A stretch of 64,000 nucleotides of DNA, taken from positions 1 through 64,000 of the forward strand of contig JBFLZR010000004.1 of the NCBI GenBank assembly GCA_040756055.1. The letters run 5' to 3'. The DNA comes from Candidatus Zixiibacteriota bacterium (GTDB taxonomy: Bacteria > Zixibacteria > MSB-5A5 > GN15 > FEB-12). This document shows positions 1-64,000 of this stretch, piece after piece (the stretch's first letter is position 1; each line of letters starts with the position of its first letter). Position numbers and translations under genes: made by a program. The notes beneath the pieces are model-generated. The model saw only the letters and a program-made list of their open reading frames with translations. It did not search any database and was not told where the DNA came from.

Positions 1-259
1 ACTCAGCCACCGCCCCCTCGTCAATACTCAAAAGCCTGCCCGAATAATCCCACTGATACGTCCGGGGGAGACCACCCAGATTACTGCTGGTCAGATTACC
101 AAGGGCGTCATAGCCGAATGCAGCCGTCTCAGCCCCGGTTAGGCCAGTCAGACGATTGTTTGTGTACTCATAGGTGGTGGTGTTGATACCAACCGTCTTG
201 GTCTCCCTGTTATCCTGCGCTCCTCGCTTTGTTGGCAATGAACTGTGTGTATCTAGCAT
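1..259 (-). CDS. RHS/YD-repeat protein fragment, runs off the window
   Basis: The minus-strand frame is open from an in-frame stop at 314-316 to the window edge and reads as typical RHS YD repeats, for example FGYDALGNLT and YEYTNNRLTGL. ATG at 259 is only a tentative start with no clear ribosome site, so this may be another 5'-truncated RHS piece rather than an intact gene. RHS repeats build a hollow shell around a C-terminal toxin in polymorphic toxins; here the tip lies outside the window. It follows the lipoprotein at 314-880 in the same orientation and belongs to the same RHS-rich locus. Confidence 0.6.
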   Translation of the reverse strand, partial: MLDTHSSLPTKRGAQDNRETKTVGINTTTYEYTNNRLTGLTGAETAAFGYDALGNLTSSNLGGLPRTYQWDYSGRLLSIDEGAVAE

Positions 260-267
260 TCCATCAT

Positions 268-307
268 GTCGGGTTTCTGCCTGGCGATGCTCATTCGGAA
301 ACCCGAC
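268..307. repeat. 10-bp inverted repeat (hairpin)
   Basis: GTCGGGTTTC at 268-277 is perfectly matched by GAAACCCGAC at 298-307, with a 20-nt loop. It lies between the lipoprotein stop and the RHS fragment. There is no T-run on either side, so it is not an obvious intrinsic terminator. Confidence 0.6.
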
Positions 308-313
308 CTTGGG

Positions 314-880
314 CTATTCATCGTACGACTCGTACGCTAGCCAGCGACCCTGATGTTTATAGAAAATAACCCTATAATCTTCATATTCACCGCAAATTGC
401 ATTTCCTTCCATGTATACGCCTTCCGGTCCGGGTTCAGACTTCTCATCAACATAACCGCGGCTATCTAGATAAACAAAACGGCTGAGAGGAATAGTGCTA
501 TCGCGTACAATTGAGAGCCCCAATGGGAAGTGCCACTCGATTTCAGCTACTATCTCGAAGCCGGTGAGGTAATTATCCTCAACGGCAACAAGTATCAAGT
601 GTGAAATTGCTGCATCTGCACTGTCCTGTTGTCTTTGACAGCAGAAGGCCACACTTTGATAATGACGTTTACTCTCGTCATATCCGTACACGAATGGTGC
701 TTCCGTGTAGCCCGGGCGGATCCTGTAAAAATTGGATACTTGTGCGTATCCGTGCGCCTTGGCCAATTCAATCAGCTCAGTCGGCATTATAGGGGTCTCT
801 TCGTCACTGCCCTGCGTTGCTAAACCTATGCAGGCAACCAGACAAAAACCAAGCATCGCAGTCCATAAAGCGTTTTTCAT
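314..880 (-). CDS. Predicted lipoprotein, candidate RHS immunity protein
   Basis: A 188-residue protein with a short hydrophobic N-terminus and a lipobox LVAC at residues 14-17, so Cys17 is probably lipidated and the protein sits in the periplasm or outer membrane. A GAGGAA-type ribosome site precedes the ATG at 880. I do not recognise the family. It lies 37 nt downstream of the RHS tip at 918-1694, exactly where a cognate immunity gene is usually found. Since that tip looks like a peptidoglycan peptidase, an envelope-located immunity lipoprotein would be logical. The function is inferred from position only. Confidence 0.6.
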   Translation of the reverse strand: MKNALWTAMLGFCLVACIGLATQGSDEETPIMPTELIELAKAHGYAQVSNFYRIRPGYTEAPFVYGYDESKRHYQSVAFCCQRQQDSADAAISHLILVAVEDNYLTGFEIVAEIEWHFPLGLSIVRDSTIPLSRFVYLDSRGYVDEKSEPGPEGVYMEGNAICGEYEDYRVIFYKHQGRWLAYESYDE

Positions 881-917
881 ACTCTGCTTCCTCTTATTTC
901 TGAAACATCTCTCGATC

Positions 918-1694
918 TCACTCGCTCGGAGTTACTTCCCATGTCATCGGGGGGTGCCACATAAATTGCGGAGTATAAGGGAGAGCCACATGAATATGAC
1001 CGTCACCATATTTCCTCGTCCAAGTACCGTTTTTCTTCAGGGGTCTGTTGTTCTCCGGCAAGAACTCTGTGTCTTTCAGTGCCTTCTCAAAAACCGACAT
1101 CATACAAGAATTGTAGTGTCCGCTACCAAACCCCTCAAGTTGGAAATCCACGGCTCTCGCCCCTCTTTCAATCAGATGAGGACTCAACTCATCGGAGTTT
1201 CGCACCAAACCCTCCCCGGAGGCCGAAAAGTGAAGACCGTTTTCATCGGAATACCGGTCACCCCCGGTTACGCGAATAGTGAAGCTTTCATTGTCATACC
1301 CTTGGTCTATTATTGCCTGATTCAGTCGTTCAAGATTGTACCTCACATACATGTTGTTAACCCTGTAATGGCCCCAGTCAATTTTGAGTCCCCAAGGGTC
1401 AACGAACGAATGAGGCGAATTCCATACATACCTGTACAAATTCACATCCCCGGCACCGAGACCCAGCGGGTCGGGCGTGATATACCGCCCCAACTCAGGC
1501 TCGTAATAACGGTGCCAATTGTAATACAAATCACTCTCCCGGTCATGATACTGACCCGGGAACCGCAACTCGTTGCTCTGCACCACCTGCTCATCGTAAA
1601 GCGACCCAAACGGATAATAATCACTGCTCCACACGATGTCTTTCGCGCCGTCAGTCACTGCCAGAGGCGTCCCAAGATGATCGCTATAGCTCAA
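918..1694 (-). CDS. Displaced RHS core with M15-peptidase-like C-terminal tip
   Basis: Residues 5-100 are the end of an RHS core: DHLGTPLAVTDG, the FPGQYHDRESDLYYN stretch, PDPLGLGAG and the closing DPWGL. The rest of the RHS shell is missing. A TTG start at 1694 has GAGGAG just upstream, so the piece may still be translated. Residues 101-258 are a distinct tip with SPH (His173), ARAVD (Asp183) and a GHIH pair (His233/235). This resembles the His-Asp-His zinc site of M15-type D-Ala-D-Ala peptidases, with a small insertion between the first two ligands. Predicted role: peptidoglycan-cleaving toxin tip. RHS identity is secure; the M15 assignment is tentative. Confidence 0.65.
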   Translation of the reverse strand: MSYSDHLGTPLAVTDGAKDIVWSSDYYPFGSLYDEQVVQSNELRFPGQYHDRESDLYYNWHRYYEPELGRYITPDPLGLGAGDVNLYRYVWNSPHSFVDPWGLKIDWGHYRVNNMYVRYNLERLNQAIIDQGYDNESFTIRVTGGDRYSDENGLHFSASGEGLVRNSDELSPHLIERGARAVDFQLEGFGSGHYNSCMMSVFEKALKDTEFLPENNRPLKKNGTWTRKYGDGHIHVALPYTPQFMWHPPMTWEVTPSE

Positions 1695-1704
1695 GTGCTC
1701 CTCG

Positions 1705-2415
1705 CTACGACAGATCTAAATCCGTTTTCCACCTCATATCCTCAAGAATGTCGTTGACAATCGCCGCACACTCTCTAGGCTTGGCCTGAAGAATCATATG
1801 CGGGCCCCCGATTCGGTAGAGCCTTAGATCATCAAATAGGCGTGCGAACGGATCATACTCGCGCCTCGACACAATACGGTCGTTCTGGGGTTGAATGTAA
1901 AAGCATGTCTGTCGTATTCTCTGCTGAGGTTCCTTCAGGGACAAGACAGCCTCCAGTCGGGACTTGATGGTCCTGATGCCTGCCACACCGATGGCATCCC
2001 AGCACCTTTTCAGCAAGATCTCATTGAAGCCGAAACCAACGAAACACATCTTGAATGCAAAATTCGAGATTAGATGTCTTCTAAGCATAGGGCCGGAAAC
2101 GAGCCGCAATCCCCACCACGCAAGTGATATGGGGCGCCTGACAAACGACGCAACGAAAATAACTGACTCAATGTTGGGTTCCCCGTCCTGCAACAACCGA
2201 TATGCAATTGGGCCAGAAAATGACTCCGCCAGGAGGACAAGCCCGCGACGGCATGGAAGTCTTTCTCGCACGTATTGAGCGAGAAATTCATAACTCTGCT
2301 CCCGTCCGGTCGGTAAAGGGATGATCAGATTGTCGTGACTCTCGCCAAGAGCATCTACAAATGGCCCGAAGAGCGTCCCTGAGCCATCCATTCCAGGGAG
2401 AAGAACCAGATTCAT
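1705..2415 (-). CDS. Alpha/beta-hydrolase fold protein
   Basis: A 236-residue cytosolic protein opening with LVLLPGMDGSG, the usual oxyanion-loop region of alpha/beta hydrolases. The nucleophile elbow is a variant, AESFS (Ser65, with Ala and Ser in place of the two Gly). A later Asp in QPQNDRIV and a His in GGPHM complete a plausible triad. The substrate is unknown. It sits between the small membrane protein and the second RHS tip on the same strand, and its stop is only 10 nt before that tip's TTG, suggesting co-transcription. Whether it belongs to the RHS cassette or was caught between rearranged pieces cannot be told. Confidence 0.7.
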   Translation of the reverse strand: MNLVLLPGMDGSGTLFGPFVDALGESHDNLIIPLPTGREQSYEFLAQYVRERLPCRRGLVLLAESFSGPIAYRLLQDGEPNIESVIFVASFVRRPISLAWWGLRLVSGPMLRRHLISNFAFKMCFVGFGFNEILLKRCWDAIGVAGIRTIKSRLEAVLSLKEPQQRIRQTCFYIQPQNDRIVSRREYDPFARLFDDLRLYRIGGPHMILQAKPRECAAIVNDILEDMRWKTDLDLS

Positions 2416-2442
2416 AGTTTGCTGCTTAGTAACGGTCTATTG

Positions 2443-2673
2443 TTACTCTTTCTGACGATCTTTTCTCGCTCGTTTTATGTTCTTAATCAGCATGATTACT
2501 GCGCCTAACAAAAGCAGGCCAGCTGCTGCGAGATCAATATAACCGCACCGAATCCAGGAATCTGGATCGAGATTCCTAGGGCTACCGGCGGCCCAAAAAC
2601 AGCTCACAGCGGCGTTTACATACATCAGACCCAGCACAATCATAACTGCAACTAACACCCAGCGCCAAAACAT
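2443..2673 (-). CDS. Small two-TM membrane protein, candidate immunity protein
   Basis: A 76-residue protein from ATG at 2673, which has AAAGGAAA upstream; an in-frame TTG at 2712 would add 13 basic residues without a good ribosome site. There are two hydrophobic segments (about residues 4-27 and 46-63) and a Lys/Arg-rich C-terminus, predicting an inner-membrane hairpin. No family is recognised. It directly follows the RHS tip at 2789-3703, the usual position of a cognate immunity gene. Confidence 0.55.
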   Translation of the reverse strand: MFWRWVLVAVMIVLGLMYVNAAVSCFWAAGSPRNLDPDSWIRCGYIDLAAAGLLLLGAVIMLIKNIKRARKDRQKE

Positions 2674-2788
2674 AAGTCGTTTCCTTTTCGTAAACAATAC
2701 TTCCCTCAACAATTAAGGCTTTCCAATAGGAACCTCTTCGGTTATCGCTTCGTCCGAAAGTATAGTCCTCCTGATTGCTCCCGATATC

Positions 2789-3703
2789 CTATTCGTACGC
2801 CCTCTGCGGTGCGGCTGTCACGCATGCGCGTTTGTCCTTCCTGCACTTCCAAAGTACCGAGCCGGCCCATGAATTGCAGTTGTGCCAGGGCCACCACCTC
2901 CCTATTGACTTGCCGATTTCTAATTCTCTATTTACACATTCTTCATCTACGTCTTTTACCTCTACGCACTGAGCCCTCGAAGCTTCTCCGGAGTGATCGG
3001 CAATCACCACTGGGATGCCGATTGGATTGACTGGCAAAGGCCCTCCTCCAGCATGTTCCATACCCGCAGCTTTGGTGTCGGTCTTAATAAACTGGTGTTT
3101 TACACTGAATATGCCAGCAATCCAATCCACCACGCTGTTGATCTCCGTATCTCGACTGCACAGGTATACTTTCAGACCCGTCTGGTCAATCCGGTTGGCT
3201 GGGTTCGCATATACATACCTGTACAAATTCACATCCCCGGCGCCAATCCCCAGCGGGTCCGGCGTCACATACCGCCCCAACTGAGGCTCATAATACCGGT
3301 GCCAATTATAATACAAATCACTCTCCCGATCATGATACTGACCCGGGAATCGCAGCTCATTGCTCTGAACAACCTGCTCATCATACAGCGAACCAAACGG
3401 ATAATAATCACTGCTCCACACGATGTCCTTCGTGCCGTCAGTCACCGCCAGAGGCGTGCCCAGATGATCCAGATGATAATACAGAAACTTGTACACGATC
3501 GCACTCCCCGACCCCGGCTGACCCTCAAGCACAACATCGCCCGAACCGCCCCCCGATGACTCCGTCTCGGCCCTGTCGACCGGCGTCCCCGGCTGCCCCG
3601 GTTTCCCATCATCAACCACTATATTATACACCCTGGTCAGCACCCTGCCGTTTGGACTGTCAGTTGATACCATCAAGATCTCCCCGTCGTGGCTACTCCC
3701 CAA
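2789..3703 (-). pseudogene. 5'-truncated RHS core with permuted-papain-like tip
   Basis: The frame opens with a TTG at 3703 directly after an in-frame TGA at 3704-3706 and lacks the large N-terminal RHS shell, so it is a truncated or displaced piece. The RHS core runs from YYHLDHLGTPLAVTDG through FPGQYHDRES to DPLGIGAG. The tip after DQTGLK contains KHQFIKTD, a DHSG element, EECVNREL and HNCNSWA. A His before a later Asn-Cys is the order seen in circularly permuted papain-like (NlpC/LRAT-type) domains often found at RHS C-termini. It may be a cysteine peptidase or amidase toxin. A small membrane protein gene follows. Confidence 0.6.
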
Positions 3704-3990
3704 TCATATACCATATTATCGGTATTTGAGAGCCACAAATCAAGCCCCACCGCGGCTTGTCGCAAATCCTCTCCACCTGCGCAATTTCGCCACAAAATCC
3801 ATGGTCAATGCATTGACATCCGAGTAAATATGAAACGGAATATTCTCACAGACCATAAATCGAATACTTTGTGCATCCAAACGGCATTGATGACAGGCAG
3901 TAAATGTCTACCGGAAAATAGGTTAGAAGGGAAAAACGCGTTTTGGGGACCCATGAAAAATAACGAAACAAACCCAATTCTGGATTACCC

Positions 3991-4010
3991 GGTGAATCTG
4001 AAGATTCACC
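3991..4010. repeat. GGTGAATC hairpin motif
   Basis: GGTGAATC, a TGAA loop and GATTCACC form a short perfect hairpin followed by GGGCACAA. The same sequence opens the tandem array near 49054, so it is a dispersed element of this genome. Confidence 0.6.
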
Positions 4011-4170
4011 GGGCACAAAGCCCTGCTTTGTAGGGCGGGTCCGTCTTCGAACCCGCCATTGCGCAAACACCTGGAATTGTAGGCGTTTGATTTATCAAAC
4101 GCGACACGACATCACGCCTCTTTCCCCCTCGGCCTCCGGGAGAGGGGCGGGGTGAGGGCACCATACAAAA

Positions 4171-4415
4171 ACAACGAAACGAACCCAAATCATGGTAATG
4201 AAATGGATGATAGAGGATTGCGCGGAAAACTACGGATACACCACCATGGCAGAACCGTTCCCGGTTCTTGCTTACTGGATTCCGTTTTTCAACGGAACGA
4301 CGCGGTCTTGTCGATCGCATCTAACGGGTTCCGTCAGGTGCTGTCCCAGAAAGTTTCGGGGATGTCACCTGACGGCGATCAAATCAAACGCGTCGGGTCA
4401 CCGCCACGGGCAGAT
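4171..4415. repeat. Copy 1 of a ~245-bp direct repeat
   Basis: Starts at the AACGAAACGAACCCAAAT motif and runs through a hairpin with TTCCG/CGGAA arms, a stretch ending TCGCATCTAACG, and an inverted repeat (4331-4375) to CGCGTCGGGTCACC. It is nearly identical to 4512-4743 with scattered substitutions and small length differences. It is not coding. Confidence 0.75.
4331..4375. repeat. Nested inverted-repeat element, type B
   Basis: Outer arms CCGTCAGGTG (4331-4340) and CACCTGACGG (4366-4375) flank a weaker inner CCCAGAAA/TTTCGGGG pairing. The same design recurs at 4672-4716 and 55708-55750. Confidence 0.7.
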
Positions 4416-4455
4416 GAAATCCCGCGAAGCACGGGACCGCGCACAACACGCACTT

Positions 4456-4485
4456 CGTAGGGGTTCAAAATTTTGAACCCCTACG
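4456..4485. repeat. 30-bp perfect palindrome, copy 1
   Basis: CGTAGGGGTTCAAAA followed by its exact reverse complement, with no loop. It recurs identically at 4845-4874, and both copies are followed by GGATAATTAACGATTGACG. Confidence 0.85.
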
Positions 4486-4511
4486 GGATAATTAACGATT
4501 GACGATTAAAA

Positions 4512-4743
4512 ATAACGAAACGAACCCAAATCCGGATAATGAAATGGATGATATACGATTGCGCGGAAAAATACGGATACACCACCATGGCAGAACCGTT
4601 CCCGGTTCATGCTTGCTGGATTCCGTTTTTCAACGGAACGACGCGATCTTGCCGATCGCATCTAACGAGTTCCGTCAGGTGCTGTCCCCGAAAGTTTCGG
4701 GGATGTCACCTGACGGCAATTTGATCGAACGCGTCGGGTCACC
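4512..4743. repeat. Copy 2 of the ~245-bp direct repeat
   Basis: Matches 4171-4415 over most of its length, including the TTCCG hairpin and the type-B element at 4672-4716. Here the inner stem of that element is perfect (CCCCGAAA/TTTCGGGG), whereas copy 1 carries a mismatch. Confidence 0.75.
4672..4716. repeat. Nested inverted-repeat element, type B
   Basis: Outer arms CCGTCAGGTG (4672-4681) and CACCTGACGG (4707-4716) enclose CCCCGAAA-GT-TTTCGGGG-type inner arms, giving a long two-part hairpin. Confidence 0.75.
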
Positions 4744-4844
4744 ACCTCCTGACGGAGCCCAGGACCCGCCGGTGGCGGACTCGGAAGCCCGACACAACAT
4801 TTCCGGGTGGCAGGCTCAAACTCGTTTGGGCCTGACATACATTT

Positions 4845-4874
4845 CGTAGGGGTTCAAAATTTTGAACCCCTACG
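4845..4874. repeat. 30-bp perfect palindrome, copy 2
   Basis: Identical to 4456-4485. The flanking sequence through the next AACGAAACGAACCCAAAT motif (to 4920) is also duplicated. Confidence 0.85.
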
Positions 4875-5163
4875 GGATAATTAACGATTGACGATTAAAA
4901 ATAACGAAACGAACCCAAATCGTGGTAACGGCATGAAATGTATTGGCATATGGGGACTTTATGTGCGCTGTCATTTGACAGACCCGGCTGTTTGGGTTAT
5001 CTTCAGGCAGCATAAACACAAAGGAGAGCCTGACGCATACCGTTTCACGGTGTGCGCTAATGTCCAACCTGAACAGTGCCCCGGCTGACAGCTTTTAGAG
5101 GGAAACATCCGGTTCCTAAAGCCGTAAAGCGCACCAGAGGATATCGAAATACGAGACTTTGAT

Positions 5164-7329
5164 ATGAATAATCTCGAGAGAGCCGAGCAGTTGGTACTCG
5201 CCAGAAACTTCGCCGAAGCGCTGAAGATTTTGCAGCCGATTGATTTATCGCAATTATCCGAGAAAGACCGGGCGCTATGTGATCTTTTGACATCGGAGGC
5301 CGCGCTGGGGGCGGGTAATCCCTCGCTGGTGAGGGACCTTGAGGCCGCGATAGAGTTCTACCGGTTTCATCCCGATACCTCCAAATTCGCCCGGGCCAAG
5401 TACGCGCTGGGCTGGTCGCTGACCAACCAGGTGGACTTCGTGGGAGCGCAGGAGGCCCTTCTTGAAGCTTACACCAACTTTCTCAGATACCGCGATCTCA
5501 AGGGCATAGCGAAGAGTCTTAACCGGCTAGCTTGTGTGGCACACCACATGGGTGATATCGAGGCGGCGGTCGACGGTCTGGAAAAGGCGCTTCGCCTGTA
5601 CCGATCACTGAACGACGCCGAAGGGACAGCATCGATAGCCGCCAATTTGCCCCTGCCTCTTTTGCGCACCGGACGCCTCAAGGAGGCGCTGACGAAGTGT
5701 ATCGAAAGCGCCCCGGTTCTCGAGAAGTCACCGCAGCGGATGAAGATCGTGTTTTACCTCGTATCCGCTATGCCTCACGCTCACTGGGGCAATAGTGATG
5801 ACGCATTGAAGATTATCCGACAGGTGCAGCCGCTGCTGGAGCAGTATCCGCTTGAAAGAATATCCTACTATCATTACCTGGGGTGGATACATCTGCTGGG
5901 CGACAACTACGCCAGGGCGGCGGAAATTCTGCAAAAGGGTTCCGAACTCGCGGAAGAGTTGTATCCCGGACAGCTCGTTTTCACCGCCGGAGAACGCTTA
6001 CTCGCTGAGGCCTATATATGCGCGGGAAGGTATGATGACGCCGCCGATATAGCTCAGCCACTTTTCACGACGGTGAGCAAGATGACCGAGCGTGTCGAGA
6101 TCGCCGCCTGCTACCGCATCTTCGCCCGGATAGACCTGCACAGGAAAAAACTCGAGACGGCTCGCTCCTGGTTCGAGAGAGCTATAGACCTGTTCTATGT
6201 GATTAAATCCCGCTACGAACTTGCGGTAACGCGCTATATGGCCGCTTGCTCGGACCTGTATGATCTGGATGAGAGTATCAGGTTGTTGCTGCAGGCCCGG
6301 GAATACTTTCGCTCCGAGGACGTTGAGCCATACCTCCAGAAGATAGAGAAAGAACTTGTCAGGCTCTCGCAGCCTGTCAAGAAAAGCAAGTCGACCACCC
6401 ATGCGGTGCGTATTGACGGTCACGGCAATATTGTCGATTGCCCGGACATCATCGCCGATAGCGCCATCATGCTTGATCTGATCAAATACGCTCAGAATGT
6501 AGCCGCGAGTGAACTGAGTGTTCTTCTGACCGGGGAGACCGGCACCGGCAAAGACATCCTGGCCAAATATATTCACTTCCACAGCAAACGGCCCGGGCGC
6601 TTCATCTCCGTAAACGCCGCCGCTATACCTGATACGATGGTTGAGTCGGAGCTTTTCGGCTACGCCAAAGGCGCTTTTACGAACGCCGACCAGAGTAAGC
6701 CGGGCCTTTTCGAGATGGCCGACCGGGGGACATTCTTCCTCGACGAAATAGCCGACACCTCTCCCTCGTTCCAGGCCAAACTTCTGGAAGTAATCGAAAC
6801 GCGGAGTGTGCGAAGACTGGGCGAAACTCTCCCCCGGCCGGTGGATTTCAGGCTCATTGCCGCCACCAACCAGGACTTATCGTCTCGAATTGAAAACCGC
6901 GAGTTTCGCGAGGACCTCTTCCATCGCTTAAACCAGCTTCAATTACATCTGCCTCCCCTGAGAGAAAGAACACTGGACCTTCTCGCCCTCATCAGGTACT
7001 TCATGCGCACCTCGGGGTTGATTATTGAGGAGGGCGAAGCATCAAAGCGGCTTGAGGAATTATCCGAAGTGCTCGCCGCGCATGACTGGCCGGGTAACGT
7101 TCGTCAGCTCCGGGCTGAAATCAACCGGCTGGTACTGGAATCCGGACGCGATATCAGGCAGATGCTCACCCTGGCACGCAAGGCGGCCCGGGGCAGAAAT
7201 GAATATAACGAACTTCTGCGGGCACTCGATTTCGCCAACGGCAATCAGAGTCTGGCCGCGAGAAGTCTCGGAATCCCCGAGAGTACTCTTCGTTATCGTC
7301 TAAAAAAATACCGCAACAGAACCCCCTGA
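5164..7329 (+). CDS. TPR-containing sigma-54-dependent transcription activator
   Basis: A 721-residue cytosolic regulator. Residues 1 to about 400 are helical TPR-like repeats, replacing the receiver or GAF domain of classical NtrC relatives and probably sensing a protein partner. An AAA+ sigma-54-interaction domain follows, with Walker A GETGTGKD at 457-464 and the sigma-54 contact loop as GAFTNA (503-508; consensus GAFTGA, here with Asn). Then come FFLDEIAD (Walker B) and a C-terminal Fis-type helix-turn-helix (about 681-721, SLAARSLGIPESTLRYRLKK). The ATG at 5164 has no strong ribosome site. The nearest sigma-54 promoter lies 250 nt downstream of its stop and drives a putative small RNA, a likely target. 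Confidence 0.9.
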   Translation: MNNLERAEQLVLARNFAEALKILQPIDLSQLSEKDRALCDLLTSEAALGAGNPSLVRDLEAAIEFYRFHPDTSKFARAKYALGWSLTNQVDFVGAQEALLEAYTNFLRYRDLKGIAKSLNRLACVAHHMGDIEAAVDGLEKALRLYRSLNDAEGTASIAANLPLPLLRTGRLKEALTKCIESAPVLEKSPQRMKIVFYLVSAMPHAHWGNSDDALKIIRQVQPLLEQYPLERISYYHYLGWIHLLGDNYARAAEILQKGSELAEELYPGQLVFTAGERLLAEAYICAGRYDDAADIAQPLFTTVSKMTERVEIAACYRIFARIDLHRKKLETARSWFERAIDLFYVIKSRYELAVTRYMAACSDLYDLDESIRLLLQAREYFRSEDVEPYLQKIEKELVRLSQPVKKSKSTTHAVRIDGHGNIVDCPDIIADSAIMLDLIKYAQNVAASELSVLLTGETGTGKDILAKYIHFHSKRPGRFISVNAAAIPDTMVESELFGYAKGAFTNADQSKPGLFEMADRGTFFLDEIADTSPSFQAKLLEVIETRSVRRLGETLPRPVDFRLIAATNQDLSSRIENREFREDLFHRLNQLQLHLPPLRERTLDLLALIRYFMRTSGLIIEEGEASKRLEELSEVLAAHDWPGNVRQLRAEINRLVLESGRDIRQMLTLARKAARGRNEYNELLRALDFANGNQSLAARSLGIPESTLRYRLKKYRNRTP

Positions 7330-7578
7330 GTCGCTGGTTTCCCGGTCTCAAACCGACATCAGTGATTCAACAGTTGCGAGTTTGCGAATTATGTTCGCGT
7401 TTTATACGAAAAACTTCATTGATTGACAATAACTTAAGCGCCACAACTCAAAATTCGCAGAAATTACCCCTGAATTCGCCTTTTAGAGGTATTTTTGACA
7501 GACTGCAAACTTTGAAAATCTTCAGCTACGCCGCTGTAAAGCAACACGATACGATTCGCAACATCTGAATGACATATA
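7330..7578. other. Intergenic region upstream of the sigma-54 promoter
   Basis: No gene is supported. It is AT-rich with recurring TTCGC/GCGAA words: an inverted repeat GCGAA-N5-TTCGC at 7384-7398 and direct AATTCGC words near 7450 and 7473. These lie about 110-200 nt upstream of the -24/-12 element, the usual range for activator binding sites. The link to the adjacent Fis-type activator is inference. Confidence 0.35.
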
Positions 7579-7594
7579 TGGCACAATTTTTGTG
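7579..7594 (+). promoter_or_regulatory. Sigma-54 (-24/-12) promoter
   Basis: TGGCAC, five bases, then TTGTG matches the sigma-54 consensus TGGCAC-N5-TTGCA except for one base in the -12 block. Expected transcription start is about 7604. It lies immediately downstream of a sigma-54 activator gene and upstream of a terminator-bounded RNA. Confidence 0.65.
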
Positions 7595-7603
7595 TGCATT
7601 AAT

Positions 7604-7709
7604 GTCGTTGAACGGCGGAACCGAGAAGGAACGGTGACTGCGGTACCGGGTTCGACCAGAATTGATACCGTTAGGGCGTGTAAAGGTGACTGGTCGACCC
7701 GGTTTTTTT
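7604..7709 (+). ncRNA. Putative sigma-54-controlled small RNA, ~105 nt
   Basis: A short transcript is bounded by the -24/-12 promoter and by a strong intrinsic terminator. The 5' part can form an ACCG/CGGT hairpin presenting AGAAGGAA in its loop (about 7619-7635), which could pair with anti-Shine-Dalgarno-like sequence or bind a GGA-recognising protein. No convincing short reading frame fits before the terminator. A GTG at 7634 follows AGAAGGA but with very tight spacing, and its frame runs through the terminator. The family is not recognised. Confidence 0.55.
7645..7709 (+). terminator. Intrinsic terminator of the putative small RNA
   Basis: ACCGGGTTCGACCAG (7645-7659) pairs with CTGGTCGACCCGGT (7690-7703) with one bulged base, followed directly by seven T. 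The 30-nt loop is longer than usual but the stem is GC-rich. Confidence 0.75.
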
Positions 7710-7744
7710 ATTGTCCACGAAGCGGTTTCGCAAACCTGTCGCTG

Positions 7745-7772
7745 TTGACAATCATCGATTTATACCTATCTT
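7745..7772 (+). promoter_or_regulatory. Promoter, near-leaderless
   Basis: TTGACA (7745-7750), a 16-nt spacer and TATCTT (7767-7772), followed by TTG. The ATG of the next gene is at 7779, so transcription would start on or beside the start codon. There is no ribosome site. TATCTTTG also matches the Bacteroidetes-type TAnnTTTG -7 box. Confidence 0.6.
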
Positions 7773-7778
7773 TGCGCC

Positions 7779-8531
7779 ATGACTCGCAGGGATGAATTTG
7801 TCTCAATTATCAAGTCGGAATTCCCCGATGACCGTCTGACTTACCAGAAGTCGGTTCCGACTTTCCATCCGCAATCGGCCGAAGATGCCGCCGCCCTGTT
7901 TCGTCTGGCCAACAAACACCACCAGAAGTTGTTTATCACCGGTTTCGGCAACAACATCGACCCACAGGGAGAACCGTTTACCGACATGGTATCGGTTCGA
8001 ACGGATCGGCTTAACCGGTTGATTGAGGTGAACGCCGATGATTTTTATGTGACAGTCGGCTCAGGCTTTCCGCTGAAAGAGATCAATCTGGATCTGGAAG
8101 AATTCCAACTCTGGCTGCCGCATTCTTCGCTTCCTTATGTCGGATCGGTTGGCGGCTCGATAGCGGCCGGACTGTGCGCCGCACTCGACAAGCATGATCT
8201 TCCGTTAAAGAAGTACTTTATCAAGGCGGAAATTGTCACCCCGGAAGGGGATATCATCAAGCCGGGTTCGGCGTGTTTTAAGTCGGTATCGGGGTACGAT
8301 ATAGTGAAGATATTCTTCGGAAGCTGGGGCCTTCTGGGGCTTATTATCAATGCCACGTTCCGGGTCATGCCGAAGTCGGCCACGGGTGAATTCTCCTCGA
8401 TGAAGCTCAAGGCTATTGATCGGCGGCCGCTGCTCGATGTTTTGGATGATGACAATCTCGACCCCGATGCCGTTTATTCGCGCAAGGTCAAGACAAAGCT
8501 CGATCCAAACGGCGTGCTTCCCTTGGTCTGA
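7779..8531 (+). CDS. Short FAD-binding (PCMH/GlcD-type) oxidoreductase
   Basis: A 250-residue protein consisting of little more than the FAD-binding PCMH domain of the GlcD/vanillyl-alcohol-oxidase superfamily. It has a SAEDAAALFRLANKH region, the dinucleotide loop ITGFGNNI, LPYVGSVGGSIAAG around residues 120-133, and SGYDIVKIFFGSWGLLGLI. Full GlcD-type oxidases exceed 450 residues and carry a C-terminal substrate domain that is absent here, so this may be a GlcE-like subunit. It ends cleanly with DPNGVLPLV. Substrate unknown. The start appears leaderless. No partner subunit is adjacent. Confidence 0.8.
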   Translation: MTRRDEFVSIIKSEFPDDRLTYQKSVPTFHPQSAEDAAALFRLANKHHQKLFITGFGNNIDPQGEPFTDMVSVRTDRLNRLIEVNADDFYVTVGSGFPLKEINLDLEEFQLWLPHSSLPYVGSVGGSIAAGLCAALDKHDLPLKKYFIKAEIVTPEGDIIKPGSACFKSVSGYDIVKIFFGSWGLLGLIINATFRVMPKSATGEFSSMKLKAIDRRPLLDVLDDDNLDPDAVYSRKVKTKLDPNGVLPLV

Positions 8532-8599
8532 TTCCTGCTCTTAAGTATCACAATTTAGCGACGAGTCTTAAAAGCCGGGTCAAATGTGATTGCCCGCCA

Positions 8600-8628
8600 T
8601 AAACAAATCGTTTAAGATGGCGTATAAT
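8600..8628 (+). promoter_or_regulatory. Promoter of the VOC gene
   Basis: A perfect TATAAT (8623-8628) with a weak TAAACA 17 nt upstream (8600-8605), about 45 nt before the VOC start codon. Confidence 0.5.
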
Positions 8629-8672
8629 AGATACACGAAATCCATTAACCATTCAAAGCGCAGGAGCATCAT

Positions 8673-9113
8673 ATGGCAAACAGGCCTCCAAAATCAGATG
8701 GCATGCAGTGGCTCAATCCATACATGATTGTCAAGGATGTAAAGGGTTCTCTGGAATTCTACGAAAAAGCATTCGGCTTTCATACCAGAATGACCATGCC
8801 GGACAAAGAAGGCAATATCATGCACGCCGAGTTGACGCACAAGGACGGTGTTCTCATGCTCGGTTCGGAATCGCCGGAGCAAAAAATGCTGGCCGCCAAA
8901 ACTCTTAAGGGCAGCCCGGTGTCGTTTTATCTGTATGTGGACAATGTCGATGACCACTTTGCCAGAGCAAAAAAGACGGGTGGCGAGATTCTTTCCGAGC
9001 CGAAAGAGCAGTTCTGGGGCGACCGAACGTACACTATCAAGTGTCCGGAGGGCTACAACTGGACCTTCGCCCAGAACGTCGCCGACTTCGACCCGAACAA
9101 CATTCCGAAATAA
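8673..9113 (+). CDS. VOC-superfamily (PhnB/glyoxalase-like) protein
   Basis: A 146-residue protein of the vicinal-oxygen-chelate fold, closest in appearance to the PhnB-like group: MIVKDVKGSLEFYEKAFGF, HAELTHKDGVLMLGSE, FYLYVDNVDDHFARAKKTGG and a WGDRTYTIKCPEGYNWTFAQ ending. These proteins include glyoxalases, dioxygenases and resistance proteins. The ligand is not predictable here. AGGAG lies 8 nt before the ATG. It stands alone between its promoter and a terminator. Confidence 0.85.
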   Translation: MANRPPKSDGMQWLNPYMIVKDVKGSLEFYEKAFGFHTRMTMPDKEGNIMHAELTHKDGVLMLGSESPEQKMLAAKTLKGSPVSFYLYVDNVDDHFARAKKTGGEILSEPKEQFWGDRTYTIKCPEGYNWTFAQNVADFDPNNIPK

Positions 9114-9141
9114 TCAGAAAGTCACAGCGTTCACAAAAAAA

Positions 9142-9167
9142 AGCGGTACCAACTCGTACCGCTTTTT
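9142..9167 (+). terminator. Intrinsic terminator after the VOC gene
   Basis: AGCGGTAC (9142-9149) and GTACCGCT (9156-9163) with a 6-nt loop, then five T. A-run on the other side makes it potentially bidirectional. Confidence 0.85.
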
Positions 9168-9244
9168 CTGTTGAACAATTTCTCGTCTTGACTGTTATTG
9201 AGCATTAGATTGAAGATGAGAACAAGTGTGAAAGGAACTTCATT

Positions 9245-9625
9245 TTGACCAAAGCACCACCTTCGTCGAGGGCCGCGGTTCTGGGGGCCTCCCCGAAAGA
9301 AGACCGCTACTCATTTAAAGCCGTCAGGATGCTCAAGGAGCATGGTTTTCAGCCGATTCCGGTCCACCCGGCGGGCCACGCTGTCGACGGTGTCCCCGGC
9401 CTTAAATCTCTCGATGATATCACCGGTGCGGTGGATACGCTGACCGTGTATGTCGGCCCCGGCATATCCAGCGCCGAACTGGATAGAATTCTGAGACTCA
9501 AACCTCGCCGTGTTATTTTCAACCCCGGAGCGGAGAATTCCGGGCTCGCCGAAGAGCTGAGGAAAAACGGCATCGAGGTTGTGGAAGCGTGCACGCTGGT
9601 GATGCTTAGAACCAACCAGTATTAG
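9245..9625 (+). CDS. CoA-binding domain protein (YccU-like)
   Basis: A 126-residue Rossmann-type CoA-binding protein beginning at TTG 9245, which has GAAAGGA at good spacing. The motif order is characteristic: AAVLGASPKEDRYSFKAVRMLKEHGF, PVHPAGHAVDGVPGLKSLDDI, a TVYVGP strand, and FNPGAENSGLAEEL with EACTLVMLR at the end. This family resembles the N-terminal domain of succinyl-CoA synthetase alpha and is usually a stand-alone protein of unknown role. Its 3' end overlaps the convergent kinase-like gene by 4 nt. Confidence 0.85.
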   Translation: MTKAPPSSRAAVLGASPKEDRYSFKAVRMLKEHGFQPIPVHPAGHAVDGVPGLKSLDDITGAVDTLTVYVGPGISSAELDRILRLKPRRVIFNPGAENSGLAEELRKNGIEVVEACTLVMLRTNQY

Positions 9626-10341
9626 TCGGCTTCGTGGTCAAGGTATTGGAGTTTTTCAAACTTGGCTTGAATCGCTTTAATCGCCACCTCGACAAGTTCT
9701 TCAATATCCATATAGGCGGCATTGACGACCATGTCGTAATTTTGAGGATCGTCGATATCCGCGTCAAACAGCTTGCGTATGAAGTGGCTGCGTGACTCAT
9801 CGGACTGCTGCACAAGTTTCTCCGCCGCCGCCGGTTGCATTAGCTTGTATGTAACCAGGTTCAGAATCCGCTTCTGCCTGGGGGCCACGAATCTCATATG
9901 AAAACCGCGTTTGGGACCGAGGATGAAATTGCCGCCACGCCCCATGAGAATCACTCCACCGAGGCGCGACATGGACAAAACTATTCTCCCTAAATGCATA
10001 AAGTAATCCGCGTGATCGAAAGTCTGTCCGGTGAAGACGGACTCGACCATAAGTTCCAGTTGGCCGCGAAACCGGTCATCGAGAGATTCCACGATCCGCT
10101 TGCGGTAACCGGCTGTCTGACATATCGTATCGATCACCTCGCGATGCAGCTTCAGGTAATCCATCTTCTCGGCCAGCCGCGAGGCGAAATAGGAACCTCG
10201 ACTCCCGGTCTGGCGGCTGATCGTCACTATCGGCAGCGGTTGTGTCCGCTCCAGCCTGTGCTCTTTATCTTTCTTGCGCTGGAGTTCCCATCGCAGAAGT
10301 TGTCTGTTGATGATACTGTCGATTGAAGACACGCCCATCAC
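9622..10341 (-). CDS. Cytidylate-kinase-like family protein
   Basis: A 239-residue protein of the cytidylate-kinase-like group. The nucleotide-binding start PIVTISRQTGSRG (about residues 37-49) replaces a textbook Walker A, followed by LAEKMDYLKLHREVIDTI, a MGRGGNFILG strand and VAPRQKRILN. It is longer at the N-terminus than housekeeping Cmk. The phosphate acceptor is unknown and a regulatory role is possible. It is transcribed towards the CoA-binding gene and away from GT4, with about 110 nt of non-coding DNA separating it from the latter. Confidence 0.75.
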   Translation of the reverse strand: MMGVSSIDSIINRQLLRWELQRKKDKEHRLERTQPLPIVTISRQTGSRGSYFASRLAEKMDYLKLHREVIDTICQTAGYRKRIVESLDDRFRGQLELMVESVFTGQTFDHADYFMHLGRIVLSMSRLGGVILMGRGGNFILGPKRGFHMRFVAPRQKRILNLVTYKLMQPAAAEKLVQQSDESRSHFIRKLFDADIDDPQNYDMVVNAAYMDIEELVEVAIKAIQAKFEKLQYLDHEAD

Positions 10342-10452
10342 CTCCTCCGTAAGTAATTACGAAGAAACACGTCATTTCGCTACAAAATATCAGTTATGGG
10401 CTGTCGAGAGTGATTGTGGTTTTAAGACTTAGCCCTGTGAAAGGAGTGGATT

Positions 10453-11646
10453 TCAGGCAAGCGCGTTTCTTATAATGGCCGCGTACCTCTCACCAAGCGC
10501 CCCCGAGGCATAGGCGCGCCCGGCATGGGAGTGTCCTTCAGCCGCCAGAGTGTCCCTGAGGTTTTTGTCGCTCAGCAGACGTTCGATGGCGCCGGCCAAC
10601 GCAGCGGCATTGTCCGGCTTTACCAGCAACCCCCTCGTTTCGTTCTGTATAATGTCCGTTATGCCACCGGAGTCGGTGCCTATCACTGCCGTGCCGCACA
10701 GCATGGCCTCCGACAGCGCCAGGCCGAAGCCTTCCTGATACGAATTGAGAACGACCATCGCCGCCCGGTTGTAAACCCGGCGGAGTTCGTTTTGTGTGAC
10801 CGGCGCGTTGATGGTAATCTTTTGCGTCAGGCCAAAGCGCTCGATCATCTTTTCGATGGTCGGTTGCAGGGGACCGGAGCCGTATATCTCCAGCTTTGCC
10901 TGCGGGCACTTTTCACTCACGAGCGCAAATGCCTTTACCAGGAAATCCACTCTTTTCTGCTCGGTGAACCGCGTCACCGACACCACCAGGTTGTCTTCTT
11001 TGGCGATGGCGTCGTCACGGTAGAAGGTTGTTTCGTCGTGGGGCACCGCGAGAACCTCGAGAATGCTCTCCAGGCGGGGATCCAGGGCGACAATCTCGTC
11101 CTTCAGATAACTCGACACAACCGTCCAGCGATTGAGCCGTAAGCAGAAATCCTTCAGGTAGCGGTAAGCGACCTTGAAATATTTGCGCGCCAGCCGGACA
11201 TCGGTACCGTGCGAATACATGAAGGTGGGAAGCTTCATCCGTTGATTGACAGTTTTGAGGACCATACCCGAAGGTATCAGCCAGTGGCCCACCAGGGCAT
11301 CCACCTGTTCCTTTTCAATGGCCTGCCAAACCGCCTGACGAAAACAGTCGAGGAAGCGCTTGAAGCGAAACACTCCGCCCACCGAGCCGAGCACCAGCCG
11401 GTGCATATTGCCATGATAGGCCAGATTCTCGTCCGATTCCTTGTCGGCATATCGGAAGCGATATATCTTGACGCCGTTCACCTGCTCATAAACCTCTGCT
11501 CCCCGGGCGTGGGGCGCTACGATAATGGGCTGTATGTCGTGCTCGACCAGCCGGCGGGCCAGAAGTTCGATAAAGACACCAGCGAAATCCCCTCTAAAAC
11601 GGGGGTAATTGTGGGTTGCCATGAGAACGTTCAACTTGCGAGCCAT
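10453..11646 (-). CDS. Family GT4 glycosyltransferase
   Basis: A 397-residue GT-B glycosyltransferase. The N-terminal acceptor domain begins VLMATHNYPRFRGDFAGVF. The donor domain begins near residue 218 (VVSVTRFTEQKRVDFL), with the GT4 EX7E motif in EGFGLALSE and GTDSGGITDII downstream. It probably transfers an activated sugar to a lipid or polysaccharide acceptor on the cytosolic face of the membrane. It is divergent from the squalene/phytoene-synthase-family gene, so a glycosylated isoprenoid product is conceivable but unproven. Confidence 0.9.
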   Translation of the reverse strand: MARKLNVLMATHNYPRFRGDFAGVFIELLARRLVEHDIQPIIVAPHARGAEVYEQVNGVKIYRFRYADKESDENLAYHGNMHRLVLGSVGGVFRFKRFLDCFRQAVWQAIEKEQVDALVGHWLIPSGMVLKTVNQRMKLPTFMYSHGTDVRLARKYFKVAYRYLKDFCLRLNRWTVVSSYLKDEIVALDPRLESILEVLAVPHDETTFYRDDAIAKEDNLVVSVTRFTEQKRVDFLVKAFALVSEKCPQAKLEIYGSGPLQPTIEKMIERFGLTQKITINAPVTQNELRRVYNRAAMVVLNSYQEGFGLALSEAMLCGTAVIGTDSGGITDIIQNETRGLLVKPDNAAALAGAIERLLSDKNLRDTLAAEGHSHAGRAYASGALGERYAAIIRNALA

Positions 11647-11689
11647 GTCTTCATTTTAAAAAATTAAAGTCCTGCGAGAAATATAAATT

Positions 11690-11716
11690 TTGCCACCCGA
11701 ATCCATTTGTTATATT
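11690..11716 (+). promoter_or_regulatory. Weak promoter, near-leaderless
   Basis: TATATT at 11711-11716 with TTGCCA at 11690-11695 (15-nt spacer, suboptimal). The ATG at 11728 would have a leader of only about 5 nt, and no ribosome site is seen. Confidence 0.4.
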
Positions 11717-11727
11717 CACCAGTAATC

Positions 11728-12663
11728 ATGGCGGATCATAAAAAAAAATATCTCGATTTCACCCGGCAGCCCGACTTCAAGGATATTCTGACCAATCCCA
11801 TTCTGGATATCGCGGCGAGATTCTGGGAAGATGACCGGTATGACGCCTTCAGGGTGTGTTATCGTTCGATGCGTGTTGTCGATGACCTTGTCGATGACAG
11901 AAAAGTCGAAGGCGCTATTTCCGCCGGGGAGAAAAATCAGATAGCCCAGGCAATCAACGGTTGGCTGAGCGCCCTCAATTGTCGGGAAGCTGCCGATGAC
12001 TTTCTCGTTGAGTTACTTGATACGATGGACAGGTTTTGCATCCCTGTCTGGCCGTGGAGCAGGCTTTCCACAGCGATGCTGTACGATCTGGACCACGATG
12101 GTTTCAGGTCGTTTCTGTGTTTTCTGAGATACACCGAAGGCGCCGCTGTAGCCCCGGCGTCGATATTCATGCACCTGTGTGGAGTCAACCGGGCTGACCA
12201 TGTTTATACGGTTCCGGAATTCGATATCAGGAAAGCCGCACGGCCGCTGGCCGTATTTTCCTATCTGGTTCATATCATTCGGGATTTCGAGAAGGATCAA
12301 AAGAGGGGGCTGAATTATTTTGCGGACGATCTTCTCAAGCGATGTGGACTTGGTCGCAGAGATCTCACCTCGGTAGCCGAGGGTGGTTCAATTTCTACGC
12401 AATTTCGCCAGCTAATGGCGATGTATAAAGACTTCGCCACCTATTATCAGGGGCTGGCGAGGAAAACGGTTGATGTCACCCGGCCATATCTTGAGCCTCA
12501 GTACCAGCTTAGCCTCGAGATTATTTACAACCTCTATTCGCAGATTTTTGAGCGAATTGATACTGAAAAGGGTAATTTCTCAGGCAGAGAGCTCAACCCC
12601 ACCCCCGATGAGGTTCAGGACCGCATCTATGCCACGGTAAGCATGTTCAGGCCAATTAATTAA
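11728..12663 (+). CDS. Squalene/phytoene synthase family protein
   Basis: A 311-residue trans-prenyltransferase head-to-head synthase. The first Asp-rich motif appears as RSMRVVDDLVDD and the second as HIIRDFEKD, the two sites that bind the Mg-diphosphates of farnesyl or geranylgeranyl diphosphate. FLRYTEGAAVAPASIFMHLCG is also typical. The conserved YCYRSM start is CYRSM. ATG 11728 (MADHKKK) is preferred; an upstream in-frame TTG at 11707 lies inside the presumed promoter. No carotenoid or hopanoid partner is adjacent, so the product (squalene, presqualene or phytoene) is open. Confidence 0.85.
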   Translation: MADHKKKYLDFTRQPDFKDILTNPILDIAARFWEDDRYDAFRVCYRSMRVVDDLVDDRKVEGAISAGEKNQIAQAINGWLSALNCREAADDFLVELLDTMDRFCIPVWPWSRLSTAMLYDLDHDGFRSFLCFLRYTEGAAVAPASIFMHLCGVNRADHVYTVPEFDIRKAARPLAVFSYLVHIIRDFEKDQKRGLNYFADDLLKRCGLGRRDLTSVAEGGSISTQFRQLMAMYKDFATYYQGLARKTVDVTRPYLEPQYQLSLEIIYNLYSQIFERIDTEKGNFSGRELNPTPDEVQDRIYATVSMFRPIN

Positions 12664-12786
12664 AGCTTTTCAGGAAGAAATTCTTATCATATCTGTATAG
12701 TGTGAAAAGGGATGCTCGCCATGCCGGCAGTATCGAAATGTGGCATCCCGGGGATGTTTGAAATGTATAATTATCGGAGAGACAAA

Positions 12787-14139
12787 GTGGTACGATTTAT
12801 TTTAACGACATCGCTGGTGATATTGTCAGCCGCCGCCATGGCCGATGATGTCGCCGTTACTGTTTACAACAGCAATCTCGGCGTAGTCAGCGAGACCCGT
12901 TCGCTTGAATTCCAGAAGGGCGTAAACCGGTTCGCCTTCACCGATGTTCCATCGCAGATTGACCCGGCTTCGGTACAATTCGAGGTTGTCGGATCAAACG
13001 CCAACATTTCCATTCTCGAACAAAACTACGCGTTCGATCTGGTCGATCCGCAGCAGATGTACAACAAGTACATTGACCAGCAAATTGAACTCATCGATAA
13101 AGACGGCAAACTCTACAGCGGCACGCTTCTGGCCTTTTCCGGAGACGCCATCACGCTGCAGGAGAAATCCGGCCGAATCAAAATTGTGATGATGGAACAC
13201 ATCACCGAAGTGAATTTCCCATCGCTGCCCGAAGGTTTGATCACCCGCCCTACACTGTTCTGGATTTACAATTCCGACTTTAGCGGAAAACTGGATGGGA
13301 AGATCGGCTATCAGACGTCGGGGATGAACTGGAGCGCCGAATATGTGGGGGTACTGGGTTCTGATGAAAAGAACCTGGATCTCTCGGGGTGGGCGTCCAT
13401 AGACAACACTTCGGGCAAAACCTTCAAGGAAGCAACGCTGAAATTGATTGCCGGAGATATAGGCCGGATAGAACCGGAGATATTCATTCGCGGCGGACGA
13501 GGCAAGGCGGTTTACACGGCCGATATGGGAGCCGCCGGATTCGAGGAAAAGGCTTTCTTCGAATACCATCTTTACACTCTCCCGCGCAAGGCCACGATTG
13601 CGGATAAAGAGACAAAACAAATATCGTTGTTCGAGCCAGCCGGCACGAGTGTTGAAAAGGTCTTTATTTATAGACCGGAGCGGGATGCTAAGAAGGTCGA
13701 AGTCGATATCAAGTTCACGAACTCAAAAGAAACCGGGCTGGGTATGCCCCTGCCGGCAGGCAGAGTGCGGATGTTTAAGGCCGACGATGATGGTTCGATG
13801 ATTCTTCTGGGCGAAGACATGATTGATCACACTCCGAAAAACGAAGAAGTGAAGGTCAGGGTCGGATACGCTTTTGATATCGTGGCCGAGCAAAGAGTGA
13901 TTGACCAGACCCGGATTTCGTCAGAAGTCCAGGATCAGATGTTCGAAATTGAGTTGAAAAACCGCAAGGACGAGCCGGTGACGGTGGAGGTTGAAAAGAA
14001 GATATACGGCTACTGGGATGTACTTGAGTCGAGCATGGAATACCAGAAGAAGGATGCCTACACGCTGGTGTTCAGAGTGCCTGTCGGGGCGGATAAGTCC
14101 ACCGTATTGAAGTTCAAGATTCGCAGCTACTTAAGATAG
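12787..14139 (+). CDS. Secreted DUF4139 domain protein
   Basis: A 450-residue protein starting at GTG 12787, which has CGGAGAG upstream and opens a classic signal peptide (VRFILTTSLVILSAAAMADD). The mature part has the features of DUF4139/mucoidy-inhibitor-like proteins: an N-terminal domain with YNSNLGVVSETRSLEF, then a beta-rich domain containing YQTSGMNWSAEY, WASIDNTSGKTFKEATLKLIAGD and a KNRKDEPVTVEVEKK strand near the end. It is probably exported to the periplasm. The function of the family is poorly known. The following TPR protein may be co-transcribed (78-90 nt gap). Confidence 0.8.
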   Translation: MVRFILTTSLVILSAAAMADDVAVTVYNSNLGVVSETRSLEFQKGVNRFAFTDVPSQIDPASVQFEVVGSNANISILEQNYAFDLVDPQQMYNKYIDQQIELIDKDGKLYSGTLLAFSGDAITLQEKSGRIKIVMMEHITEVNFPSLPEGLITRPTLFWIYNSDFSGKLDGKIGYQTSGMNWSAEYVGVLGSDEKNLDLSGWASIDNTSGKTFKEATLKLIAGDIGRIEPEIFIRGGRGKAVYTADMGAAGFEEKAFFEYHLYTLPRKATIADKETKQISLFEPAGTSVEKVFIYRPERDAKKVEVDIKFTNSKETGLGMPLPAGRVRMFKADDDGSMILLGEDMIDHTPKNEEVKVRVGYAFDIVAEQRVIDQTRISSEVQDQMFEIELKNRKDEPVTVEVEKKIYGYWDVLESSMEYQKKDAYTLVFRVPVGADKSTVLKFKIRSYLR

Positions 14140-14229
14140 GGAGAATGTAAGTTGACAAGGGTGACATAATAGCATAAATTACGCAACCAAAATTGCCGAA
14201 TATCGCATTTCCAAAGATTGGAGGAACAA

Positions 14230-15618
14230 TTGAAAATATCTGCTAAGCTGGCAATTATTCTGGTGATTACCATATTTTTGGTCGGAAGCACCTTTGCCGG
14301 GAAGAAAGACCGCAAATTAACGGTTGGGGCCTATATCAGTTCGGCCAAAATTGAAATTGTATCGGGCGATCTCGAGCGCTACGAAACGGCCATTACGTAT
14401 CTTGACTCCCTTTTCTTAAACTATGGTCCGCACGCTGAAGGACTCCACCTGATGGCTCAGATTATGGTCGACTATATCGACAAGACGCCGGAACTGGAAT
14501 CCAAGAAGAAGTATGTTGAAAAGCTGGTGGCCTATGTCGATTCGCTTCACAGGTGCTGTGAAAACAAAGAGATCGATAAGAAGTACCGGAAGGGCTGTGA
14601 CGAGTACACCGAGCTTAACGACTCGGTAAAAGTGCGTTACTGGCAGGAGTTTTACAACAGAGGCTTCGAGCAGATGCATCGCATCGACACGCTTCGACAG
14701 GAGATGGCCGGCGCGTCGGATTCAACCTGGGCAGCCGACTTGCAGAAGTCGATCGATGTTACCGTGGATTCCTGTGTAACCAACATGGAAATATCGATCA
14801 TGCTCAATCCGGTCGATCATCGTGCTTATATAGCGGCCGGACAGGCCAACGAGAAAGTGGGCAAATACCAGGAAGCGATCAAATGGCTTTCCAAGGGTGT
14901 GGAAATGGTCGAGGACACTGCCTCGAAAGCTTCACTTCTGTTCTCTCTGGCCTATAATAATATCCAGATGAATGATTTCTGCGGAGCGATACCCTACTTC
15001 AAGCAGTACACGGATATCTACACCGAAGATACCCTTACTCTCTACAACCTTGCCGCCTGCTATAACAATTGCGGGTTCTATGACTCGGCCCTGTTCGTCA
15101 ACCAGAGAGTTATCGAGTACGCTTCCTGTAACATAGACGCCCTCACCGCGGTTGGCCTGTACCACAACCAGAACGCTCGAAACGCCTCTGATTCGGCCAA
15201 TCATTATCAGACACAGCAGGACGAAAAGACCGCTACTCTGTGGCGGAGCAAGCGCGACGAGGCCTTTGACTCTTCGCTGGTATATTTTGAGAGAGCGGTA
15301 AATTGCGACAGCACGAATATCATGTCCTGGGAGCAGTACGGCACGATCGTGGCTATCAGGGGCCAGTATGAAAACGCCGCTCGCGCTTTCAAGAAACTTA
15401 CCGAACTGGATCCCGGACGGGCCGAGTACTGGCGCTCGCTGGGTGATTTCGATTTGAGGTTGAAGAAGTTCGATGACGCCATCATGGCCTACGAGAAGAC
15501 GGTCGAAATCGACCCGGGCGACAAAGAGACGTGGGAACGTCTGAAAAGCCTGTATCACGAGAAAGGCCAGTCAGCCAAAGAGGCCGAGGTCGATAAAAAG
15601 CTCAAGAGCCTGCAGTAG
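14230..15618 (+). CDS. Exported TPR protein
   Basis: A 462-residue protein. TTG at 14230 is chosen because GGAGGA lies 4 nt upstream and the protein then begins with a signal peptide (ISAKLAIILVITIFLVGSTFA). At least six TPR-like helical pairs follow, most clearly in the C-terminal half (YENAARAFKKLTELDPGRAEYWRSLGDFDLRLKKF). A Cys-rich stretch (RCCENKEIDKKYRKGC) occurs around residues 114-130. It is probably a periplasmic scaffold. An intrinsic terminator follows. Confidence 0.8.
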   Translation: MKISAKLAIILVITIFLVGSTFAGKKDRKLTVGAYISSAKIEIVSGDLERYETAITYLDSLFLNYGPHAEGLHLMAQIMVDYIDKTPELESKKKYVEKLVAYVDSLHRCCENKEIDKKYRKGCDEYTELNDSVKVRYWQEFYNRGFEQMHRIDTLRQEMAGASDSTWAADLQKSIDVTVDSCVTNMEISIMLNPVDHRAYIAAGQANEKVGKYQEAIKWLSKGVEMVEDTASKASLLFSLAYNNIQMNDFCGAIPYFKQYTDIYTEDTLTLYNLAACYNNCGFYDSALFVNQRVIEYASCNIDALTAVGLYHNQNARNASDSANHYQTQQDEKTATLWRSKRDEAFDSSLVYFERAVNCDSTNIMSWEQYGTIVAIRGQYENAARAFKKLTELDPGRAEYWRSLGDFDLRLKKFDDAIMAYEKTVEIDPGDKETWERLKSLYHEKGQSAKEAEVDKKLKSLQ

Positions 15619-15641
15619 CGGAGCAGGTTTGACAATCTTCA

Positions 15642-15677
15642 AGCGGCAGGCTCAAAACCTGCCGCTTTATTTATTTT
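15642..15677 (+). terminator. Intrinsic terminator after the TPR gene
   Basis: AGCGGCAGG (15642-15650) and CCTGCCGCT (15658-15666) with a 7-nt loop, followed by a T-rich tail. The priA start codon comes immediately afterwards at 15679. Confidence 0.85.
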
Positions 15678-15678
15678 A

Positions 15679-18069
15679 GTGAGTATGCCCAGATACGCTC
15701 TGGTCGCCGTGAGCGGCCCTCTTAAGAAATCGTTTCTCTACCGCGTTCCCGACAACTTTGCCGGCCTCAGCGGCGGTCAGCGACTGCTCGTTCCGTTCGG
15801 GCGAAGTCGCAAGTTGGGGTTTTTTCTCCAATACACCGAACCTGTTGGTGGAATCGATACGAAAGATATCATTCGCACCCTCGACAGCGAGTCCTATTTT
15901 TCAGGGGAACTTTTTGATTTCTGCCTCTGGATGGCTGATTATTATTTCGCCAATCCAGCCGATTGCCTGAGCGCCGCCCTTCCATCGGTGTACAAGAAAG
16001 CCCGCGGGGCCGATTATGTCTGGAGCGAGATACTGCGCGAACCTCTCCCCGACGATCTGGAGAGACTGTACAAACCGGGCAAAAGGCTCACCGCCGCGAC
16101 GTTAAGCAACCTGGTCCAAAAGGACAGGCAGTCGCTTCGCCGCCTGGTCGATTCGGGGGCTGTTATCGAACGCTGGCCCGACGAGGACACGCGCGACAGT
16201 AAAAGACTGATTGGATTCAGAGCGGGCGAGACCTCGATATGGTACGAATTTTTCCGCGGCAAAAAATTTCAGCCGGAGTCCTTCAACGACATCAAGTCCC
16301 GCTCGGATCTGAAAGCGTGCGGGTGGTCGGACTATCACATAAGACAGGCCCGGGTCGCCGGCGTCCTTCAGAGCGTGTACAGCGAAGAGCCGGTGCCGCT
16401 GCTCGATTTCATCCGACCTCGCGAGAATCTCAAACAACTGATTCTGAATGAGGAACAACGATATGCCCTTGAAAAACTCTCGCCAAGTCCGGACAAGGGA
16501 TTCAAGACCTTCCTCCTCCACGGCGTGACCGGTTCCGGCAAGACTCTGGTGTACTGCCAACTCTGTCGTCAGTTTATCGATTCGGGCAGGACAGTGCTGG
16601 TGCTTACGCCGGAGATAGCGCTGACCTCGACCACACTGGCATACTTCCGCGGTTTTTTCGGTGACGATGTCACGGTCATGCACTCGGCCATGACGAGTGT
16701 TGAGCGCCTCGAAAGCTGGCGCGGTATCAGGCAGGGACGTTATAAGATTGTTGTCGGGCCGCGTTCAGCGGTGTTCGCGCCGTTGAAGAATCCCGGGCTT
16801 GTCATAGTCGATGAGGAACACGACAGTTCGTACAAGCAGGATGATCCGTCACCTCGGTTTCACGGCCGCGATGCCGCCATCATGCGGGCCAAGATGAACG
16901 ATATTCCGGTACTGCTGGGTTCTGCTTCTCCGTCTTTTGAGTCTTACCACAACGCCGTTACGGGCAGATACGAGTTACTCGAGCTCACCAGGCGTCCCGC
17001 CGGAGCCACTCTTCCGACTGTGGAAGTGGTTGATATGAGAAGCGACCGTCTGCGCGGCGATCTGCCTTATATATCCTACACTCTGAAGAAAAAGATCGAT
17101 GATCGGCTGGGGCAAAATCAGCAGGTCATAATATATCTTAACAGGAGAGGTCACTCCACGCAGCTAAAGTGCGCCGAGTGCGGACTGGTGGGGAAATGTC
17201 CGAACTGCCGGGTGAATTTGACTTTTCACAAAGTGGGCCGCAAACTGAGTTGTCACTATTGCGGCTATCTTCTGCATCGCTACGACAACTGTCCATCGTG
17301 TGGAGGCAGCGATTTCATCTACCAGGGGGTGGGGACACAGAAGGTCGAGGAAAACATACCCCGCCTGTTTAAGCAGGCACAGACGGTCAGGCTGGATTCC
17401 GACTCCGCCACGGGGCGGAAGATGGCTTACAAGATTCTCACGGACTTCTCCGATGGCAAGAGCAATCTTCTGCTCGGCACGCAGATGGTTACCAAGGGAC
17501 TGGATCTGCCGAATGTCACTCTGGTCGGAGTACTGTCGGCCGACATGAATCTTGATTTGCCCGAGTTTCGCGCCTCGGAAAAGGCCTTTGCCCGTCTTCT
17601 TCAAGTGGCGGGGCGAAGCGGGCGTTCCGGGAGTCCGGGTGAGGTTATCATACAGACGTATTATCCCGAGCATGAGGTTATCATCGATGCCGCCCGCCAG
17701 GACTATCGGGGTTTTTACGAGCGTGAGATCATCTCGCGCCAAACGCTGCGGTATCCGCCTTTTTCGCGTATCATCAACTTCGTGCTGTCGGCGGTTCGCG
17801 ATCAGCAGCTGGAAGAGGAAGCCTTGAGTTTCCGGGAACGTCTAAAGAACGCTTTCGACCGGAAGCTCAGCGGCGCGCAGATTCTGGGACCGGCGCCGTG
17901 TCCGATGTACTTTTTGAGGGGAAGATATCGAAGACATCTGTTCGTGAAAACCAATCAGATGGTCAAACTCGTTCGCACCCTGACCGATTGGGAAAGTCGC
18001 CAGCCTCGTTTTGGCCTGCCATCGACCATAAAGCTTTCGGTTGATGTTGACCCCGACGATATGATGTAG
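15679..18069 (+). CDS. priA: Primosomal protein N' (replication restart helicase PriA)
   Basis: A 796-residue superfamily-2 DNA helicase that reloads the replisome at stalled forks. The N-terminal fork-binding domain is followed by Walker A GVTGSGKT (about residue 281), the DEEH box in VIVDEEHDSSYKQDD, and a zinc-binding region with eight cysteines (CAEC, CPNC, CHYC and CPSC pairs, about residues 497-540). Helicase motifs V-VI end in QVAGRSGRSG. Length matches the family. GTG at 15679 or ATG at 15685 could start; neither has a ribosome site. Confidence 0.95.
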   Translation: MSMPRYALVAVSGPLKKSFLYRVPDNFAGLSGGQRLLVPFGRSRKLGFFLQYTEPVGGIDTKDIIRTLDSESYFSGELFDFCLWMADYYFANPADCLSAALPSVYKKARGADYVWSEILREPLPDDLERLYKPGKRLTAATLSNLVQKDRQSLRRLVDSGAVIERWPDEDTRDSKRLIGFRAGETSIWYEFFRGKKFQPESFNDIKSRSDLKACGWSDYHIRQARVAGVLQSVYSEEPVPLLDFIRPRENLKQLILNEEQRYALEKLSPSPDKGFKTFLLHGVTGSGKTLVYCQLCRQFIDSGRTVLVLTPEIALTSTTLAYFRGFFGDDVTVMHSAMTSVERLESWRGIRQGRYKIVVGPRSAVFAPLKNPGLVIVDEEHDSSYKQDDPSPRFHGRDAAIMRAKMNDIPVLLGSASPSFESYHNAVTGRYELLELTRRPAGATLPTVEVVDMRSDRLRGDLPYISYTLKKKIDDRLGQNQQVIIYLNRRGHSTQLKCAECGLVGKCPNCRVNLTFHKVGRKLSCHYCGYLLHRYDNCPSCGGSDFIYQGVGTQKVEENIPRLFKQAQTVRLDSDSATGRKMAYKILTDFSDGKSNLLLGTQMVTKGLDLPNVTLVGVLSADMNLDLPEFRASEKAFARLLQVAGRSGRSGSPGEVIIQTYYPEHEVIIDAARQDYRGFYEREIISRQTLRYPPFSRIINFVLSAVRDQQLEEEALSFRERLKNAFDRKLSGAQILGPAPCPMYFLRGRYRRHLFVKTNQMVKLVRTLTDWESRQPRFGLPSTIKLSVDVDPDDMM

Positions 18070-18102
18070 CAATTATAGATTTTTTTCGCAGCGACTGACA
18101 AA

Positions 18103-18130
18103 AAAAAACCGCCGGCGATCCGGCGGTTTC
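18103..18130. terminator. Bidirectional terminator between priA and rplY
   Basis: AACCGCCGG, a CGAT loop and CCGGCGGTT, with an A-run on one side and a short T stretch on the other. It can end both convergent transcripts, and is strongest for the minus-strand rplY message. Confidence 0.85.
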
Positions 18131-18162
18131 TTGTATCGGAAAACGGAATGTCGTGCCCGGCA

Positions 18163-18855
18163 CTATTCCTTTTTCTCTTTTCCCTTTTCTTCCGTTTTGC
18201 TTTCACCTTCGGCAGCTTCGGCGCCCTCAGCGGCGGCTTCGGCACCCTCGGCGGCGGCTTGGGCGGCGGCCAGTTCTTCAGCGGTAGGCTCGAGCTTCAC
18301 GATCGTAGGAGCGGCAACCACAACGACGGTGCGTTGCAGCTCGGTGAGTATCTTCGCGTTGGGGACATTGAGATCACGAACGTGAACGGAATCGCCGATC
18401 CCGAGATCACTGACATCAACAACGACATGTTCGGGAATATCCGACGGTAAACAGGATATCTCAAGCTCGCGCATGGTCGTCTGGAGAATGCCGCCATCGG
18501 TCTTGACACCACGGGCGATACCAGTGATGTGGATGGGGACCGACAGGTGCAGCGGCTTGGTCATGCTGATAGCGTGAAAATCAATATGAACTATGTGGCT
18601 GGTAAGAGGATCGCGCTGAACATCACGCACGATCACTTTTCTTGTTTTGCCATTGACTTCCAGATTAAAAATCGCGCTCATGCCCGCCGCTTCTTTCATA
18701 GCCGCCCGCAGAGCCTGCTCGGTTACCTCGACAGATACCGGCTCGACCTCCGGGCCATAGACAACGGCCGGAATTCTACCCTCTCTGCGGCTTCGCCTGG
18801 CCGGGCCCTTGCCGATAGTCGTGCGCGATGAAACGGCCAAACTAACTTCTTTCAT
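18163..18855 (-). CDS. rplY: 50S ribosomal protein L25 (Ctc/TL5 type)
   Basis: A 230-residue L25 of the long Ctc form. The 5S-rRNA-binding domain is at residues 1-95 (GKGPARRSRREGRIPAVVYG, VRDVQRDPLTSHIVHIDFHAI), followed by the TL5 C-terminal domain (VPIHITGIARGVKTDGGILQTTMRELEISCLPSDIPEH). The last 40 residues are an Ala/Glu/Lys low-complexity tail. It is downstream of prs on the same strand with 42 nt between, a widely conserved pairing. Confidence 0.95.
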   Translation of the reverse strand: MKEVSLAVSSRTTIGKGPARRSRREGRIPAVVYGPEVEPVSVEVTEQALRAAMKEAAGMSAIFNLEVNGKTRKVIVRDVQRDPLTSHIVHIDFHAISMTKPLHLSVPIHITGIARGVKTDGGILQTTMRELEISCLPSDIPEHVVVDVSDLGIGDSVHVRDLNVPNAKILTELQRTVVVVAAPTIVKLEPTAEELAAAQAAAEGAEAAAEGAEAAEGESKTEEKGKEKKE

Positions 18856-18897
18856 TTTCTAACCATATCCTCCAAATACATTGTTACCACTTTGTCC

Positions 18898-19857
18898 TCA
18901 ATCCACCACCGGCTGATCTTCGAAAAGCGATGAAACGGATTCTTCCTCGAAAATCCTCATTATCGCTTCACCGATCAACTCCGCACAGCTCAGAACCTGA
19001 AACTTCTCGGGCAGGTTCCGAGAGCCTTGATCTATGGAATCAGAAATTAACATTTGCTTAATAGGGGCTTTGTCTATCCTCTCAATGGCCTGTCCGGACA
19101 ACACGCCGTGAGTGCAGGCGGCATAGATATCGAGCGCTCCTCGTTCCTTGAGAAACTCGGCCGCCGAACAGATCGAACCGGCGGTGTCCACCATATCATC
19201 GCGGATAAGTATATTTCGGCCCTTTACTTCGCCTATCAGATTCATGACTTTCGAGACATTTGCCTTGGGCCGCCTCTTGTCGACAATCGCCAACTCGGCG
19301 TCGAGTATATTTGCCGTGGCCCGAGCCAACTTGATAGAGCCCACATCCGGCGACACCACACAGAGATTCATCAGGTTCAAAGCCGCAATATATTTGTTGA
19401 AAATGACCGATGAATACAGGTGGTCGTGCGGCAGGTCGAAGAAACCCTGAATCTGGCTGGCGTGAAGATCCATCGTTATGATGCGATCGGCGCCGGCGGT
19501 TGTAATAAGATTCGCCACCAGCTTGGCGGTAATCGACACTCTCGGGCGATCTTTTCGGTCGGCCCGAGCGTAGCCATAGTAGGGGATGACTGCCGTGATG
19601 CGCATCGCCGAGGCTCGGCGAGAAGCCTCGATCAGCATCAACAGCTCCATCAGATTATCCGCGGGCGGGTTGGTCGGCTGAATGATAAACAGATCCGCGC
19701 CGCGAATATTATCATCAATCTGAACAAAAACCTCGCCGTCGGAAAACCGCGTCACCGTGCAGGCGGCCAGTTCAGCGCCGACATAGCGGGCGATTCTCTC
19801 GGCCAGATCGTGGTTGGATGTCCCGGTGACAAGTTTTATCTCATCGCGTAAATTCAT
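18898..19857 (-). CDS. prs: Ribose-phosphate pyrophosphokinase
   Basis: A 319-residue enzyme making PRPP from ribose-5-phosphate and ATP for purine, pyrimidine, His and Trp synthesis. Conserved elements are SDGEVFVQI, YYGYARADRK, the metal-binding ITMDLHASQIQGFF and the PRPP loop DDMVDTAGSI. Full family length. It sits between the tRNA-Gln and rplY in the ispE-spoVG-tRNA-prs-rplY row. Confidence 0.97.
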   Translation of the reverse strand: MNLRDEIKLVTGTSNHDLAERIARYVGAELAACTVTRFSDGEVFVQIDDNIRGADLFIIQPTNPPADNLMELLMLIEASRRASAMRITAVIPYYGYARADRKDRPRVSITAKLVANLITTAGADRIITMDLHASQIQGFFDLPHDHLYSSVIFNKYIAALNLMNLCVVSPDVGSIKLARATANILDAELAIVDKRRPKANVSKVMNLIGEVKGRNILIRDDMVDTAGSICSAAEFLKERGALDIYAACTHGVLSGQAIERIDKAPIKQMLISDSIDQGSRNLPEKFQVLSCAELIGEAIMRIFEEESVSSLFEDQPVVD

Positions 19858-19946
19858 AGCTGCCTGATTTCCAAGTAGAATAACAATTCAATTCGCTTCC
19901 GTAAAACGCGTCGACCTACGCTCTCTGTAAGCCCGGCATTCATTTA

Positions 19947-20018
19947 CTGGGGCGCCAGGATTCGAACCTGGGAATGCCAGCTCCAAAGGCTGGTGTCTTA
20001 CCGCTTGACGACGCCCCA
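19947..20018 (-). tRNA. tRNA-Gln (anticodon TTG)
   Basis: Minus-strand cloverleaf of 72 nt: acceptor arm TGGGGCG/CGCCCCA, anticodon stem CCAGC/GCTGG with loop CTTTGGA (anticodon TTG), T-arm with GGTTCGAATCC, discriminator G. The CCA end is not encoded. It lies between spoVG and prs. Confidence 0.95.
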
Positions 20019-20040
20019 ATATCTTTCGGCCTGCCCATTC

Positions 20041-20319
20041 TTAGGTGTGAGCTTTGACCTCAGCCTCAAAAGCCTCGAGAACCTTCTCCTCGATCATCCG
20101 CCGCATCTCGCTATTGATGGGGTGGGCGATGTCCTGATAGGTTCCATCCGGGCGCTTGCGACTCGGCATCGATACGAAATAACCATTGTTGCCCTGAATA
20201 ATTTTCATGCCTCGAATCACGAAAGCGTCGTCAAATGTCACGTTCGCAAAACCTTTGAGCCGTTCTTCATCCCGAAGGGTGACCCGGATTTCTGTAATTT
20301 GCACGGTTGGTTCCCCCAT
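20041..20319 (-). CDS. spoVG: SpoVG family RNA/DNA-binding regulator
   Basis: A 92-residue SpoVG: QITEIRVTLRDEERLKGFANVTFDDAFVIRG followed by YFVSMPSRKRPDGTYQDIAHPIN and an acidic helix. The family binds nucleic acid and acts as a site-specific regulator. It occurs in many non-sporulating bacteria. It starts 2 nt after the ispE stop codon, so it is translationally linked to ispE. Confidence 0.95.
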   Translation of the reverse strand: MGEPTVQITEIRVTLRDEERLKGFANVTFDDAFVIRGMKIIQGNNGYFVSMPSRKRPDGTYQDIAHPINSEMRRMIEEKVLEAFEAEVKAHT

Positions 20320-20321
20320 AA

Positions 20322-21215
20322 TTAATTGCCCTGCGATGCAAAGGTTACCGGCAAAACCGTGAATAATTGCCAGCTCCCCTGACGCAACGTTGCTCCTTCC
20401 CTAATCTCGGGTGCGCTGTTAAAAATGCCAAAAAAAGTCGGACCGGAGCCGGTCATTCTGGCCAACGATGCACCGCTCCGTAAAAGCCCCTCCTGAATTC
20501 TACCGAGTTCTGGATAGGATTTTAGATGGACTTTCTCGAAATCGTTGCCGGAAAGATTCAATAACCGAACAAGCTCCTCAGCCCTCGGACACGCAGCCAA
20601 GTTAAAGGGATTCTTGGACCTTGTCAAGCCCCTTTTAAGGGCGTGATAGGCCGCGGCAGTAGAGATTTCCCAGCCGGGATTGACCAGAACCACCCAGTAA
20701 TCGGTGGGTAGTTCGATCTCCTCGATAATATCTCCCCTGCCGGTTACCAGCGCCTGACCACGGGTAAAGAAAAATGGCATGTCCGAACCAATCCGCTCTG
20801 ACAATCGGCCCATGCTTCCGGCACTTAAGTTCAACTTAAACAATCGGTTACATGCCAGAATTGTCGCCGCGCCATCGGCCGAACCTCCACCCAGACCGGC
20901 CGCCACCGGAATGTTTTTCTCAAGGACGACTTCCAACCCCCTGTCGACCCCGAACTCTTCGGAAATCATCCGATACGCCCGGGCAATCAGGTTGTCTTCT
21001 CCGGTCGAAAGCTCGATATCACCCGTCAGACTAATCTTAATTCCCGGCCTCGCTGATATCGTGAACTCCAGCCGGTCATACAGCGACACCGCCTGGAAGA
21101 CTGAATTGATATCATGGTAGCCGTCTTCGCGACGGTTCATCACCTCCAGGAATAGATTTATCTTCGCCGGTGCGTCGATTACTATCGAGTTGTCTGTTTC
21201 GTCCTTTATGAACAT
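20322..21215 (-). CDS. ispE: 4-diphosphocytidyl-2-C-methyl-D-erythritol kinase
   Basis: A 297-residue GHMP kinase of the MEP isoprenoid pathway. It begins IDAPAKINLFLEV, has the ATP-binding glycine loop PVAAGLGGGSADGAA (about residues 98-112), and ends in a MTGSGPTFFGIF GHMP-C motif. Length is normal. Together with the squalene/phytoene synthase in this window it shows isoprenoid metabolism through the non-mevalonate route. Confidence 0.95.
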   Translation of the reverse strand: MFIKDETDNSIVIDAPAKINLFLEVMNRREDGYHDINSVFQAVSLYDRLEFTISARPGIKISLTGDIELSTGEDNLIARAYRMISEEFGVDRGLEVVLEKNIPVAAGLGGGSADGAATILACNRLFKLNLSAGSMGRLSERIGSDMPFFFTRGQALVTGRGDIIEEIELPTDYWVVLVNPGWEISTAAAYHALKRGLTRSKNPFNLAACPRAEELVRLLNLSGNDFEKVHLKSYPELGRIQEGLLRSGASLARMTGSGPTFFGIFNSAPEIREGATLRQGSWQLFTVLPVTFASQGN

Positions 21216-21344
21216 GCCTGTCAGTGCGCCTCTCTTTCATTAATAGAGACGTTCTTAACCACATATAGTAAAAAAATGTACGCTAAAATAGGGTGTGTGC
21301 TGTGAAAATCAAAGAAATTAGTGAGACGAAATTGTCATCGGCGC

Positions 21345-21373
21345 TTGTGAAAACCGGCGGGGTATTATATAAT
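21345..21373 (+). promoter_or_regulatory. Sigma-70-type promoter of acnA
   Basis: TTGTGA (21345-21350), a 17-nt spacer and a perfect TATAAT (21368-21373), 45 nt before the acnA ATG, which has AAAGGAG upstream. Confidence 0.7.
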
Positions 21374-21417
21374 TAGCGCCTGACATTTTTGGTGATAGCC
21401 AGAAAAGGAGTTAAGAT

Positions 21418-24096
21418 ATGAACAGTTTTGGCGCTGCCTCGGAGCTAAAAACAAAATTCAAAAATTATAAGATTTACCGTCTCGATAAGCTGTCCGGACA
21501 CGGCGCTATTGACAAGTTGCCGTATTCCATCAAGATACTGCTCGAAAACGTTTTGAGAAATGTCGATGGACGGATTGTCAGAGACGAAGACGTTCTGAAA
21601 CTGGCCGCCTACAACCCGAAGAAGGTGGGCGACATTGAATTGCCGTTTAAACCGGCCAGGGTCCTGCTTCAGGATTTTACCGGCGTACCGGCGGTGGTTG
21701 ATCTGGCCGCGCTGCGGGCCGCCATGAAGCGCATGGGGGGTGACCCCAAGAAGATCAATCCGATGGTTAATGTTGATCTGGTTATCGATCACTCCGTGCA
21801 GGTCGATGCTTACGCCTCGCCTGAGGCCCTCAACATCAATATGGACAAGGAATTCGAGCGCAACAAGGAACGCTATGAGTTTCTCCACTGGGGACAAAAA
21901 TCATTCAGCAATTTTTCGGTTGTCCCGCCCGCTACCGGTATCTGCCACCAGGTCAATCTCGAATATCTGGCCAAGTGCGTGCTGGTCAAAAATGGCGTGG
22001 CTATGCCCGACACTCTCGTCGGTACCGACAGCCATACTGTCATGATAAACGGCCTGGGCGTTTTGGGATGGGGTGTCGGCGGCATCGAGGCCGAGGCGGT
22101 AATGCTCGGTCAGCCGATCTATATGCTCACACCGGAAGTTATCGGATTCAGGCTTACCGGTAAGCTGTGTGAGGGTGTTACCGGCACGGACCTGGTGCTT
22201 ACTGTCACACAGATGCTTCGCCAGAAGGGCGTGGTCGGCAAGTTCGTCGAATATTGCGGTCCGGCGCTTGATGACCTGAGCCTTCCGACAAAGGCCATGA
22301 TTGCCAATATGGGACCGGAGTACGGCGCCACGATGGGGTATTTCCCGTTCGATGCCTCCACCCTCGATTATCTGAGAATGACCGGTCGTACGGATGAACA
22401 GGTTGAGCTGGTTGAAAGGTATGCCAAGGAACAGATGTTGTTCAGAGAGAAAGGATCCTCCGAACCGGAGTATACCGATGTAATCGAGCTCGATATCTCT
22501 ACCGTGCAGCCGTCACTCGCCGGGCCGAAACGTCCGCAGGACAGGGTCACTCTGACCGATATGAAGTCCGAGTTCAGCAGGGCGCTCACAAAACCCATCA
22601 AAGAGCGCGGATTCGAACTGCCCGGCAGTGAAATCAACAAAACGGTGGAGATCACCAACGGCTATAAAGCGACGATGGGGCATGGCGCGGTCGTTATAGC
22701 GGCGATTACATCGTGCACCAACACTTCTGATCCCTACGTGTTGATAGCCTCGGGTCTGGTGGCCAAGAAGGCTGTCGAGAAAGGACTGACAACCAAGCCG
22801 TACGTAAAAACATCGTTGGCGCCCGGATCACGCGTGGTAATCGACTATCTCGATAAAGCCGGTTTGACGCCATATCTGGACAAACTTGGTTTCCACAATG
22901 TGGGCTATGGCTGTACCACCTGTATTGGCAACTCCGGGCCGCTCCCGCAGCCGGTGGTCGATGCTATCACGAAAGGTAATCTGGTAGTGTCGGCGGTTCT
23001 TTCCGGTAACCGCAATTTTGAAGGTCGCGTGAATCCATACACCAAAGCCAACTATCTGGCTTCGCCGCCGCTCGTGGTCGCCTACGCCATCGCCGGTACC
23101 ACGAATATAAATTTGGCGGATGAACCAATCGGTAAGGGCAGCGACGGCAAAGACGTTTACCTGAAAGAAATCTGGCCGACGGAAAAGGAAGTACTGGAAG
23201 CGGTCGAGAAGGCGGTTAAGCCGGAGATGTTCCGTGAGAGGTATGCGAAGGTGTTCGATGGCAACGAAACCTGGAACGAGATAAAGAGTCCTTCGGGCGA
23301 CCTTTACGAGTGGGACGCTGACTCGACTTACATTCAGGAGCCGCCGTTCTTTATCGATCTGCCGAAAAAGCCGCACGACATTACTCCGATTCAGGATGCG
23401 AGAGCTCTGGCGGTGCTGGGCGACTCTATCACGACCGACCACATCTCCCCTGCGGGAGCTATCAAGGCTGATTCCCCTGCGGGCAAGTTCCTTCTGGATA
23501 ACGGAGTACCGTTCGCTGATTTCAACAGTTTCGGCTCGCGCCGCGGCAATGATCGCGTTATGACCCGCGGCACTTTCGGCAATATCCGTCTGCGCAATCT
23601 TCTTGCTCCCGGCACCGAAGGCGGCGTGACGACTTACCTGCCGACAGGTGAACAGATGTCGATCTATGAGGCATCGGAGAAATACAAAGCCGACGACATC
23701 CCGCTGGTGGTGCTGGCCGGCAAGGATTATGGCATGGGTTCATCGCGCGACTGGGCCGCCAAGGGCACCATGCTTCTTGGAGTAAAGGCCGTGCTGGCGC
23801 AGAGTTTTGAACGCATCCACCGCTCGAATCTCGTTGGCATGGGTGTTCTTCCGCTTGAATTCTTGTCCGGCGAATCCAGAGAGTCGCTTGGCCTGACCGG
23901 TCACGAGCTTTTCACGATTGAGGGTCTTTCGAACGATATCCGTCCGAAGCAGACGGTGACGGTGAAGGCTTTCAACAAGCATGGTGACAAGCAATTCAAG
24001 ATGATCGCGCGTCTGGACACGCCGGTTGAGATCGACTATTATCGCCACGGCGGAATTCTTCAGATGGTTCTTCGCCAGCTTCTGAAGCAGGGCTGA
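21418..24096 (+). CDS. acnA: Aconitate hydratase A
   Basis: An 892-residue AcnA/IRP1-type aconitase of the citric acid cycle (citrate to isocitrate). All three cluster cysteines are present: SCTNTS, and CTTC followed by IGNSG. DSHT and [14 protein letters not shown] are also present, and the swivel domain contains [15 protein letters not shown] canonical, intact enzyme. It contrasts with the cluster-less aconitase-like protein at 61316-62941. Own promoter and terminator. Confidence 0.97.
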
Positions 24097-24131
24097 GAGC
24101 CTTGCTGTCCAGAATCTTATCGTAAACGGAG

Positions 24132-24165
24132 ACAGGGGTTCACATTCTGAACCCCTGTTTTATTT
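24132..24165 (+). terminator. Intrinsic terminator after acnA
   Basis: ACAGGGGTTC (24132-24141) pairs with GAACCCCTGT (24149-24158), loop of 7, then TTTATTT. Confidence 0.85.
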
Positions 24166-24208
24166 CATGCCATGCGCCCCCGGAGGGGTGATGCCCGCTG
24201 GAATAGAC

Positions 24209-27200
24209 CTAATCAGAGCCGACCGCTTGACCCTCAATCTCGTTGAGACGAGCGGAAGCCTGGCGGACAATCCAACTCGCCCGCGCTGCACTAGCCGCTT
24301 TGGAGTAATACTGTTTTGCGAGGCCGAGTTCGTTCTTTGCCAGGCAACATTCTCCCAAGAAGAAGTAGTTGGTCGCACGCGCCTCAACTCCCTGATATTC
24401 CAGGGACTCAGTAAAATCCTTTTCCGCTAAAGCAACACTGCCCATTTTCAGGTAGATCAAACCCCGCGTATTGGAATATGTCGCGTGGCAGCCGCCGACG
24501 AGGTCAATTGCCCTGTTTATAGCTTCAAACGCTTCCGTCAAGTTGGAGTCTGCCAATCCCAGATACCAGGCAAAAGCGTTGAGATATGCATGATTGTCCG
24601 GTTCTGAATCCAGCAATTTCCTGAACTCTTTACTGCCCCCACTCCAGTCTTCCATACGATCATAGAGTTCTGTTTTCATGGCCGCCAGTGTCGAGGTGAT
24701 AAGTGTCGTCTGCCAGCGTTTGAGCACGGCCTCGGCTCCGGCAATATTGTCGGTATAAAGACAGAAATAGAACTCCGCTCTCGCCAGTTGACCAGCATCT
24801 GAACCGAGTTTCTTCATCAGGTCGACCTGCCTGCGGGCATCATCGAATTTTGCAGTCTGACAATACAATTTGACCATAACAGTGCGAAATTGGTCCGAAG
24901 GGGCCTGTGTCATTATAGTCTCCAGCCTTTCGAGGGCATCCTCAAAATCGCCCAGTTCTGTCGACACCCCGACCATTAGCATGTTCAGCATCGTCGGCAG
25001 CGAACCATTCCTTAGTGCGGCAAATGCTCGGATTGCCGAGTCTGCTGAGAGAAATAGACCATCCTGCATATGCAGCAGAGCCAAGCGCATAGTCAGCATA
25101 TCATTATCCGGATTCACCTGGAGAGCACGAGACAAGAGTTTCTTCGCTTCTGCACGGTTTTCCTTCCCACGACAGCCACTGCCGCCGTTATCCCGCCCGA
25201 GATAAGTATTGGCAAGCGAAACCAAAATCGAAACATCATTCGGAGAATCTACCAAGGCCTCTTGAAGCGTGGTCAATTTCCGGTTATCCAACTGTCTTCG
25301 GAATTTGACACTTCGGCTTTTCACCAGTCGCTTCACTTCGCACACCGATTCGACAAAGCCAGCCAACTCGGCCACAGGAACGCGGCTCGTTTTCAGGGTG
25401 AACTCAACTGCAATCTCAATCGAGTCGGCGAACTCCACCGCGTCCATCGAGGCTGCGAACCAAGTTGTGTCCATACTCCATGGCAGACAGAAACCATCAA
25501 GTTCCCAGTCCGGCCCCGGGATAATCACAAATTCGTCCCTGACTCTCTTTGGTGATTCAAACCAAACATCGAGTAACCGGTCGGTCGTATCGGGAATATC
25601 GACCATGACATCGAGACTGCCGAAGGACAGCGGAACCTCACAAGACGAGTAGCCCGGCAAGAATGCGCTGTCGACACGTACTTCGGCGTTCCAGCCGACA
25701 GTGTATCCGGGATCCGTGAATCCGTGGTGGTCGTAGCCAATCATTCTGGCTTCGGGCCAGATCCCTGTACAGCTCTGGAATTCGATAAACTGACGAGCCT
25801 CAGTGGCACTCGCGTTACCGATATTGCTCTTCAGTACCGCTGCCGTGAGACCGCCGAAGGTGACTTGGACATCGATTCGGGCTCCTCCCTGAGGTTGAGC
25901 GAATATCCTGATTCTTCTACCCAGCGCATCGTCATTCGGAGTCAGTTCGGGCGTCGACAGGAGCGGTTGATCCCCCTGTCCCTTCAGCACCAGACCCTGT
26001 TGCCCCCTATATTCCACGGGAAGAACGAAGGTCTCACACACCGTGCACGTGGGGTCCATGAATCGACCCATCTCACCCGGCAAATAGGCGATTACGTGAT
26101 CAAATATTCCGGAAGTCGGGATGGTCATCGAACGGTTGCCCGCCGGGTGGCTTGCCACCAACATTGGATAAGCCTCGATTCCTATGGTCTTTAGCAGTGA
26201 TATAAGAAGTATCACCTTGTCCTTACAGTCCCCGTATCTGTTGACGATGACCTCTGAAGGCAACCGAGGAACGTGGGATCCGGTTCCGTACTCCACGGCG
26301 ACATAGCGGATACTGTCAGCTACAAACCTGAACAGGGCCGCGATCTTTTCATCTCGCTTCGTCGCTCGCCCTGAGATTCTCCGAGCAAGATCCACAATTT
26401 GAGAGTTTATCTCAATCTTGGGAGACATAATGCTCCACGTCGATGATGCCACATCCTGCCAGGATTGTTTGTAACCGGCTCGAACCCCGTCCGCAACTTC
26501 GGAGATAGGTGGTGCGTTCTCTTCCCACCAGAGTCGGTCGACATTGTTGGCTCGCCACCGATAAGTTGCCAGAGCTTCATCTTCCAGAATGCTAAACTCA
26601 CAGTCTCCGAAATGTTCATACAGTATAGGCCAGGAGCTCGGGACTACCAGTTCGATCTCACGCTCAATGGCCGGATCGAGATCCGATAGAAGTTCATCCA
26701 TGTACAAATCCTGCGGTCGATTGTCCCGGCCCTCAAATTGCACGATAAATTCGACTATAGCGCCGCTGTCAGCTGCCGGGAACGTAAACGATAACATCCG
26801 CAAGTCCGACATGTCGGCGCCCTCCACGTCTACCGGAGGAGACGTTATCCTAACCTGGCTGGGCTTGAGTTCAATCGTCTCACCGCTCGACAGGATAGTC
26901 CTGGCCAGGATAAGATGAGGAGTATACAAGTAAGCGGTGAAAGGCATCGACAGGACACCGTACCACTGTGTTGCCATCGAGGAACACAATTGAGTGACCT
27001 GATGGACTCGATACAGACTGCGATTCCGATCGCGATAAATGTGTTGGATTTTTTCGTGGAGAACCACGCCGCCATACTCACCGGGTTCGACCTTGCGGCT
27101 AGCCGATAAAGCAAGTACCGAATCGACACTCAGCCTGGCCAGACCAACGGTGTCGGGCTGTCCCATAACAACTGCTGAGTCAAGAGTCGTTGATTCCATG

Positions 27201-29077
27201 GTTGCACCAACGAGCGCACCCTGATACCGCTGGTCGGAAGGATCAAGCTCCAGGGCGCGTTGAAAATAAACCTGTGCCAGCTGGTACTTGCCTGCCGTCT
27301 TTGCTACCCAGCCTCGGGAATAGTAAAGATGCGCGGAGTTTGGATGAAGAGTCAAGGCATGAGCCAAGATGCTATCCGCTGTATCGTGTTCTTCCAGGAC
27401 AGAAAGAGCGGAGGCCAACTCTATGGCCTGGGCACCGGAGTGAATCCCTGAGGCAAGGTAACGTGTGGCGATTTCTCTCAGGCGGTCATTCTTCTCAAAG
27501 CCACAAAGCATTCCAAAGAGATAGACTTCGTAGGCTTTGAACGGATATTGTTGAAAGAGCGATTCGATTATCTCGGAGGCTTCATCCATTCGTCCCTGAT
27601 CGAGATAGATTATTGCGCGAATTTCCGCTGATGTGCAATCGCCGGGGGCCATACTATCCCACGTGTTCAACCATGCAAGAGCACGCGTTCTGTGCCCCGC
27701 TCCGTACTCCTGGGTCACAATGGTTTTGAGTATCCGCACGTCGCCGGGGAATTTTTCCAAATACTGCGAAGCCAATTTCTCAGCGTATTCAGACTCCCCG
27801 GCGGCAAAGAGTAGATTTATGCGGGTTCCCATTGCGCCATCATACCGCTCTATCCCGGTCATCACCGAATCATATACGTCGAGAGCGCGCCTGGGATTAT
27901 CTGCGACCAAATGTGTAATTCGGTACTGCGCCTCGGCAATCGGAGAACAGGAGCCAACCAGGGATTTAAATATAGAGTCTGCTTCGCTTGAGGCGCCCCG
28001 CGAATTTAACCATCCAAGATAGACCGCCCCTGAATAGATGTTGTTAAAGTTGGCACTGATCAAAGAGTGAGATGACTTCCTGATGGCCAAAGTATCATTC
28101 ACCGCAAGTGCGATACTTTGCAGGACATCGCACTCGTGGAAGGCCAAGTGGATGGGTTTCAAGCCTACTATCAAGCTTAAAGCTGTATCAACCAATCCCA
28201 CTTCTGCGTACGTTTCGGCCAACTGGCAGATCAGTGTCTTATTAAGTGGCCATTTCTTAAGGGCCTGCTCAAGAACCGCTATGGATTCATTGTGACGACC
28301 AAGAAAATAGTATACATTAGCCAAATTTGTCACCAGATCCGGTTCACCGAGGCTGTCGTAGCCGGACGATAACATCGAAAGAGCCTCTTCCCAGTCTCCA
28401 CCGAGCCCTTTCGCCCAGGCCCGAATCGTAATGGCGCTGGAGCGATAATCTTCATGCTTATATAATTCGCCCGTCAGAGAATCAGCCAGATCGGTCTCTC
28501 CCCGTTTGGCTCGAAGAGCGATCACTTCGCGGAGACTCCTCCAATAGCAAACCGAATTCTGAGACGACAAGTCCCAGTATGCCAGGGCAAGAGAATCCTT
28601 TCCAAGGCTTTCAGCGATAATCCCCGCCCAATAAGCAACCCAGCACTCGTCGGGATAATTTGTTACCAAATCTCCAACAGCCGACCAGGCTTCACGTGGC
28701 CTGCCCAACTGGTTCTGAAGAATCACAGGACGAAGTTGACTTGACAGATTGGTCGCGCTGTCGGCGTAGACAGATTCGAGATAACTTTCTGGATCGGACG
28801 AAAGAATGCCAGCGGCAACTTCCAAACTCAAGTATCGTAATTCGCTGGGATCTTTCGCTTGAATCTCTCTTACGTACGTCAGGACCTCGTCGTAGCTTCC
28901 ATTTGTATATAGATCCACGGCGTGCCTGAAGGGGGCGTCAAAAGATATGGAAGTGCCTCCCTCGGTGTGCGACAAGGCCTTGCCTTCATATTCGGCGCCA
29001 TACAACTGGCCGGAGCGCAGGACCGGCCACACGACCATTATCATTATGCCTAGAACGAAAAGGTATCTCTTGAGCAC
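24209..29077 (-). CDS. Giant exported TPR/DUF3857/transglutaminase-like protein
   Basis: About 1622 residues from GTG 29077 (GGGAGGA upstream; a TTG at 29095 is an alternative), starting with a signal peptide (LKRYLFVLGIMIMVVWPV). Order: TPR-like repeats to about residue 620, a DUF3857-type beta domain (about 640-850), a transglutaminase-like domain with Cys951 in NRYGDCKDK, a FDHVIAYL His and MDPT Asp, a further beta region, and a second TPR block (about 1240-1610). DUF3857-transglutaminase proteins are common in Bacteroidetes-type envelopes; their activity is mostly unknown. The size is unusual. It stands alone, convergent with acnA. Confidence 0.85.
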   Translation of the reverse strand: MLKRYLFVLGIMIMVVWPVLRSGQLYGAEYEGKALSHTEGGTSISFDAPFRHAVDLYTNGSYDEVLTYVREIQAKDPSELRYLSLEVAAGILSSDPESYLESVYADSATNLSSQLRPVILQNQLGRPREAWSAVGDLVTNYPDECWVAYWAGIIAESLGKDSLALAYWDLSSQNSVCYWRSLREVIALRAKRGETDLADSLTGELYKHEDYRSSAITIRAWAKGLGGDWEEALSMLSSGYDSLGEPDLVTNLANVYYFLGRHNESIAVLEQALKKWPLNKTLICQLAETYAEVGLVDTALSLIVGLKPIHLAFHECDVLQSIALAVNDTLAIRKSSHSLISANFNNIYSGAVYLGWLNSRGASSEADSIFKSLVGSCSPIAEAQYRITHLVADNPRRALDVYDSVMTGIERYDGAMGTRINLLFAAGESEYAEKLASQYLEKFPGDVRILKTIVTQEYGAGHRTRALAWLNTWDSMAPGDCTSAEIRAIIYLDQGRMDEASEIIESLFQQYPFKAYEVYLFGMLCGFEKNDRLREIATRYLASGIHSGAQAIELASALSVLEEHDTADSILAHALTLHPNSAHLYYSRGWVAKTAGKYQLAQVYFQRALELDPSDQRYQGALVGATMESTTLDSAVVMGQPDTVGLARLSVDSVLALSASRKVEPGEYGGVVLHEKIQHIYRDRNRSLYRVHQVTQLCSSMATQWYGVLSMPFTAYLYTPHLILARTILSSGETIELKPSQVRITSPPVDVEGADMSDLRMLSFTFPAADSGAIVEFIVQFEGRDNRPQDLYMDELLSDLDPAIEREIELVVPSSWPILYEHFGDCEFSILEDEALATYRWRANNVDRLWWEENAPPISEVADGVRAGYKQSWQDVASSTWSIMSPKIEINSQIVDLARRISGRATKRDEKIAALFRFVADSIRYVAVEYGTGSHVPRLPSEVIVNRYGDCKDKVILLISLLKTIGIEAYPMLVASHPAGNRSMTIPTSGIFDHVIAYLPGEMGRFMDPTCTVCETFVLPVEYRGQQGLVLKGQGDQPLLSTPELTPNDDALGRRIRIFAQPQGGARIDVQVTFGGLTAAVLKSNIGNASATEARQFIEFQSCTGIWPEARMIGYDHHGFTDPGYTVGWNAEVRVDSAFLPGYSSCEVPLSFGSLDVMVDIPDTTDRLLDVWFESPKRVRDEFVIIPGPDWELDGFCLPWSMDTTWFAASMDAVEFADSIEIAVEFTLKTSRVPVAELAGFVESVCEVKRLVKSRSVKFRRQLDNRKLTTLQEALVDSPNDVSILVSLANTYLGRDNGGSGCRGKENRAEAKKLLSRALQVNPDNDMLTMRLALLHMQDGLFLSADSAIRAFAALRNGSLPTMLNMLMVGVSTELGDFEDALERLETIMTQAPSDQFRTVMVKLYCQTAKFDDARRQVDLMKKLGSDAGQLARAEFYFCLYTDNIAGAEAVLKRWQTTLITSTLAAMKTELYDRMEDWSGGSKEFRKLLDSEPDNHAYLNAFAWYLGLADSNLTEAFEAINRAIDLVGGCHATYSNTRGLIYLKMGSVALAEKDFTESLEYQGVEARATNYFFLGECCLAKNELGLAKQYYSKAASAARASWIVRQASARLNEIEGQAVGSD

Positions 29078-29265
29078 GGATCCTCCCTTGAGCAAGTGAT
29101 CGGGTGAGTGAACGGGACCAATATACTACATATACTTTTCGAATCAAAAGAGATTTCAAGCGCACATGCCAATGCTGCAAACGTCCCACGGGTATTGGCA
29201 TTACACATGTTAGGCCATCCTGTTCCTGGTTAGCTGTCGCCTCCCATTTTCCCCCAACTATGATA

Positions 29266-29294
29266 TTGACATTCGCTCGCAATCGGCTTTATTA
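29266..29294 (+). promoter_or_regulatory. Promoter of gcvT-comB
   Basis: A perfect TTGACA (29266-29271), 17-nt spacer and TTATTA (29289-29294). The leader contains a GCCCC-TCAC-GGGGC hairpin directly before the AAGGA ribosome site of gcvT, which might modulate initiation. Confidence 0.5.
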
Positions 29295-29342
29295 CTTCAA
29301 ATTACAAGCTTAAAGGCCCCTCACGGGGCAAGGAATATAGAA

Positions 29343-30446
29343 ATGTCTGACGCACAACAACTGATTAAAACCCCGTTTTACGATTTCCATGTCGCCGCCG
29401 GCGCCAAAATGGTCCCTTTTGCCGGTTTCAATATGCCCGTTCAGTATAAGGGAATTACCGCCGAGCATCTCGCGGTGAGAGAAAATATCGGCCTGTTCGA
29501 CCTGTCCCACATGGGTGAGTTCGAGGTCACGGGCTCGGATGCCCTGGCGTTTCTCCAGAAAACCACCACCAACGATGTCTCCTCCCTCAAAGTAGGCGAA
29601 ATACAGTATAGCTGCATGCCTTTGCCAACCGGCGGGATAGTCGATGACCTTCTGGTCTATCGCCTGCCGGAAAGCTATTTCCTGGTGGTCAATGCCTCCA
29701 ACATCGACAAAGACTTCGAGTGGCTCCAGTCGCAGCTTTTTGGCGATGTTAGTCTGGAAAACCGCTCAGATGATTTCGGCCTGCTGGCTATTCAGGGGCC
29801 AAACGCCCAGAAGCTCATGTCACAGTTGACCGATTACGACCTCGACAACATGAGATATTATACCTGCGCCACAGCCAAAGTGGCGGGGGTTAAGATTCTG
29901 TTTTCCCGTACGGGATACACCGGCGAGGATGGCTTCGAGATGTATATCCCTCCGCAACACGCCACGACGCTCTTCAACGCCGTTATGGAAAAAGGCAAGC
30001 CGATGGGGCTGGAGCTTATCGGTTTGGGAGCCCGCGACAGCTTGAGACTCGAGATGAAGATGGCGCTCTATGGCAACGACATCGACGAGACCACCTCCCC
30101 CATCGAGGCCGGACTGGGCTGGATTGTATCGTTCGACAAAGACTTCATCGGCAGAGATATAATTTTGCGCCAGAAAGAAGAGAAGCCGAAGCGGCGGCTG
30201 GTTTGTCTGGAACTCGAGGGGAAAGTATTCCCGCGTCACGGCTATGATATTTTCGATGGTGACGCCATGGTCGGGAGTGTTACTTCGGGGACTTTCTCCC
30301 CGTCGCTTCAGAAACCAATAGCGCTCGGCTATGTTCCAACGGACAAAAGCAAAATAGGGTCAACCGTGGATATTGATATACGAAGCAAGAGATTCCCCGC
30401 GACCGTCGTGAAACCTCCATTTTATAAACACGGCACACATAAGTAG
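29343..30446 (+). CDS. gcvT: Aminomethyltransferase (glycine cleavage T protein)
   Basis: A 367-residue GcvT that transfers the aminomethyl group from the H-protein lipoate to tetrahydrofolate. Typical sequence: HVAAGAKMVPFAGFNMPVQY, FDLSHMGEFEVTG, SRTGYTGEDGFEMY and the C-terminal SGTFSPSLQKPIALGYV. GcvH and GcvP are not in the window. comB follows 4 nt after the stop. Confidence 0.95.
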   Translation: MSDAQQLIKTPFYDFHVAAGAKMVPFAGFNMPVQYKGITAEHLAVRENIGLFDLSHMGEFEVTGSDALAFLQKTTTNDVSSLKVGEIQYSCMPLPTGGIVDDLLVYRLPESYFLVVNASNIDKDFEWLQSQLFGDVSLENRSDDFGLLAIQGPNAQKLMSQLTDYDLDNMRYYTCATAKVAGVKILFSRTGYTGEDGFEMYIPPQHATTLFNAVMEKGKPMGLELIGLGARDSLRLEMKMALYGNDIDETTSPIEAGLGWIVSFDKDFIGRDIILRQKEEKPKRRLVCLELEGKVFPRHGYDIFDGDAMVGSVTSGTFSPSLQKPIALGYVPTDKSKIGSTVDIDIRSKRFPATVVKPPFYKHGTHK

Positions 30447-30450
30447 AGCT

Positions 30451-31185
30451 ATGAAGATAGACCTCTATCTGACACCGGTGCCGCTGAGTAAAGCCACGAC
30501 CGCTAAAAAGGCGGTTGTTGTGATCGATGTACTTCGTTCCTCAACATCGATCTGCGCTGCTCTTGCCGCCGGCGCCCGGGGCGTTATACCGACGCCGGGG
30601 CCCGGAGAGGCGGGTGAGATGTGGACCAAGATTGGCGGCGACATGGCGGTTTTGGCCGGGGAGCGCAAGGGAGTCAAAATCGAGAATTTTCAGGTCGGCA
30701 ACTCGCCGGCTGAGTTCACCGCCGCGACGGTCGGCGACAAATTCGTCATTATGACCACGACCAACGGTACCGGCCTGTTCGTCAAGACCCACAACGCCAA
30801 TCCCGTTATCTCCTGCGGCCTGACGAATGTCTCGGTGGTAGCTGATAGACTGGCGAAAGAAAACAAAGACACTATCATCGCCTGTGCTGGCCGCGACGGT
30901 CACTTTTCTATCGAGGACACAATCTGCGGCGGCATGTTGATTGACCTCCTGATGGAAAAGCACAAGGCTCAATTGATTCAAAACGATGCTGCCTCGCTGG
31001 CGCTGCTGCTGTATCGCACCAACAAAGGCAGGATCAAACAGACCATTGCCGAAGGCGAGCATGGCCGCTTTCTGGCCTCGATTGGCTTTGCCGATGATGT
31101 CGCGGTTGCCTCGGCGACTGACTCCATGCCGGTTCTGCCTGTTCTTAAAGACGGGCGGCTGGTGCTGGAAACCGACCAAAACTGA
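30451..31185 (+). CDS. comB: 2-phosphosulfolactate phosphatase family (ComB)
   Basis: A 244-residue protein of the ComB family (coenzyme M type, unrelated to competence comB). Key motifs are VIDVLRSSTSICAAL near the N-terminus, GERKGVKIENFQVGNSP, MTTTNGTGLF and CAGRDGHFSIEDTICGG, the metal-binding region. In methanogens it dephosphorylates 2-phospho-3-sulfolactate. Bacterial members are widespread and their substrate is often unknown. Four nt separate it from gcvT, implying one transcript. Confidence 0.85.
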   Translation: MKIDLYLTPVPLSKATTAKKAVVVIDVLRSSTSICAALAAGARGVIPTPGPGEAGEMWTKIGGDMAVLAGERKGVKIENFQVGNSPAEFTAATVGDKFVIMTTTNGTGLFVKTHNANPVISCGLTNVSVVADRLAKENKDTIIACAGRDGHFSIEDTICGGMLIDLLMEKHKAQLIQNDAASLALLLYRTNKGRIKQTIAEGEHGRFLASIGFADDVAVASATDSMPVLPVLKDGRLVLETDQN

Positions 31186-31228
31186 AACTGAATTTAAACC
31201 AGACCCTGATTTAGAAGTATAAGTAAAG

Positions 31229-33118
31229 ATGACCAGACTATTTTTTACCCTGATTCTTATTGGGCTGTGTCTGCCGGTCTTCTCGAGCGCTGCCGACGGT
31301 GTGCAGTGCCGGTTGACCGTATCGCAGTATGACACGCAGACAGAGAGTTATGCACTGCTGTTTGAGGACAGCGCGACATTCGCCAAGGACACTCCGGCCA
31401 GCGGGCTGGTTGGACCTTTTTCGGTCGAAGTGAGATTTACCGGGATTGACAGCGCCTCCGTGCAGTTCAGCGCTCAGGTTATTACACTTGGCCCTCCGGT
31501 GAACACATATTCCCGCGCTTTTCTCATGGAGTACTCCCTTCCCGCCAGAATCGACGATATTGAAGTCAAGAATGGATCACGCTACAATCTGGTGATAACT
31601 CCCCTGAAGAAAGTCGAAACAGACGATGATTGCGATTACAGTCACCGGACCTATCAGACATTTTCGGTGCTGCCGGCGGCCTTTATGGATATTTACTATG
31701 TCCCCACGACGCTGGCCGACTTTCACGCGCACGCGGTGAGAGAATATCTCGATATAGCCTACCGTCGTTTCCAGGTGTTTGCCGGCTTCACGCTTCCCGG
31801 GAAGACATCGGTCTATCTCTGTCCGTGCCAGATTAACTCGGTTATCTGGGACAACCGCTTTGGTATGGCGGTCGACCCGACGCGCGGCGCCGCCTATGGT
31901 ATCTACAACAAAAATGTCAACACCGTTGATCCGTTCGTGTTGATCTACTCCGCCATGTTGCGAAATTATGGCTATGCTCCTCCGTTTATTGCCGAAGGTC
32001 TGGCCGGGTACTACTCATTTTTCGCTCCCGACATGAAACGGATTCTGAAGGAAAATGACGGCTTATCCATAGAGTCTTTTCTCAATACCCATGCTTATCT
32101 TACCGCCGATCCATTAACCGCCGACAGAGCTTCGGCCAGTTTCGTAAGATATCTGATCGATAGTTACGGCCTTGATCGCCTGAGAGAGGTTTACGCCGCC
32201 AGCGATGATCTCAATCTCAGACAAAAACTCGAAGAGACTTACGGCAAATCGGCAGGCGAGCTTGATGGTGAGTGGAAACGGTATGTTGATACGCTCACTG
32301 TCTCCGCCAAAGATTACTTCGATTTCGCCCAACTGGCCGAGCAAATGCTCAATTACAATCTGATGCTTGATTATTCCCGGCGTTCGCTCGAGATTTCGAC
32401 CGACAGCCGTGATTCCGTTCGAGCCGCGAGGCTTCTTGGGCGGGCATATTTTTACACTGCTGATTATTACGGGGCGGCCGAGATACAGAGCCTTCTGATC
32501 GGTATCGATAGCGGTCAATCCTCCGGATACATGGCGCGGGGCTCCTATCGCATGATGAACGGAGACTACAGCGGCGCTTTTGAGGATTACTCCAAAGCGC
32601 ATGATCTTGATCCGGACAATAATCTGGTCGACTTTAATCTGGCTCTGTACTATTTGTGTCAGGGCGATGACAGCACGGCCCGGGCGATTCTGCTGGACAA
32701 TATCGGAAGCGGCAAACAGGCGGCGGCGCAGGGCGAGGGCTATGTTATGCTGGCGAACATTCTCAACGAATCGGGCAGCGAAGCCGACCGTCAAGCGGCA
32801 ACCGATTATTACCATCAGGCAGTCGGTCTTTTCGAACAGGCGATTTCCATCTACCGGGCTTCCTCTACTCACTACATGTGGCTGGGCGTGGCCAAACTCG
32901 GTCTGGGCGATGTGAATCCCGCGATCGAGAATCTCAAGGCGGCCGAATTTCTCGAGACGAGGCCGTTTTACAGCGGTATGATAAACCTCTGGCTGGGTAA
33001 AGCCATGCTCAAGGCCGGTGACAAACAGGCGGCCGAAGAGTATTTCGCGAACGTCTTGCGACTGCCGTCGGCAGAATGCCATCAGGCAGAAGCCAAGAAG
33101 TATCTCGAACAGCTGTAA
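31229..33118 (+). CDS. Exported TPR protein with peptidase-MA-like region
   Basis: A 629-residue protein with a signal peptide (TRLFFTLILIGLCLPVFSSA). The middle (about residues 150-340) looks like the peptidase MA fold: FIAEGLAGYYSFF and a later RASASFVRYLIDSYG helix. The HExxH metal site expected before the EGLA helix is absent (the region reads SAMLRNYG), so catalysis is unlikely. Residues 370-620 are TPRs. It is probably a periplasmic scaffold. The BatA-like gene follows 14 nt later. Confidence 0.7.
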   Translation: MTRLFFTLILIGLCLPVFSSAADGVQCRLTVSQYDTQTESYALLFEDSATFAKDTPASGLVGPFSVEVRFTGIDSASVQFSAQVITLGPPVNTYSRAFLMEYSLPARIDDIEVKNGSRYNLVITPLKKVETDDDCDYSHRTYQTFSVLPAAFMDIYYVPTTLADFHAHAVREYLDIAYRRFQVFAGFTLPGKTSVYLCPCQINSVIWDNRFGMAVDPTRGAAYGIYNKNVNTVDPFVLIYSAMLRNYGYAPPFIAEGLAGYYSFFAPDMKRILKENDGLSIESFLNTHAYLTADPLTADRASASFVRYLIDSYGLDRLREVYAASDDLNLRQKLEETYGKSAGELDGEWKRYVDTLTVSAKDYFDFAQLAEQMLNYNLMLDYSRRSLEISTDSRDSVRAARLLGRAYFYTADYYGAAEIQSLLIGIDSGQSSGYMARGSYRMMNGDYSGAFEDYSKAHDLDPDNNLVDFNLALYYLCQGDDSTARAILLDNIGSGKQAAAQGEGYVMLANILNESGSEADRQAATDYYHQAVGLFEQAISIYRASSTHYMWLGVAKLGLGDVNPAIENLKAAEFLETRPFYSGMINLWLGKAMLKAGDKQAAEEYFANVLRLPSAECHQAEAKKYLEQL

Positions 33119-33132
33119 CTTAGCTCGCTAAC

Positions 33133-35208
33133 ATGTTCAATTTCCTGAATTCAACGGTACTCTTTGCCGCCGCGGCGGCGTTGATACCGTTGATTATCCA
33201 TCTGTTCTCGAAAAGAAAAGTCAAAGTCATCGAGTTCTCGTCGCTCAAGCATCTGAAGGCGATGCAGCGGCGGCAGGTGAGGCGGCTCAAGATAAGGCAG
33301 CTTCTGCTGCTCATCATCCGCATGCTGATAATTCTGCTCGTGGTGCTTGCCTTTGCCCGGCCAACGACACGATCCGGTGCGGTTGGCTCGCATGCCTCGG
33401 TGTCAGCCGTGGTGTTACTTGACAACTCGGCCTCGATGAATCGTTATGTGGTCGACGGTAACCTGTTTGATATCGCCAAAAACCGTGCCCGCAAGCTGCT
33501 TGAGACCTTTGGTGAATCCGACGAGGTTCACCTTGTCGCTCTGGCCGGAACCGACACCGGTCTTGAAGCGACAGACTTCACATCGCCGGTTATAGCAATC
33601 GAGCAGCTCGATCAGATTTCGCCGGCATTCGATGATGCCGCTATGACTGAAGGTTTAAAGCAGGCCGCGGAGCTTCTCGGCAGCGCTGTCAACGTCAACA
33701 AGGAACTCTATATCGTAACGGACCGACAGCGCAGCAGTCTCCCCGACAGCGCCGTCTTAACTGACCTGCCGGCATCGGTCTATTTCGTTGACCTTCCTAT
33801 TGAGCCAAACGACAACCTCGGCATCACCCAGCTGGACTTCGGCGGACAACTTATCCTTCCGGGTCATGATTTCACCGTAACGGCCAAAGTGAAAAATTAC
33901 TCCGAAAATGCTCAGCAGGATATCATCGCGTCGTTGTTTATCGACGGCAACAGGGTGGCCCAGAGCGATTTCGACGCTCCTGCCGGCGATGAAACTCCTG
34001 TCAGATTCACCCGCTCCGTTTCCACCACCGGGTTCCATTCCGGATACGTTGAGCTTTCTGATGATAAGTATCAGGGCGATAATCGTTACTATTTCAGTTT
34101 CCGCATCCCCGAGAGATCGAACCTGCTTATCATAGACGGTGACCACACCGGCGGCCTTCTTTCGCTCGCCCTGGCGCCATCAAACGACATCAACCAGTAC
34201 TGGTCAGTGAAAGTGGCCGAGCCTCAGAATCTGTCTGGTGTCAATTTCTGGGAGTACGATGTAATCTTTCTCGCCGGCGCTCCCCCGCTGCCGGAAACGT
34301 ATGCCCAGCGCATCAAAGCCTTTGTCGGACAGGGACGGTCGTTGCTCATCACCTATGGACCCGAATCTGATACGGGACTTTTCAACTCGACCTGGTCGGG
34401 TCTGACCGGCGTCGTTTACGATCAGCCGGTTCCAAGGACCTTCACCCGGGCCGGGTATTACTCTCTGGGATCGTTCGAAATGGCTCATCCGATATTCTCC
34501 GTGTTCAATTTCACGGACAACCGTCCGCCGGAAATAAAATTCTATACCCTGCCCCGAATGCGCACCGTGCCCGGCGCTCGAACACTCATGAGATTTACCG
34601 GCGACCGACCGGCTCTGGTCGAGTCGCGGTATATCACCGGGAGAGTTCTCACATTCACGGCGCCGCTTGACGCCCGCTTCTCGGACCTGACCGGTCATGC
34701 CTTTTTCGTGCCGTTCATATCGAGGATCGCCGAGTATCTGGCCGCTGATCTTTCGGCCTATGACCTTCGGCTTTACTGCGGAACGAATCTGACCAGGACA
34801 ATCTCGGTCAAGGGCGCGCTGGCTACCTCGATGCAGCTGATTGCGCCTGACTCCAGCCAGTACGCCATAGCGCCGCAGGAGCAGGATGGCTCGCTGGTGC
34901 TGCGGATCACACAGGCGGGCATTCCGGGCATCTATCACATTGTGTACGCAGGACGTGAAATCGACCGCTTGGCGGTGAATATTGATCCGCAGGAATCCGA
35001 TCTCACCTCTGTCGATACTGACCAGTTCGCTATGGCGGCAGGCGCGCCGGGGATGAAAGTGTTGCCCGATGATGCGGAGATGGCTGCGGTTATCTCGGAG
35101 TTTCGTTTCGGCCGCGAACTCTGGCCGATCTTTGTCTGGCTGGCGCTGCTTTTTATTGCCGCGGAGATTCTGCTTTCGCGAGGTACCCGCGTTGAGGAGC
35201 AGCCATGA
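33133..35208 (+). CDS. BatA-like membrane protein with von Willebrand A domain
   Basis: A 691-residue protein. The first 75 residues form the N-terminal double-TM module (FLNSTVLFAAAAALIPLIIHLFSKRK, then a second TM). A vWA domain carrying the MIDAS start DNSASM follows at about residues 95-250. The middle is beta-rich, with a glutamine-amidotransferase-like stretch (YDVIFLAGAPPLPETY), and a C-terminal TM (WPIFVWLALLFIAAEILL). Such proteins occur in aerotolerance/BatABD-type or MoxR-associated clusters; no MoxR ATPase is adjacent here. Its stop overlaps the ABC-F start by 4 nt, indicating coupling. Confidence 0.85.
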   Translation: MFNFLNSTVLFAAAAALIPLIIHLFSKRKVKVIEFSSLKHLKAMQRRQVRRLKIRQLLLLIIRMLIILLVVLAFARPTTRSGAVGSHASVSAVVLLDNSASMNRYVVDGNLFDIAKNRARKLLETFGESDEVHLVALAGTDTGLEATDFTSPVIAIEQLDQISPAFDDAAMTEGLKQAAELLGSAVNVNKELYIVTDRQRSSLPDSAVLTDLPASVYFVDLPIEPNDNLGITQLDFGGQLILPGHDFTVTAKVKNYSENAQQDIIASLFIDGNRVAQSDFDAPAGDETPVRFTRSVSTTGFHSGYVELSDDKYQGDNRYYFSFRIPERSNLLIIDGDHTGGLLSLALAPSNDINQYWSVKVAEPQNLSGVNFWEYDVIFLAGAPPLPETYAQRIKAFVGQGRSLLITYGPESDTGLFNSTWSGLTGVVYDQPVPRTFTRAGYYSLGSFEMAHPIFSVFNFTDNRPPEIKFYTLPRMRTVPGARTLMRFTGDRPALVESRYITGRVLTFTAPLDARFSDLTGHAFFVPFISRIAEYLAADLSAYDLRLYCGTNLTRTISVKGALATSMQLIAPDSSQYAIAPQEQDGSLVLRITQAGIPGIYHIVYAGREIDRLAVNIDPQESDLTSVDTDQFAMAAGAPGMKVLPDDAEMAAVISEFRFGRELWPIFVWLALLFIAAEILLSRGTRVEEQP

Positions 35209-37091
35209 CCCTCCTTGCGGCCGAAAAACTCAGCAAACGGTTCAACGATCAAGTCATCTTCGATGATGTCTCTTTCACCGTCAAGACCGGCGACCGGATT
35301 GGCCTCGTGGGCAAAAACGGCAGCGGCAAAACCACTCTCTTCGATTTGCTGGTTGGTTATCAGCAGTGCGATTCAGGGACGATCAACAAAAGCCGCAGGT
35401 GCCTGATAGATTATGCCGAGCAGGACAAGACGGAACTTCTCCAGCACAGTCTGTTTGACTACGTTGCTTCGGCTCGACAGGACCTGCTCGACCTTCGTCG
35501 GAAAATCGCTCATCTCGAAGAACATCTTGCCAGTCGCCCCTCGGATCAGTCAACTCTTGCCGAGTTGGGGCATCTTCAAAATCGATACGAGCATGAGGGC
35601 GGGTTCGGATTCGAAAACGAAATCAAGACTATACTGCTCGGGCTGAGTTTCCCCGTCGAGCGCCATAAAGATTTGCTGGTCAATTTCTCCGGCGGCGAGA
35701 AGAACCGGGCCGGTCTTGCCCGCATTCTGGCCGGGAAGGGCAACCTGCTGCTTTTGGACGAACCGACCAACCATCTGGATATCGAATCGACACTCTGGCT
35801 CGAGGATTACCTGACCAAGACCGATAAAGCCTATATCGTTGTCTCGCACGATCGCGCTTTCCTTCAGAATACCGTGCAGGCGGTGTGGGAGATTCAGTCC
35901 GCCAAAATTGATACTTATGTGGGGACTTTCGAAAAGTATCTAAGCGAGCGGGCCGAGCGCCGACGCCTTCACGAACACCGCTACCGCCACCAGCAGGAGG
36001 AAATCCTCAGGCTCGAAGACTACGTCAGGCGCAACATGGCCGGCCAGAAAACCAAGCAGGCTCAGTCGAAACTGAAGTACCTTCAGCGCATCAAACGCCT
36101 CCCCCCGCCAAAGACCGATGGCCGCGGACCGACTATCAGAGTACAGTCATCCGGCCGCTCTTACGCTCATGTTCTGGCGGTTGACGATGTAGCGGTCGGT
36201 TATGGCGACACCACCGTTGTAACGAATGTCAGTTTCGATCTCTACCGCGGTGACCGGGTCGGACTTATTGGCGCCAACGGTTCGGGCAAAACGACCCTGC
36301 TCAAGACACTCATTGGGGAACTGGGGCCTATACAGGGTGATATCAAACTCGGTAACAATGTCGATGTGGCTTATTTCGATCAGGAGCTTACGGATCTCGA
36401 TCCCGACCGCACCGTGCTGGAAAACCTCTGGGAGGTTGACCCGACTGCGGAGATGGGGACTATCCGGTCGTTTCTGGGGAGATTCGGCTTTACGGGTGAT
36501 GATTCACTTAAGAAAGTGGCCATGTTGTCCGGCGGCGAGAAGACCAAACTCTCTCTGGCCAGGCTATTATATCATCCCGCCAACTTCATAATATTCGACG
36601 AGCCTACCAACCATCTGGATATAGTATCGCGCGAGGTTCTCGAGGAAGCGCTCGGTGCATATGACGGCAGCCTCCTGATAGTCAGCCATGACCGTTATTT
36701 CCTCGATAAGGTAGTGAATAAAATAATTTATGTCCGCAACGGTTCGATAAGCATTTACAGCGGCAACTATTCGTTCTTCCGCGAAAAGACCGAGCGGATG
36801 GCTGCCGAAGCGGCTCCGGACAGGAAGCCGAAATCGAAGCAATCTTATTTCGAGTTCAAGGAGAAATCCCGCCAACGCTCACGGCTCAAAAAAGACATTC
36901 AATCGACCCGCTCCAAAATAGCCGATCTTGAAAAGGAAGTTGCCGCCCTTACCGAGGCGATTGACCATGGCATCCCGCGCTCGGATTGGGAGAAACTGGC
37001 TGAAAGCACCGAGCGCAAAAATGCACTGGAAGATGAGATACTGCGGTTGTATCATAAGCTGGACGAGTTGGAGGCTGTGGACCTTGATTAA
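35205..37091 (+). CDS. ABC-F family ATPase (Uup/EttA-like)
   Basis: A 628-residue soluble ABC-F protein with two ATPase domains: Walker A GKNGSGKTT and GANGSGKTT, signatures FSGGEKNR and LSGGEKTK, Walker B plus D-loop LLDEPTNHLD and FDEPTNHLD. The linker is helical and basic (RHQQEEILRLEDYVRRNMAGQKTKQAQSK) and the C-terminus is a coiled coil (about 560-625), the arrangement of Uup. Members act on ribosomes in translation rescue or tuning. ATGA overlap with the upstream gene. Confidence 0.92.
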   Translation: MTLLAAEKLSKRFNDQVIFDDVSFTVKTGDRIGLVGKNGSGKTTLFDLLVGYQQCDSGTINKSRRCLIDYAEQDKTELLQHSLFDYVASARQDLLDLRRKIAHLEEHLASRPSDQSTLAELGHLQNRYEHEGGFGFENEIKTILLGLSFPVERHKDLLVNFSGGEKNRAGLARILAGKGNLLLLDEPTNHLDIESTLWLEDYLTKTDKAYIVVSHDRAFLQNTVQAVWEIQSAKIDTYVGTFEKYLSERAERRRLHEHRYRHQQEEILRLEDYVRRNMAGQKTKQAQSKLKYLQRIKRLPPPKTDGRGPTIRVQSSGRSYAHVLAVDDVAVGYGDTTVVTNVSFDLYRGDRVGLIGANGSGKTTLLKTLIGELGPIQGDIKLGNNVDVAYFDQELTDLDPDRTVLENLWEVDPTAEMGTIRSFLGRFGFTGDDSLKKVAMLSGGEKTKLSLARLLYHPANFIIFDEPTNHLDIVSREVLEEALGAYDGSLLIVSHDRYFLDKVVNKIIYVRNGSISIYSGNYSFFREKTERMAAEAAPDRKPKSKQSYFEFKEKSRQRSRLKKDIQSTRSKIADLEKEVAALTEAIDHGIPRSDWEKLAESTERKNALEDEILRLYHKLDELEAVDLD

Positions 37092-37704
37092 AATCCTATC
37101 GATATCGGGTTCGCCGGTCAAAGAAGCATCGACAGACATAATTCTTCACAGGCTTTCGGAGGCTGTCATAGATGCTCTTGGACCGCACGAGACGGCCGAG
37201 ATGTCTTTTGTGAAACTCAACGACTTGAAATTCATCCCTTGCCAGGCCTGCGGCGAGGCGCCCACTCCCCGCTTTTGCTTCTGGGACGACCTCAACGAGG
37301 TTTACGACCTGCTCGTAAACGAATGCGACCTTCTTCTGTTCGGCTCACCGGTTTATTTTGATTCGGTGTCGGCCCAGGCCAAAGCATTTATAGACAGATG
37401 CAACTGTTTCCGGCCCGCTGATTTCGAAAACTCCGACCCGGCCCATGACTTCATCAAACTGCTGAAGAAGAAACGTCCGGGGGCCATCATCCTTGTCGGC
37501 GGTGAGAACGGGTATTACGAAGGCGCCCGACGTGTTATCGCCGGATTCTTCAAGTGGGTGGAGGTGGTTAACGAAGGTCTCATTACCTATGCCTCTCCGG
37601 AGTTCAGGAAAAAAGGCAGCGCCGCGGATGACGCTGAGCTCTCCGCCCGGATAGGCGAGCTGGGCAAACATCTCGCATCGGTACTCATAAAGAAGACAGA
37701 GTGA
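37084..37704 (+). CDS. Flavodoxin-fold NAD(P)H oxidoreductase / iron-sulfur flavoprotein-like
   Basis: A 206-residue protein starting at TTG 37084, 8 nt inside the end of the ABC-F gene, with GGAGG upstream. It opens with the flavodoxin phosphate loop ISGSPVKEAS. A CQACGEAPTPRFC cysteine group at about residues 50-65 resembles the [4Fe-4S] region of iron-sulfur flavoproteins. LLFGSPVYFDSVSAQAKAFIDR is the typical FMN-binding follow-on. Likely a cytosolic electron-transfer flavoprotein; partner unknown. Confidence 0.75.
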   Translation: MIKILSISGSPVKEASTDIILHRLSEAVIDALGPHETAEMSFVKLNDLKFIPCQACGEAPTPRFCFWDDLNEVYDLLVNECDLLLFGSPVYFDSVSAQAKAFIDRCNCFRPADFENSDPAHDFIKLLKKKRPGAIILVGGENGYYEGARRVIAGFFKWVEVVNEGLITYASPEFRKKGSAADDAELSARIGELGKHLASVLIKKTE

Positions 37705-37708
37705 AGTT

Positions 37709-38371
37709 ATGTTTGAGGATCCAGAATCCATCATACGATACTACGAGCAGCGCGCCCCCGAATACGAACAGATTTACTACCGCGACATTCCGCAGAAGCA
37801 AAAGGAACTCGCGGTTCTGTCGGAAGACCTCAAACAATTGTCCCGAGACAAAACTGTTCTTGACCTGGCTTGCGGCACCGGCTACTGGACAGTGAGGATC
37901 TCCCGGACGGCGAGTTATATTCTGGCCAGCGATATCTCGGGCGAAATGATCGACGAAGCGAAAAAGAAGAGCTACCGGTGCCCGGTAGATTTTGTAAGAG
38001 CCGACCTGTACCATCTGCCGGTTGCCGCCGGCTCATTTGATCTCATAACTCTCGGCTTCTGGTTTTCGCACGAACCCCTGCAGAATTATGATGTCTTCTG
38101 CGGAATGCTTAAGCCTCTGCTATCCGAAAATGGGAAGATCTGGATGATTGACAACAACCCTCCCGCCGAAGGTCCCGACCTGCAGTCGGTCGGCACTGAT
38201 AAATACGGCAACAATTATAAGCAGCGGTTTCTCAATTCCGGCAAAGAGTTCGCCATATTGAAGAACTATTTCAGCGAAAACCAGCTTCGGGACATTTTCG
38301 GTAAGTACTATCAGATCGAGCGCCTGACGAATGACGAATGCTATTGGTCAATTGTCCTGTCGGCTCACTGA
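37709..38371 (+). CDS. Class I SAM-dependent methyltransferase
   Basis: A 220-residue methyltransferase with motif I VLDLACGTGYWT (about residues 49-60), an acidic end of strand 2 in SDISGEMIDEA, and a FDLITLGFWFSHEP motif IV region. Substrate unknown; small-molecule methylation is most likely. It follows the flavoprotein with a 4-nt gap, so it is the last gene of the run beginning near 31229. Confidence 0.85.
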   Translation: MFEDPESIIRYYEQRAPEYEQIYYRDIPQKQKELAVLSEDLKQLSRDKTVLDLACGTGYWTVRISRTASYILASDISGEMIDEAKKKSYRCPVDFVRADLYHLPVAAGSFDLITLGFWFSHEPLQNYDVFCGMLKPLLSENGKIWMIDNNPPAEGPDLQSVGTDKYGNNYKQRFLNSGKEFAILKNYFSENQLRDIFGKYYQIERLTNDECYWSIVLSAH

Positions 38372-38444
38372 TTTGGCTTGCGTGGTCTAATCGGTTGTGT
38401 ACCAAAAGGTTGGGTTGCGTGGACGAAGAGGATCAATATCTCCC

Positions 38445-38472
38445 TTGCCAAAGTTGAGGAAATTCATATATT
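38445..38472 (+). promoter_or_regulatory. Possible promoter of the rpmE cluster
   Basis: TTGCCA (38445-38450), 16-nt spacer, TATATT (38467-38472), about 88 nt before the rpmE GTG. Confidence 0.45.
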
Positions 38473-38560
38473 ACTACGCTTGGGTTGCCGACATATCCCG
38501 GGAACCCGGCTGTGTTAATTAGGTTAGCAAACAAGAGAACTCGAATAAAGGACAATTGCT

Positions 38561-38773
38561 GTGAAATCCGGAATTCATCCTGAGTATCATGAACTCGAAA
38601 TCACCTGTGCCTGCGGCGCCAAATACAAGACGCGGTCCACAAGAAAAGAGATCAAGGTTGAGATCTGTGCCAACTGTCATCCCTTCTTCACCGGCAAGCA
38701 GAAACTGATCGACACCGCCGGTCGTGTCGAGCGTTTCCGTCGCAAATACAAGTTGGATCAAAAGAGCGAGTAG
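38561..38773 (+). CDS. rpmE: 50S ribosomal protein L31 (zinc-type)
   Basis: A 70-residue L31 beginning at GTG 38561 with AAAGGA upstream. The four zinc cysteines are present as CACG (Cys16, Cys18) and CANC (Cys36, Cys39), followed by [20 protein letters not shown]. Leads the rpmE-DUF1385-prfA-prmC cluster. Confidence 0.95.
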
Positions 38774-38896
38774 TTCAAAAATTCTCACGATTTTGTATCA
38801 GCGGTGCGTATCTATGTAGTGTAGGGCGCCACCGCTTTATAATTTATTGACTGACACCATCGAGCGATGGCGAGTACACGCAGAAAGTAGAAAGAC

Positions 38897-39865
38897 ATGC
38901 CCGATCTGAACATTGGCGGACAAGCCGTAATTGAAGGCGTAATGATGCGCTCGGCCGACAGAATCGCGACGGCCGTTCGAAAGCCCAATGGCCAGATCCT
39001 GGTCAAAACCGAAGACTACATCTCCCTCTCAAAACGGCACAAGCTGCTTAACATCCCTGTTATCCGGGGAGCAATCGCCTTCGTCGAGATGCTCATCATC
39101 GGAATCAAGACCCTCAATTTCTCCGCCGACATCGCCATGAAGGAAATCGAGAAAGAAGAAGCTGCCAGAAACGGAAAAGAATACGAAGAGAAGCAGCGCA
39201 AGTCCAATGCTCTCTGGCTGGCCTTCAGCGCCGTGATGGCCATCGGATTGGGTATCCTGATTTTCTTTTTCACGCCGCTGGCTATTTCGAACTATTTCAA
39301 GGTCGATGAAAACGCGGTCTCGTTCAACCTTATTGCCGGGGCCATAAGACTTGCCATGTTCGTCGCCTACGTGTGGATTATCTCGCTTTTCGGGGAGTTC
39401 AGGCGAATCTTTCAGTATCACGGGGCGGAGCATAAAGCCATTTTCGCTCATGAGATGGGCGATGACCTCACGCCGGAGAGAGCCGCCTGCCACACGCGTT
39501 TTCACCCGAGATGCGGTACCTCGTTTATTCTGATTGTCGCCCTGACGGCGATTCTCATCTACGCTGTCTCCGACTCCATCTATGCTCTATACACCGGCCA
39601 CGCCCCCGCCCTGCTGACCCGCTTCGCGATCCACTTTTCGCTTTTACCTATTGTCGCCGGAGGCTCCTACGAGCTCCTTAAGATTTCCGGAAAAACTCGT
39701 GAGAGCCGCCTTACCCGGGTTCTAATAAAACCGGGTCTGTGGCTCCAGAAGATCACCACCAAAGAGCCATCGATGGATCAGCTCGAGGTCGGAATAACCG
39801 CATTGAAGGCCTCTCTTGGCCTGGTTCCGGCCACCATTGAAGCCGACAAGACTCCCGTCTCTTAG
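38897..39865 (+). CDS. DUF1385 membrane protein
   Basis: A 322-residue integral membrane protein with the family hallmarks: start GGQAVIEGVMMRS, RGAIAFVEMLIIGIKTL, EFRRIFQYHGAEHKAI and a CHTRFHPRCGTSF cysteine/histidine cluster between membrane segments, which could bind metal. About five TM helices. Members occur next to rpmE and prfA in many phyla, but the function is unknown. Confidence 0.9.
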   Translation: MPDLNIGGQAVIEGVMMRSADRIATAVRKPNGQILVKTEDYISLSKRHKLLNIPVIRGAIAFVEMLIIGIKTLNFSADIAMKEIEKEEAARNGKEYEEKQRKSNALWLAFSAVMAIGLGILIFFFTPLAISNYFKVDENAVSFNLIAGAIRLAMFVAYVWIISLFGEFRRIFQYHGAEHKAIFAHEMGDDLTPERAACHTRFHPRCGTSFILIVALTAILIYAVSDSIYALYTGHAPALLTRFAIHFSLLPIVAGGSYELLKISGKTRESRLTRVLIKPGLWLQKITTKEPSMDQLEVGITALKASLGLVPATIEADKTPVS

Positions 39866-39940
39866 CTACGCCGCGATATAACAACTTGCTCTGCTACAAA
39901 AATTCTTGTAACATTGTTTAAATTTTCAGGTTGGAAGAGT

Positions 39941-41020
39941 ATGCTTGAACTGGTAGAAAAATTAGAACAAAAGCTCAAAAACATAGACAACCAGATGTCC
40001 GATCCGGCGATTTTGTCCAATCAGAAGAAGATGATTGAACTCAACCGGGAACGGCGCCAACTCGTGGATATTCTGACTGCGGGAAGGGCCTACAGCAAGG
40101 CGGCAAAGGGAATCGAGGACGCACTGGAAATTATCGAGGAGAGCGACGAGCCGGAGATGGTCGAGATGGCGAAGGAAGAACTGGCTCAATATGAAGCTCA
40201 GATTGACAATCTTGAGATGGAGTTTAAACTCAAGCTGCTTCCGCGGGACCCCAACGACGATAAGGCCGCGATAGTCGAGATTCGCGCCGGCACCGGCGGA
40301 GACGAAGCGGGCATTTTCGTGGGCGATGTTTTCCGCATGTATCAGCGCTATGGGGACTCGAAGCGCTGGAAGATGGAGATCATGAACTCCGCCCCGGCCC
40401 AGTCCGGAGGCTTCAAGGAAATCATCTTTTCGCTCGATGGTGAAGGCGCTTACGGCCTGATGAAGTTCGAGTCCGGCGTTCACCGGGTCCAGCGTGTACC
40501 GCTCACGGAATCTCAGGGAAGAATCCACACCTCGGCCGTAACCGTTGCCGTGTTCCCGGAGGCCGAAGAAGTGGATATCGAGATAAAAGAAAACGAGATT
40601 AAGGTCGATGTCTACCGGTCGTCAGGACCGGGCGGGCAGTCGGTTAATACCACCGATTCCGCCGTCAGGATTACCCACCTTCCCACCGGTTTGGTGGTTA
40701 CCTGTCAGGATGAGAAATCTCAGCTTAAGAATAAAATCAAGGCCATGAAAGTCCTTCGGGCGCGCCTGTATGACCAGATGATCGCCGAACAGGAGGCGAA
40801 GATGACCGCTCAGCGCCGCTCGATGGTTTCCACCGGTGACCGGTCCGCCAAAATCCGCACCTACAATTTTCCGCAGGGGCGCGTCACCGATCACCGCATC
40901 GGCCTGACACTATATCGACTTGAAGAAGTCATGGAAGGCGACCTCGATGGAGTCATCGAGCAGCTGCGTCAGCACGATCAGGAAGAATCACTCAAACTTC
41001 AATCAGCAGATAGAGTTTAG
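39941..41020 (+). CDS. prfA: Peptide chain release factor 1
   Basis: A 359-residue RF1. ATG 39941 has GGAAGAG upstream; an upstream in-frame TTG at 39914 is less likely. The GGQ catalytic motif is at 231-233 ([15 protein letters not shown]), and the stop-codon recognition tripeptide is PLT at 187-189 (PxT class), reading UAA/UAG. It hydrolyses peptidyl-tRNA and is methylated at GGQ by PrmC, encoded two genes downstream. Confidence 0.95.
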
Positions 41021-41026
41021 GGAATC

Positions 41027-41986
41027 ATGAAAGCACTAAGAATTGTCATCGCGGTAATTCTCACTATCGCGCTATTGTACATCGCCCGCAACAATTCACG
41101 CGGGCGGCCGGAGTATTTCAGTCACAACGAAAACGGATACACTTTCGAATACAATTCCGTGCCCAAGGGCCTGGAGTTCGAAAGGACAAAGATACCGCTG
41201 ACAATCGAAGGCGACATAAACGAGAACGCGTGGCCGATGCTCCGCAGGTCTCGCCCGGGGCAGATTCGCGGCGCCGATCCCGCGACGTTTGACATAATGC
41301 CGATGAGCCCGTGCGATACCGCCGCCAATTGCTATTTCGCCGAGGTCACGGCCGGCGCCAGGAACGGCCGGTTCTACTACTATATCGAGGTGGTCGATAG
41401 CACCGGCGCGGCCCTGGCGACTTTTACCCAGCCGGATGGTTCGCCGTTCATGTTCCGGTTTATCGGAGCCGTACCTTCGGCCATCACACTGACCCACATT
41501 GTGCTGATATTCGCGACCGTTTTCTTTATCAGCATGGCGGCCATGCACGCGCTCGCGCTGATAAAGGGCGGAACCGATGTAATGCCGATGGCCAAATACT
41601 CGCTGCTGGCCGCGGTGTGCGCCTTCCTGGGCGGCTACCCCTTTGGAATTCCCATGAACTGGTACGCGTTCGGGGGAACGTGGGAGGGTGTGCCCTTTGG
41701 CACCGATGCCACCGACAACAAAACCCAGCTTCTGTTCGTCTACCTGTTGTTTGTCACACTTGCCACTCTCGGCACGCTGACGAAGAACAAGTGGGGTAAA
41801 GACCTGTACTCACCGAAAGCGCTCGGATGGTTCGCAATCGGCTCGTTCGCTGTCATGTGGTTCATATATCTGATTCCCCATTCGATCCAGTTCTCCCCCA
41901 CTCTGACTTACGCTTTCTGCTATTCGTGGATCGGGGTGGTGTTTCTGCTGTATCTTATAGGAAGATTACGAAGCGCGCGGGCATGA
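41027..41986 (+). CDS. Unknown multi-TM membrane protein
   Basis: A 319-residue protein I do not recognise. One N-terminal TM (IVIAVILTIALLYIA) is followed by about 130 residues of external domain with two cysteines (CDTAANC) and a beta-rich FYYYIEVVDSTGA segment, then five hydrophobic helices. It lies 6 nt after prfA and its stop overlaps the prmC start codon (ATGA), so it is translationally coupled inside the release-factor operon. Confidence 0.7.
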   Translation: MKALRIVIAVILTIALLYIARNNSRGRPEYFSHNENGYTFEYNSVPKGLEFERTKIPLTIEGDINENAWPMLRRSRPGQIRGADPATFDIMPMSPCDTAANCYFAEVTAGARNGRFYYYIEVVDSTGAALATFTQPDGSPFMFRFIGAVPSAITLTHIVLIFATVFFISMAAMHALALIKGGTDVMPMAKYSLLAAVCAFLGGYPFGIPMNWYAFGGTWEGVPFGTDATDNKTQLLFVYLLFVTLATLGTLTKNKWGKDLYSPKALGWFAIGSFAVMWFIYLIPHSIQFSPTLTYAFCYSWIGVVFLLYLIGRLRSARA

Positions 41987-42876
41987 ACCGCGCTTTTCGA
42001 AAGACCGTGAAGCCGTCAGTTGACAATCTCCCCCGCTTTATTTCCGAGAAGGGCAAAATTCTGGAAAAGGCGGGGATCGAACGCGCCAACGGCGAGGTCG
42101 AAATTATTCTCTGTTATCTTCTCGATATCGGGCGTCTTCAACTCTACCTTCACGGTGAAACCCTCATCGATGATGATATCCTCAAACGCTTCGATGAGAT
42201 CATGGAAAAGCGCCTCACCCGCTATCCTCTGCAGTACATACTCGAAGAGTCGTGGTTTTATGGACGAAAATTCTTTGTCTCACCGGCCGTGATGGTTCCG
42301 ACTCCCGAAACAGAGCTATTGTGCGAATCGGCTCTCAGGTTTATCAAGCAGAAGGGTTATTCAAGACCTCGCATAGCGGATCTCGGTGTCGGGTCCGGAG
42401 TAATTTCTGTAACAATGGCAAAGGAACTGCCCGATTGCGAAATTCTCGCAATTGATGTTTCCTCCGACGCAATCGAGGTCGCAAGAAAGAATGCGGATGA
42501 TCTGGGCGCCTCTGAAAAAATTACATTCGTGCAGTCCGATTACTTCGAGAACATCTCCGATGACGCGCGATTCGACCTCATTATGGCCAACCCGCCTTAT
42601 ATCTCCGACGAAGAGTACAAGAGTCTTCCTCCCGAAGTTCTGGCTGACCCCAGGATTTCGTTGACATCGGGTGAGGAAGGCCTCGATGCCGTCAAAACCA
42701 TTTTGAAAGGCGCTCCGAATTATCTGGCCGGGGGTGGGAGGATCATGTTCGAAATCGGGTACAATCAGGCGGACCGGGTGACACAACTCACCGCCGAAGA
42801 TGATAGGTATAAATCTATCGTGATTTTGAAGGATCTTAACGATATCGACCGGGTGGTAATTCTCGCCTGTGATTGA
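41983..42876 (+). CDS. prmC: Peptide chain release factor N5-glutamine methyltransferase
   Basis: A 297-residue PrmC. ATG 41983 overlaps the preceding stop. A helical N-terminal domain is followed by PTPETELLCE, motif I ADLGVGSGVIS and the catalytic NPPY at 203-206. It methylates the GGQ glutamine of RF1/RF2 with S-adenosylmethionine. Position after prfA is the normal arrangement apart from the membrane gene between them. Confidence 0.95.
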   Translation: MNRAFRKTVKPSVDNLPRFISEKGKILEKAGIERANGEVEIILCYLLDIGRLQLYLHGETLIDDDILKRFDEIMEKRLTRYPLQYILEESWFYGRKFFVSPAVMVPTPETELLCESALRFIKQKGYSRPRIADLGVGSGVISVTMAKELPDCEILAIDVSSDAIEVARKNADDLGASEKITFVQSDYFENISDDARFDLIMANPPYISDEEYKSLPPEVLADPRISLTSGEEGLDAVKTILKGAPNYLAGGGRIMFEIGYNQADRVTQLTAEDDRYKSIVILKDLNDIDRVVILACD

Positions 42877-42881
42877 ACGCC

Positions 42882-43532
42882 ATGCCACGAGAATCACGCG
42901 ACAACAAAATCAAGCGGGCGAAGACCTGCATTAAGCTTCTGAGAAAACATTACCCCGGCGCGAGTACCTCGCTCAAATATAAGTCCGTACACCAGTTGAT
43001 GGTAGCCACGATTCTGTCGGCGCAGTGTACCGATGAACGCGTGAATATGGTAACACCGACTCTCTTTGAGAAGTACCCGGATGTGAGGGCATTTGCCGAT
43101 GCCGACCTTGAAGTGCTCGCTCAGGATATCTTCACCACCGGTTTTTACAACCAGAAGGCCAAATCAATTATCAACTCCGCCAAGGCGCTGATTGAGCGGC
43201 ACAACGGTGAGATACCAAGAAAGCTCGATGATCTCGTTAAGCTGCCCGGTGTGGGACGCAAAACGGCATCGGTGATACTCGGCAACGCCTATGGCATCGC
43301 CGAGGGTATTGTTGTCGACACCCATGTCATGCGCATCAGCCGTCTTCTGGGATTCACGAAGCACGAAGACGCGGTGAAGGTGGAGAACGACCTGATGGAT
43401 ATCATTGAGCGCAGGGAGTGGATAGACTTCTCGCACATGCTGATTCTTCACGGCCGGGCGATTTGCGTGGCCCGCAGACCCGACTGCCCCCGCTGCTTCT
43501 TAAACAAGCTATGCCCTTCGGCAAGACTATAG
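42882..43532 (+). CDS. nth: Endonuclease III
   Basis: A 216-residue DNA glycosylase/AP lyase for oxidised pyrimidines. The HhH-GPD motif LPGVGRKTASVILG supplies the catalytic Lys, and VDTHVMRIS the Asp. The C-terminus carries the [4Fe-4S] loop C-x6-C-x2-C-x5-C. ATG 42882 is preferred over an in-frame TTG at 42873 within the prmC end. It is the last gene of the cluster. Confidence 0.95.
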   Translation: MPRESRDNKIKRAKTCIKLLRKHYPGASTSLKYKSVHQLMVATILSAQCTDERVNMVTPTLFEKYPDVRAFADADLEVLAQDIFTTGFYNQKAKSIINSAKALIERHNGEIPRKLDDLVKLPGVGRKTASVILGNAYGIAEGIVVDTHVMRISRLLGFTKHEDAVKVENDLMDIIERREWIDFSHMLILHGRAICVARRPDCPRCFLNKLCPSARL

Positions 43533-43547
43533 CGTTACAGCAGAAAC

Positions 43548-44255
43548 CTACTTGCGCGCAATTACGTAGATCGACTTCTCATCCACATAGCCCTGTTTTT
43601 CGTACATCTCTTTCAGGGCACGTCCCTTGTCTATTATATCCTCATGGCCACCGGCTGCCTGGAGCCTTCCTATATACTCGTCAACGGTATTGCCAATAAA
43701 CTCAACAAACTGCTTTAACTCTTCCTCGGTTGACTTATCCAGTTGTTCGAACTGATCGATTATGTTCAGCCCAAGTGGCTTGAGCGTCCGGATCACCTCT
43801 GAAGAGGTATATGTCGGGCCGTGGTATTTGCCCAACGCCCGGTCGACCTCGCCCCACCAGTGATGAATATGTCGCTGGGCATTCGGCGCCGTTATCTCCG
43901 GACTCTGCAAGACCTCGCACACGATAAAAAGCCCACCGGGTTTGAGCACCCGTTTCATTTCCGCAAGCACTACGCCGGGCGCTTCTAAATGATGCAGGGA
44001 GTGACGGATCGCCACGGTGTCGAATGAGCTGTCACCGTACGACATCTTGCCGCCATCCATCACCTCGAACTCAAGGCCTCCGTCACAGTTCTCGCGCGCA
44101 GCCTTGACACGCTCGGAGTTGTTGTCGATTCCTATAGCCTCGGCATAGTCGCCAAATGATTCGGTAAGGACTTTCAGAAAATCACCGTGACTGGTGGCAA
44201 CATCGAGGATTCTCCCTCCACTGTAGCTTTTCAGTCTGTCATTCAGTGGATCCAT
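43548..44255 (-). CDS. Class I SAM-dependent methyltransferase
   Basis: A 235-residue methyltransferase of the Methyltransf_11/UbiE-like type: ILDVATSHGDFLKVL (motif I), GIDNNSERVKAA, a DSSFDTVAIRHSLHHL motif and LKPGGLFIVCE. The glycine-rich loop is altered (ATSHGD rather than GxGxG). Substrate unknown. Convergent with nth, 15 nt apart. Confidence 0.85.
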   Translation of the reverse strand: MDPLNDRLKSYSGGRILDVATSHGDFLKVLTESFGDYAEAIGIDNNSERVKAARENCDGGLEFEVMDGGKMSYGDSSFDTVAIRHSLHHLEAPGVVLAEMKRVLKPGGLFIVCEVLQSPEITAPNAQRHIHHWWGEVDRALGKYHGPTYTSSEVIRTLKPLGLNIIDQFEQLDKSTEEELKQFVEFIGNTVDEYIGRLQAAGGHEDIIDKGRALKEMYEKQGYVDEKSIYVIARK

Positions 44256-44612
44256 AAGACTCCTATTGCTTACACTTTACAATTCTCCACGCAAAATAGG
44301 ACATCCCGACAGCGGAGTCAAGGGCGCCCCCGGTTCCAAAGCCTATAGAACAGGTAGAAGACTTCTCCGCCGTTGTGTCGGGTCCTGATTTCCGTTAACG
44401 GAAATTGTGACCCGACACTAAAGTCCAAAGCTCAACGTGGCGGCAGGTCACATCACCGATACTATCGGCGACAGGACCTGCCGCAACCAGTGAGCGGCCG
44501 ATTCTTACGTGTCGATAAGACTGATCGGCTGGAATCTAAAACTTTCCTTGCGCCCCGTTGTTAGTTATTATTATACATCATCTGATCACAAGCTGTTGGA
44601 AGGGGAAATGGT
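44256..44612. other. Intergenic region with a paired inverted-repeat element
   Basis: No gene is seen. It contains the type A + B element at 44375-44484. The remainder is unique AT-rich DNA leading to the antiporter gene, whose GGAAGGGGAA ribosome site precedes ATG 44613. Confidence 0.6.
44375..44484. repeat. Paired nested inverted-repeat element (A + B)
   Basis: Part A: GTGTCGGGTC (44375-44384) / GACCCGACAC (44409-44418) around the palindrome TTTCCGTTAACGGAAA. Part B: CGGCAGGTC (44441-44449) / GACCTGCCG (44475-44483) around CCGAT-ACT-ATCGG. The arms differ from other copies but the pairing is preserved by compensating changes, for example CGGGTC/GACCCG instead of CAGGTC/GACCTG. Confidence 0.75.
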
Positions 44613-46313
44613 ATGGAAGGACTGGCGTACCTTCGTGACCTGGTTTTCATTCTCGGATTCGGCGTTGTCATAGTCGCGCTGTTTCACCGTCTGAAGTTGC
44701 CATCCACGACAGGTTTTATTCTCGCCGGTATCATAGTCGGCCCGCAGGGACTTGGTTTTATAGACGATGTACACAAGGTGGAAACCCTCGCCGAGGTTGG
44801 CGTGGCGCTGCTTCTGTTCGGCATCGGCCTTGAGCTATCGCTGGAAAAACTCCGCCGGCTCTGGAAGCCGATTCTGGCGGGAGGATTTCTTCAGGTCGGC
44901 ATAACGATTGTAGTGACATACGCGCTGTCGCGCTTCTACGGACTGCCGGGCAACTCCGCTGTATTCGTTGGTTTTCTCGTTGCTCTGTCGAGCACCGCTA
45001 TCGTTCTCCGAGGACTTCAGCAGCGTGGCGAGGTCGACGCACCCCACGGCCGCCTGACGCTCGGTATACTGGTCTTCCAGGATTTCAGTGTGGTACCGAT
45101 GATGCTTGCTATCCCCCTGCTGATTGGCACCGGTACCTCCGGCTCCGACCTGCTCATTGCGGCCGTTGAATCCGTTGCCATAGTCGTCGGCGTCCTGCTG
45201 GCGGCGCGAGTGCTGGTCCCCCGCATATTGAACCTTGTCGCGAGAACCCGTGAGCGACAGCTTTTTATTCTTTCTGTATTCGTAATCAGCGTGGGCACAG
45301 CGTGGCTGATCACAAGCTCGGGCGCGTCGCTGGCCATTGGCGCTTTCCTGGCCGGACTGGTCGTCGCCGGAAGTGAATACCGTCATCAGGCACTGGCCGA
45401 TCTGATCCCCTTCCGCGAAGTTTTCGCCAGCCTGTTTTTTGTCTCGGTGGGGATGTTTTTGGCTCCAGCCACGATGCTCACCAACATCACGCCGATTCTC
45501 ATACTTCTGGCAGCCATAATGGCCGGAAAGGCGCTGATCGTCTTCATTTCCGCCCTGATCCTGAGACTTCCCCCGCGGGTTGCCGCCCTTGCGGCTGTTT
45601 CGCTGGCGCAGGTGGGCGAATTTTCGCTCGTGTTGTTCTTTGCTTCTCAGGATACCGGCCTGCTCGACAGCGCCCTTGAGGCAAGTCTTATACCTGCGGC
45701 GATACTGTCGATGTTCCTGACCCCCATCGCCATCAGCTACGGACCGAATTTCGCCGCCGGTGTCGGTAAGATTCGAGGACTAACGAGACTGATGAAGGTC
45801 ACCTCGGCGGAAGAAGCGCCCGAATCGATGCGCGGTCTTCGCGACCATGTCATAATCGGCGGCTACGGTTTCGCGGGCCAGCAACTCGCAATGGCATTAA
45901 TGAGCGTGAATATCCCTTATGTGGTGGTGGATTTGAATGTTGAGAATGTCCGGAAAGCTTCAACCGAGGTCGGCAACACGTATTTCGGCGATGTCACCAG
46001 TGTTGAGGTGCTCGAGAAAGTCGGGGCTTCGAGCGCGCGAGAACTGGTGCTTCTGGTGAACGACACGCGTGCTACCGAGATGGCAGTAAAGGTCGCCCGG
46101 CGCCTGGCGCCAAATCTCACCATAGTGGCAAGGACGAGTTACCTTCTTGATATAGGGTCGCTGGAGAAGGCGGGGGCGGATTATGTCATCCCGGCCGAAC
46201 GCGAAGCCGCGGTGGCTGTCACATCACAGGTACTCAAAAATCACAGTCTCGGCGCCGGACAGATCGATAATTATTGTTCGCAAATCCGCACCCGGAGCGA
46301 AGAGGAAATTTAG
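44613..46313 (+). CDS. Kef/CPA2-type monovalent cation:proton antiporter with TrkA-N domain
   Basis: A 566-residue membrane protein. About 12 TM helices form the Na+/H+-exchanger fold (FILAGIIVGPQGLGF, EVGVALLLFGIGLELS, ALSSTAIVLRGLQQRG, ASLAIGAFLAGLVVAGSEYRHQ). A cytosolic Rossmann TrkA-N domain (VIIGGYGFAGQQLAMAL, about residue 415 on) binds nucleotide and should gate transport. KefB/YbaL-like; K+ or Na+ efflux cannot be decided. It overlaps the convergent small gene by 4 nt. Confidence 0.92.
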   Translation: MEGLAYLRDLVFILGFGVVIVALFHRLKLPSTTGFILAGIIVGPQGLGFIDDVHKVETLAEVGVALLLFGIGLELSLEKLRRLWKPILAGGFLQVGITIVVTYALSRFYGLPGNSAVFVGFLVALSSTAIVLRGLQQRGEVDAPHGRLTLGILVFQDFSVVPMMLAIPLLIGTGTSGSDLLIAAVESVAIVVGVLLAARVLVPRILNLVARTRERQLFILSVFVISVGTAWLITSSGASLAIGAFLAGLVVAGSEYRHQALADLIPFREVFASLFFVSVGMFLAPATMLTNITPILILLAAIMAGKALIVFISALILRLPPRVAALAAVSLAQVGEFSLVLFFASQDTGLLDSALEASLIPAAILSMFLTPIAISYGPNFAAGVGKIRGLTRLMKVTSAEEAPESMRGLRDHVIIGGYGFAGQQLAMALMSVNIPYVVVDLNVENVRKASTEVGNTYFGDVTSVEVLEKVGASSARELVLLVNDTRATEMAVKVARRLAPNLTIVARTSYLLDIGSLEKAGADYVIPAEREAAVAVTSQVLKNHSLGAGQIDNYCSQIRTRSEEEI

Positions 46314-46600
46314 GCCTCGATATTGTCCTGCTCCGTCCGCGATATCCGTTCCAAACGAAAAGTGTTGACCACTTCGGGGTCGGGACAGCAGAATGTCCCC
46401 ACGCCTTCCTGTTTCTCCCAGAAAAACGATCCGCCAAAACGCAATGCCGTGATAAACGGCATCAGCGAATTCAGCGCCCCCATACACATCCCGCCGGGGC
46501 TGTGTCTTTTGATATAGAAGACATCGCCGACTCTGTGGCCCGCCGGACAGTTTTTAATCTGCGAGATCAGCGTAATCTTGATGTCGTAAACCTCTGCCAT
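46310..46600 (-). CDS. TIGR04076-like small protein
   Basis: A 96-residue protein resembling the TIGR04076 family: KITLISQIKNCPAGHRVGDVFYI near the start, PGGMCMGALNSLMPFITALRFGG in the middle and a FCCPDPEVVNTFRLER end. The conserved cysteines (CPAGH, CMGA, CCPD) suggest metal or redox binding. Function unknown. It follows the SDR gene with a 7-nt gap, so the two probably share a transcript. Confidence 0.75.
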   Translation of the reverse strand: MAEVYDIKITLISQIKNCPAGHRVGDVFYIKRHSPGGMCMGALNSLMPFITALRFGGSFFWEKQEGVGTFCCPDPEVVNTFRLERISRTEQDNIEA

Positions 46601-46607
46601 AGTTGCC

Positions 46608-47357
46608 TCAAGTCATTTGGGATCCGCCGCAAACCGGCAGGTAAGTACCGGTGACGAATTTTGACCAATCGGCGCAGTAGAATAGAACGGCGCCGGCGAT
46701 ATCATCCGGCTCTCCAAGACGTCTCAGCGGCGTATGGTTGGCCACTGCTTCTTTCATCTGCGGCGGCTGATGCGCGGTGGCATCGGTATTGGTCAGCCCC
46801 GGAGCGACTACATTGACCCTGATACCGTGCGGACCCAGTTCCAGGGCCAGCCCTTTCGAGAACGCGTCAAGGGCCGACTTGGCGCTCGTGTGCGCGATAA
46901 ATCCAACACCAGGAACCCGCGAAAGCCCGCTGCTGATATTCACGATACATCCGCCTTTGCGTTCAATCATGCCGGGCACCACCGCCTGACAACAAAAGAA
47001 CGCGGCCCGCATTTCGTGCAGAAGCTTGTTTTCAAACCCTTCCCACGGAAACTGCACGAAGGGCACCACGGGAAAACTCATATTGGCGTTGTTAACCAGA
47101 ATATCCACCGTCCCCAGTTCGGCTTCGGTCTTTTTGACCATGGCCACGACCTGTTCGCGAACCGAAACATCGGCGTGAATCAAAATAGCCTCGCCGCCGG
47201 CGTCTTTAATCTCCCTGACTACCTTCTCCCCCGCCTCTCTGTTCTGAACGTAGTTGACCGCAACTTTAGCGCCGTTGGCTGCCAGAATTTTAGCCGTGGC
47301 CGCGCCGATTCCACGGCTCGATCCGGTCACAACCGCGACCTTTCCTTTTAATATCAT
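46608..47357 (-). CDS. SDR-family oxidoreductase lacking the catalytic Tyr
   Basis: A 249-residue FabG-like short-chain dehydrogenase from ATG 47357, preceded by GAGGTGG. The cofactor loop TGSSRGIG and HADVSV are intact and the NNAG motif is NNAN. The active-site Ser143 and Lys160 are present, but the Tyr expected 13 residues after the Ser is His156 (HTSAK instead of YxxxK). It may therefore have a changed mechanism or act as a binding protein. Upstream in-frame residues have no ribosome site. Confidence 0.85.
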   Translation of the reverse strand: MILKGKVAVVTGSSRGIGAATAKILAANGAKVAVNYVQNREAGEKVVREIKDAGGEAILIHADVSVREQVVAMVKKTEAELGTVDILVNNANMSFPVVPFVQFPWEGFENKLLHEMRAAFFCCQAVVPGMIERKGGCIVNISSGLSRVPGVGFIAHTSAKSALDAFSKGLALELGPHGIRVNVVAPGLTNTDATAHQPPQMKEAVANHTPLRRLGEPDDIAGAVLFYCADWSKFVTGTYLPVCGGSQMT

Positions 47358-47474
47358 AAGGCCACCTCGGTGGGGATGAACATCCCCGGTTTGTTTGTGA
47401 TGATTTTCCTCAAGCATAACAGTCTGACCAACAATAGTCAAGTCGACCGATTCAGCGAACGACCACTACACGCC

Positions 47475-47503
47475 TTGACAAGAGCCTCGTATGCTGGTAT
47501 CGT
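47475..47503 (+). promoter_or_regulatory. Promoter of the cupin-dipeptidase pair
   Basis: A perfect TTGACA (47475-47480), 17-nt spacer and TATCGT (47498-47503), about 78 nt before the cupin ATG. Confidence 0.5.
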
Positions 47504-47580
47504 AATAGTTGTCATCAGAAGTGTGTACTCAATGCTGAGCTGATTGCAGAACAAACCCATTGACACAGAAGGGGGCTGCC

Positions 47581-47982
47581 ATGAGCGAACCTGTCAGAAA
47601 ATCGGAATTCAGAAACACCGCCGAGCGAAACATAAAAGAGCTGAGTAAACGGCTCAATGAGTATTTCGCGCCGAAAGTTATCGGTGAAGTGAACGACGTC
47701 TTTATCAAGGTTACCAAGACGAAGGGTGAGGATGTTCCCTGGCACACGCACGACAACGAAGACGAGATGTTTTACATTCTCGAGGGTAGTCTTACGATGT
47801 TCGTTGAGAACGAGCCGCCGCTGACACTCGAGGCCGGGGAATTTTTCATCGTCAAGCAAGGTGTCAGGCACCGGGTAAGCTCGCGAGATGATTGCTGGAT
47901 GATGCTTATCGAGAACAAGAGCACGAAGCACGTCGGCGACGCTATCTCGCACATCGCGAAATCAATCGAAGAACAGCTATAG
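47581..47982 (+). CDS. Cupin-domain protein
   Basis: A 133-residue cupin starting at ATG 47581 with AAGGGGG upstream. Motif 1 appears as WHTHDNEDEMFYILEG (two His and a Glu as metal ligands) and motif 2 as GEFFIVKQGVRHRV. Similar stand-alone cupins include isomerases and dioxygenases. Substrate unknown. It is followed after 32 nt by the M19 dipeptidase. Confidence 0.85.
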   Translation: MSEPVRKSEFRNTAERNIKELSKRLNEYFAPKVIGEVNDVFIKVTKTKGEDVPWHTHDNEDEMFYILEGSLTMFVENEPPLTLEAGEFFIVKQGVRHRVSSRDDCWMMLIENKSTKHVGDAISHIAKSIEEQL

Positions 47983-48014
47983 CTTATATTCGAGGGAAAA
48001 CGAAAGGAATCATC

Positions 48015-49016
48015 ATGACGCAGGCCAAACGAACCTATCCCGTTGTCGATCTCCACTGTGATATGACCCACTACCTGGCCACTGTTGATAACGCCTCCCC
48101 CGATAACACGCAACAGGTTGGCTGCGCCACGCCATTCTTGAAGGAGGGCAAGGTGGCGCTGCAGGTGATGGCTATAAGCTCGGTCGAAGAAACGCCTGAT
48201 TTGAGCGTCAGTAACGCGCAGATAGCATGGTACGGCAAACTTCTGGCCGACTACAGTGACTCTTTTACAACTTTTGGGGATCCGCAGGAAATCGACAGGA
48301 TCTCTCAATCCGGCAAAACGGCGATAGTACCAGCTATAGAAAACGCCTCATCTTTTTGCGGCGCCGATGATTCACTCGAGGACGCTTTCATGTTTCTCGA
48401 CCGGCTGATAGCCGATATCGGACGACCGCTATACATATCTTTGACTCACCACAGGGAAAACAGGTTTGGCGGCGGCAACACGACCGATGTCGGGCTGAAA
48501 GATGACGGCCGAACGCTTCTGCAGTACCTTAACGGCAAGAAGATCGCGGTCGATCTGTCGCACACCAGTGACGATCTGGCGCACGATATCATTGACCATA
48601 TCGACTCAGCGGGCCTGAGGATTCCGATTATCGCCAGCCATTCCAACTTTCGGTCGGTGCACGACCATCGACGTAACCTTCCCGATGAACTCGCCAAGGA
48701 AATCATGAGCCGTCAGGGCCTTATCGGAATCAATTTCGTTCGTGCTTTCATGCACCCCTCGGACCCGGCGTATCTGATGAAACATATCGAATATGGTTTG
48801 AGTCTGGGCGGTGAGAAGGCAATCGCGCTTGGGGCTGACTTTTTCTATACCGATGACCACCCCGATCAGAGCCGAAGACCGTTTTATTTCCCCGAGCATG
48901 AGAACGCCGGGAAATATGTCGATATCCTCCACGACCTGACCGGCAGGTTCGGGGAGTCAACGGCAAATAATATAGCCAATCAGAATGCCCTGCGGTTTAT
49001 GAAGCGGCTCGGATAA
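48015..49016 (+). CDS. Membrane-dipeptidase-family (M19) peptidase
   Basis: A 333-residue amidohydrolase-fold dipeptidase starting at ATG 48015 (GAAAGGAA upstream). Metal and active-site positions are visible: DLHCD (His-x-Asp), AIENAS (bridging Glu), DLSHTSDD, IIASHSN and GADFF. No signal peptide is seen, so it is probably cytosolic, unlike renal dipeptidase. Expected to cleave dipeptides, including D- or dehydro-residues. Confidence 0.85.
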   Translation: MTQAKRTYPVVDLHCDMTHYLATVDNASPDNTQQVGCATPFLKEGKVALQVMAISSVEETPDLSVSNAQIAWYGKLLADYSDSFTTFGDPQEIDRISQSGKTAIVPAIENASSFCGADDSLEDAFMFLDRLIADIGRPLYISLTHHRENRFGGGNTTDVGLKDDGRTLLQYLNGKKIAVDLSHTSDDLAHDIIDHIDSAGLRIPIIASHSNFRSVHDHRRNLPDELAKEIMSRQGLIGINFVRAFMHPSDPAYLMKHIEYGLSLGGEKAIALGADFFYTDDHPDQSRRPFYFPEHENAGKYVDILHDLTGRFGESTANNIANQNALRFMKRLG

Positions 49017-49062
49017 ACGGGCATGGGGCTTTGAGCCATCGCGTAAAAAACCCGGTGAATCT

Positions 49063-49186
49063 GAAGATTCACCGGGCATAACCTAAGCGAAGATTCACCA
49101 GCACAACTTAAGTGAAGATTCACCGGGCACAACCTAAGCACAGATTGACCGGGCACAACTTAGGTGAAGATTCACCGGGCATCACG
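49063..49186. repeat. Tandem array of five 25-26-bp repeats
   Basis: Units begin near 49063, 49089, 49114, 49140 and 49166 and read roughly GAAGATTCACCGGGCACAAC plus YTAAGY. Unit boundaries create GTGAA-GA-TTCAC mini-hairpins. The first unit is preceded by GGTGAATCT, as at 3991. Units drift by a few substitutions. It lies between the dipeptidase and a convergent gene. Confidence 0.8.
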
Positions 49187-49208
49187 CTATAACATGAAAT
49201 TAGTGCCA

Positions 49209-49631
49209 TCACCCCTTTTCATCCAGAATATCCGAGAGCAAACCCGCTGCTTGCCCTGTCAGGGCACGGCATTTATCGCTGTCATTTTGTTCGCCGAATC
49301 CTTCCAGAAGCGTGCTGCACTTCGTGCAGCCGAATTCTTTTGCGAAACGGGCGCGGTATTCCGTCGCCAGGTCTTTCGCCTTCTGAACATCGACACCCGG
49401 TCTTGTCCTGCCATAAAGCAGGCCGATAGCCAAAACTCCGCCCGAAAGCGCCCCACAGAGCTCTTCGTGCGTGCCGCCTACGCCGCCGCCTAGGGCGGAA
49501 GCCACTCGCGGAAGTTCTCCATCCAGATCATTTATCCGCGACTCTATTGTCGCCAGGAGTACCGACTCGGCGCAGTTAAAGCCTGACGCCATGTAACTGT
49601 AAGCCTTCTTCTCTATCTTTTCACGTGACAT
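49209..49631 (-). CDS. C_GCAxxG_C_C family redox-type protein
   Basis: A 140-residue protein with the family's spaced cysteines: SGFNCAESVL (Cys20), ELCGALSGGVLAIG, a GCTKC pair and KCRALTG. The pattern suggests disulfide or metal chemistry; members are often near redox enzymes. AAGGAG is 7 nt from the ATG. No partner gene is adjacent. Confidence 0.85.
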   Translation of the reverse strand: MSREKIEKKAYSYMASGFNCAESVLLATIESRINDLDGELPRVASALGGGVGGTHEELCGALSGGVLAIGLLYGRTRPGVDVQKAKDLATEYRARFAKEFGCTKCSTLLEGFGEQNDSDKCRALTGQAAGLLSDILDEKG

Positions 49632-49865
49632 ACATTATCTCCTTAAGATGTCCTTCGACCTTGAGTTAATCCAACTTACATCAAAATCACTTGGATATCA
49701 ATCCCTCTGCGGGGACTTGAAGTGGTTTTGAACTGCCGGTCCAACCTGCCAACAATTCACCTCCAAGTTTCTACGGCGGCTACCGAATTATTGTTTCATG
49801 ATAATACAAAGTATATATTGTTCAGGCGTACGTCACGGGCCGGAAGAATCTCTCGAAGCGAGACG

Positions 49866-50432
49866 ATGGAAGAATTATATCTGAAAACCCGCGGTGATTG
49901 GCGAAAATGGTTATCGAAAAACCGTAGCCGTAGCGAGGGCGTCTGGCTGGTCTTCTACAAAAAAGGCGCGGACAGGCCCTCTTTGGAATATGATGACGCG
50001 GTGGAAGAAGCCTTGTGCTTTGGCTGGATCGACAGCGTTATAAAGAAAATTGATGATCACAAGTATGTTCGCAAGTTCACCCCGCGCAAACCTTCAAGTA
50101 ACTGGTCCGACCTTAACAAGAAACGCGTCGCCAAACTCGTCAGGACTGGACTGATGACCAATGCCGGACTGGCGCTGGTGGATGAAGCTAAGAAATCCGG
50201 CCAGTGGGACAAACCCGACCCTCCGTCGTTGCCTCCGGACTTACCCGATGAATTCAAGGCGGCATTGGCGAAGAACAAGAAGGCGAAGACGCACTTCGAC
50301 AATCTCGCTCCATCGTACAAGAAGCAGTTCATCGGATGGATTTCGTTCGCGAAACGTCCCGAGACCCGAGCCAAACGCGTTGCTGAGTCTATCGCTCTGC
50401 TTGAGCGCGGCGAGAAGCTGGGGATGAAATAA
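49866..50432 (+). CDS. YdeI/OmpD-associated family protein
   Basis: A 188-residue protein starting at ATG 49866: a TRGDWRKWLSKNRSRSEGVWLVFYKKG start, YDDAVEEALCFGWIDSVIKKID, the FTPRKPSSNWSDLNKKRVAKL signature, and SYKKQFIGWISFAKRPETRAKRV at the end. It is a cytosolic protein of unknown activity. The 234-nt region upstream shows no gene. Confidence 0.85.
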   Translation: MEELYLKTRGDWRKWLSKNRSRSEGVWLVFYKKGADRPSLEYDDAVEEALCFGWIDSVIKKIDDHKYVRKFTPRKPSSNWSDLNKKRVAKLVRTGLMTNAGLALVDEAKKSGQWDKPDPPSLPPDLPDEFKAALAKNKKAKTHFDNLAPSYKKQFIGWISFAKRPETRAKRVAESIALLERGEKLGMK

Positions 50433-50486
50433 CGACTCGGAGGATCTGCACATCATTCTCATCAGGACTCGCCCCCCAAATGCCTG

Positions 50487-50515
50487 TTGACCTTGCCCTC
50501 TGCGGGGGCTATATT
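50487..50515 (+). promoter_or_regulatory. Sigma-70-type promoter of purL
   Basis: TTGACC (50487-50492), 17-nt spacer, TATATT (50510-50515), 25 nt before the purL ATG, which has AAGGAG upstream. Confidence 0.7.
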
Positions 50516-50539
50516 CGGTTTTTACTATAAGGAGATAAT

Positions 50540-52780
50540 ATGGCCGCCGCCTATAAGCAACCCGATGTTACCCCCGAAATGATTGAAAGCCACGGGCTTA
50601 ACAAGGAAGAATACGAGAAAATAAAACAGATCCTCGGCCGCGAACCAAACTACACCGAACTCGGCATCTTCTCGGTCATGTGGTCCGAGCACTGCTCCTA
50701 CAAAAACTCCATTGCCCTGCTCAAAACTCTCCCCCGCGACGGCGAAAGTCTGCTCGCCAAGGCGGGCGAAGAAAACGCCGGCGCGGTGGATATCGGTGAT
50801 GGTCTGGCGGTCATTTTTAAAATCGAATCCCACAACCACCCATCGGCAGTCGAACCCTATCAAGGCGCGGCAACAGGCGTGGGCGGCATCCTTCGCGATA
50901 TCTTCACTATGGGCGCAAGACCTATCGCCTCGCTCAACTCCCTGCGCTTCGGCTTGCCCTCGAATGGACGCGTGAGATATCTGGTGGATGGCGTCGTGCG
51001 CGGTATCGGCGACTACGGCAACTCGTTCGGCGTCCCGACCGTAGCTGGTGAAGTCTATTTCGATGAATCCTACACCGGCAACCCGCTGGTCAACGCCATG
51101 GCGGTCGGTATCGTGAAAACCAGCGAGATGGCGTCGGCGGTGATGAAGGGCGAGGGCAACCCGGTTATGATTGTCGGCTCCAAGACGGGCCGCGATGGTA
51201 TCCACGGCGCGACATTCGCCTCCGAAGAAATCAGCGAAAAATCAGAGTCCAAGCGCCCATCGGTGCAAATAGGCGATCCGTTCACCGAGAAACTTCTCGT
51301 GGAAGCCACTCTCGAAATCATCCGCGAGGGGTTGATCGTCGGCATTCAGGACATGGGGGCGGCGGGTCTCACCTGTTCGTCATCGGAGATGTCGGCCAAG
51401 GGCAAGTCGGGTGTCGTAATAGATATCGAAAAAGTCCCCGTGCGCGAAACGGGCATGATCCCTTACGAAACGCTTCTATCCGAATCACAGGAGCGGATGC
51501 TGGTGTGTGTCAAGAAGGGCAACGAAGATAAAGTCAAAGCCATTTTCGATAAATGGGGTCTCGACTCGGTCATCATAGGCCGTGTCACCAGCGACGAAAT
51601 GATGACGGTGAGGCTCAATGGTGAAGTAGTCTCCCGTATCCCCTCTGACTGCCTCGTGCTCGGCGGTGGCGCCCCGGTGTATCATCGCGAGACAAAGCGC
51701 CCGGCATACATGGATGAAATCGTGAAGATCGATCTGGCCGACTACCCCCTCGATCGCGACTGGAACGAGACCCTGCGCGCTATGCTTTCGGCTCCGAACA
51801 TCTGTCACAAGGGTTGGGTATTCGATCAATATGATTCCATGGTGCGGACCAACACCGCTATCGGGCCTGGCTCCGATGCCGCGATTCTTCGTCTTCGCAA
51901 AACCAAAAAAGCCCTGGCCATGACCACTGACTGCAATGGAAGGTATTGTTATATCAATCCGCGTCTCGGGGCGCAAAGCGCGGTGGCCGAGGCGGCCCGC
52001 AATATCGTTTGTTCCGGCGGCAAACCGCTGGCGATTACCAACTGCCTCAATTTCGGCAATCCGTACAAACCGGAAATCTATTATGGCTTCGCCGAGTCAG
52101 TCGGCGGCATGGGCGACGCCTGCCGGGTGTTCGAGACTCCGGTGACCGGCGGTAATGTATCGTTCTACAACGAAGACCCCGCCCGAGCCGTGTTCCCCTC
52201 CCCTGTGATCGGCATGATCGGTCTGGTAGAGGACACTTCGCACATTACCACCCAGTGGTTCAAAAAGGATGGCGACATTGTCTTTTTACTCGGAGAAAAC
52301 AAAGAACATCTCGGCGCGTCGGAATATCTCCACACGATCTTCCGCCAGACCAAAGGACAGGTTCCCCCGCTCGATTTACAGGCCGAACGACGCCTGCAGG
52401 ACGCCTTGCTCGATGCTATCAAAAAAGGTCTGATCCGCTCGGCTCACGATTGCTCCGAAGGCGGCCTGGCTGTGGCGCTCGCTGAGTGCTGTATCTCGAA
52501 TAGAGAAAATCAAATCGGCGCCCGGATCACGCTCGATGATTCTATCCGCGCCGATGCCCTGCTGTTCGGCGAGGTACCATCGAGAGTAATCATCAGTTGT
52601 GAACCATCGATGGTTAAGCACGTGTCGAAACTGTTCACCGGTGCGAAAGTGCCGTTCAAAGAGATCGGCAGAGTCGGCGGCGGACGCCTAAAGATAAATG
52701 ATCTGGTCGATATCGACCTGGCTTCGATGGATGACTCCTGGTACAACGCCATGAGCCGATTCATGGAGAAGGTCAAGTAG
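50540..52780 (+). CDS. purL: Phosphoribosylformylglycinamidine synthase, small-type PurL
   Basis: A 746-residue FGAM synthase subunit of purine synthesis. Typical stretches: [67 protein letters not shown] and [14 protein letters not shown]. The length matches the PurLQS type, which needs separate PurQ and PurS subunits; neither is in the window. Confidence 0.97.
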
Positions 52781-52817
52781 TGTCTTTCTATCGCCGCCGA
52801 TAGATCATATTTAGTCT

Positions 52818-53546
52818 ATGGCATTGTATATCTTTTCAGACGCACATCTGGGATCCGCCTCGCAGGAGAAAGAGGCCCGGAAAGTCGCCGCGATTCGCGC
52901 CTTGTTCGAGAAGGTCAAGCTCGATGGTGACCGTCTCGTGATTCTGGGCGACCTGTTCGATTTCTGGTTCGAGTACAAACACGCCATCCCAAAGGACCAC
53001 CATCAGGTGCTTTTCATGCTCAGTGAACTCATCGATCGCGGCATCAAAATCGACTATGTCAGCGGCAACCATGATTTCTGGATGGGCGATTTCTTCGAAA
53101 CTCAGATGGGCATGAAGGTTCATCGTGACTGTCTTGAAATGGAGTACGATGGCCTCAAGCTGCATTTGATTCACGGCGATGGTCTGGCGCCGGCGGATCG
53201 CGGCTACCGCTTGCTGAAACGAATCCTTCGCAACCGGTTCAACATCTGGCTCTATCGCAAACTCCCCCCCGACTGGGCTATTCCGCTCGCCAAGGCCGTC
53301 AGCGGGTCATCACGCGAATACACTTCCCGCCGCGACCACACTTTCGCGCCGGATTATGAAGCCTACGCTCAGCGCAAGCTGGCTGATGGTTTCGATATCG
53401 TGGCGATAAGCCATCTGCACATACCTGTCGAGAAGAAGCTCGACGGCGGCACGTATATCAACACCGGCGATTTCATACACCATTTCAGCTATGCCCGTCT
53501 GGCCGACGGTAAAATTGAACTCGGTTTTCTCGACCAAAGCGAGTAG
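52818..53546 (+). CDS. lpxH: UDP-2,3-diacylglucosamine pyrophosphatase-like phosphoesterase
   Basis: A 242-residue calcineurin-type phosphoesterase. Metal motifs are SDAHLGS, GDLFDFW, SGNHDFW, LIHGDG and ISHLHIP, with the LpxH-type YRLLKRILRN region, and the length is close to E. coli LpxH. It would make lipid X in lipid A synthesis at the inner membrane. No ribosome site is seen; CATATT lies 7 nt before the ATG. The enzyme supports a Gram-negative envelope. Confidence 0.8.
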   Translation: MALYIFSDAHLGSASQEKEARKVAAIRALFEKVKLDGDRLVILGDLFDFWFEYKHAIPKDHHQVLFMLSELIDRGIKIDYVSGNHDFWMGDFFETQMGMKVHRDCLEMEYDGLKLHLIHGDGLAPADRGYRLLKRILRNRFNIWLYRKLPPDWAIPLAKAVSGSSREYTSRRDHTFAPDYEAYAQRKLADGFDIVAISHLHIPVEKKLDGGTYINTGDFIHHFSYARLADGKIELGFLDQSE

Positions 53547-54026
53547 TCACAACAACGCAGTGCCCCACCCTCTGGGTTGGTTCTTCCGGCCACAAAAATA
53601 AACCAACGAGCAACCCACCCAAAGGGCTTGTTGAAGAACCTTTGCGCTGTTGTGTCAGGTCTTGATTTCTGCTTGCAGAAATTGTGACCTGACACCTAAG
53701 TTCAAGAGCTGCACAAGCGTCAGGTCACCTAAATCTGCTACGCGAATTTACATGACCTGCCACAACCAGGCACGAGGACTTCTTCAACAAACGTAGGGCG
53801 GTGGGCCACCCGATGGGTTTTCTCGACCAAAGCGCTATTGACACTCCTCGCTCCTGAGTGCATATTAAAATCAGAGGGTGGCTTCCTTGTATCCCCCCAT
53901 CGGGGGTAAACGTCTTTTGTGTCCTCCAACAACATCGGTTCGACATCCGTGATTCTATTGTAAAGACAAACGCTTCGTCGCGACAGGCCGCAGCTTTCGC
54001 GCGAGCAGAAAGGCAAGGGAGGAAAC
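53547..54026. other. 480-nt intergenic region with repeats
   Basis: No gene is supported. It holds the paired A + B element at 53652-53762. At about 53814-53833 there is a second copy of the last coding bases of lpxH (GGTTTTCTCGACCAAAGCG, also at 53522-53541). GGGAGGAAAC just before 54027 is the ribosome site of the YbaK gene. Confidence 0.6.
53652..53762. repeat. Paired nested inverted-repeat element (A + degenerate B)
   Basis: Part A: GTGTCAGGTC (53652-53661) / GACCTGACAC (53686-53695) around TTTCTGC-TT-GCAGAAA. Part B starts 66 nt later with CGTCAGGTCA and closes with TGACCTGCCA, its inner stem being poorly preserved. Confidence 0.75.
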
Positions 54027-54494
54027 ATGCCAGTAGACAAACTAAAAAGCTTTCTTGACACCAACGATGTCAAGTACGTGTCCATCAGGCACTCGACCGC
54101 CTACACCGCCCAGCAGATCGCCGCTTCGGCCCACATTCCGGGCCGGGAACTGGCCAAGACCGTGATGGTCAAAGTAGGTGGTAAGATGGCTATGGCGGTG
54201 CTACCGGCCTCTTACAAGGTCGATTTCGGCGTTCTCCAGAATTTGATCGGCAGCGACAAAGTGGCGCTGGCCACCGAGCGCGAGTTCAAAGACCTTTTCC
54301 CGGATTGTGAGATCGGCGCCATGCCGCCGTTCGGCAACCTGTACGGAATGGACGTTTTCGTGGCGGAGAGCCTTCTCGAAGACAAGGAGATAGCTTTCAA
54401 CGCCGGGTCGCACACGGAGCTAATTAAGCTCTCCATGAATGACTACGCCCGGCTGGTCAAACCGAAGGTGCTGAAATTCTCCCACAGAGTCTGA
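54027..54494 (+). CDS. YbaK/ProX-type aminoacyl-tRNA deacylase-like protein
   Basis: A 155-residue stand-alone editing domain. YTAQQIAASAHIPGRELAKTVMV contains the conserved Lys, and PDCEIGAMPPFGNLYGMDVFV plus FNAGSHTELIKLSMNDYARL complete the fold. Relatives hydrolyse mis-acylated tRNA (for example Cys- or Ala-tRNAPro). A strong GGGAGG ribosome site precedes the ATG. Confidence 0.88.
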   Translation: MPVDKLKSFLDTNDVKYVSIRHSTAYTAQQIAASAHIPGRELAKTVMVKVGGKMAMAVLPASYKVDFGVLQNLIGSDKVALATEREFKDLFPDCEIGAMPPFGNLYGMDVFVAESLLEDKEIAFNAGSHTELIKLSMNDYARLVKPKVLKFSHRV

Positions 54495-54519
54495 TGCCAC
54501 TAAAACGCGGAGACCGATT

Positions 54520-54786
54520 ATGAAACTCAATGTTTGGGCGCTTGCCCTCACGGGCGGCATCCTCTGGGGTGCCGGTTTGTTCGTTATCACCTGGTGGATT
54601 ATTCTTTTCGATGGCCCGACCGGCGACCCGACCTGCCTGTCCCTCATCTATCGCGGCTACAATGTAAGCCCATTGGGCAGCCTTATCGGGCTGGCCTGGG
54701 GGATGGTGGACGGTCTGATCGGCGGGGCGCTTTTCGCCTGGGTGTACAACTGGTTTGCCGGCAAGTCATCCGTAAAATCCACCTGA
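54520..54786 (+). CDS. Small two-TM membrane protein, holin-like name family
   Basis: An 88-residue protein with two hydrophobic helices (about 6-27 and 50-77) separated by a loop, LSLIYRGYNVSPLGSLIGLAWGMVDGLIGGALFAW. Such proteins are often labelled bacteriophage holin in databases, but nothing phage-related is nearby. Function unknown. It follows the YbaK gene by 25 nt. Confidence 0.65.
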   Translation: MKLNVWALALTGGILWGAGLFVITWWIILFDGPTGDPTCLSLIYRGYNVSPLGSLIGLAWGMVDGLIGGALFAWVYNWFAGKSSVKST

Positions 54787-54961
54787 GCCCCCGGCAAGAA
54801 ATCAGGCAGGTCGAAATCCCTTGTTTCCTAATCCGCCATCGGCGGGCCCGTTAGGGTCGCCGCCATCGGCGGGGAGGTTTCGACAATCAAGGCCCACCCA
54901 TAAGACCGTGTAGCCACTCGGGTTAACCGGGCAAATCCGGGCGGGACAGCAAAAAAAACTA

Positions 54962-54990
54962 TTGACGACCGGACTTCATGCCGATATATT
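54962..54990 (+). promoter_or_regulatory. Sigma-70-type promoter with long leader (RRM gene)
   Basis: TTGACG (54962-54967), 17-nt spacer, TATATT (54985-54990). Transcription from about 54997 leaves a leader of about 175 nt before the RRM start codon. Confidence 0.75.
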
Positions 54991-54996
54991 AAGTGT

Positions 54997-55170
54997 GAAT
55001 GTTAGTCATTGTTAATTAGTTATTGGTCAAGGTTTTTATCTATCTCGAACTCCTGAATAAAATTAATCCTAAAATATAGGCGCAATAGTGCGCGAGAACG
55101 TGTTTGTCCGCTGCCGCGGGTCGGCCTTTGTCCAAACTTGTAGCTGCGGAAAACCAAGCTGGAGAACATA
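54997..55170 (+). promoter_or_regulatory. Long 5' leader of the RRM gene
   Basis: The first 80 nt are AT-rich and little structured; then come GCGCAATAGTGCGC (an inverted repeat near 55080-55093) and a GC-rich hairpin-prone part before GGAGAAC. Cold-regulated RNA-binding protein genes often have leaders of this length, so temperature or self-regulation is possible. Confidence 0.4.
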
Positions 55171-55509
55171 ATGAATATCTACGTCGGCAACTTGTCGTAC
55201 CAAGCGACAGAAGAGGATATTCGCCAGGCCTTTGAAGCCTACGGGCAGGTCACAAACGTCAACATCATTAAGGACCGTTACAGCGGTGAATCCCGCGGTT
55301 TCGGTTTCGTTGAGATGGCATCCAAGGATGAAGGCTTAGCCGCCATCGAGGGTCTCAACGGAAAAGACCTCAAAGGTCGTGCTCTCAACATCAACGAAGC
55401 CCGTCCGCGTGAAGAACGCGGTGGCGGCGGCGGTGGTCGTAGAGACGGCGGTGGCGGTGGCCGTCGCGGCGGCGGTGGTCACGGTGGTGGCCGTCGTGAG
55501 GACTGGTAG
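55171..55509 (+). CDS. Glycine-rich RRM RNA-binding protein
   Basis: A 112-residue single-RRM protein. RNP2 is IYVGNLSY (residues 2-9) and RNP1 is RGFGFVEM (about 42-49). The tail from about residue 84 is Gly/Arg-rich. It resembles cyanobacterial Rbp proteins, which are cold-induced and bind RNA. GGAGAACATA precedes the ATG. A long leader and an intrinsic terminator frame it as a single-gene unit. Confidence 0.95.
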
Positions 55510-55556
55510 AGTCTTCTTTTCATCTGCCGATCAATAGATTTTGGTCGACGACTTTT

Positions 55557-55585
55557 AAGGGGCCGGTTTCAACCGGCCCCTTTTT
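55557..55585 (+). terminator. Intrinsic terminator after the RRM gene
   Basis: GGGGCCGGTT (55559-55568), TC loop, AACCGGCCCC (55571-55580), then five T. Confidence 0.9.
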
Positions 55586-55651
55586 CTTGCGGCTGGCTTT
55601 GCCCCGCGCGACTCCCGATTTCCACTTGCGAAGATTAGCACCCCTTCCGTT

Positions 55652-55750
55652 GTGTCAGGTCCTGATTTCTGCTTGCAGAAATTGTGACCTGACACAGGAG
55701 CAAAACACCGTCAGGTGACATCCCGAAACTATCGGGACAACACCTGACGG
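55652..55750. repeat. Paired nested inverted-repeat element (A + B)
   Basis: Part A: GTGTCAGGTC (55652-55661) / GACCTGACAC (55686-55695) around TTTCTGC/GCAGAAA. Part B: CCGTCAGGTG (55708-55717) / CACCTGACGG (55741-55750) around TCCCGA/TCGGGA. This is the best preserved pair in the window. Confidence 0.85.
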
Positions 55751-55796
55751 AACCTGAGCCCGAAGGCGTAAACAAAGACGGAAATTCAAACCAGTT

Positions 55797-55887
55797 GTGT
55801 CGAAGGCTGATTTCTGCTTGCGGAAATTGTGACCGCCTCCGTTGTGTCAGGTCCTGATTTCTGCTTGCGGAAATTGTGACCTGATAC
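55797..55887. repeat. Two more type-A inverted repeats in tandem
   Basis: A degenerate copy at 55797-55838 keeps the TTTCTGCTTGCGGAAA core but has lost the outer arms. A fuller copy follows at 55844-55887 with GTGTCAGGTC and GACCTGATAC. They are 6 nt apart. Confidence 0.75.
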
Positions 55888-55946
55888 ATAACTTGGACTG
55901 CAGAAACAAAAGCCAAATCACCATCCGGCAAGAGGGAGAAAAGCTC

Positions 55947-56156
55947 ATGAAATACGGCGCGAGAAACGAACTGATCGGCAAAGTTACCGAGATCAAAAAA
56001 GGGGACATCATGTGTCAGGTCAAACTCGATATCCCCGCCAATTCCAAAATGCAGTCAGTCTTCACGGTAGATTCACTCAATGACCTCGGCCTCAAAGAAG
56101 GCGACCCGGTCAAAGTGGTCGTTAAGGCCATCCATGTCCTGCTGGTGAAAGAATAG
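55947..56156 (+). CDS. Molybdopterin-binding (Mop/TOBE) domain protein
   Basis: A 70-residue single-TOBE molbindin starting at ATG 55947 (AGGGAGA upstream): SARNELIGKVTEI-like opening, GDIMCQVKLDIP, VFTVDSLNDLGLKEGDPVKVVVKAIHVLLVKE. Such proteins bind molybdate or tungstate, as store or buffer, in the cytosol. No molybdate transporter or molybdoenzyme is in the window. Confidence 0.88.
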   Translation: MKYGARNELIGKVTEIKKGDIMCQVKLDIPANSKMQSVFTVDSLNDLGLKEGDPVKVVVKAIHVLLVKE

Positions 56157-56269
56157 TCTACCGCCGGGCGGGCTACCGATTCGGCTCAAAAAAAGATTTT
56201 ACAAATCGGCCGGAAGTTACGTCTTTGGAATGAAAACGATTTTAGCACATTGTCGAGGGAGGAACAATC

Positions 56270-56710
56270 TTGAGACACTATATCATATTGCTGGGCGTGG
56301 CGCTCATAATCGCCGCCGGATGTTCATCCGACAAGAGAGTTACGTATCAACCGATTGAAGAGCCTGATCCGTACCTGACCGCCGTAGCGGTCGATTCGAT
56401 TGGCCAATCCTGGTATGCCGGCCATTACGCCGAACTGCGATACGTTGAAGTCACCGTGTTCACGACGGTAACCAGTCCCTGCTGGGAGTACAGTCACATC
56501 GAAACCAGTAACATCGGCCCAAATTACTACGTGAAGGTCTTCGTTGCTCGTGACAGTAGCGACTCCTGTCCAGCAGACACTACGGTGATTCCGGTGCGAA
56601 TATTGATTACCCTGTCTTCGGAGACATTTGAAATGCCCGACTCCGTGTTTTTCTGGCAGGACGAGTCAACGTACCTTGAGGTAGAATACACCGGCGGAGG
56701 AATAGTTTGA
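56270..56710 (+). CDS. Predicted lipoprotein
   Basis: A 146-residue protein starting at TTG 56270, backed by a strong GAGGGAGGA ribosome site. The N-terminus is a signal peptide with lipobox IAAGC, and Ser-Ser after the Cys suggests outer-membrane sorting. The remainder is beta-rich with a CWEYSHIETSNIG stretch. No family recognised. It converges on the DNA methyltransferase gene, one base apart. Confidence 0.75.
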   Translation: MRHYIILLGVALIIAAGCSSDKRVTYQPIEEPDPYLTAVAVDSIGQSWYAGHYAELRYVEVTVFTTVTSPCWEYSHIETSNIGPNYYVKVFVARDSSDSCPADTTVIPVRILITLSSETFEMPDSVFFWQDESTYLEVEYTGGGIV

Positions 56711-57682
56711 TCAGGCGCTCGCAGCCTTAGCTCGGCCCCTGCGATCCGCCAACTCCCGCTGAAACGGATTGCCTGCTTGCCAGCCGGTGCGGCCGGTCGC
56801 GCGGTAGTGCTCAAGCCTGCGAATCGTTATCTCGGCGAAAATCGGATCAATATCAAGCGTAATACACTTCCTGCCGGTGCGCTCGCAGGCCAGAAGGGTC
56901 GTGCCGGAATGACTGAAGAAATCCGTTACTATATCTCTTCTTCCAGATGACGCCTCGATGATCCGCTCAATCGCTTTCAGCGGTTTCTGGCCGTAACATC
57001 CGTTCACATTCTCCTGCATCCGGTAAAAGACCTGCTGTATATCCACCCATACATTCCCCGGACGTATATTAGGTGATTTCCCGCGTTCCAGATTCTCGGT
57101 CATCTCACCATTGACCTCTTTGTAGTATCCGCGAAGAATTTTCGGAATATCCGTGTATTGAACTTCAAACGACGGCTCCCCTTTGGTGTAGTACAGAAGC
57201 TCCTGACGAACCGCCATCCAGTTTTTCTGGGTACCATAGCCGCGCTGATTGCGCATAGTGATAAATGACCGCGACTGAAACAGAGTGCCCGCCATCATGA
57301 GCATGAACTGCGGCAGCGGCTGGAAATTATCGTTCTGATCCGCCCCCAGCCAGACATAGAGAGAGGAGTCATCGGATAGCACAGCGTATGTGTTATCAAT
57401 CCACAGGCGGCACCAGTCGATGAATTCATCGACCGACTGTTTCTCGAACATCACCAGATTGTAGGGTGGGTCGTGTACCGCCAGAGTGGCGCGATGCGTA
57501 CCGAATAGGCTTTTGATGAACTCGCTGTCGGCGGCATCACCACAGGCTACGATGTGACCATTCAGGGGGTCGTGCCAGGTATCGCCCGGTTTCAGGCGGC
57601 AATGCGGGAGAAGTTTTTCGCGGATTTCACCGGCGTTGATATCGAGCCTTGGCAGTACGTGATGTTCCATACCGCCAAGCAA
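56711..57682 (-). CDS. Orphan DNA methyltransferase (N4/N6, DPPY type)
   Basis: A 323-residue amino-methyltransferase. The catalytic motif IV is DPPYNL (about residues 91-96) and the SAM-binding motif is FFSHSGTTLLACERTGRKC near the C-terminus, so it follows the beta-class order (catalytic motif first). No restriction endonuclease gene is adjacent, so it may be a regulatory, housekeeping or phage-derived enzyme. The target site is unknown. No clear start preference besides ATG 57682. Confidence 0.85.
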   Translation of the reverse strand: MLGGMEHHVLPRLDINAGEIREKLLPHCRLKPGDTWHDPLNGHIVACGDAADSEFIKSLFGTHRATLAVHDPPYNLVMFEKQSVDEFIDWCRLWIDNTYAVLSDDSSLYVWLGADQNDNFQPLPQFMLMMAGTLFQSRSFITMRNQRGYGTQKNWMAVRQELLYYTKGEPSFEVQYTDIPKILRGYYKEVNGEMTENLERGKSPNIRPGNVWVDIQQVFYRMQENVNGCYGQKPLKAIERIIEASSGRRDIVTDFFSHSGTTLLACERTGRKCITLDIDPIFAEITIRRLEHYRATGRTGWQAGNPFQRELADRRGRAKAASA

Positions 57683-57756
57683 TGATATCAGCCGGATGGG
57701 TCAACAAAAATGATGAAGCTTGGTACCGGTTCTGTGTACGAGAACTCTCGCTGTGA

Positions 57757-58329
57757 TCAGTAAAGCACGCCTGTCAGGCTGAACACGATCTGTGAGAACG
57801 TATCCTCGCCTTCGCCGTAGTCTATTTTGCCCGTGGCGAAGCTGGCGTATAACTCGATATGTCTGGTGATCTCATACCCGCTGCCGACCAGTATCCCCAA
57901 ACCTGACGGCATCCCCCAGTCATCATCCGCGCCCTCAATACCCAGCGCCGCCGTAACGAACATCGAACGACCCGCAGGAGCGAAATAGCGCCGGTAGCCT
58001 ACCCCCCAGAACCCCTGAAGATCCCTGTCGTCCCACGCGACAAGTGACCCATCGAGCGCTTCACGGTAGGCAGTCTGGGAGTAGATGGCGGCGTCTTGTA
58101 TCAACAGCACGACATCGTTTTCATTGAACGCATATCCGGCCATCAAATTGACCACCAGACCGGAGCGTTCAAAATCTTCCGCCGGATTACCCTCCGTGCC
58201 TTTCAGCAGGGGCGCTGCCCCCAGCCCAAAGCCCAGAACGAGCCCTTTTCGGTTGCCGTCAAACGCCAACGCCTGACTCGCCATGAGCAGGACGGCAGCC
58301 ACTATAAGAATTACTCTGGTCGCTTTCAT
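57757..58329 (-). CDS. Small outer-membrane beta-barrel-like protein, paralogue 1
   Basis: A 190-residue protein from ATG 58329 (GGAGGTGAG upstream) with a signal peptide ending ALA. FDGNRKGLVLGFGLGAAP opens the mature part, and alternating beta strands end in the C-terminal SLTGVLY, whose final aromatic residue fits the BAM signal. It resembles OmpX/OmpA-like eight-strand barrels. The two neighbouring genes upstream are clear paralogues. Confidence 0.8.
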   Translation of the reverse strand: MKATRVILIVAAVLLMASQALAFDGNRKGLVLGFGLGAAPLLKGTEGNPAEDFERSGLVVNLMAGYAFNENDVVLLIQDAAIYSQTAYREALDGSLVAWDDRDLQGFWGVGYRRYFAPAGRSMFVTAALGIEGADDDWGMPSGLGILVGSGYEITRHIELYASFATGKIDYGEGEDTFSQIVFSLTGVLY

Positions 58330-58383
58330 CTCACCTCCGCTAACTACAATTTTTGGCAAACTAAATTTCCACCGAATAAGGCG

Positions 58384-58959
58384 CTAGTAGATCACACCCG
58401 TAAAACTGAGCATGAACTGCGAGAATGTATAATCGTGAGCATCGTGACTGGCCGTACCGGCAGCATAGCTCGCGTAGAATTCCAGATGTTTCGTGAATTC
58501 GATGCCTCCCCCGACCAACAGTCCAAAGCCGCTGATAAACCCTGTTTCTTCTTTGGACGCACGTTGCTCACCAAGCGCCGCCGTGACAAACAACGATCGC
58601 CCGGCTGGATCCATATACCGTCGGTACCCTATTCCCCGAAAACCTTGATAGTCCGTATCTCTGGTTTTGGAAAGCGATCCATCGAGCGCCTCGCGATAAA
58701 TGGTTTCGGTATAAAAAACTCCGTCATGCACAACAAGCACAACGTCTTTCTCGCTGAGAGCATAACCGGCTATCACGTTTCCCGCGAAACCGCCTTGCGC
58801 AGATTCCTCCTCGGGATCATCCAATGAACCGTGCACCCAGGGTGAAAAGCCCAACCCCAGCCCGAGGACGACTCCTTTTCGTTTGCCGTCAAATGCCGAT
58901 GCTTGACTGGCGAGAATCAGAACTATAACTGCCGTAAGAATTACTTTGAGCCGATTCAT
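58384..58959 (-). CDS. Small outer-membrane beta-barrel-like protein, paralogue 2
   Basis: A 191-residue protein from ATG 58959 (GAGGGAGGT upstream). Signal peptide ends ASA, mature start FDGKRKGVVLGLGLGFSP, C-terminus SFTGVIY. It is closely similar to paralogue 1 throughout (for example IGYRRYMDPAGRSLFVTAALG against VGYRRYFAPAGRSMFVTAALG), so the two arose by a recent tandem duplication. Confidence 0.8.
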   Translation of the reverse strand: MNRLKVILTAVIVLILASQASAFDGKRKGVVLGLGLGFSPWVHGSLDDPEEESAQGGFAGNVIAGYALSEKDVVLVVHDGVFYTETIYREALDGSLSKTRDTDYQGFRGIGYRRYMDPAGRSLFVTAALGEQRASKEETGFISGFGLLVGGGIEFTKHLEFYASYAAGTASHDAHDYTFSQFMLSFTGVIY

Positions 58960-59119
58960 AATACCTCCCTCGTGGATTTCTATGTCCTGCTGATTCTGCC
59001 TTAAGATAGACCAAGGGCTCCCGTCAGGCAAGCTAATCGTTTTGCGGTTTCATCGTGCTCATACCACCAAAAAGCCGGGCTCCGCAAAGACCCCGGCTCG
59101 AATACAAAACAGAAATTTC

Positions 59120-59665
59120 TTAGAAGGCGATGGCGCTGATTACCAGACTCATGTGGTTATGCCCGAACTCGATGTCAGAGCCGAAAAAGTCCACCGACGT
59201 TTTTCCGCCCGAGAAGTACATACTCACCTGAACATGCCTCGTGAACTCATACCCGGCCCCGATCAAGTAGGCTCCCTTGGCATCATTGGCATCAATATCC
59301 TCCTCTTTGTAGTAGCAAAATCCAAGACCGGCCACGGTAAAGAATGACTTTCCCTGCGGTCCGAAGTAGTGATACCATGATGCTCCGCCAAACCCCTGCC
59401 CGATAGACGTGCTGTAAATCTCGTACGCCGTGACATTGCTTTCGTAAACGAGCATATTGAATTCATCCCAGGCGTAGCCGATTACGATGTGAGCCCCAAC
59501 GCCGACCTTGCTTTCATCGAGATCACCCAGTGATACTCTGGCTATCGGGCTGACCCCCAGACCTCCGCCCAACACAAACCCTTTGCGCATGCCATCAAAC
59601 GACCACACGCTTCCCGCCATCAAGACGACAAGCAGAAACAATACTGACACTCTGACAAGCTTCAT
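59120..59665 (-). CDS. Small outer-membrane beta-barrel-like protein, paralogue 3
   Basis: A 181-residue protein with GGAGG before the ATG. Signal peptide, then FDGMRKGFVLGGGLGVSP, the shared signature of the trio, and a C-terminal ISAIAF. More diverged than the other two; it retains the FGPQGKSFFTVAGLGF block. First of the three in transcription order, separated from paralogue 2 by 160 nt. Confidence 0.8.
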   Translation of the reverse strand: MKLVRVSVLFLLVVLMAGSVWSFDGMRKGFVLGGGLGVSPIARVSLGDLDESKVGVGAHIVIGYAWDEFNMLVYESNVTAYEIYSTSIGQGFGGASWYHYFGPQGKSFFTVAGLGFCYYKEEDIDANDAKGAYLIGAGYEFTRHVQVSMYFSGGKTSVDFFGSDIEFGHNHMSLVISAIAF

Positions 59666-59745
59666 AAAGCCTCCCGAAATTACGACGTTAACATGTAAGA
59701 ATTCACACCAAGGTATCGATTTTTTCTGCCCCCTCGCAAGTGCTT

Positions 59746-60615
59746 TTACACCGGTTTTTTCCAGCTCTCCAACCAGTTGTCCAAAGTCGTCGTGCTCGCG
59801 CCCAGAATCTCGTTTGCCTCAGATGGATCAACATCTTCATCGAACCCGGAGAAATACTCGAAAAACGGAACAATCAGCTTAAGCACGCCCATGCCCGGCA
59901 TGTGCGACAGAAACTTCGCCATCCCGAACGACACCACCTCGGGCTTGAGATCAGGATAATGCTTCGCGCAGAACTTTCCCAGCGCCTCCATCATGGTCAT
60001 CTTATCCGGCCCGAGATTATAGAAGCATTTGTTCGCCGCCGCTTCGCTTCGAAACGCCGTCGATACCTGCCGGGCGAAGTCCGACGCCGCCAGCCAGCCG
60101 AACTTTGTCGGCTGCTCGCCGAGCACAACCGCTTTACCCTGCTGGATAAAACTCGGAAGCGACTCGAAAAACCACGACGGCCTCATGATCGTGTACGGCA
60201 CGCCGCTGTCAATCACCGCCCGCTCGGCTTTCACCTTGGCGTCGAGATATATGATGCCGCCTTCTTTGCCTTTCGAAGACGCTCCGCTGATCATGCCGAT
60301 CCGCTTGACTCCCAGTTGCGACGCCGCTTTCGCCACGTTGGCAGTACCGTTGATCTCAATAGCCTCATACTTTTCCGGATCCAGCTTCGAATTCAAATTG
60401 AGATATACAAAATCATGTCCCTCGATGGCACCAGCCAGCGTCTCCGGTTTGGTAACATCGCCCTCGACCACCGCGTAACCATCGCCCAGCGTCCCCCTGG
60501 CTTTCTCGGCATTGGTCGACATAACCGACACCTCGAAACCATCCTGCTTGAGCCTCCTTGCCACCGGAAGTCCCAACATCCCCGTTCCGCCGATAACCAG
60601 AATCTTATCTGCCAT
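59746..60615 (-). CDS. NmrA/atypical-SDR NAD(P)-binding protein
   Basis: A 289-residue Rossmann protein from ATG 60615 (AAAGGA upstream). The dinucleotide loop is VIGGTGMLGLPVARRL. VEGDVTKPETLAGAIEGHDFVYLN and SGASSKGKEGGIIYLDAKVKAERAV follow, in the pattern of NmrA-like and NDUFA9-like atypical SDRs that usually lack classic catalysis. It may be a redox sensor or a quinone/sugar reductase. Next to the beta-barrel genes on the same strand. Confidence 0.85.
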   Translation of the reverse strand: MADKILVIGGTGMLGLPVARRLKQDGFEVSVMSTNAEKARGTLGDGYAVVEGDVTKPETLAGAIEGHDFVYLNLNSKLDPEKYEAIEINGTANVAKAASQLGVKRIGMISGASSKGKEGGIIYLDAKVKAERAVIDSGVPYTIMRPSWFFESLPSFIQQGKAVVLGEQPTKFGWLAASDFARQVSTAFRSEAAANKCFYNLGPDKMTMMEALGKFCAKHYPDLKPEVVSFGMAKFLSHMPGMGVLKLIVPFFEYFSGFDEDVDPSEANEILGASTTTLDNWLESWKKPV

Positions 60616-60794
60616 TTTGAGTCCTTTCTTATTCATGCCCACCCGATGGTGCGGGCGTAATACATTCAATTCTAATTAGTTAAAGAACGGCTAAAATGGC
60701 CGCTGATAAAAGAACAAAAAAGTCAAATTCCCCGAAAATAATCGCTTGATTTTCATGGCGTTACAATCGATGATATAAAATCCAGTATATTAAT

Positions 60795-60822
60795 TTGATA
60801 ATTAGCTAATTTTTTGTATTAT
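60795..60822 (+). promoter_or_regulatory. Near-leaderless promoter of the HIT operon
   Basis: TTGATA (60795-60800), 16-nt spacer, TATTAT (60817-60822). The ATG at 60831 lies 8 nt beyond the -10 box, so the message would have almost no leader; no ribosome site is present. Confidence 0.65.
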
Positions 60823-60830
60823 ATAGCGTT

Positions 60831-61319
60831 ATGGACGACAAAATTCTCTGGGCCCCCTGGCGGGCCGAATTCATTCTGAGCAAAAAGGAAAAGGGATGCA
60901 TCTTCTGTAAGCGACTGAAGATGAAAGACTCCGTGAAGAACCTTGTCATATATCGCGGAAAAAATAGTTTCGTTATCCTCAACAAGTTTCCATACAACTC
61001 CGGCCATACCCTTATCGTTCCCAACCGACATGTCGGCCAACTTGAGAAACTGACCGAGCAGGAGTCAATCGAGTTCTTTGAGCTGACCCGCAAGACAGTC
61101 GCGGTTATCAAGAAAGTCCTCAATCCCGGTTCGCTCAATATCGGCATGAATCTTGGAAAAATTTCCGGCGCCGGTATTCCCGGTCACGTTCACATGCACG
61201 TTGTGCCACGCTGGCACGGCGACACCAACTTCATGCCGGTTATCGGCAAAACCAATGTCGTTTCGGTTCCTCTCGAACCGATTTATGAAGCTTTGAAGAA
61301 GGAATTCGCCGCCTTATGA
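60831..61319 (+). CDS. HIT-family hydrolase/transferase
   Basis: A 162-residue HIT protein with the histidine triad HVHMHVVPRW (about residues 122-131) and an N-terminal CIFCK zinc-type pair, PYNSGHTLIVPNRHVGQL. It resembles the Ap4A-phosphorylase/FHIT-like subgroup that cleaves dinucleoside polyphosphates or nucleotide adducts. Its stop codon overlaps the next gene's ATG (ATGA), so the aconitase-like protein is translationally coupled to it. Confidence 0.92.
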   Translation: MDDKILWAPWRAEFILSKKEKGCIFCKRLKMKDSVKNLVIYRGKNSFVILNKFPYNSGHTLIVPNRHVGQLEKLTEQESIEFFELTRKTVAVIKKVLNPGSLNIGMNLGKISGAGIPGHVHMHVVPRWHGDTNFMPVIGKTNVVSVPLEPIYEALKKEFAAL

Positions 61320-62941
61320 GCGCCCGCAAGAGAATACCCACTAAAAGCGAACTGGTTCGTCTTCAGAAACTGTACAAAACCGACGAGAAGATCGGTGAAC
61401 GTCTTGGCGGTGTTCCGGCCTACCTGATCGCGTACTGGCGCAGGAAGAAAAACGTCCCGAAGCATTCGCTTCCGAAATTCTCGGAGAAGGAAATTCGTGA
61501 TTTGTGGGAGCGGTTTGGTGATGATGACAAGTGCGGCCTCGAACTGGGTATCTCCAAGGCGGCCTTTTACAACTGGCGACGTCGCTATGGCATCCGCGAG
61601 AAGCCGGCATTCCTCAAGCTGGAACAGCTGGAACTGAATTTCCCCGGCCTCAAGCTTCATCCGACCACGAACTCCCTCTATGGCAAAAAGACCGTGTCGC
61701 AGAAGATTATGGCACGGGCGGCGCAGTTGGAGCGTCTTGAAATCGGTCAAACGATTGAAGTCGAGCCTGACCTTATTGTGTCGCATTCGGACACCGAAAC
61801 GATTATCGAGCATTTCAAAAAACTCGGCAGCGAACTGGTGTGGAACCCGGGGCGGATTGTGGTCTCGCTTGCCGATGGCCTGTCGGCCGAGCGGCCGGAC
61901 CTGCCGGCGGCCCACCAGAAAATTCGCGAGTTTGTCAAAAGACAGGGAATAAAATCATTCTACGATGTCTCCGAAGGGGTCGGGCACCAGGTGGCTCTGG
62001 AGAGAGGCCACATTATCCCGGGTGCCTTTGTCGTCGGCACTGACCCGTACAGCGTGGCATACGGATGTGTCAGCGCCTTTTCATCGGGAGTCACTGTCGA
62101 GCAGGCTGCCGAAGTCTGGGCTACCGGAACAGCCAAATTCCAGATCCCGCCGACTATTCGAATCGACATTAATGGCCGACGAGCTCGCGGTGTCTATGCC
62201 CGCGATATCGCTCTTCTCATTGCCCGCCAGATGGCCGCCGTGGATGTTAAGGGCAAGACAATCGAGTATTACGGTAATGTCGTCTCACGGATGAGCATCA
62301 GCGAACGGTACACCCTAACAAACCTCACGCTCGATGCCGGTGTTCTTACGGCTATCTGTCCGTTCGATTCCACCACGCGACGGTTCCTGACGGGACGAAT
62401 CTCGACCAATTATGCTCCTGTAGTGGCCGACAAAAACGCCGAGTATCACCAGATTTACCAGATGAATATCGACCACCTCACCCCGCAACTTGCCCGCTGT
62501 GGCGAGGCCACCGATATAACACCGGTGGGAGAATCTGAAGGTCTCGCGGTCAATGTCATTATACTCGGCACCGGAAGTAACGGCCGCTTCGATGATATCC
62601 GGGTGGCCGCCGACATTCTCAAAAATAAGCGGGTCAGTTCCGACTGTCGGCTGATCATCTGCCCTGCCTCGCGGTCGGTCTATCTGGAAGCGCTCAAGAA
62701 AGGGCTTATCAGAGTTCTGGTAGAAGCGGGCGCGATTGTCACCTATCCCGGTTACTGGGGCTCACTGGGGCAGGGGCAGCTCATGATAGCTCCGGGCGAC
62801 AGGGTTCTGGCGACATCGGATTGCGGCCTCGCGCAGAGGCTTGGATCCGACAAAGCCGAGATTTTCCTTTGTTCCCCCGGCACCGCCGCCGCTTCGGCTC
62901 TCAACGGCTCGATTACCGATCCGAGCCGATACGCCAAGTAA
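61316..62941 (+). CDS. Cluster-less aconitase/LeuC-fold protein with N-terminal HTH-like region
   Basis: A 541-residue protein. Residues 1-95 are basic and helical with two HTH-like segments (DEKIGERLGGVPAYLIAYWR and CGLELGISKAAFYNWRRRYG). Residues from about 140 follow a LeuC/homoaconitase fold (GHQVALERGHIIPGAFVVGTD, AAEVWATGTAKFQIPPTIRI, LCSPGTAAASALNGSITDP). Every signature is replaced: CGDSHT is GTDPYS (241-246), GSCTNGR is GTGSNGR (418-424), the CxxC is GYWGSLG (479-485) and the RNF arginine region is CGLAQRLG. No Fe-S cluster or dehydration chemistry is expected. A ligand-sensing DNA- or RNA-binding role is inferred. Confidence 0.75.
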   Translation: MSARKRIPTKSELVRLQKLYKTDEKIGERLGGVPAYLIAYWRRKKNVPKHSLPKFSEKEIRDLWERFGDDDKCGLELGISKAAFYNWRRRYGIREKPAFLKLEQLELNFPGLKLHPTTNSLYGKKTVSQKIMARAAQLERLEIGQTIEVEPDLIVSHSDTETIIEHFKKLGSELVWNPGRIVVSLADGLSAERPDLPAAHQKIREFVKRQGIKSFYDVSEGVGHQVALERGHIIPGAFVVGTDPYSVAYGCVSAFSSGVTVEQAAEVWATGTAKFQIPPTIRIDINGRRARGVYARDIALLIARQMAAVDVKGKTIEYYGNVVSRMSISERYTLTNLTLDAGVLTAICPFDSTTRRFLTGRISTNYAPVVADKNAEYHQIYQMNIDHLTPQLARCGEATDITPVGESEGLAVNVIILGTGSNGRFDDIRVAADILKNKRVSSDCRLIICPASRSVYLEALKKGLIRVLVEAGAIVTYPGYWGSLGQGQLMIAPGDRVLATSDCGLAQRLGSDKAEIFLCSPGTAAASALNGSITDPSRYAK

Positions 62942-62961
62942 TCCAAATCAATCCGTCCTCA

Positions 62962-62991
62962 TAAAAAAAGCCGGGTCAAAACAACCCGGCT
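62962..62991 (-). terminator. Intrinsic terminator of the peroxiredoxin gene
   Basis: On the minus strand AGCCGGGT (62991-62984) and ACCCGGCT (62976-62969) form a stem with a 7-nt loop, followed by seven T. It lies between convergent genes and serves mainly the minus strand. Confidence 0.85.
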
Positions 62992-63016
62992 GAATAAGCA
63001 AATAAACTTTGCAAGA

Positions 63017-63724
63017 CTAACGTTTCGGAGGTTTCCAGACTTCCCAGACCTTCCCGACCAGAGCCGGACCGGGCTTCAATGTCATATCCCCCGGCTTCCA
63101 CTCAGCGGGAGTGGCCTCGGTCCCCTTGGACTTGCGGACGAGCTGGAAGGCTTTGACCTGCCTGATGGTTTCATCGATATTGCGTCCCACCGGAGGCGTC
63201 AGGTGCTCCATGCCCTGAATGACACCATCGGGATCGATAATAAACCGCCCCCTGAAATTGACGCCCGAATCCTCATCGTAGACGCCATACACGCGGCCGA
63301 TGTGCCCGCCGGCATCGGATATCATCGGAAACGGTATCCCGCCGTCAACCATCTTCGACAGTTCGGCCTCATGCCAGACTTTGTGAACGAATTGGGAATC
63401 GACAGAGCACGAAAAGACTTTTACGCCAAGTCCTTCGAGTTCTTTATACGAAGCAGCGACCGCTGCTAATTCTGTCGGTCAGACAAAGGTGAAATCACCG
63501 GGGTAGAAGCACAGCAGAACCCAGCTGCCCAGCGACTCGGACAATTTAACCCTTTTAAAGTCCCCCTTAAAATAGGCCGGCGCCTCGAAATCAGGGGCTT
63601 TCTTACCAACCTGAACGGCCATCTTTTTCTCCTCCTTAATGGTTTCATCTTTCACGGACACCGGTTCGTCCTGCTGACCGAGCACTTTGCCGCTCGGCCT
63701 GCCGCATCCGGATGATTCTGCCAT
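63017..63724 (-). CDS. Selenocysteine peroxiredoxin (AhpC/Prx-like), UGA read as Sec
   Basis: One peroxiredoxin gene interrupted by an in-frame TGA at 63481-63479. The flanks read FYPGDFTFV-[TGA]-PTELAAV, so the stop occupies the peroxidatic Cys position (Sec48 counting from ATG 63622). Downstream homology continues unbroken for 153 codons with no other stop or shift. A SECIS-like hairpin follows. ATG 63622 (AAGGAGGAG upstream) gives the family's normal start; ATG 63724 (AAGGAGG) would add 34 residues with two cysteine-free charged stretches. The resolving Cys of AhpC (VCP) is Thr171 (ATP), leaving Cys38 and Cys72. It should reduce peroxides in the cytosol with an external thiol as resolver. 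Adjacent to tpx. Confidence 0.88.
63453..63466 (-). promoter_or_regulatory. Putative bacterial SECIS element
   Basis: On the minus strand GCAGC-GGTC-GCTGC: a perfect 5-bp stem with a GGUC apical loop, starting 12 nt after the UGA (loop at +17). The E. coli fdhF element likewise shows GGUC in the loop at about +18. This is the SelB-binding feature expected for UGA decoding. Confidence 0.75.
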
Positions 63725-63914
63725 ATTGCCTCCTTGGAAATCCACTGTACGCTAAATTGTCAACTTGAACACCCTAAAATACACATTTAGCGCTCCACCG
63801 CAAGCTTCCTCGGAGTTTTTTTGCTCACAAAGCTTATCGTGGTGAACTTTCGTCTATCATTCGTGTTTAGAACTTTGCAAAACGACGGTAATACAAAACA
63901 AGAAAGGATGAATC
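63725..63914. other. Divergent control region between peroxiredoxin and thiol peroxidase genes
   Basis: About 190 nt of AT-rich DNA separates two divergent peroxidase genes. A TTGACA occurs on the minus strand around 63757-63762 without a convincing -10 box. No repressor site is recognisable by eye. Confidence 0.4.
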
Positions 63915-64000
63915 GTGGAAAGAAATAACGTAATCAAATCGCAGGGCAAGCCCCTCACCCTGGTCGGCAAGGAACTCAAAGTCGGCGATAAGGCCCCGGA
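63915..64000 (+). CDS. tpx: Thiol peroxidase, N-terminal part only
   Basis: GTG at 63915 with AGAAAGGA upstream opens a frame reading IKSQGKPLTLVGKELKVGDKAPD, the standard N-terminus of Tpx-type atypical 2-Cys peroxiredoxins. The active-site region lies beyond the window. Together with the divergent Sec-peroxiredoxin it forms a peroxide-defence locus. Confidence 0.85.
   Translation, partial: MERNNVIKSQGKPLTLVGKELKVGDKAP

Follow-up and report, generated by a model that had tools for sequence, protein, structure and literature searches.

Comparison of the window, i.e., the whole 64,000-nt stretch of Candidatus Zixiibacteriota DNA that was analysed, with related genomes points to a probable dedicated regulator-target pair, in which a TPR-containing sigma-54 activator is followed by the gene for an adjacent non-coding RNA that may act in trans. 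This comparison demonstrates, at the level of sequence, the arrangement of the locus, the position of the promoter, the conservation of a long hairpin and the absence of a conserved protein. The activator gene (positions 5164–7329, plus strand) encodes a protein of 721 aa with an N-terminal TPR region, a sigma-54 interaction AAA+ domain, an AAA lid and a Fis-type HTH (Pfam: PF00158, 2e-60; TPR_12, 7.6e-13; HTH_8, 1.2e-9; AAA_lid_14). Orthologues with 39–41% identity across the TPR half were found in three genomes of the same genus, designated G001, G002 and G003, while G000 denotes the genome of the window, which lies on its contig C4.

The original prediction had placed a -24/-12 element (TGGCAC-N5-TTGTG) and a promoter-RNA block downstream of a sigma-54 activator gene, and both were borne out. 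The promoter TGGCACAATTTTTGTG is located at positions 7579–7594 (plus strand), 250 nt past the stop codon of the activator gene, with a predicted transcription start at approximately 7605, and all three same-genus orthologues carry a promoter at the equivalent place (TGGCACGCCATTTGAT, CGGCACAGGTTTTGAT and CGGCACGAGGCTTGTT). In TGGCACAATTTTTGTG, the spacing between the GG and the -12 G is correct, and a T stands in place of the usual -12 C; such a deviation is nothing unusual within the family, since several relatives have TTGT or TTGA at -12. The match alone is unremarkable, because 18 out of 280 450-nt stretches of the window contain a site with a score of at least 20. What is remarkable is that relatives have such a site at the equivalent position, and it is the homologous loci that settle whether it exceeds chance. 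A profile search with the TPR half as query gave 45 matches in 33 of the 132 genomes of the class, and 34 homologous loci had enough downstream DNA to be considered (an earlier, first set comprised 22). With a cut-off score of at least 20 and a maximal distance of 450 nt from the activator stop, a -24/-12 site was present downstream of the activator in 28 of these 34 loci, compared to 2.6 expected from dinucleotide shuffles and to 2/34 when the complementary strand of these loci was scanned. Its distance from the stop codon was mostly 120–270 nt, and most often 215–270 nt. Furthermore, RpoN is encoded in all nine genomes tested, that of the window included.

Between the activator gene and the promoter lies a putative upstream activating site, TGCGAGTTTGCGAA (7375–7388, plus strand), approximately 190 bp 5' of the promoter, together with related half-sites in inverted repeats at 7383–7399, 7449–7459 and 7556–7573. 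The corresponding 14-bp pattern TGCGARTTTGCGAA has a single perfect match in the whole genome of G000 (C4:7375–7388), and likewise in G001 and G003, each time just behind the activator gene; in G002, the candidate site has diverged. Elsewhere, near-matches occurred at much the same frequency as those to a reversed control. As the pattern was derived from these very loci, its absence elsewhere is the informative part, and the genome-unique putative site suggests a dedicated activator with one target. In homologous loci, palindromes of the TNCGNA type are found at the equivalent place, with letters that vary from locus to locus.

The predicted small RNA comprises about 106 nt (7605–7711, plus strand), its start being derived from the promoter and its end from the T-run. 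The 108 nt folded had a free energy of -43.5 kcal/mol (z -3.66), a value that none of 200 shuffled sequences reached. As had been proposed, a unit of about 105 nt ends in this species in a strong hairpin (7643–7705) and a run of seven T (7703–7709). The loop of this long hairpin, of about 30 nt, carries UUAGGGCG (7671–7678), and an AGGGY motif is present in the loop in all four species of the genus. The RNA is single copy in the genome. Neither the window RNA nor any of 20 related loci had a match to Rfam 15 above the gathering score, and the matches below threshold were at chance level; a blastn search with the RNA against 97 relatives likewise returned short chance-level matches only, and the orthologous RNAs were reached via the activator.

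In G001, G002 and G003, the order of activator gene, -24/-12 site, long hairpin and a gene for an FAD-binding protein is identical to that in the window. The orthologous RNAs also fold unusually well (z -4.71, -4.53 and -3.93), and no unusual folding was seen for the 130 nt that precede the promoter at each of the four loci (z -1.2 to 1.9). Since MAFFT misaligned the four RNAs, conservation was assessed with a two-sequence covariance model with held-out tests and with a hand-made pair table. The latter, a hand alignment on the shared CCGGG/CCCGG core that favours pairing and is to be read with the held-out test, gave 51 of 52 standard pair cells and two-sided changes in 7 of 13 pairs. The model, R1, was derived from G000 and G001 alone and run on the loci without filters, and it gave the held-out hairpins of G002 and G003 the top rank within their respective loci (E 0.11 and 0.18), on the correct strand and in the correct place. 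Each of these matches is weak alone; their agreement in rank, strand and place is not. Matches of R1 in two more distant loci, L120 and L121 (E approximately 0.02), were not counted, as they rest on a GC-rich stem and score on the opposite strand too. Because the block recurs with compensating base changes in three sister species, the RNA looks real, within a genus sample of four species.

The terminator held for the window species and failed as a general feature, given that the run of T is lacking in G001–G003. The transcripts of these three species must therefore run further, and in G001 a terminator-like hairpin is found only just before the FAD gene. A similarly divided outcome was obtained for the hairpin loop thought to present GGA. 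An unpaired purine motif of the GGAA type, located 5' of the long hairpin, is common to the four species, but the small hairpin ACCG-AGAAGGAA-CGGT (7620–7635, plus strand) was not conserved in the folds and sequences of G000–G003.

With regard to coding potential, a search for an ORF conserved through the terminator in the four species found none, the best similarity being E 0.48 over 11 aa, in agreement with the earlier statement that no protein fits. A conserved small protein as the product was thus ruled out, as the ORFs of the four RNAs share nothing.

The main rival to a trans-acting RNA is a leader relic, because approximately 18 of 31 related units appear to encode a secreted protein. 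According to this explanation, the hairpin is a 5' leader element, relic or control, of an mRNA that is transcribed under sigma-54 and encodes a small Cys-rich peptide for secretion; here, the peptide would have been lost, and the leader, now ended by a terminator, would have little or no function in trans. In its favour, a crude heuristic placed a Shine-Dalgarno sequence and a signal-peptide ORF after the promoter in about 18 of the 31 promoter-bearing related loci, with lipoproteins and small Cys-containing secreted peptides as the products. This includes a paralogous TPR activator on contig C10 of the window genome (L052), which is accompanied by its own sigma-54 promoter, a leader that likewise holds a long hairpin, and a small secreted peptide that contains Cys. 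The genus of the window has no intact secreted-peptide ORF, and related CWYL[KR]CC coding remnants, belonging to a decaying Cys-rich small ORF, follow the hairpin in G001 and G002. In the G001 locus (L059), the ORF CYIGQG...CWYLKCC, related to that of G002, is broken by an in-frame TAA. Against this explanation, all four species have kept the hairpin, with base changes that compensate one another, and the peptide is absent in two of them and decaying in the other two; conservation of the hairpin where the peptide has gone suggests selection on the RNA itself. We regard the leader relic as possible, albeit on the doubtful side.

Taken together, the reading of the locus as an activator-sRNA pair stood as far as the promoter, the structured non-coding RNA and the pairing with the upstream activator are concerned, on the basis of the orthologues and the genome-unique putative site, and it did not stand as a rule for the family: a stand-alone sRNA is likely here, yet not the rule among relatives. 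On a speculative note, Zixibacteria may harbour a family of modules in which a TPR sigma-54 activator, with operator and promoter behind its gene, drives a structured RNA; in many cases, this RNA would continue into the coding sequence of a lipoprotein or small secreted peptide, and in others it would stand alone. The TPR region could then sense the secreted product of its own module, as peptide-sensing TPR regulators do, and the RNA would be the conserved output. The secreted products agree with the published view that sigma-54 controls the bacterial exterior (PMC3162934).

Other structured transcripts were observed among the relatives. In three genera of taxonomic family f4, an RNA of about 310 nt lies behind the homologous activator and shows conserved CCTCCATG and AAGGTGGTTGAAG and large-loop hairpins (L112:1580–1902, minus strand; L113:1100–1440, plus strand; L118:1540–1908, minus strand). 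Sigma-54 transcripts of other families (L120 and L121, and also L053, L063 and L115) contain pyrimidine runs such as CCTCCTTCCTCTCTT, which resemble the 16S anti-Shine-Dalgarno and are situated in or beside large hairpin loops.

Further side observations concern the DNA around the activator gene. Its 5' leader and first ~35 codons (window positions 4974–5269) are duplicated on contig C7 of the same genome (L057:1149–1444, opposite strand; 97% identity over 296 nt), apparently without the remaining activator gene. Upstream of the activator, a 33-nt unit of the AACGAAACGAACCC type occurs four times, and there are long direct repeats (4167–4405/4508–4746 and 4446–4546/4835–4935, 92% and 91%). Two partly duplicated ORFs with differing C-terminal ends (918–1694 and 2789–3703, minus strand) are, judged by eye only, RHS-repeat-core-like (DHLGTPLAVTDG...YYPFG...).

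It is very unlikely that the hairpin and its seven T form an ordinary terminator of the activator mRNA beside an accidental -24/-12 match. Hairpins with a T-run are common after genes, and sites of equal quality are found in the 18/280 window stretches mentioned above, but this explanation requires a 3' UTR of 380 nt, the promoter recurs on the correct strand in 28/34 loci, and the orthologous hairpins are devoid of the T-run. Finally, a role as leader or attenuator for the FAD gene downstream (7779–8531, plus strand; 250 aa, PF01565), as might be imagined from a hairpin-terminator 70 nt 5' of a gene that is syntenic throughout the genus, is scarcely credible and was rejected, since in all four species a conserved sigma-70-type promoter of its own (TTGACA-N16-18-TATCTT; TTGACA ... 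TATCTT at 7745–7772, plus strand, in the window) directly precedes the start of the FAD gene, which thus lies outside the RNA unit, and the distance from RNA to gene varies from ~70 to ~500 nt.

For the dedicated pair, we propose the following sequence of events. The TPR region would sense a signal to which the activator responds; the activator would bind at TGCGARTTTGCGAA, immediately downstream of the gene that encodes it, and would then switch on the adjacent -24/-12 promoter in a sigma-54-dependent manner. The predicted transcript would be the ~106-nt non-coding RNA, composed of a purine-rich GGAA segment and the long hairpin, whose 30-nt loop bears AGGGY. In this species, the T-run at the hairpin would end transcription and release a stand-alone RNA, which may act in trans via the loop or the GGAA segment, through pairing with mRNAs or binding of a protein, and independently of Hfq.

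As for protein partners, Hfq (PF17209) was found in none of nine genomes, with matches in 5 of 14 control genomes, and an Hfq-dependent base-pairing sRNA was consequently set aside. CsrA is encoded in all nine genomes tested, so that these bacteria do at least have a GGA-binding protein at their disposal. GGA is not enriched, as the four RNAs contain 2, 4, 1 and 2 GGA motifs, numbers at or below those of shuffled sequences. A CsrA-sequestering sponge of the CsrB/RsmZ kind was rejected for want of GGA enrichment and of a conserved GGAA hairpin. The likeness to such RNAs consists of the GGAA motif in 4/4 orthologues and the presence of CsrA; in contrast to that type, three of the four RNAs have one or two GGA, unenriched and outside the conserved hairpin loops.

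Pairs of a sigma-54 activator and an sRNA are known from a few Proteobacteria, and most of them use Hfq. A literature search returned nothing on TPR sigma-54 activators with small RNAs, nor on Zixibacteria with sigma-54. If true, the proposal would extend such pairs to a phylum that is largely uncultured and in which no Hfq was detected, with a TPR sensor replacing the response regulator and with an RNA outside Rfam. In addition, the many homologous modules would provide a comparative set for the interconversion of structured leaders and stand-alone RNAs.

Among known systems, luxO-qrr1 of Vibrio has a sigma-54 activator gene that adjoins the sigma-54-dependent sRNA gene it activates (PMC8043402). 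This adjacency is shared with the window locus; however, qrr1 is divergent from and upstream of luxO, and LuxO, unlike the TPR protein of the window, is a response regulator that is phosphorylated. Qrr RNAs work with Hfq, whereas no Hfq was found in the genome of the window, and no sequence relation between the two systems was seen. In Enterobacteria, the sigma-54-dependent sRNA GlmY, a decoy for RapZ (PMC7073468), is encoded at the same locus as the activator gene (glmY-qseEGF; PMC6075780, PMC8745638), a likeness to the window locus that is limited by the position of glmY, which precedes the operon, and by the different type of activator. In the cbrB-crcZ pair of Pseudomonas and Azotobacter, the RpoN-dependent sRNA gene lies directly behind the activator gene, and the activator binds upstream sites (PMC6292655). 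The window locus has the same order of genes and would involve similar upstream binding, but CrcZ antagonises Hfq-Crc and CbrB is a response regulator, whereas the window RNA is one long hairpin of ~106 nt in a genome in which no Hfq was found. In line with luxO-qrr1 and cbrB-crcZ, the locus described here combines a promoter beside an enhancer-binding-protein gene, an arrangement kept in relatives, with a conserved non-coding product.

Follow-up and report, generated by a model that had tools for sequence, protein, structure and literature searches.

A new member of the PrxU selenoprotein family with a conserved Cys-bearing extension and a predicted internal start

The window analysed here covers 64,000 nucleotides of Candidatus Zixiibacteriota bacterium contig JBFLZR010000004.1 (positions 1 to 64,000). 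Close to its end, the minus strand carries a peroxiredoxin frame that runs from an ATG at 63724-63722 to a TAA at 63019-63017 and is broken by one TGA only (63481-63479). With the TGA translated as selenocysteine (Sec), this long frame (63017..63724, assigned to prxU by its NF040737 match) encodes a protein of 235 aa, in which residue 82 is Sec and the C-terminus reads WEVWKPPKR. A Shine-Dalgarno (SD) sequence, AAGGAG (63730..63735, minus strand), stands 5 nt ahead of the long ATG, and an SD-like motif precedes the long start in 102 of 113 relatives. Without read-through, the gene appears in the open reading frame list as two pieces (63745-63479 and 63352-63017), as the first-pass annotation of this DNA had expected. 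That annotation also read the FTFV-U-PTE motif correctly, with the TGA at the peroxidatic position; it is the minus strand that carries the motif, not the plus strand. A terminator-like hairpin (GCCGGGT/ACCCGGC, then seven U; 62963..62990, minus strand) lies downstream of the gene.

The read-through product scores 384 bits on the NCBIfam model NF040737 (peroxi_PrxU), whose cut-off is 270, and the match (residues 5-232 of the query on positions 2-231 of 233) spans the whole model, N-terminal extension included. The Pfam domain AhpC-TSA (125.8 bits) and the 1-Cys Prx C-terminal domain were also identified in the 235-residue product. An AlphaFold2 model built from an input alignment of 41 relatives has a mean pLDDT of 84.8, and its best PDB matches are of the Prx1 type, with TM-scores of up to 0.92 on the target. 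The protein thereby has the Prx1-type fold of a typical 2-Cys peroxiredoxin, with Thr at the place of the resolving Cys of the C-terminal arm. It shares this fold and a PxxxTxxC-type active site with AhpC and the typical 2-Cys peroxiredoxins (TIGR03137, Prx1-Prx4), from which it differs by Sec for the peroxidatic Cys, Thr for the resolving Cys and a Cys-bearing extension; against the AhpC model TIGR03137 it reaches 192 bits, under the cut-off of 272. In its own phylum, 52 of 132 genomes hold a gene above the PrxU cut-off, with one in-frame TGA in each. The gene is a new member of the known selenoprotein family PrxU, and its product is a putative thioredoxin-dependent peroxidase.

The genome, searched for Sec genes at 97.7% completeness, contains the complete decoding set of tRNA-Sec, SelA, SelB and SelD. 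The tRNA-Sec (selC) was found with 69.4 bits, selB lies directly after selA, and selD (G000:C2:620963-621886) is itself a selenoprotein gene with the active site CAGU (VSCAGUASK), so all four genes named by the first-pass annotation as a check on its selenoprotein reading are present. A scan of public genomes gave 80 close relatives, and the addition of loci from the own phylum raised the set to 127 distinct genes. The TGA is kept in 75/75 of the close relatives that could be read by one motif and also in the remaining five. Over the whole set, which covers well over ten phyla, the peroxidatic codon (63479..63481, minus strand) is TGA in 126 loci and TGC in one; three further Cys loci were found, all in the other phylum that holds the TGC exception. 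Homologous sequence past the TGA is kept in the relatives, which argues against a stable truncated product. A general reassignment of UGA was considered as well and rejected on a partial survey, as the UGA codons of prxU and selD occupy specific Sec positions and the genome has all Sec genes. Four Cys relatives from another phylum (L136, identical to L160, and L157, L158 and L159) lack both the extension and the C-terminal resolving Cys; each carries a single peroxidatic Cys and a Cys ten residues upstream of it.

The hairpin A-GCAGC-G-GU-C-GCUGC-U (63452..63467, minus strand) starts 12 nt past the TGA, exactly as first described. Covariation was analysed in 125 distinct sequences for all pairs among columns 3-41, with the U of UGA as 0. 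The top four mutual information values were obtained for the pairs 14-29 (1.36), 20-23 (0.98), 17-26 (0.95) and 15-28 (0.64). The pair 14-29 occurs as GC, UA, AU and CG, representing all four Watson-Crick types, while the pair 20-23, which flanks an invariant GU, is G-C 73 times and A-U 51 times; the inner variable pairs are able to form in 124 of the 125 loci. The covarying positions are mostly synonymous sites, and the protein cannot explain the covariation of 20-23 because these bases stand third in Ala and Val codons. The stem-loop follows right after the UGA, with G in the first loop positions and a conserved structure, as in bacterial SECIS elements. RNAfold on the hairpin alone, with the UGA bases free to pair, gave an unremarkable z of -0.62, which is weak evidence, and none of the Rfam models matched the SECIS region. 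The hairpin is a bacterial SECIS, established by covariation rather than by thermodynamics.

SelB touches the apical GU of bacterial SECIS elements, and binding of the prxU hairpin by the SelB encoded in this genome is predicted. Elements of the fdhF kind, as generally known, likewise consist of a stem with a small GU-bearing apical loop, 17 nt past the UGA. The prxU hairpin differs in that it sits in conserved Ala-Val-Ala codons and has a loop of the form R-GU-Y, in which R and Y covary. SelB, charged tRNA-Sec and this hairpin would together decode UGA codon 82 as Sec. A PrxU match over the whole length, together with a TGA and a hairpin that are maintained across about 125 loci, puts the combination of UGA and hairpin as a selenoprotein gene far beyond chance. 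An AhpC gene interrupted by a nonsense mutation, or a sequencing or assembly error, would account for the two fragments in the open reading frame list, but the chance of this is negligible given the identical TGA across nearly the whole set, the covarying hairpin downstream of it and the full Sec machinery, and the conservation of TGA and SECIS rules it out. Taken as a whole, the locus is with high confidence best explained as an intact prxU whose UGA codon 82 is read as Sec.

The Thr codon at the 2-Cys resolving position (63110..63112, minus strand) encodes residue 205 of the long frame; the Thr171 of the first-pass annotation is the same residue counted from an internal ATG at 63622. The C-terminal resolving Cys is found in only 26 of 127 loci and is thus absent in about 80%, with Thr in 96/127, and its state has changed at least 4 times, most likely 7 times, on the core tree. 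The N-terminal extension comprises 34 codons (63623..63724, minus strand) with a conserved GCxRP(S/T)G head and a variable linker. Both the lost resolving Cys and this extension had been singled out as noteworthy; both are indeed present, but they are typical of the PrxU family rather than peculiar to this gene. The idea that the extension is confined to the source lineage was likewise dropped, as it was found, the prototype included, in every sampled phylum that has a Sec PrxU.

The Cys of a GCxRPTG-like head is found in 122 of 126 Sec loci and corresponds here to Cys7 (63704..63706, minus strand), a candidate resolving residue. Across the 41 sequences of alignment A1, C7 and P10 are invariant and the adjoining linker varies. 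The codons of G6, C7, P10 and G12 are free to vary synonymously, indicating that the extension is translated and selected as protein. A conserved RNA element within it was considered and rejected: the 45-nt z reached only -0.5 when compared with synonymous shuffles, and the column pairs that scored best were adjacent ones, for which amino-acid variation accounts. The Cys head is missing from the Sec loci L132, which has a signal-peptide-like leader, L134 and L135, both core only, and L140, which is core only and has the C-terminal Cys. This distribution means that Sec PrxU proteins lacking the C-terminal Cys almost always possess the N-terminal one. In L132 (G082:C47), the leader VKRILSLIAVIAFIGLGGSLSLAG replaces the Cys head and the internal SD and ATG are kept, so that its two starts could yield an exported and a cytosolic form.

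A second Cys, Cys72 on strand beta3 (63509..63511, minus strand), lies ten residues ahead of the Sec and is found in 122/122 loci with Cys7 and in 1/4 Sec loci without it (Fisher 1e-5, ancestry uncorrected). This association would fit a functional partnership of Cys72 with Cys7 or with Sec82, which we consider improbable because Cys72 is retained in the four extension-less Cys relatives and its position is that of a core strand residue in the Prx fold.

A second in-frame ATG (63620..63622, minus strand) lies between head and core, immediately ahead of the VGxxAPDF core; a short form of 201 aa with Sec48 is predicted to start there. This ATG is preceded in the linker by the internal SD AAGGAGGAG (63629..63637, minus strand). 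Among the relatives, AGGAG stands within 21 nt upstream of the internal ATG in 99 of 120 loci, with 6 or 9 nt as the most frequent distances, against 12 of 558 for other in-frame ATGs (Fisher 3e-83, which ignores shared ancestry). The in-frame ATG and its SD are conserved at synonymous sites. Of the positions profiled, the internal-start region shows the least RNA structure, and its folding is weaker than that of synonymous shuffles (z +0.54, s.e. 0.11). Compared with such shuffles, the internal SD itself reaches a median per-locus p of 0.16; the value is weak because the Lys-Glu dipeptide by itself favours an SD, and the argument therefore draws on codon choice across many loci. The P values are optimistic since the loci share ancestry, yet they span many phyla and the linker is otherwise freely variable. 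In one exception, L138, the linker and the internal start are deleted. In another relative, L137 (G099:C144), a TAG right after the internal ATG splits the extension from the core and Met occupies the resolving position; this gene is possibly decaying or possibly encodes two separate polypeptides.

These patterns suggest that ribosomes probably also enter at a second site inside the frame and thereby produce a short form lacking the extension. Core-only relatives begin at the corresponding ATG, with an AAGGAGG-like SD ahead of it, and the extension may therefore have arisen when the frame grew upstream past a start that already existed and was retained afterwards. The same relatives make it plausible that this ATG is the ancestral start, and L138 does without it, so only the long form might be produced, with the internal AAGGAG and ATG being a relic or a protein-level linker motif. 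We regard such a single start as unlikely. A relic should decay synonymously, whereas of the Lys-Glu pairs at the internal SD 71 of 76 are spelled AAG-GAG, compared with 6 of 43 in the rest of these genes (4e-19, which ignores shared ancestry), and AAG-GAG is retained inside a linker that otherwise varies freely.

The prototype PrxU of Peptoclostridium (formerly Eubacterium) acidaminophilum, to which the protein shows about 59% identity, likewise has Sec at the peroxidatic site, the AhpC/Prx1 fold and the same SECIS position. Its gene also has an extension, with the head GCARP, and an internal SD and ATG; the C-terminal resolving position is Ala there and Thr here. The product predicted from the internal start of P. 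acidaminophilum is exactly 203 aa long with Sec47. The PrxU published by Soehling et al. in 2001 reportedly has 203 aa with Sec47, and this reported size is that of the internal-start product, while the RefSeq entry WP_084481301.1 begins at the long start. Selenocysteine peroxiredoxins are named in several papers (PMC13188914, PMC1794560, PMC1088965, PMC5109826). Searches of the open literature returned nothing on a PrxU extension or on two starts. What is new here is the predicted isoform pair and the conserved N-terminal Cys; the selenoprotein itself belongs to a known family.

In the mechanism that we propose, Sec82 would be the peroxidatic residue that attacks hydroperoxides in a peroxidase of AhpC/Prx1 fold, and the second ribosome entry would supply a short form lacking the extension. 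The GCxRPTG head of the long form would contribute its Cys, which would resolve the oxidised Sec as a stand-in for the missing C-terminal Cys, and thioredoxin would afterwards reduce the selenenylsulfide. A thioredoxin gene is present in the genome; no AhpF was found in it over the cut-off, with a partial match to the reductase part of AhpF as expected of a thioredoxin reductase. A resolving role of the N-terminal Cys followed by reduction by thioredoxin is a serious possibility, though we stop short of calling it probable. It is about equally likely that a single Sec suffices, with an external thiol or thioredoxin reducing the oxidised Sec directly and Cys7 serving for docking, an oligomer contact or metal binding. 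The missing C-terminal Cys, here and in most loci, is consistent with this one-Sec mechanism, as are the short form, which if made would have no Cys7, and the four Cys relatives that lack both the extension and the C-terminal Cys; the near invariance of Cys7 beside a varying linker speaks against it. The first-pass annotation had taken the lost resolving Cys as a sign of a Sec/external-thiol mechanism, which it does favour, but only as one of several options, given that Cys7 in the extension could substitute.

The distribution of the features above leads us to suggest, tentatively, that many phyla produce PrxU both as a long form, in which the N-terminal Cys would resolve the Sec, and as a short one-Sec form from the conserved internal start, and that the published biochemistry would concern the short form only. 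The nearly invariant Cys of the extension offers a possible resolving partner where the textbook Cys is missing, and its use would mean that the resolving role has moved from the C- to the N-terminus. The conserved internal start predicts two proteins per gene throughout the family. If this is true, the PrxU that has been characterised may be missing the part on which its mechanism depends, and annotation pipelines that report a single start hide half of the products.

The neighbourhood of prxU is a weak clue to the reductant. Inspected by eye in 80 loci, its recurrent neighbours include A-type flavoprotein-like (7), Fur/PerR-type regulator-like (6) and rubrerythrin-like (5) genes. In the window, the plus strand at 61316-62941 encodes an aconitase/isopropylmalate dehydratase-like protein of 541 aa, in which roughly 120 additional N-terminal residues come ahead of the family match and which stays under the curated cut-off of every model that it matches. 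On the other side, prxU is adjoined by a divergent thiol peroxidase gene, tpx (63915-64000, continuing to 64433; L012:8916-9434, plus strand), whose product has Ala (SRYAQ) where the closest solved homologue has the resolving Cys (ARWCG). With Ala in Tpx and Thr in PrxU, both adjacent peroxidases are without the usual resolving Cys.
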